Below are positions 1 to 16,318 of a DNA stretch of 16,318 nt, in pieces. The notes beneath the pieces are model-generated. The model was not told the DNA's origin, did no database searches, and was given only the letters and a program-made list of their open reading frames with translations. The stretch is from Nitrospinota bacterium. Its GTDB lineage: Bacteria > Tectomicrobia > Entotheonellia > J063. The stretch is taken from positions 1 through 16,318 of the forward strand of contig RFHZ01000545.1 in assembly GCA_003696125.1 (NCBI GenBank). Direction: 5' to 3'. Position numbers and translations under genes: made by a program. Numbering within the stretch: the stretch's first letter is position 1; each line of letters opens with the position of its first letter.

Positions 1-80
1 CGCTGGGGACATTTCACGTTCCGGTGAAACTCCACCCTGAAGTCACCGCACAACTTACCGTATCCGTGGTAAAGGAATAG
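1..80 (+). CDS. rplI: Ribosomal protein L9, C-terminal end (partial)
   Basis: The window opens inside a reading frame whose first whole codon is at position 3 and whose TAG stop is at 78-80. The 25 visible residues include VKLHPEVTAQLTVSVVKE, which matches the end of the C-terminal domain of bacterial L9 (typically '..V.LHPEV.A.L.V.VV'). L9 is a 50S subunit protein bound to 23S rRNA. rplI lies directly upstream of dnaB in very many bacteria, and dnaB is the next gene here, which supports this call despite the short fragment. The 5' part lies outside the window. Confidence 0.85.
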   Translation, partial: LGTFHVPVKLHPEVTAQLTVSVVKE

Positions 81-115
81 CATCGCTACCACAGACAGCC
101 TGAAAAGACCCAGGA

Positions 116-144
116 GCAGGGAGGTTCTGGTAAGACCTCTCTGC
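116..144 (+). promoter_or_regulatory. RNA hairpin between rplI and dnaB
   Basis: Bases 116-125 (gcagggaggt) and 135-144 (acctctctgc) can pair as a 10-bp stem with one G-U wobble (120 with 140) and a 9-base loop. No T-run follows, so it is not a standard intrinsic terminator. It could tune the rplI/dnaB transcript ratio or act as a processing site. It ends only 3 bases before an ATG at 148, which argues against that ATG as the dnaB start. Its function is inference. Confidence 0.4.
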
Positions 145-186
145 ACGATGGGCGGCTGTGGTACAGGCAAAAGACAGGATCCTGGT

Positions 187-1530
187 ATGAATTTTCCGAT
201 CCATAAGGTGCCTCCCCAGAACGTCGAGGCCGAACAGTGTGTTCTGGGAGCAATTCTCCAGGAAAATAGCGCCTTACCCAAGGTCATAGAGATCCTGGAC
301 GAAAGACACTTCTACCGCGAAGCACATCGGCGGATCTATGCGGCTATCCTTACCCTCTTCGATAAGAATGAACCGATCGACCTCCTTACCGTGGCCGACT
401 ATCTCCGTAAAAAGAACCAGTTGGAGGCGGTAGGAGGGATGAGTTACCTGGCTTCGCTGGTGGAGAGTGTCCCTACAGCGGCTAATGTTGCCTCTTATGC
501 CCGTATCGTCAAGGAGAAAGCCATCCTGCGCGCCCTGATCAATGTCTCGACCGAAATCATCGCCCAGAGCTTTGCCGAGCCGGAAGATGTGGATGAGCTT
601 TTGGACCGGGCAGAGAGCATCATCTTTGAGATTTCTGAAAACCGGGTACAGCCCGCTTTTGCCAACCTCAGGGCCATCCTCAAAGAGAGTGTCCGGCACC
701 TGGAGGCGCTCTTTGAAAAGCGGGAACTCGTTACCGGGATTCCCACCGGCTTTATCGAGTTTGACCACCTGACCGCCGGTCTCCAGCCGGGAGATCTCAT
801 TATCCTGGCCGCCAGGCCCAGCATGGGAAAGACGAGTTTTGCCCTCAATGTGGCGCAGTATGTGGGGCTGAAGCGGAGAGAGCCGGTGGCGATCTTCAGT
901 CTGGAGATGGCCAAAGAACAACTGGTCATCCGCATGCTCTGTGCCATGGCCCGCATCAACTCCAACAAGCTCCGTACCGGTCACCTCTCCAAGGATGACT
1001 GGCCTATCCTGATTCGAGCAGCCGGAGCCCTGTCCGATGCCCCGATCTTCATCGATGACAGCCCGAACTTGACGGTACTCGACATCCGGGCCAAAGCCCG
1101 GCGCCTGCTGGCCGAACAGGGAAAGCTCTCCCTGGTGATCATCGACTACCTGCAACTGATTCAAGGCCGGAAACGGAGTGAGAGCCGGCAGCAGGAGATC
1201 TCTGAGATTACCCGCTCCCTCAAGGCGCTGGCCAAAGAACTCAAGGTTCCGGTCGTGGCCCTCTCCCAGTTAAGCCGGGCCGTAGAACAGCGGAGCGATC
1301 GCCGTCCCCAGCTCTCTGATCTGCGAGAATCTGGGGCCATCGAACAGGATGGAGACCTCATCGTCTTTATCTATCGGGATGAAGTGTATCACGAAAAGGA
1401 GGACAATAAAGGGATTGCCGAGCTGATCATCGGCAAACAACGAAACGGACCGATCGGGACCATCAAGCTCACCTTCCTCAAAGAGTACGCCAAGTTTGAG
1501 GATATCACCTATCGTACCGAGGCCGGATGA
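187..1530 (+). CDS. dnaB: Replicative DNA helicase DnaB
   Basis: This is the hexameric 5'-3' helicase that unwinds DNA at the replication fork and recruits primase. The 447-residue length is normal and no intein is present. The N-terminal domain starts with the typical PPQNVEAEQCVLGAIL (about residues 8-23). The RecA-like domain has Walker A ARPSMGKTS (residues 209-217), Walker B LVIIDYLQL (Asp320) and the conserved SQLSRAVEQR and SDLRESGAIEQDGD segments. ATG 187 is chosen because it gives the family's usual N-terminus and has AGGA at 176-179 with a 7-base spacer. The in-frame ATG at 148 would add 13 atypical residues (GGCGTGKRQDPG), has no Shine-Dalgarno and follows a hairpin. The stop codon overlaps the next gene's start in ATGA, so translation of mpa is probably coupled to dnaB. 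Confidence 0.97.
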   Translation: MNFPIHKVPPQNVEAEQCVLGAILQENSALPKVIEILDERHFYREAHRRIYAAILTLFDKNEPIDLLTVADYLRKKNQLEAVGGMSYLASLVESVPTAANVASYARIVKEKAILRALINVSTEIIAQSFAEPEDVDELLDRAESIIFEISENRVQPAFANLRAILKESVRHLEALFEKRELVTGIPTGFIEFDHLTAGLQPGDLIILAARPSMGKTSFALNVAQYVGLKRREPVAIFSLEMAKEQLVIRMLCAMARINSNKLRTGHLSKDDWPILIRAAGALSDAPIFIDDSPNLTVLDIRAKARRLLAEQGKLSLVIIDYLQLIQGRKRSESRQQEISEITRSLKALAKELKVPVVALSQLSRAVEQRSDRRPQLSDLRESGAIEQDGDLIVFIYRDEVYHEKEDNKGIAELIIGKQRNGPIGTIKLTFLKEYAKFEDITYRTEAG

Positions 1531-3473
1531 TACGACCAGAGGAGACGGACCGCGTGACAGCACAGCATCGGGAAGTGACGAGCGAGACAGGAGCCTTGCA
1601 GACCATAGAGCAGATCAAACGACTCCTGGGAAGGCCGCAGAATCTCCTGGAAGGGATACAGGCCCTGCTGGCAGAACGGGACAGATTGCGAAGAGCCTTG
1701 ATCGAGGCGAAAGCCCAGATCGAAAGCATGCGCGAGGAGATCAAAAAGCTCAGCGCCCCTCCTCTCCCTTACGGCATCTACGAAGGCCCGAGTAAGCTGC
1801 CCGACCATGTCACCATCAAGGTGGATGGCAAAAAGTACGATGTGCAGATCGCCAACAAGGCCATCAACATCGCCGATCTCAACCGTGGACAGGAACTCCT
1901 CCTCAACGGAGCCTTTAATGTGGTGGATGTCTATGGCTATGAGGAACGGGGGGAGTTGAGCCGGGTACTCGATGTACTGCAGGATGATCGGCTCATCATC
2001 CGCTTCCGGGAAAACGAGGAACGGGTGGTGCACCGGGCCCAGCCCCTGATCAACGAAAAGGTGAAGGTGGGGGACTATGTTCGCTTTGACCCTAAATCCC
2101 AACTGGTCATTGAAGTCCTCCCGCGTCGTGAAGTGGAAGACGTGATCCTGGAGAAGGTGCCGGAAACTCGATACAGCGATATCGGGGGGTTGAGCAGGCA
2201 GATCGAGCAGATCCGCGATGCCATCGAACTCCCCTATCTCCACAAATCGCTCTACACCCTCTACCAACTCCGGCCTCCTAAAGGGGTCCTCCTCTACGGA
2301 CCACCCGGCTGTGGGAAGACCCTCATCGCCAAGGCCGTGGCCCGTGCTCTGGCCCACAAGGTACGCGAGAAGCTGGAGGAGAAGCGGGAGGCCATCGAAC
2401 TCTATCAGATGCTGGTTTCCCCCCAGGGGGACTTCCCCTGGGAGCGTTTCCAGCGCCTGGTACACCGGGTCCATCCGGCTCAGGACCCCTCAACAGCCGC
2501 TTCGGAAGAAGCACCGCCGCCTGTGGAGGCGGAAAGAAGAGAGAAGGCACAGCAGTGGCTGGAAGCGTACCTGGACGAACACGGGGTCGATCTCCACCTC
2601 CTCCCGGTAGAGTTGACCAGGATAGAGAAATTGCTGCAGAGTGGAACCACAGGGCATTTTATCAACATCAAAGGCCCGGAGTTACTCAATAAATACGTGG
2701 GGGAGACGGAGAGGAAGATCCGCGAGATCTTCCAGCGGGCCAAAGAAAAGGCTCAAAACGGCCTTCCCGTGGTCATCTTCTTTGACGAGATGGAGTCGAT
2801 GTTCAAGGTGCGTGGCTCAGGGATCTCCTCTGATGTCGATTCCACCGTGGTTCCTCAACTCCTGACCGAGATCGATGGGGTGGAGGGGATGGATAACGTG
2901 GTGATCATCGGGGCCTCCAACCGGCAGGACCTGCTGGACCCGGCCGTCCTCCGTCCCGGTCGACTCGATATCAAGATCAAGATCGATCGACCCAACCGGG
3001 AGGCGGCCAGGGAGATCTTCGCCAAGTATCTCCTCCCCTCTCTCCCCCTGCATCCCACGGTACGGCAGGAGGGGGAGAGTCGAGAAGAGACGGTCCAGCG
3101 CATGATCACCTGCCTCGTGGACGAGATATATAGCGAAAAACCTGAGAATCGCTGTTTTCAACTGGTCTATGCGGATGGAGAGATCAGAACCCTGTACCGG
3201 AAAGACCTCATCAGCGGGGCCCTGATTGCCGGCATTGTCTCCCGCGCCAAGAAGAAGGCGATCAAGCGCTATCTGGCCACGGGCGAGCAGGGGATAATGT
3301 TTGTTGACCTGCTGGAAGCGGTTGATGAAGAGTACCGGGAGAGTGAGGACCTGCCCAATACCCACGACCCGGATGACTGGGCACGGATGTTTGGAGAACA
3401 GTCCCAGAGGATTCGTGCCATCCACTCACTCTTCATGAGACAGCCGGAGGAGGAGTCGGTTGAGCATTCCTAA
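1527..3473 (+). CDS. mpa: Proteasome-associated AAA+ ATPase (Mpa/ARC)
   Basis: This is the ring unfoldase that recognises Pup-tagged proteins through an N-terminal coiled coil and threads them through its pore. Visible parts: a coiled coil (about residues 26-75), tandem OB folds (about 80-200), then the AAA module starting near YSDIGGL. The module has Walker A GPPGCGKT (258-265), pore loop KYVGETER (Tyr390-Val391-Gly392), Walker B IFFDEMES (Asp420-Glu421) and the LRPGRLD segment. The C-terminal part (NRCFQLVYADG.., SEDLPNTHDPDDWARMFG) aligns with mycobacterial Mpa. Two oddities: about 85-95 extra residues (roughly 280-375) lie between Walker A and the pore loop, and the protein ends ..RQPEEESVEHS, without the Gly-Gln-Tyr-Leu tail used to dock on the 20S core. 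ATG 1527 overlaps the dnaB stop. GTG 1554, with AGGAG at 1540-1544, is a credible alternative start 9 codons later. Confidence 0.95.
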   Translation: MIRPEETDRVTAQHREVTSETGALQTIEQIKRLLGRPQNLLEGIQALLAERDRLRRALIEAKAQIESMREEIKKLSAPPLPYGIYEGPSKLPDHVTIKVDGKKYDVQIANKAINIADLNRGQELLLNGAFNVVDVYGYEERGELSRVLDVLQDDRLIIRFRENEERVVHRAQPLINEKVKVGDYVRFDPKSQLVIEVLPRREVEDVILEKVPETRYSDIGGLSRQIEQIRDAIELPYLHKSLYTLYQLRPPKGVLLYGPPGCGKTLIAKAVARALAHKVREKLEEKREAIELYQMLVSPQGDFPWERFQRLVHRVHPAQDPSTAASEEAPPPVEAERREKAQQWLEAYLDEHGVDLHLLPVELTRIEKLLQSGTTGHFINIKGPELLNKYVGETERKIREIFQRAKEKAQNGLPVVIFFDEMESMFKVRGSGISSDVDSTVVPQLLTEIDGVEGMDNVVIIGASNRQDLLDPAVLRPGRLDIKIKIDRPNREAAREIFAKYLLPSLPLHPTVRQEGESREETVQRMITCLVDEIYSEKPENRCFQLVYADGEIRTLYRKDLISGALIAGIVSRAKKKAIKRYLATGEQGIMFVDLLEAVDEEYRESEDLPNTHDPDDWARMFGEQSQRIRAIHSLFMRQPEEESVEHS

Positions 3474-4995
3474 GATTGTGGGGTTGGAACAGGAATACGC
3501 CATCATGGTGCGACAGCACCGGAGAATCGAACCGCTCCTCAGTCCCTCGCAAGCCTCTCTCCTCCTGGTCGGCCAGGCGCCAGAGGCAAACCACCTGCTT
3601 TGGGATTACGGGGAAGAGTTTCCCCTACGAGATGCCCTGCAGGTGGATCCCACTCCTCCTGTTACTCCCCCCTCGGACATGGAGAACCGCCTGATCAACA
3701 GGCTTCTCCCCAATGGAGCCCGTCTCTATGTCGATCACGCCCATCCAGAATTCTCCACGCCCGAATGCCTGACCGCGGCAGAGGTCGTTACCTTTGACCA
3801 GGTAGGTGAGATCCTGTTGCAGCAGTGCTGTGCGCAGGGAAACCGCCAGCTTCGCGGGCAAGAGATGGCCCTGTTCAAGAATAACAGCGACCACCAGGGG
3901 AACGCGTACGGGTGTCATGAGAACTACCTCCTGGAGGCGCAGACCTATTCCCAGCTCTTCCTGGGACGAGGGGAAAGGGAATTGCTCCCCTTCCTCGTCT
4001 CCCGCCAGATCTACTGCGGTGCCGGAAAGGTGGGGGTAGAGGAGGAGACCGGCGGCGTTCCGGTCCCGTACCAGATCTCCCAGCGGGCCGATTTCTTCAC
4101 CACCCTCTACAGTGTAAGGACAACCTCGGCCCGACCCCTGATCAACACGCGTGACGAGCCCCATGCCGACCGTCGTCGTTTTCGCCGGCTTCATCTCATC
4201 CTGGGTGATGCAAACATGAGTGCGCATGCCACCTACCTGAAGGTGGGGACAACCCAGATCGTGCTGCGGATGCTGGAAGATCAGGCCATCAACAGAGATC
4301 TCAGCCTGGAAGACCCGGTAACGGCTTTGAAGATGATCTCCCGTGATCCGAGCTGTCGCGTAACGGTACGGCTGCGGGATGGAAGACGCCTGCGCGCCGT
4401 CGAGATCCAGGAAGCGTACCTCGAGATGGCCCATCGCTACTTTGCCGCCCATCCCCCCAGCCCGGAAGAGGCCGATCTGCTCCGGCGCTGGACAACGGTG
4501 GTCGAGCAGTTGAAGACCGATCCGATGCTTCTCCGGCGCCAGATCGACTGGGTGATTAAGTGGTGGCTCCTGGAATGGCAGAGTAAAGGGAAAGGGATTG
4601 ACCCCCATTCCCCCCGTCTCCGGCAGCTCGATATCCAGTATCATAACATCGACCGGCAGAAGGGGTTGTACCATCTCCTGGAACGAGAGGGCCAGGTCGA
4701 TCCCTTCTCCCCCAGTCCTGAGGCGTTAGAACCGTACCTTCACACCCCTCCGCCCCAGAGCCGGGCTTATCTGCGGAGCCAGTGCCTGATCCGCTATGGA
4801 GAGCAGATAGAGCGGATGAGTTGGGGAGGATTCTGGTTCCGCTCTGCTGCCGGTCCCTGCTATTGTGCGCTTCCCGATCCGAGACGGGGGACACAGGAGG
4901 AGTGTGCAGCCTTGCTCCAGCAATCCCCCCGTCTGGAAACCCTCCTGGACGAACTGGGCCAGGAGATCGCCTCTCCGAAGCAGGCTAGGAGATAA
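3460..4995 (+). CDS. dop: Depupylase / Pup deamidase Dop
   Basis: Dop is a glutamine-synthetase-fold, ATP-dependent enzyme that removes Pup from conjugates and, in other species, deamidates a C-terminal Gln of Pup. The protein has 511 residues, close to the usual ~500. Dop-specific marks are the N-terminal GLEQEYAI, a long loop containing WDYGEEFPLRDALQVD (the 'Dop loop'; mycobacterial Dop has WDYEVESPLRDARGFD) and NGARLYVDHAHPEFSTPE with catalytic Asp92. Further conserved segments are KNNSDHQGNAYGCHENYLLE, INTRDEPHAD and RRLHLILGDANMS. The start is TTG 3460, because the conserved N-terminus leaves no room for a later start and GGAGGAGGAG lies at 3446-3455. It overlaps the end of mpa by 14 bases. 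Since the Pup here already ends in Glu, this Dop should need only depupylase activity (inference). Confidence 0.95.
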   Translation: MSIPKIVGLEQEYAIMVRQHRRIEPLLSPSQASLLLVGQAPEANHLLWDYGEEFPLRDALQVDPTPPVTPPSDMENRLINRLLPNGARLYVDHAHPEFSTPECLTAAEVVTFDQVGEILLQQCCAQGNRQLRGQEMALFKNNSDHQGNAYGCHENYLLEAQTYSQLFLGRGERELLPFLVSRQIYCGAGKVGVEEETGGVPVPYQISQRADFFTTLYSVRTTSARPLINTRDEPHADRRRFRRLHLILGDANMSAHATYLKVGTTQIVLRMLEDQAINRDLSLEDPVTALKMISRDPSCRVTVRLRDGRRLRAVEIQEAYLEMAHRYFAAHPPSPEEADLLRRWTTVVEQLKTDPMLLRRQIDWVIKWWLLEWQSKGKGIDPHSPRLRQLDIQYHNIDRQKGLYHLLEREGQVDPFSPSPEALEPYLHTPPPQSRAYLRSQCLIRYGEQIERMSWGGFWFRSAAGPCYCALPDPRRGTQEECAALLQQSPRLETLLDELGQEIASPKQARR

Positions 4996-5006
4996 AGGAG
5001 GAAAAG

Positions 5007-5198
5007 ATGCGGCAAGATCAGATACACCCAGAGAAAAGCCGGGAAGAGGAGGGTACCCGGCAGGCTGATCCGGAGATTTCCCGGCAGGGCGAGGCGATGC
5101 TTACCGACCTGGCAGCGCTGGATGCCATGATCGACGCGGTTCTGGAAGAGGATGCAGAGCAATTTGTCGAGCAGTTTCGCCAAAAAGGGGGAGAGTGA
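5007..5198 (+). CDS. pup: Pup-like protein modifier (UBact type), Glu-ended
   Basis: This is a small, highly charged, probably disordered modifier of 63 residues. The C-terminal half, LAALDAMIDAVLEEDAEQFV followed by EQFRQKGGE, matches the conserved Pup helix and tail (mycobacterial Pup ends ..DVLEENAEDFVRAYVQKGGQ). The last residue is Glu, so PafA could couple its gamma-carboxylate to substrate lysines directly, without deamidation by Dop. The N-terminal half (RQDQIHPEKSREEEGTRQ..) is polar, as in other Pup proteins, where it helps engage the ATPase. AAGGAGG at 4995-5001 sits 5 bases before the ATG, the strongest ribosome site in the cassette, as expected for an abundant tag. dop lies 11 bases upstream and pafA begins at or just after this stop. 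Position between dop and pafA makes the assignment firm. Confidence 0.95.
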   Translation: MRQDQIHPEKSREEEGTRQADPEISRQGEAMLTDLAALDAMIDAVLEEDAEQFVEQFRQKGGE

Positions 5199-5209
5199 GC
5201 GGAAAAGAG

Positions 5210-6610
5210 ATGCGCGAGCGGATTTACGGCACAGAAACGGAATATGCCTTCCAGTACTTCACGACCCCTGCGGAGCCGGCTCGTGTGTTCCGGGGAACAG
5301 AGATCTATCTCTTCTACCTCTTCCGCCGGGCCCTGGAGGCGCAGGGATACCGGAAGCTGTACGAGGATAAGTACAACAACTTCAGCATCTTCCTGGCCAA
5401 CGGGGCCCGACTCTATGTCGACCGGGGAGGACACCCGGAATACGCCACGGCCGAGTGTCGCACCTGGCGAGATGCCCTGGTGCAGGAGAAGGCGGGTGAG
5501 CGGATCATAGCGGAATTGTGTCCTTTTATCGAGAGAGAGCTACAGACCATCGGGTACCGGGGAAACCTCTTGATCGCCAAGAACAACGTGGATGGTGCCG
5601 GGAGCACCTATGGCTCCCATGAGAACTACCTGGTGGAGCGGCGCGATTCAGAAGAGAGTGCCGCCTTCTTTGCCCGCCTGGCCCGCCATCTCGTCCCCTT
5701 TCTCGTCACCCGCCAGATCTTCTGCGGGAGCGGGAAGGTCGATCCGGCCGTAGGATACCAGATCTCCCAGCGCGCAGACTACATCTCGACCCTCTTCTCG
5801 GCCAACACAACGACCAAGGGGATCATCAACACCAAGGAAGAATCACTGGCGCATGAGCAGCGCTTCCGACGGCTTCATCTGATCCTGGGGGATTCCAACA
5901 TGTCCGACTTCTCTCTCGCCTTGAAGCTGGGGACGACCGGGATCGTGTTGCGCCTGATGGAAGACGAGGCGCTCAAACCCGGCTTGGAGTTAGAAGACCC
6001 CCTCCTGGCCCTGCGGGTCATTTCCCGTGACCCGAGTTGCCAGAGCCGGGTCCGGTTACGAGGGGGGAGAGCCTGGACAGCGATCGAGATCCAGGAACAC
6101 TATCTGGAGGCGGCGCATCGCTATTATGCTACCAGAGAGCCCGATCCCCTGGAAGCGGAGATCTTACGACACTGGGAGGAGACGCTGCGTCTCCTGGCCG
6201 AAGACCCGTGGCAGTTACATCGCCGAATCGATTGGGTGATCAAACGATGGCTCCTGGAGCGACAACGGCAGCGGGAAGGTTTGGCCTGGCCGGCACCGCA
6301 GCTACGACAACTGGACATCAAATACCATGCCATCTACCCTCAGGGGCTCTTTGCCCGCCTGGAACAGGGCGGATGGGTGGACCGATGGGTGGAGGAGGAA
6401 GAGATCGAGCAGGCCAAGTACCAGCCTCCCGCCGATACGCGGGCCCGGGTACGCCACGACTTTATCAACGCGGTACTGGACAACAGGCTTGAGGGGACAG
6501 CGACCTGGGTCACCCTGTGCTGGGGACCGGAGTTGCGTCATTCCGTCGAGCTTTGGGATCCTTTTATGCCATTTAACCAGGCCGTTGCCAACATCGGAAA
6601 ACAGCAGTAA
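5210..6610 (+). CDS. pafA: Pup--protein ligase PafA
   Basis: PafA is the glutamine-synthetase-fold ligase that phosphorylates the C-terminal Glu of Pup and joins it to a substrate lysine. It has 466 residues, slightly longer than the mycobacterial ~452. Hallmarks are RIYGTETEYAF (ATP/Mg glutamates), NGARLYVDRGGHPEYATAE with catalytic Asp71, KNNVDGAGSTYGSHENYL, LVTRQIFCGSGKV, RRLHLILGDSNMSD and, near the end, TRARVRHDFINAV. It lacks the Dop loop, which separates it from the upstream paralogue. One oddity: the usual INTRDEPHAD segment reads INTKEESLAHEQ (from residue 206). ATG 5210 gives exactly the mycobacterial start spacing (MxxRIxG). GTG 5195, which overlaps the pup stop as GTGA, would add five residues and is a real alternative. 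No 20S subunit genes separate it from pup. Confidence 0.95.
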   Translation: MRERIYGTETEYAFQYFTTPAEPARVFRGTEIYLFYLFRRALEAQGYRKLYEDKYNNFSIFLANGARLYVDRGGHPEYATAECRTWRDALVQEKAGERIIAELCPFIERELQTIGYRGNLLIAKNNVDGAGSTYGSHENYLVERRDSEESAAFFARLARHLVPFLVTRQIFCGSGKVDPAVGYQISQRADYISTLFSANTTTKGIINTKEESLAHEQRFRRLHLILGDSNMSDFSLALKLGTTGIVLRLMEDEALKPGLELEDPLLALRVISRDPSCQSRVRLRGGRAWTAIEIQEHYLEAAHRYYATREPDPLEAEILRHWEETLRLLAEDPWQLHRRIDWVIKRWLLERQRQREGLAWPAPQLRQLDIKYHAIYPQGLFARLEQGGWVDRWVEEEEIEQAKYQPPADTRARVRHDFINAVLDNRLEGTATWVTLCWGPELRHSVELWDPFMPFNQAVANIGKQQ

Positions 6611-6622
6611 AGGAGAGAGCGC

Positions 6623-6985
6623 ATGATCGATCTTGCCTATGCAGGGGCTCAGGGTCAGGCCGCCGGGGGAGCGGGGTTAATCAGCTTCATCCCCCTGATC
6701 ACGGTCTTTGTGATCTTCTATTTCCTCCTGATCCGGCCCCAGGTGAAACGCCAGAAAGAGCACAAACGGATGCTGGATAACCTGAAACGAGGTGATCGCG
6801 TGGTCACCAGTGGTGGGATCTATGGTACCATCACCAAGATTCGCAATGAGGTTGTGCATCTGGAAGTAGCCGAGCAGGTACGGATCCGGGTGCAGAAATC
6901 GGCGATTGCCAGCGTGGTGAAAGGAGGGGATAAGGTATCGACAGAACAAGAGACGGAAGAAGTCGAAGATCAAAAGAAGAACTGA
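6623..6985 (+). CDS. yajC: Preprotein translocase accessory subunit YajC
   Basis: YajC is a small single-pass inner-membrane protein that associates with SecDF and the SecYEG channel. The 120 residues show an N-terminal membrane segment (about 18-37, ISFIPLITVFVIFYFLLI) followed by the diagnostic RPQVKRQKEHKRMLDNLKRGDRVVTSGG core and a charged C-terminal tail rich in Glu and Lys. AGGAGAG at 6611-6617 precedes the ATG, and the gap to pafA is only 12 bases. The gene's last ~50 bases overlap the upstream open frame of the next gene. Order yajC-(ATPase)-secD-secF is the usual yajC-secDF cluster with one extra gene inserted. Confidence 0.95.
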   Translation: MIDLAYAGAQGQAAGGAGLISFIPLITVFVIFYFLLIRPQVKRQKEHKRMLDNLKRGDRVVTSGGIYGTITKIRNEVVHLEVAEQVRIRVQKSAIASVVKGGDKVSTEQETEEVEDQKKN

Positions 6986-8685
6986 GACGCATCCTCTTCC
7001 GTATCGATCAGAAGGGGTACGGGGCCTACAAGGAGATCGAAGGGGTCTACGATTTCGGCTCCTTTGTTCTCTGTATCGATCACGTCCAGGGGGATCCCTT
7101 TGCTTCCCCTTCCCGGGTCCGCGTGGTGGTTCCGGCGCGGGAAGCCGGTTTCCCTGCAGCCCTCTATACCAGCTCCTCCCGTCGGATCGGCCTGCAAGAC
7201 TATCTTACCCGGGCATTTGCCGTGGCCATCCGTCAGGTTGCCAAAGGGGATCGGGGGATGGGGAAGAGTGGCCTCATTCAGATCGATGGCTGTGGACAGG
7301 AAGTGCTCGAGCGTACCGCCATGCGGATCGATGCGGCCGGGAATGTAGAGGCCCGCTTTGTCATGGGACTCCCGGCGCGAGGGAGAACGATCCTGGGACA
7401 ACAGGCAGAAGCCATGTTCTTTGAAGAAGTACCGGCCATCGTTTCCCGTGCGCTCTGCTATCGTAACCTCCCCCGGCAGAGTGTGCAGCAACATGTGGAG
7501 GCGGTGGAAGACCAGGACCATCTCCGGGCCCACCTGCGGGAGAGGGGACTGGTCGCCTTTCTCGGTAACGGTGCTATCCTCCCACGACGGAGTGGAGTGG
7601 ATGATCGTCCCCTGGTAGGGGGACGGGGCACGGTGGTCGTCCCTTTCCACTCCCCCCCTAGCCTGGCCGTGACTCTAAACGTACCCAATGCCGGTCCCAT
7701 AACCGGTATGGGAATTCCAGAAGGGATTACCCTGATCGTGGGAGGGGGATTTCACGGGAAGTCAACCCTCCTGCGGGCGATCGAGCGTGGGGTGTACAAC
7801 CATATCCCCGGCGATGGCAGAGAGTGGGTGGTCACCATTCCCGAAGCGGTCAAAATCCGGGCCGAAGATGGGAGGCGAATCGAGAAGGTGAACATCAGCC
7901 CCTTTATCCAGTCCCTCCCCTTTGGGAAGGATACCACCAGCTTTTCTACGGATAACGCCAGTGGGAGTACCTCGCAGGCAGCCAACATCATGGAGGCGCT
8001 GGAGATGGGCTCTCGCCTCCTCTTAATCGACGAGGACACCTCGGCCACCAACTTCATGATCCGGGATCGGCGGATGCAGAGACTGGTGCAGAAAGAGAAG
8101 GAGCCGATCACCCCGTTCCTGGATAAGGTCAAGCAGATCTACCAGGACCTGGGGGTTTCCACCATCCTGGTCATGGGCGGGTCGGGAGACTATTTCGATG
8201 TAGCCGACTATGTGCTCATGATGGATAGCTATGAAGCCAGAGATGTGACCGAGCAGGCACGGGCGGTGATGGCCGAATTCCCCTCGCAACGGCAACCGGA
8301 AGGGGGAGCCCATTTCGGTGAGATCTCCCCCCGGGTTCCGGCAGCAGAGAGCTTTGATTCACGCCGGGGACGGCGAGAGGTCAAAATCGATGCCAAGGGA
8401 CTCCATACCATCGTCTACGGCACCACGACGATCGATCTCAGCTACCTGGAGCAGCTCGTTGACCCGAGCCAGACCCGGGCCATCGGCGCGAGTATCTATT
8501 ACGCCTGTACCCGCTATATGGACGGTAAACGGTCTCTGCCCGAGATCCTCCGGCAGGTCATGGCCGATATCGACCAGGCCGGACTCGACGTGCTCACCCC
8601 GATCAAAGTCGGGAATCTGGCGCGACCCCGACCGTTTGAGATTGCAGGTGCCATCAACCGCATGCGTACATTGAGGATACGGTAA
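6982..8685 (+). CDS. Predicted ABC-class ATPase (COG3044-like), non-standard start
   Basis: This belongs to a family annotated as 'predicted ATPase of the ABC class'; its cellular role is not established. The conserved N-terminal part (ILFRIDQKGYGAYKEIEG.., IDHVQGDPFASPSRVRV) precedes Walker A GGGFHGKST (residues 254-262 from CTG 6982) and Walker B-like LLLIDEDTSATNFM (Asp350-Glu351). It continues with VMGGSGDYFDVADYVLMMD and a ~120-residue C-terminal region. The frame is open from 6934, yet the first ATG/GTG/TTG is GTG 7123, inside the conserved N-terminal domain. CTG 6982 overlaps the yajC stop as CTGA, like the ATGA and GTGA junctions elsewhere in this operon. ATC 6937 has AAAGGAGGGG at 6920-6929 with a 7-base spacer. 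I give the CTG as the shortest start that keeps the conserved region; a frameshift or sequence error is also possible. Length is about 567 residues. Confidence 0.85.
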   Translation: MRRILFRIDQKGYGAYKEIEGVYDFGSFVLCIDHVQGDPFASPSRVRVVVPAREAGFPAALYTSSSRRIGLQDYLTRAFAVAIRQVAKGDRGMGKSGLIQIDGCGQEVLERTAMRIDAAGNVEARFVMGLPARGRTILGQQAEAMFFEEVPAIVSRALCYRNLPRQSVQQHVEAVEDQDHLRAHLRERGLVAFLGNGAILPRRSGVDDRPLVGGRGTVVVPFHSPPSLAVTLNVPNAGPITGMGIPEGITLIVGGGFHGKSTLLRAIERGVYNHIPGDGREWVVTIPEAVKIRAEDGRRIEKVNISPFIQSLPFGKDTTSFSTDNASGSTSQAANIMEALEMGSRLLLIDEDTSATNFMIRDRRMQRLVQKEKEPITPFLDKVKQIYQDLGVSTILVMGGSGDYFDVADYVLMMDSYEARDVTEQARAVMAEFPSQRQPEGGAHFGEISPRVPAAESFDSRRGRREVKIDAKGLHTIVYGTTTIDLSYLEQLVDPSQTRAIGASIYYACTRYMDGKRSLPEILRQVMADIDQAGLDVLTPIKVGNLARPRPFEIAGAINRMRTLRIR

Positions 8686-8765
8686 AAGGGACCGGGGAGA
8701 AGCGGCCTTCCCTCTCCTCCCCGTCTCCGGGTGAACAGCGGAAGGTGAAGGAAAAGGAGAGAGGC

Positions 8766-10316
8766 GTGAGAAAGGATCTACAGTGGAAAACAGCCCTGAT
8801 TGTCATCGTAATAGGGGTGGCGGTCTGGTATAATTTCCCCCCTGGCAAGAACTTAAACCTCGGACTCGATTTGCAGGGCGGGGTACATCTCCTCCTGGAG
8901 GTGGAGGCGGATAAGGTGGTAGAAAGCGCCCTGGAACGGTATCAGTTTGAGCTGGAGAGCGCGTTCAAGGAGGAAAAACTCCCGCTCCAGGCTGTCCGCA
9001 TAGAAGGGGGAAATACCAACCGGTTGATCCTCCAGTTCACCGAGAAGGTGGATCCGGCCAAGGTGGACGAGGTGCTCGCCTCCTATCCACTGCTGAGACG
9101 GGTATCCAGTCAGGATAACCGGTTTGTCTACCAGATCGATTCCCAGCGGGTGGAGGAGATGAAATCCAAGGCGGTCGAACAGGCCCTGGAAACGATCCGC
9201 AACCGGGTGGACCAGTTCGGTGTGGCCGAGCCGACCATCCAGCGCAAGGGGGAACGGGGGATCATCGTCGAGCTCCCCGGCATCAAAGATACGGATCGCG
9301 CCATCCAGTTGATCGGGAAGACGGCCCGGCTCGAATTCCGGCTGGTCGATGATGAGAACAGCCTGGAAGAAGCGCTTAAAGGCAAGGTCCCGGAAGGGGA
9401 TGAGATCCTCTATCGCCGGGTGGTGGACAAGGAGACGAGGACGGTAAGCAAAGAGCCGTTCCTCTTGAAAAAACAGGTGCTGTTAACCGGTGATGCGCTG
9501 ACCGATGCCCGGATGCAGATCGGCTCTCGCTTCAACGAGCCGTACGTCTCTCTCTCCTTTGATAAGGAAGGAGCCAAGCTCTTTGAACGCATCACGGCGG
9601 AAAATGTGGGAAAGCGACTGGCCATTGTCCTGGATAACACGGTCTACTCTGCCCCGGTGATTCGGGAACGGATCGGAGGAGGACGGGCCCAGATCACCGG
9701 GCTCTTTACCATCGAGGAGGCACGAGACCTGGCCATCGTGCTGCGGGCCGGCGCCCTTCCTGCCCCGGTGCGTATCGAGGAGAATCGAACCGTGGGTCCT
9801 TCCCTGGGAGCAGACTCGATCCGGCAGGGGATCACGGCCATCCTGGTGGGAGGGATTCTGGTGCTCATCTTCATGATCATTTACTACCGTCTTTCTGGCG
9901 TCATCGCCGATGTGGCCCTCTTCCTCAACCTGGTTCTCCTGACCGGTGCCCTGGCCTACTTCCATGCCACCCTGACCCTCCCCGGGATTGCGGGAATCCT
10001 CCTCACCATCGGTATGGCGGTGGATGCCAACGTCTTGATCTTTGAACGGATCCGGGAGGAGTTGCGGGTAGGAAAAACGATACGTGCCGCGGTGGATGCC
10101 GGGTTTTCCAAGGCTTTTCTTACCATTGTCGATGCCAACGTGACCACGGTCATCGCCGCCCTGGTCCTCTTTCAGTTCGGCACCGGACCGGTCAAGGGGT
10201 TTGCCGTTACCCTCTCCCTGGGTATTGCGGCCTCTATGTTCACCGCGGTCTTTGTCTCGCGGGTGATCTTTGAGCATATCCTGAGCCGACGCAAGGTCAG
10301 CCAGTTGAGTATCTAG
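8766..10316 (+). CDS. secD: Protein translocase subunit SecD
   Basis: SecD works with SecF to draw exported proteins out of the SecYEG channel using the proton gradient. The protein has 516 residues: one N-terminal membrane helix (about 8-24), the conserved NLGLDLQGGVHLLLEV, a large periplasmic P1 region containing ETIRNRVDQFGVAEPTIQRK, then five C-terminal membrane helices with GMAVDANVLIFERIREEL carrying the conserved Asp. GTG 8766 is preferred because AAGGAG (8754-8759) lies 6 bases before it. GTG 8745, seven codons upstream, has no usable ribosome site but remains in frame. The spacer after the ATPase gene (8686-8765) is pyrimidine-rich and holds no clear promoter, so it is probably read from upstream. 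Confidence 0.95.
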   Translation: MRKDLQWKTALIVIVIGVAVWYNFPPGKNLNLGLDLQGGVHLLLEVEADKVVESALERYQFELESAFKEEKLPLQAVRIEGGNTNRLILQFTEKVDPAKVDEVLASYPLLRRVSSQDNRFVYQIDSQRVEEMKSKAVEQALETIRNRVDQFGVAEPTIQRKGERGIIVELPGIKDTDRAIQLIGKTARLEFRLVDDENSLEEALKGKVPEGDEILYRRVVDKETRTVSKEPFLLKKQVLLTGDALTDARMQIGSRFNEPYVSLSFDKEGAKLFERITAENVGKRLAIVLDNTVYSAPVIRERIGGGRAQITGLFTIEEARDLAIVLRAGALPAPVRIEENRTVGPSLGADSIRQGITAILVGGILVLIFMIIYYRLSGVIADVALFLNLVLLTGALAYFHATLTLPGIAGILLTIGMAVDANVLIFERIREELRVGKTIRAAVDAGFSKAFLTIVDANVTTVIAALVLFQFGTGPVKGFAVTLSLGIAASMFTAVFVSRVIFEHILSRRKVSQLSI

Positions 10317-10362
10317 TCTGGGAACGATTGCAATGAACGCTTAAAGGGTCAACGGAGGAATC

Positions 10363-11286
10363 ATGGAACTGATCAAGCCGGGAACAAATTTCGATTTTGT
10401 AGGGAAGATGAGGAAATGCCTCCTCGCTTCCGGAATACTGATTCTCCTCTCCCTCCTGCTCCTGCTGGTGAAGGGACCCAACTATGGGATCGACTTTGCC
10501 GGGGGAACGCTGCTCGAGTTCCGCTTCCCCCGTCCTCTTCCCATCGAGCAGATTCGACAGGCGCTGCAGAAGATCGGCCTGGGCAAGAGCATCATCCAGG
10601 CGGCAGGCGAGGGGAGAGACATCCTCATCCGGGTTCAGGAGACCGATCAGCCGTTGCAGGAGTTGCGTCATCAGATCCAGGAGACCTTGAAAAGCGAACT
10701 CAAGGAAGAGTTTGAGGTGCTGCGGGTGGACCAGGTGGGTCCCAAAGCCGGCACTGCGCTGCGACGGCAGGCCCTGCTGGCGCTCATCTATGCCACCATC
10801 GGCGTCCTCATCTATATCTCCTGGCGCTTCGAGTTTCGCTTTGGGATCGCCGCGGTCCTGGCTCTGGTGCACGACGTGATCATTACGGTCGGCATATTCA
10901 CCGCCTTGAACAAGGAATTTACCCTCACCGTCATCGCCGCCCTGCTCACCATTGCCGGGTACTCCCTGAATGATACCATTGTCGTCTTCGACCGCATCCG
11001 GGAAAACCTTCGCTTCCGGAAACGTGAGGTGTATGCGGGGGTGATCAACAGGAGCATCAACGAGACCTTGAGTCGAACGATCCTGACCTCTGGCACAACC
11101 TTACTGGTGGTTCTGGCCCTCTTCTTCTTAGGAGGACCGGTGATCCATGACTTTGCCTTTGTCTTGCTGGTGGGGATCATCACCGGTACCTACTCTTCCA
11201 TCTTTGTGGCCAGTCCCATCCTGGTCTTCTGGCAGGTCGATGTCAAAACCAAACTCAAACCGCTGATCACGACTGGAAAACGGTAA
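10363..11286 (+). CDS. secF: Protein translocase subunit SecF
   Basis: This is the partner of SecD in the proton-driven secretion motor. It has 307 residues: membrane helix 1 (about 22-38), the SecF signature YGIDFAGGTLLEFRFP, a short periplasmic domain, and five further membrane helices with NDTIVVFDRIRENLRFRK, the counterpart of the SecD cytoplasmic motif. CGGAGG at 10352-10357 precedes the ATG. The 46 bases between secD and secF show no terminator. This is the last gene of the long plus-strand run; no clear intrinsic terminator follows in the 50 bases after the stop. Confidence 0.95.
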   Translation: MELIKPGTNFDFVGKMRKCLLASGILILLSLLLLLVKGPNYGIDFAGGTLLEFRFPRPLPIEQIRQALQKIGLGKSIIQAAGEGRDILIRVQETDQPLQELRHQIQETLKSELKEEFEVLRVDQVGPKAGTALRRQALLALIYATIGVLIYISWRFEFRFGIAAVLALVHDVIITVGIFTALNKEFTLTVIAALLTIAGYSLNDTIVVFDRIRENLRFRKREVYAGVINRSINETLSRTILTSGTTLLVVLALFFLGGPVIHDFAFVLLVGIITGTYSSIFVASPILVFWQVDVKTKLKPLITTGKR

Positions 11287-11338
11287 AAGGCCTGCCGCTC
11301 ACGTACGGGAATCACCGAGCCGGGTTCCTGTCCACCTC

Positions 11339-11367
11339 TTGACGGAGAGGTCTCCCTGTGTTACAAC
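11339..11367 (+). promoter_or_regulatory. Sigma70-like promoter upstream of E1 genes
   Basis: TTGACG at 11339-11344 and TACAAC at 11362-11367 are separated by exactly 17 bases (5/6 and 4/6 matches to the -35 and -10 consensus). The expected start site would be near 11374, giving a leader of about 45 bases before the E1-alpha ATG. The -35 box overlaps a small inverted repeat (ACCTCT 11334-11339 / AGAGGT 11346-11351). An additional GAAC-TTGT-GTTC inverted repeat at 11384-11395 lies just after the expected start site and could be an operator (inference). Confidence 0.5.
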
Positions 11368-11419
11368 TCTCTTAGACAGGGTTGAACTTGTGTTCCAGAC
11401 TAGATGAGGAGAGCATCGT

Positions 11420-12385
11420 ATGGATCTATCCAAAGAAAAATTACTGGAGATGTACCGCACCATGCTCAAGATTCGGATCTTTGAGGAGACCGCCCTCTAT
11501 GAGTCATCCCGGGGGAATGTGCAGGGAGCGTTGCATCTTTACATCGGAGAGGAAGCCGTTGCCGTTGGGGTCTGTGCGAATCTGCGCAAAGAGGACTATA
11601 TCACCAGTACCCATCGCGGGCATGGACACTGTATCGCCAAAGGGGCAGATGTGAAACGCATGATGGCCGAACTCTTCGGGAAGGTTACCGGTTACTGCAA
11701 AGGAAAGGGAGGCTCCATGCACATCGCCGACTTTTCCATCGGCATGCTGGGGGCCAACGGTATCGTGGCCGGTGGGATCGGGATGGCTACCGGTGCTGCT
11801 CTGGCCATTCAGATGCGTAAGACCGACCAGGTCACGGTCTGCTTCTTCGGGGATGGTGCGGCCAATCGGGGTCCATTTCACGAGGGACTCAACATGGCAG
11901 CAGTCTGGAAACTCCCGGTCGTCTTTGTCTGCGAAAACAACCGCTACGCGCAGTGGACTCCCCAGGAGAAGGTCACCCTGGTGACCGATATCGCCGATAT
12001 GGCCGTGGCGTACGGCATGCCCGGGGTGAGCGTAGACGGCATGGATGTCATGGCCGTCTATGAGACGGCGCATCAGGCCATCAGCAGGGCCCGCAGGGGA
12101 GAAGGGCCTACGCTGGTCGAGTGCAAGACGTATCGTTTCCATGGACACTCCCTCGGCGATGCCCAGCAGTACCGGAGCAAAGAGGAGGTTGCCGAATGGT
12201 CTAAACGAGACCCGATCAAACTCTTCCAGGCGTTTCTCCAGGACAAGAGCCTCCTTACCGAGGCCGAGGCGAAACAGATAGAGGAATCGGTCAGGCGCGA
12301 GATCGAAGAAGCGGTGGAATTTGCCTCCTCGAGTCCATTTCCGCCCCCGGAAGAGGTATTTGAAGACGTGGTATCTAAAGCATAA
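11420..12385 (+). CDS. pdhA: 2-oxoacid dehydrogenase E1 component, alpha subunit (pyruvate/acetoin type)
   Basis: This is the thiamine-diphosphate-binding half of the E1 decarboxylase, which acts with the beta subunit and transfers the acyl group to a lipoyl E2. It has 321 residues. Key segments: HLYIGEEAVAVGVCANL, STHRGHGHCIAKG, GKGGSMHIADFSIGMLGANG, and the ThDP/Mg motif GDGAANRGPFHEGLN.. ending in CENN (Gly-Asp-Gly to Asn-Asn). It closes with the typical YRFHGHSLGDAQQYRSKEEV. The wording is as close to acetoin dehydrogenase AcoA as to PDH E1-alpha, so the substrate is not settled by sequence alone. GAGGAGAG at 11406-11413 precedes the ATG. The beta subunit follows after 13 bases, but no E2 or E3 gene is next to it. 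Confidence 0.9.
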   Translation: MDLSKEKLLEMYRTMLKIRIFEETALYESSRGNVQGALHLYIGEEAVAVGVCANLRKEDYITSTHRGHGHCIAKGADVKRMMAELFGKVTGYCKGKGGSMHIADFSIGMLGANGIVAGGIGMATGAALAIQMRKTDQVTVCFFGDGAANRGPFHEGLNMAAVWKLPVVFVCENNRYAQWTPQEKVTLVTDIADMAVAYGMPGVSVDGMDVMAVYETAHQAISRARRGEGPTLVECKTYRFHGHSLGDAQQYRSKEEVAEWSKRDPIKLFQAFLQDKSLLTEAEAKQIEESVRREIEEAVEFASSSPFPPPEEVFEDVVSKA

Positions 12386-12398
12386 GAAGGAGACAGGC

Positions 12399-13367
12399 AT
12401 GCGCACAATTTCCTTTCGCGAGGCCATTCGCGATGCAATCCTGGAGGAGATGGAGCGAGACGATCGTGTCTTTGTTTTGGGAGAGGATGTGATTGCCCAC
12501 GGGGGACCGTACGGGGTCACCAAGGGGATCGCCGAGAAGTTTCCTGATCGGATCCGCGAGACACCGATCTCTGAATCGGGCATTGCCGGCGTCACCTTAG
12601 GAGCGGCCCTGGTCGGGATGCGTCCCATCGCCGAGATCATGTACGTCGATTTTGTCACCTGTTGTATGGATGAAATCGTGAACCAGGCGGCCAAGATCCG
12701 CTACATGTTCGGTGGACAGACCGATGTTCCCCTGGTCATTCGCCTCCCCTGTGGTGCCGCCCGCCTCATCGCTGCCCAACACTCCCAGACACTCGAAGCC
12801 TGGTTCATGTACATCCCCGGACTTCGCGTGGTGGTGCCCTCCACCCCTTACGATGCCAAAGGACTGATGAAGGCGGCTATCCGGAGCAAGGACCCGGTCC
12901 TCTACTTCGAGTACAAGCGGATGTACAGCATGGAAGGTCCGGTTCCGGAAGAGGAGTATGTGATTCCGTTAGGACAGGCAGACATCAAGCGCGAGGGAAC
13001 CGATGTCACCGTCATCGCGACCGGTCCCATGGTGCACAAGGCCTTGGAAGCTGCAGCCAAGCTGGAGCCGGAGGGGATCAGCCTGGAGGTGGTAGACCCC
13101 CGCAGCCTTGCCCCTTTGGACAAGGAGACCATCTTTCGCTCCGTGGAGAAGACCAACCGGGTGGTGATTGCCGAAGAGGAGTGTAAAACCGGTTCCACCG
13201 GGGCAGAGATCGCTGCCCTGATCTGCGAGGAGCGCTTCGATTACCTGGATGGACCGATCAAGCGGGTGGCGGCCAAGGACGTGCCGATGCCTTATAGCCC
13301 GGCTCTCGTCCCCCTGGTCATTCCCCAGACCGAGGACATCATCGCGGCGGTGAAATCCTTCTTTTAA
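12399..13367 (+). CDS. pdhB: 2-oxoacid dehydrogenase E1 component, beta subunit (pyruvate/acetoin type)
   Basis: This is the transketolase-like beta subunit that completes the E1 heterotetramer. It has 322 residues. It starts with the typical RTISFREAIRDAILEEMERD and has VFVLGEDVIAHGGPYGVTKG, TPISESGIAGVTLGAAL, EIMYVDFVTCCMDEIVNQAA, the LPCGAA..QHSQTLEAWF segment, PGLRVVVPSTPYDAKGL, the C-terminal transketolase domain (VTVIATGPMVHKALEAA, EVVDPRSLAPLD) and KRVAAKDVPMPYSP. ATG 12399 is chosen because AAGGAG (12387-12392) lies 6 bases before it and the product starts as the family does; an open frame continues upstream to 12321 but only through the alpha gene. Its TAA shares three of four bases with the stop codon of the convergent gene on the other strand. 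Confidence 0.92.
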   Translation: MRTISFREAIRDAILEEMERDDRVFVLGEDVIAHGGPYGVTKGIAEKFPDRIRETPISESGIAGVTLGAALVGMRPIAEIMYVDFVTCCMDEIVNQAAKIRYMFGGQTDVPLVIRLPCGAARLIAAQHSQTLEAWFMYIPGLRVVVPSTPYDAKGLMKAAIRSKDPVLYFEYKRMYSMEGPVPEEEYVIPLGQADIKREGTDVTVIATGPMVHKALEAAAKLEPEGISLEVVDPRSLAPLDKETIFRSVEKTNRVVIAEEECKTGSTGAEIAALICEERFDYLDGPIKRVAAKDVPMPYSPALVPLVIPQTEDIIAAVKSFF

Positions 13368-14209
13368 GGGGTGAGAGGGACCGCTTCCCAGCCGTTCAAT
13401 GTCCGCTGGTAGACTTCCCTGTACCCGATCTCCTGGAGCAGGGAGGCGGCTTCGGCAAAGTGGGCCTGCAGGTGGGCAGGAGTGTGCGCATCGGAGTTGA
13501 TCATCACTCTGATGTCCAGTTCCCGGCACCTTTTGAGAATCGCTCGACTCGGGTACATCTCGCCCACCGGTTTTTGCAGGCCGGCCGTGTTCACCTCCAC
13601 GATCATGGAAGAGGCGGCCAGCACGGCCAGCGTTTCCTCTACAGCCGCCCGGTACCAGCTTTCCTCCTCGGAAAAATACCGTTGCTGGTGGTTGTACTTC
13701 TTGATCACATCGAGATGTCCCACCACATCGTGCGTGCGTTCTTCTACCATCTGCCGGATCAGGGCATAGTAGCGCTCTACGGCTGGACGAACCTCACCGT
13801 GAAATATGGTGGCTATCCCCCGGGCAAAGGTGGCCTCATCGGAATCGATCGGCCAGGGGTTCCCTTCCTCGTCCAGATCGACGTAATGCACAGAGCCGAT
13901 GGTGTAGTCAAGAGCAGGGGAAGAGGAGAACGTTGTCTGAAAGGACTCTATGCCCGGGATAAAATCGACCTCCAGCCCCAGGAAGATGGGGAGGATGTCC
14001 CGGTATTGCTGCTGCAAGGCCTTGATACGGGAGACATAGGCGGGGAAGTTTTCGGCCGGCATGGCAAAGGCATTGGGAAAGGGGAGGGGAGCATGACAGG
14101 AGAATCCCAGCGCGGTCATCCCCTGCCCGATAGCCCTCTTTACGTATTCCTCCGGATCTCCCTTTCCATCACAAAACACACAATGCGTATGATAATTGGA
14201 TCGGATCAT
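13364..14209 (-). CDS. PHP-domain phosphoesterase, histidinol-phosphatase type
   Basis: This is a metal-dependent PHP hydrolase of the HisK (histidinol-phosphatase, histidine biosynthesis) type. Metal-ligand motifs are visible: NYHTHCVFCDGKGD at the N-terminus, ALGFSCHAPLPF, the GLEVDFIPG motif, DYTIGSVHYVD, DVVGHLDVIKKYN, VEVNTAGLQKPVGEMYPS and a C-terminal MINSDAHTP. The length of about 281 is normal. No other his gene lies nearby, so the true substrate is uncertain. The start is ATG 14209, with AAGGA and a 6-base spacer on the minus strand; GTG 14212 immediately before it is an alternative. It is the last gene of a three-gene minus-strand unit and converges on pdhB with interlocking stop codons and no terminator between. 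Confidence 0.88.
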   Translation of the reverse strand: MIRSNYHTHCVFCDGKGDPEEYVKRAIGQGMTALGFSCHAPLPFPNAFAMPAENFPAYVSRIKALQQQYRDILPIFLGLEVDFIPGIESFQTTFSSSPALDYTIGSVHYVDLDEEGNPWPIDSDEATFARGIATIFHGEVRPAVERYYALIRQMVEERTHDVVGHLDVIKKYNHQQRYFSEEESWYRAAVEETLAVLAASSMIVEVNTAGLQKPVGEMYPSRAILKRCRELDIRVMINSDAHTPAHLQAHFAEAASLLQEIGYREVYQRTLNGWEAVPLTP

Positions 14210-14230
14210 CACCTTTCCTTGTTCTCCTCC

Positions 14231-14536
14231 CTAAGATGTGTGCCCCTGGCGGGGACGGAGTTCCACCAGCGTTGCTCCCCAACCTCCCGCCTCCTCTCCG
14301 GCCAACCGGAAGGCGGCGACCTCCGGGAGGCGTCGGAGCAATGCATGCACCGTGCGTCGCAAGGTGCCGGTCCCCTTCCCATGAATGATACGTACCTCAA
14401 GGATTCCTCGCTCCTGGCAGAGGGCCAGGTAGTCGGTGACCAGATCTTTGACCTCGCCGGGAGGAAAGGTGTGCAGATCGAGGATCCCGTCGATAGGGAG
14501 TTCGATAGGCTCTCCGGCCTCTGTACACTCGTTCAT
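14231..14536 (-). CDS. Stand-alone Smr-domain protein
   Basis: The 101-residue protein is almost entirely a Smr (small MutS-related) domain: LDLHTFPPGEVKDLVTDYL (family LDLH motif), VRIIHGKGTGTLRRTVHALL (the conserved H-G-K-G-T-G loop) and a final GGWGATLVEL (family G-G-x-G-x-T-x-V). Such domains bind nucleic acid and some are DNA or RNA endonucleases; the same domain closes MutS2 and YdaL/SmrA proteins. A free-standing copy is common but its substrate is usually unknown. AGGAAG lies about 4 bases before the ATG on the minus strand. The PHP gene follows after about 20 bases and an uncharacterised gene precedes it by 50 bases. Confidence 0.88.
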   Translation of the reverse strand: MNECTEAGEPIELPIDGILDLHTFPPGEVKDLVTDYLALCQERGILEVRIIHGKGTGTLRRTVHALLRRLPEVAAFRLAGEEAGGWGATLVELRPRQGHTS

Positions 14537-14586
14537 GGCTCTTCCTGCTCTCCTGCCAGGTCCCAGCCACCAGGGATCGATACATG

Positions 14587-14979
14587 TTATGGGGCATTAG
14601 ATTCGGAGAAAGGAGGACGTTCTTCTGAAGGTGAATCGAGACGCAGATGCCATTTTTTGAGCCACTCTTGCTCGTTGAAGTGGCGGGCAAAGTAGTCTTC
14701 AAAAGCGATTTCTTTTGCCGACAGCTTCCGCCCATCCACCTGGTACACGCGCCGCCCAGGAGGAGAAAGCCGCCGGGCATTCTCTCCTTGACTCACCTCT
14801 TTCTCGATAGACGAAATTTCGATTTGCAAGACGAGAGAGATCAGGTTTTGGGCCCCGAGCAGGTTCTTCTCATGGAGATGATTCAGGGCTTCCTGCACCT
14901 CTTTGGAGCGAGCGATCGCCTCAGAAATCGCCTGGGAGAGCTCTGCAAATTCATCGGGCACTCTTTTCTTTCTGGACAT
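14587..14979 (-). CDS. Uncharacterised 130-residue protein
   Basis: I do not recognise this family. The product is soluble and strongly charged, without signal peptide or membrane segment. Residues about 9-62 look helical (FAELSQAISEAIARSKEVQE.., NLISLVLQIEISSIEKEVSQ). A short middle part contains GRRVYQVDGRKLSAKEIAFE, followed by an aromatic stretch DYFARHFNEQEWLKKWHLRL and a Pro/Ser/Glu tail. The gene has a purine-rich ribosome site (GAGGGAG, about 3 bases before the ATG), and a near-consensus promoter lies 67-95 bases upstream. It heads the unit with the Smr and PHP genes. Codon use looks like that of its neighbours, so it is probably a real gene. Confidence 0.7.
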   Translation of the reverse strand: MSRKKRVPDEFAELSQAISEAIARSKEVQEALNHLHEKNLLGAQNLISLVLQIEISSIEKEVSQGENARRLSPPGRRVYQVDGRKLSAKEIAFEDYFARHFNEQEWLKKWHLRLDSPSEERPPFSESNAP

Positions 14980-15045
14980 TACTCCCTCTCTTTCTCTCCC
15001 TCTCTCGGAAGATTCATGGGGTCTGTTCGTCTATACCTTCTGCAA

Positions 15046-15074
15046 ATGATACCGAACCCTGGAAGGCTTGTCAA
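15046..15074 (-). promoter_or_regulatory. Near-consensus sigma70 promoter for minus-strand unit
   Basis: Read on the minus strand, TTGACA (15074-15069) is followed after exactly 17 bases by TATCAT (15051-15046), a perfect -35 and a 5/6 -10. Transcription would start near 15039, giving a leader of about 60 bases before the uncharacterised gene that heads the Smr-PHP unit. This is the best match to a housekeeping promoter that I found in the window. Confidence 0.65.
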
Positions 15075-15142
15075 TCGTCTCTGTAGAAAAATCGACCTTC
15101 TTTCCCCATTTTCTCTCCCCCTCTTTTCAGGCATGAGGGTCC

Positions 15143-15811
15143 CTACCGGTCTGCCGCTTCCCGTGGTAGGCGGAGGGTTCCGGAGTCGAGATCGGCGCGG
15201 ATCGCCTGCAGGCAGTGCTCGAAGTTGCCCTCGATTAACCGTCCCCCGCTCATCAGCATCCCGCACTGCATCATCAGGTTGATGGCCGTGCCGAAGTCAT
15301 CCACCACCAGATAGCCATCCTGGTCCACGGGAACCCCATCCTCCCTGATGGTGCAGGGGTAGCGTTTGACGATGTTCTCGACCGCAGGAATCATCTGGTC
15401 GATGTACCCGTAGGACGGCTTTCCCAGCGCATTCCCGAAACCGAGTTCATAGGCGGTACCGTCATCTATCAAGGCGCCTCGGAAGGGGTTACAGTTGGCG
15501 ACCACGATATCGCACTGGTAGATCTGGTGGATGTCTCCCATATAGATCTTGAGGGCAGAGAGGAGGGCATCGGTAGAGAAGCGGACGAGTAACGCATGCA
15601 CATCACCGCGAAACAGGCGAATCGCCCGGTAGATCTCCAGGATCTGGGTGGGGTCGCGCTCCTGCACATCAATGTTGTTATCGATGGGATGCAGCCCGAT
15701 GAAGCCGTAGCGGGCACAGAGGGCTTGCTGCTCTCTGGCTTTTTCGACCGCATCCGGCAAAAACACCTCCGGACCGGCAAGATAGAGCTTTGCTCTCTTC
15801 TCCTCTGCCAT
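15143..15811 (-). CDS. Nucleoside 2-deoxyribosyltransferase family protein
   Basis: The 222-residue protein belongs to the nucleoside 2-deoxyribosyltransferase family, which moves deoxyribose between nucleobases or hydrolyses (deoxy)nucleotides in purine/pyrimidine salvage. Visible marks are the N-terminal KLYLAGPEVFLPDA and the segment CDIVVANCNPFRG followed by DDGTAYELGFGNALGKP, in which the Glu of the 'GTAYELG' motif is the expected catalytic residue. A C-terminal part with DDFGTAINLMMQCGM follows. The ATG at 15811 is chosen because GGGAGA precedes it on the minus strand and the family usually starts just before this first beta strand. The frame stays open 39 codons further upstream, but that extension is encoded by an inverted repeat and its translation (RTRRSQRILLRVLCGKV) is typical of a dispersed repeat, not protein. 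Exact substrate unknown. Confidence 0.85.
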   Translation of the reverse strand: MAEEKRAKLYLAGPEVFLPDAVEKAREQQALCARYGFIGLHPIDNNIDVQERDPTQILEIYRAIRLFRGDVHALLVRFSTDALLSALKIYMGDIHQIYQCDIVVANCNPFRGALIDDGTAYELGFGNALGKPSYGYIDQMIPAVENIVKRYPCTIREDGVPVDQDGYLVVDDFGTAINLMMQCGMLMSGGRLIEGNFEHCLQAIRADLDSGTLRLPREAADR

Positions 15812-15865
15812 GATCTTCTCCCTTCTTCGCTGACCGGGACCAGGTTGAGGTTCCATCTGCACTTT

Positions 15866-15917
15866 ACCGCAGAGAACGCGGAGAAGTATCCTCTGCGATC
15901 TCCGCGTTCTCTGCGGT
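15866..15917. repeat. 19-bp perfect inverted repeat with 9-base tandem units
   Basis: Bases 15866-15884 (ACCGCAGAGAACGCGGAGA) are the exact reverse complement of 15899-15917, around a 14-base spacer. The right side is also three 9-base tandem units of pattern CTCYGCGNT at 15891-15899, 15900-15908 and 15909-15917; the left side contains two matching units in reverse orientation. It would form a strong hairpin in DNA or RNA. It sits in the leader of the deoxyribosyltransferase gene. Similar CGCAGAG/CTCTGCG repeats are, from general experience, dispersed in many environmental bacterial genomes and often mis-called as short proteins. Confidence 0.9.
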
Positions 15918-15969
15918 TCATTTGACATTCATTCTCGCCCAACAGCTTGGAGAAGTCCAGGCCCAAGTT

Positions 15970-16107
15970 CTACGTCATTCCCAAGGCCTTCATCGCTGCC
16001 GTCAGCGGATCTGAGAAGAAGATCGGGTCCACCCGCTCGATGACCTCCCCCGACACCTCCAGGAAGTTCCGCTTGTTTTCCAGGGGAATCAGGGCACGCC
16101 TTGCGCC
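15970..16107 (-). pseudogene. C-terminal remnant of a Lon-like ATP-dependent protease
   Basis: On the minus strand a frame runs from just after an in-frame TAG (16110-16108) to a TAG stop at 15972-15970. Its residues include ARRALIPLENKRNFLEVSGE and VIERVDPIFFSDPLTAAMKA, ending LGMT. This resembles the C-terminal end of the Lon-like/BrxL-type ATP-dependent protease family (A-L-I-P-x-E-N-K-R-x-F-L-E-V, then D-P-x-A-A-x-K-A-L-G), where the proteolytic domain ends. It has no start codon of its own at the beginning and no protease domain upstream in any frame I could read, so it looks like a decayed or deletion-truncated gene. The family call is from memory of the motif and is moderate. Confidence 0.5.
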
Positions 16108-16110
16108 CTA

Positions 16111-16318
16111 AACCTCGGGATAAATCCTTCTAAACCTTTTGCAGATGTCTGTCGATAAGTAGCCAGCCAGGACCGAGCTCTCACAGGGTCAGGATCTGGT
16201 GGCAGTGGTGCAGCAGGTGGGAAGAAGGATCGTCCGGGTAGCTGACTGCGGCCACCGCACTTACGAATACCGGCGAGAATCTATCCTCTTTCCCTCCACC
16301 CTTCCCCGACTGTAACAC
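16111..16318. other. Terminal stretch without a recognisable gene
   Basis: I see no recognisable gene here. One minus-strand frame is open from the window edge to a TGA at 16183-16181 (45 codons, including SAVAAVSYPDDPSSHLLHHC). It could be the end of a gene lying further right, but the length is not far from chance and I recognise no family. Together with the adjacent Lon-like remnant and the inverted repeat, this end of the window looks like degraded sequence. Confidence 0.4.

Follow-up and report, generated by a model that had tools for sequence, protein, structure and literature searches.

A probable second Pup system, uncoupled from the 20S proteasome, beside a canonical Pup-20S cluster in a Nitrospinota bin

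The window, that is, the whole 16,318-nucleotide stretch of DNA analyzed here, is contig C895 of a 4.18-Mb bin comprising 990 contigs (94.8% complete and 8.0% contaminated). It carries an mpa-dop-pup-pafA cluster in which the Mpa-like ATPase lacks a 20S-docking tail, and a canonical Pup-20S cluster is present elsewhere in the bin, on contig C873. On balance, we think that the Pup system of the window is a second one, uncoupled from the proteasome, which exists beside the canonical system in one organism.

Results

The tagging genes occupy positions 1527 to 6610 of the + strand, where the first-pass annotation had described a complete Pup-ligase system, and both the open reading frames and the family matches agreed with that description. 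The genes run head to tail in the order dnaB, mpa, dop, pup, pafA, and yajC. The upstream flank is dnaB (148 to 1530), the stop codon of which overlaps the ATG of mpa (ATGA). The mpa gene (1527 to 3473) encodes an Mpa/ARC-like AAA ATPase of 648 amino acids with a predicted N-terminal coiled coil, tandem OB domains, and an AAA domain (TIGR03689). A gene for a Dop-like depupylase (3460 to 4995) begins with a TTG codon that overlaps mpa, and its product contains the Dop-loop WDYGEEFPLRDA and the motif LYVDHAHPE. The pup gene (5007 to 5198; 63 amino acids; PF05639) encodes its QKGGE terminus directly, and its stop codon shares GTGA with the GTG start of a gene for a PafA-like Pup ligase (5195 to 6610), in which LYVDRGGHPE is present. 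Downstream on the same strand, yajC (6623 to 6985) starts 12 bases 3' of pafA and is followed by genes for an ABC-class ATPase (PF09818; 7123 to 8685), SecD (8745 to 10316), and SecF (10363 to 11286). Owing to the overlaps and close spacing from dnaB through yajC, the mpa-dop-pup-pafA set looks like one transcription unit. Since the pup stop overlaps the pafA start, prcBA cannot fit between the two genes, as had been pointed out, and the prcB and prcA genes of a canonical Pup-proteasome locus are absent from the window cluster. The PF09818 gene has the same placement between yajC and secD in two other genomes (G035 and G036) and is not found at this position in the phylum relatives or in G009.

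All four products were assigned to their families by profile scans, and Mpa, Dop, and PafA were also compared with solved structures. The window Mpa scored 638 bits against TIGR03689 (equivalog cutoff of 505, NCBIfam scan), and it has the architecture of Mpa/ARC, with OB domains detected by the family scan, the AAA domain, and a predicted helix at residues 37 to 75 for the coiled coil. It retains the GPPGCGKT, NKYVG, and FFDEME motifs, and its nearest solved structures are Mycobacterium tuberculosis Mpa chains (E value of 3e-152). Pup scored 41.3 bits against PF05639 (cutoff of 27) and 37.1 bits against TIGR03687, slightly below the cutoff of 41.45. PF03136 scores were 486 bits for Dop and 448 bits for PafA; Dop matched the Dop model better than the PafA model (439 versus 349 bits), and PafA matched the PafA model better than the Dop model (395 versus 347 bits). 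Both members of this pair are below the NCBIfam equivalog cutoffs and are thus divergent. The nearest solved structures to Dop are those of Dop itself (5LRT and 4B0R; E value of 1e-112), and the closest solved relatives of PafA are also among the Dop/PafA structures. A comparison with UBact-type clusters had been suggested; however, the window modifier ends in QKGGE, the GG-E/Q terminus of pupylation modifiers, and not in the UBact terminus R/KQR[T/S]G[E/Q], so the system is Pup and not UBact.

We further examined the C terminus of Mpa (3435 to 3473, + strand), which is short, reads MRQPEEESVEHS up to the stop codon, and has no GQYL docking motif. In the alignment, the window Mpa stops with RQPEEESVEHS where other Mpa proteins have a linker and GQYL, confirming the earlier reading of this end. 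A GQYL- or HbYX-like docking motif at the C terminus was missing in all frames across the 3' end of the gene. A sequencing error that masks a QYL tail was considered and rejected, because no frame encodes such a tail; frame 1 at this place is the start of Dop. Binding of Mpa to the 20S core is mediated by the C-terminal GQYL motif (PMC8755798), and the window ATPase, for its part, most likely does not form this complex.

Tail loss tracks prcBA loss among the sampled clusters. All Mpa proteins accompanied by the proteasome genes for their system end in Y-L/M if they are of the Pup type and in [I/V/A]-I if they are of the UBact type, whereas those of clusters without prcBA (the window, L037, L038, G102, and the second cluster of G295) end in neither motif in five of five cases. 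This comparison, which the first-pass annotation had proposed, holds for Pup-type and UBact-type tails, and supports its view that the two traits agree in pointing to an ATPase uncoupled from the 20S core.

Dop/PafA homologues were found in 31 of the 386 genomes surveyed. Three of these (G102, G324, and G035) have Pup clusters without prcBA and a single PF00227 gene each, which reads as HslV, as judged from the sequence. G295 (99% complete and 1% contaminated) has prcBA in a UBact-type cluster and, apart from this, a Pup cluster that lacks prcBA; the latter lies on its contig C18 (L160:853-6489) and encodes an Mpa without a docking tail. Since G295 independently combines 20S-linked and 20S-less clusters, the paired arrangement in our bin is biologically plausible. 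The sampled genomes with UBact-type modifiers, all with the terminus given above, carry prcBA.

Several other arrangements were seen in the survey. G188, G320, and G043 (L152-L158), which have low contamination, each possess Pup and UBact-type clusters with two proteasome gene sets; in G188, the UBact-type prcBA sits on contig C9 and not in the G188b cluster. In the Chloroflexota locus L038, a modifier candidate between dop and pafA (L038:9500-9800) apparently ends in FRQQSGQ, not in GGE or GGQ. A lone GQYL-tailed Mpa (L036:9788-11548) occurs on a contig labelled Saccharibacteria, which is possibly misbinned; dop and pafA are absent within 10 kb, and the 0.9-Mb genome has no PF00227 match. G003 encodes a fourth PF00227 protein (contig C3:154524-155048, in a 276-codon frame) beside PrcB, PrcA, and an HslV-sized one.

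A family search of the bin for 20S subunits, as the first-pass annotation had recommended, identified adjacent prcB and prcA genes on contig C873 and no HslV. The gene order there is mpa (partial, with GQYL)-dop-pup (QRGGE)-prcB-prcA-pafA. The earlier statement that 20S proteasome genes are missing is therefore right for the window cluster and wrong for the bin, and the idea of an organism with pupylation and no 20S core, as in Corynebacterium, is contradicted, provided that C873 and the window come from one organism. Because the bin also contains a canonical Pup-20S cluster, a proteasome-less organism is an improbable source of the window. Besides, each of the four other genomes of the phylum that we examined has one canonical cluster, and none has a second system of the window type. 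The C873 cluster groups with the clusters of these phylum relatives in a concatenated tree (SH-aLRT of 99), and so it looks vertically inherited.

Whether the window contig belongs to the bin was assessed by composition and by marker genes. Its tetranucleotide profile correlates at 0.95 with those of other contigs in the bin (0.93 for C873) and at about 0.5 to 0.7 with most other genomes. The window contig holds the sole copies of SecD and DnaB found in the bin. Were it foreign, the real host would have to be missing both of them although the bin is 95% complete. PdhB of the window is 67 to 72% identical to its class relatives versus 49 to 53% to outgroups. SecD is marginally nearer other phyla (G009) than the class relatives, and RecJ on another contig of the bin also discriminates the class from outgroups poorly. 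The bin holds a second partial Fmt (86%) on contig C106, implying some contamination by a congener. A binning artifact, in which the window and C873 would have their origins in two related organisms, with the owner of the window truly without a 20S core, accords with the contamination of 8%, the second Fmt, the slight leaning of SecD, and the fact that no relative carries both clusters. It is nevertheless unlikely in view of the sole SecD and DnaB, the matching composition, and PdhB, which sides with a class whose other examined members all have a canonical 20S cluster. As the bin is fragmented and contaminated, with a duplicated partial Fmt, we infer rather than observe that the clusters co-occur in one cell; the window contig and C873 very probably come from one organism.

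Based on phylogenetic analysis of Mpa, computed with insert columns excluded, the window Mpa groups with those of G352, L037, and L038 (bootstrap of 90 and SH-aLRT of 93). Its placement with the canonical Mpa proteins of its own phylum was rejected (p-AU of 1.6e-14), which rules out, for Mpa, a recent duplication of the canonical cluster as the origin of the window cluster. The concatenated tree pairs the window with G352 (SH-aLRT of 89) and places L037 and L038 elsewhere, on long branches. Thus, the window probably represents a second, 20S-uncoupled Pup system and not a copy of the C873 cluster. The window sequences are also on a long branch in this tree, as would be expected of a decaying remnant that had lost prcBA, the tail, and its function; however, such a state is very improbable for four intact reading frames with overlapping or closely spaced ends, in which the Walker, pore-loop, and Dop/PafA active-site motifs are retained.

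The AAA domain of the window Mpa contains an insert (2364 to 2645, + strand; about 90 residues, helical) that separates the Walker A helix from pore loop 1. The distance from Walker A to GETE is 126 residues in the window, 118 in L037 and L038, 190 in G352, and 39 to 42 in the other Mpa proteins, and among those in which this distance was measurable, only the window, G352, and the two Chloroflexota, L037 and L038, carry the insert. Its ends can be aligned at both sides in all four carriers (e.g., YLDEHGVDLHLLPVELTRI, TLRNHNVEIDNLDAELKRT, and YLEHHRVDLRTLDKELHTI). Residues 264 to 297, 305 to 315, 334 to 351, and 356 to 371 are predicted to be helical with moderate confidence by an AlphaFold2 model built with four sequences (mean pLDDT of 67). 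G352 carries the insert and yet retains prcBA and an RYL tail, and the 20S-less state of the window is therefore best read as a loss within the insert clade. The insert is a lineage trait and perhaps an element that binds a partner or substrate.

Two other fates of tagged proteins bear on this ATPase. The window Mpa might deliver them to a different protease via the insert or the altered tail, and the conservation of the insert across distant lineages, including two genomes with no PF00227 match (L037 and L038), would fit such a role. This is quite improbable, since the cluster contains no protease gene, HslV was not found in the bin, and the insert is equally present in G352, where the 20S genes and tail persist and where it can thus be no replacement for the tail. 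Alternatively, the window Mpa might still serve the C873 20S core through mixed hexamers with the GQYL-Mpa or through other contacts: the bin encodes such a core, both Pups share the C-terminal pattern, and beta-hairpin loops make secondary contacts besides GQYL in the Mpa-20S structure (PMC8755798). We regard this as hardly likely, because the penultimate-tyrosine motif (GQYL) is the main binding determinant (PMC8755798), and because the two Mpa proteins are 56% identical over their shared part and differ by the large insert, which makes mixed rings less likely.

Discussion

We consider a second Pup system that works without handover to a 20S core to be the more probable account of the window, and its course might be as follows. 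PafA would ligate Pup, already Glu terminated, onto lysines, and Dop would take it off again. The Mpa-like hexamer would capture Pup via its coiled coil and unfold or disassemble the tagged protein; with its docking tail gone, it would not hand that protein over to the 20S core, a task that would be left to the canonical Mpa. Such a mode has been reported for Corynebacterium glutamicum, in which ARC takes apart pupylated ferritin with no 20S core (PMC12288473). More tentatively, there might be two parallel Pup pathways, one degradative with the GQYL-Mpa and 20S core and the other nondegradative with the insert-bearing Mpa, and the insert clade (this phylum, G352, and Chloroflexota) might be a distinct unfoldase branch, most sampled members of which are 20S independent.

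According to a 2025 review (PMC12288473), nondegradative roles of pupylation in 20S-bearing bacteria are undetermined. A cell with both 20S-linked and 20S-less Pup systems, if true, would split degradative and nondegradative roles into two loci, so that the question would be testable by comparing two ATPases and two pupylomes.

Taken separately, tail loss and prcBA-less Pup clusters are already known. The prcBA genes have been lost from the locus in about half of the sequenced actinobacteria (PMC6466877). In corynebacteria, pup is immediately 5' of pafA and the ATPase gene is retained, and where an organism has no proteasome genes, its ATPase is devoid of the docking motif, a coupling of prcBA loss and tail loss previously described for actinobacteria (PMC3511204, a 2012 review). 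The window system is thus probably an offshoot of a known theme. Two features appear to be new, namely, the clade of ATPases with the insert and the likely coexistence of 20S-linked and 20S-less Pup systems in one bin; we found no description of either in the literature searched, mostly outside subscription journals.

The window resembles the proteasome-less ARC-Dop-Pup-PafA locus of actinobacteria in having pup before pafA, a retained ATPase, and no docking motif, but it is outside the actinobacterial setting, has a large AAA insert, and shares its bin with a 20S-linked cluster. It has the four tagging genes of the canonical mpa-dop-pup-prcB-prcA-pafA locus in the same order, but it lacks prcBA and GQYL, bears the Mpa insert, and is phylogenetically apart from C873. 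UBact systems likewise comprise a modifier, Dop/PafA-like enzymes, and an Mpa-like ATPase, but their modifiers end in R/KQR[T/S]G[E/Q], whereas that of the window is a GGE Pup. Leptospirillum ferrooxidans has two whole, divergent pupylation systems, L1 and L2, in one genome (PMC3511204), as does our bin, but the L. ferrooxidans copies have an identical gene context, whereas in our bin one system is with and the other without 20S genes.
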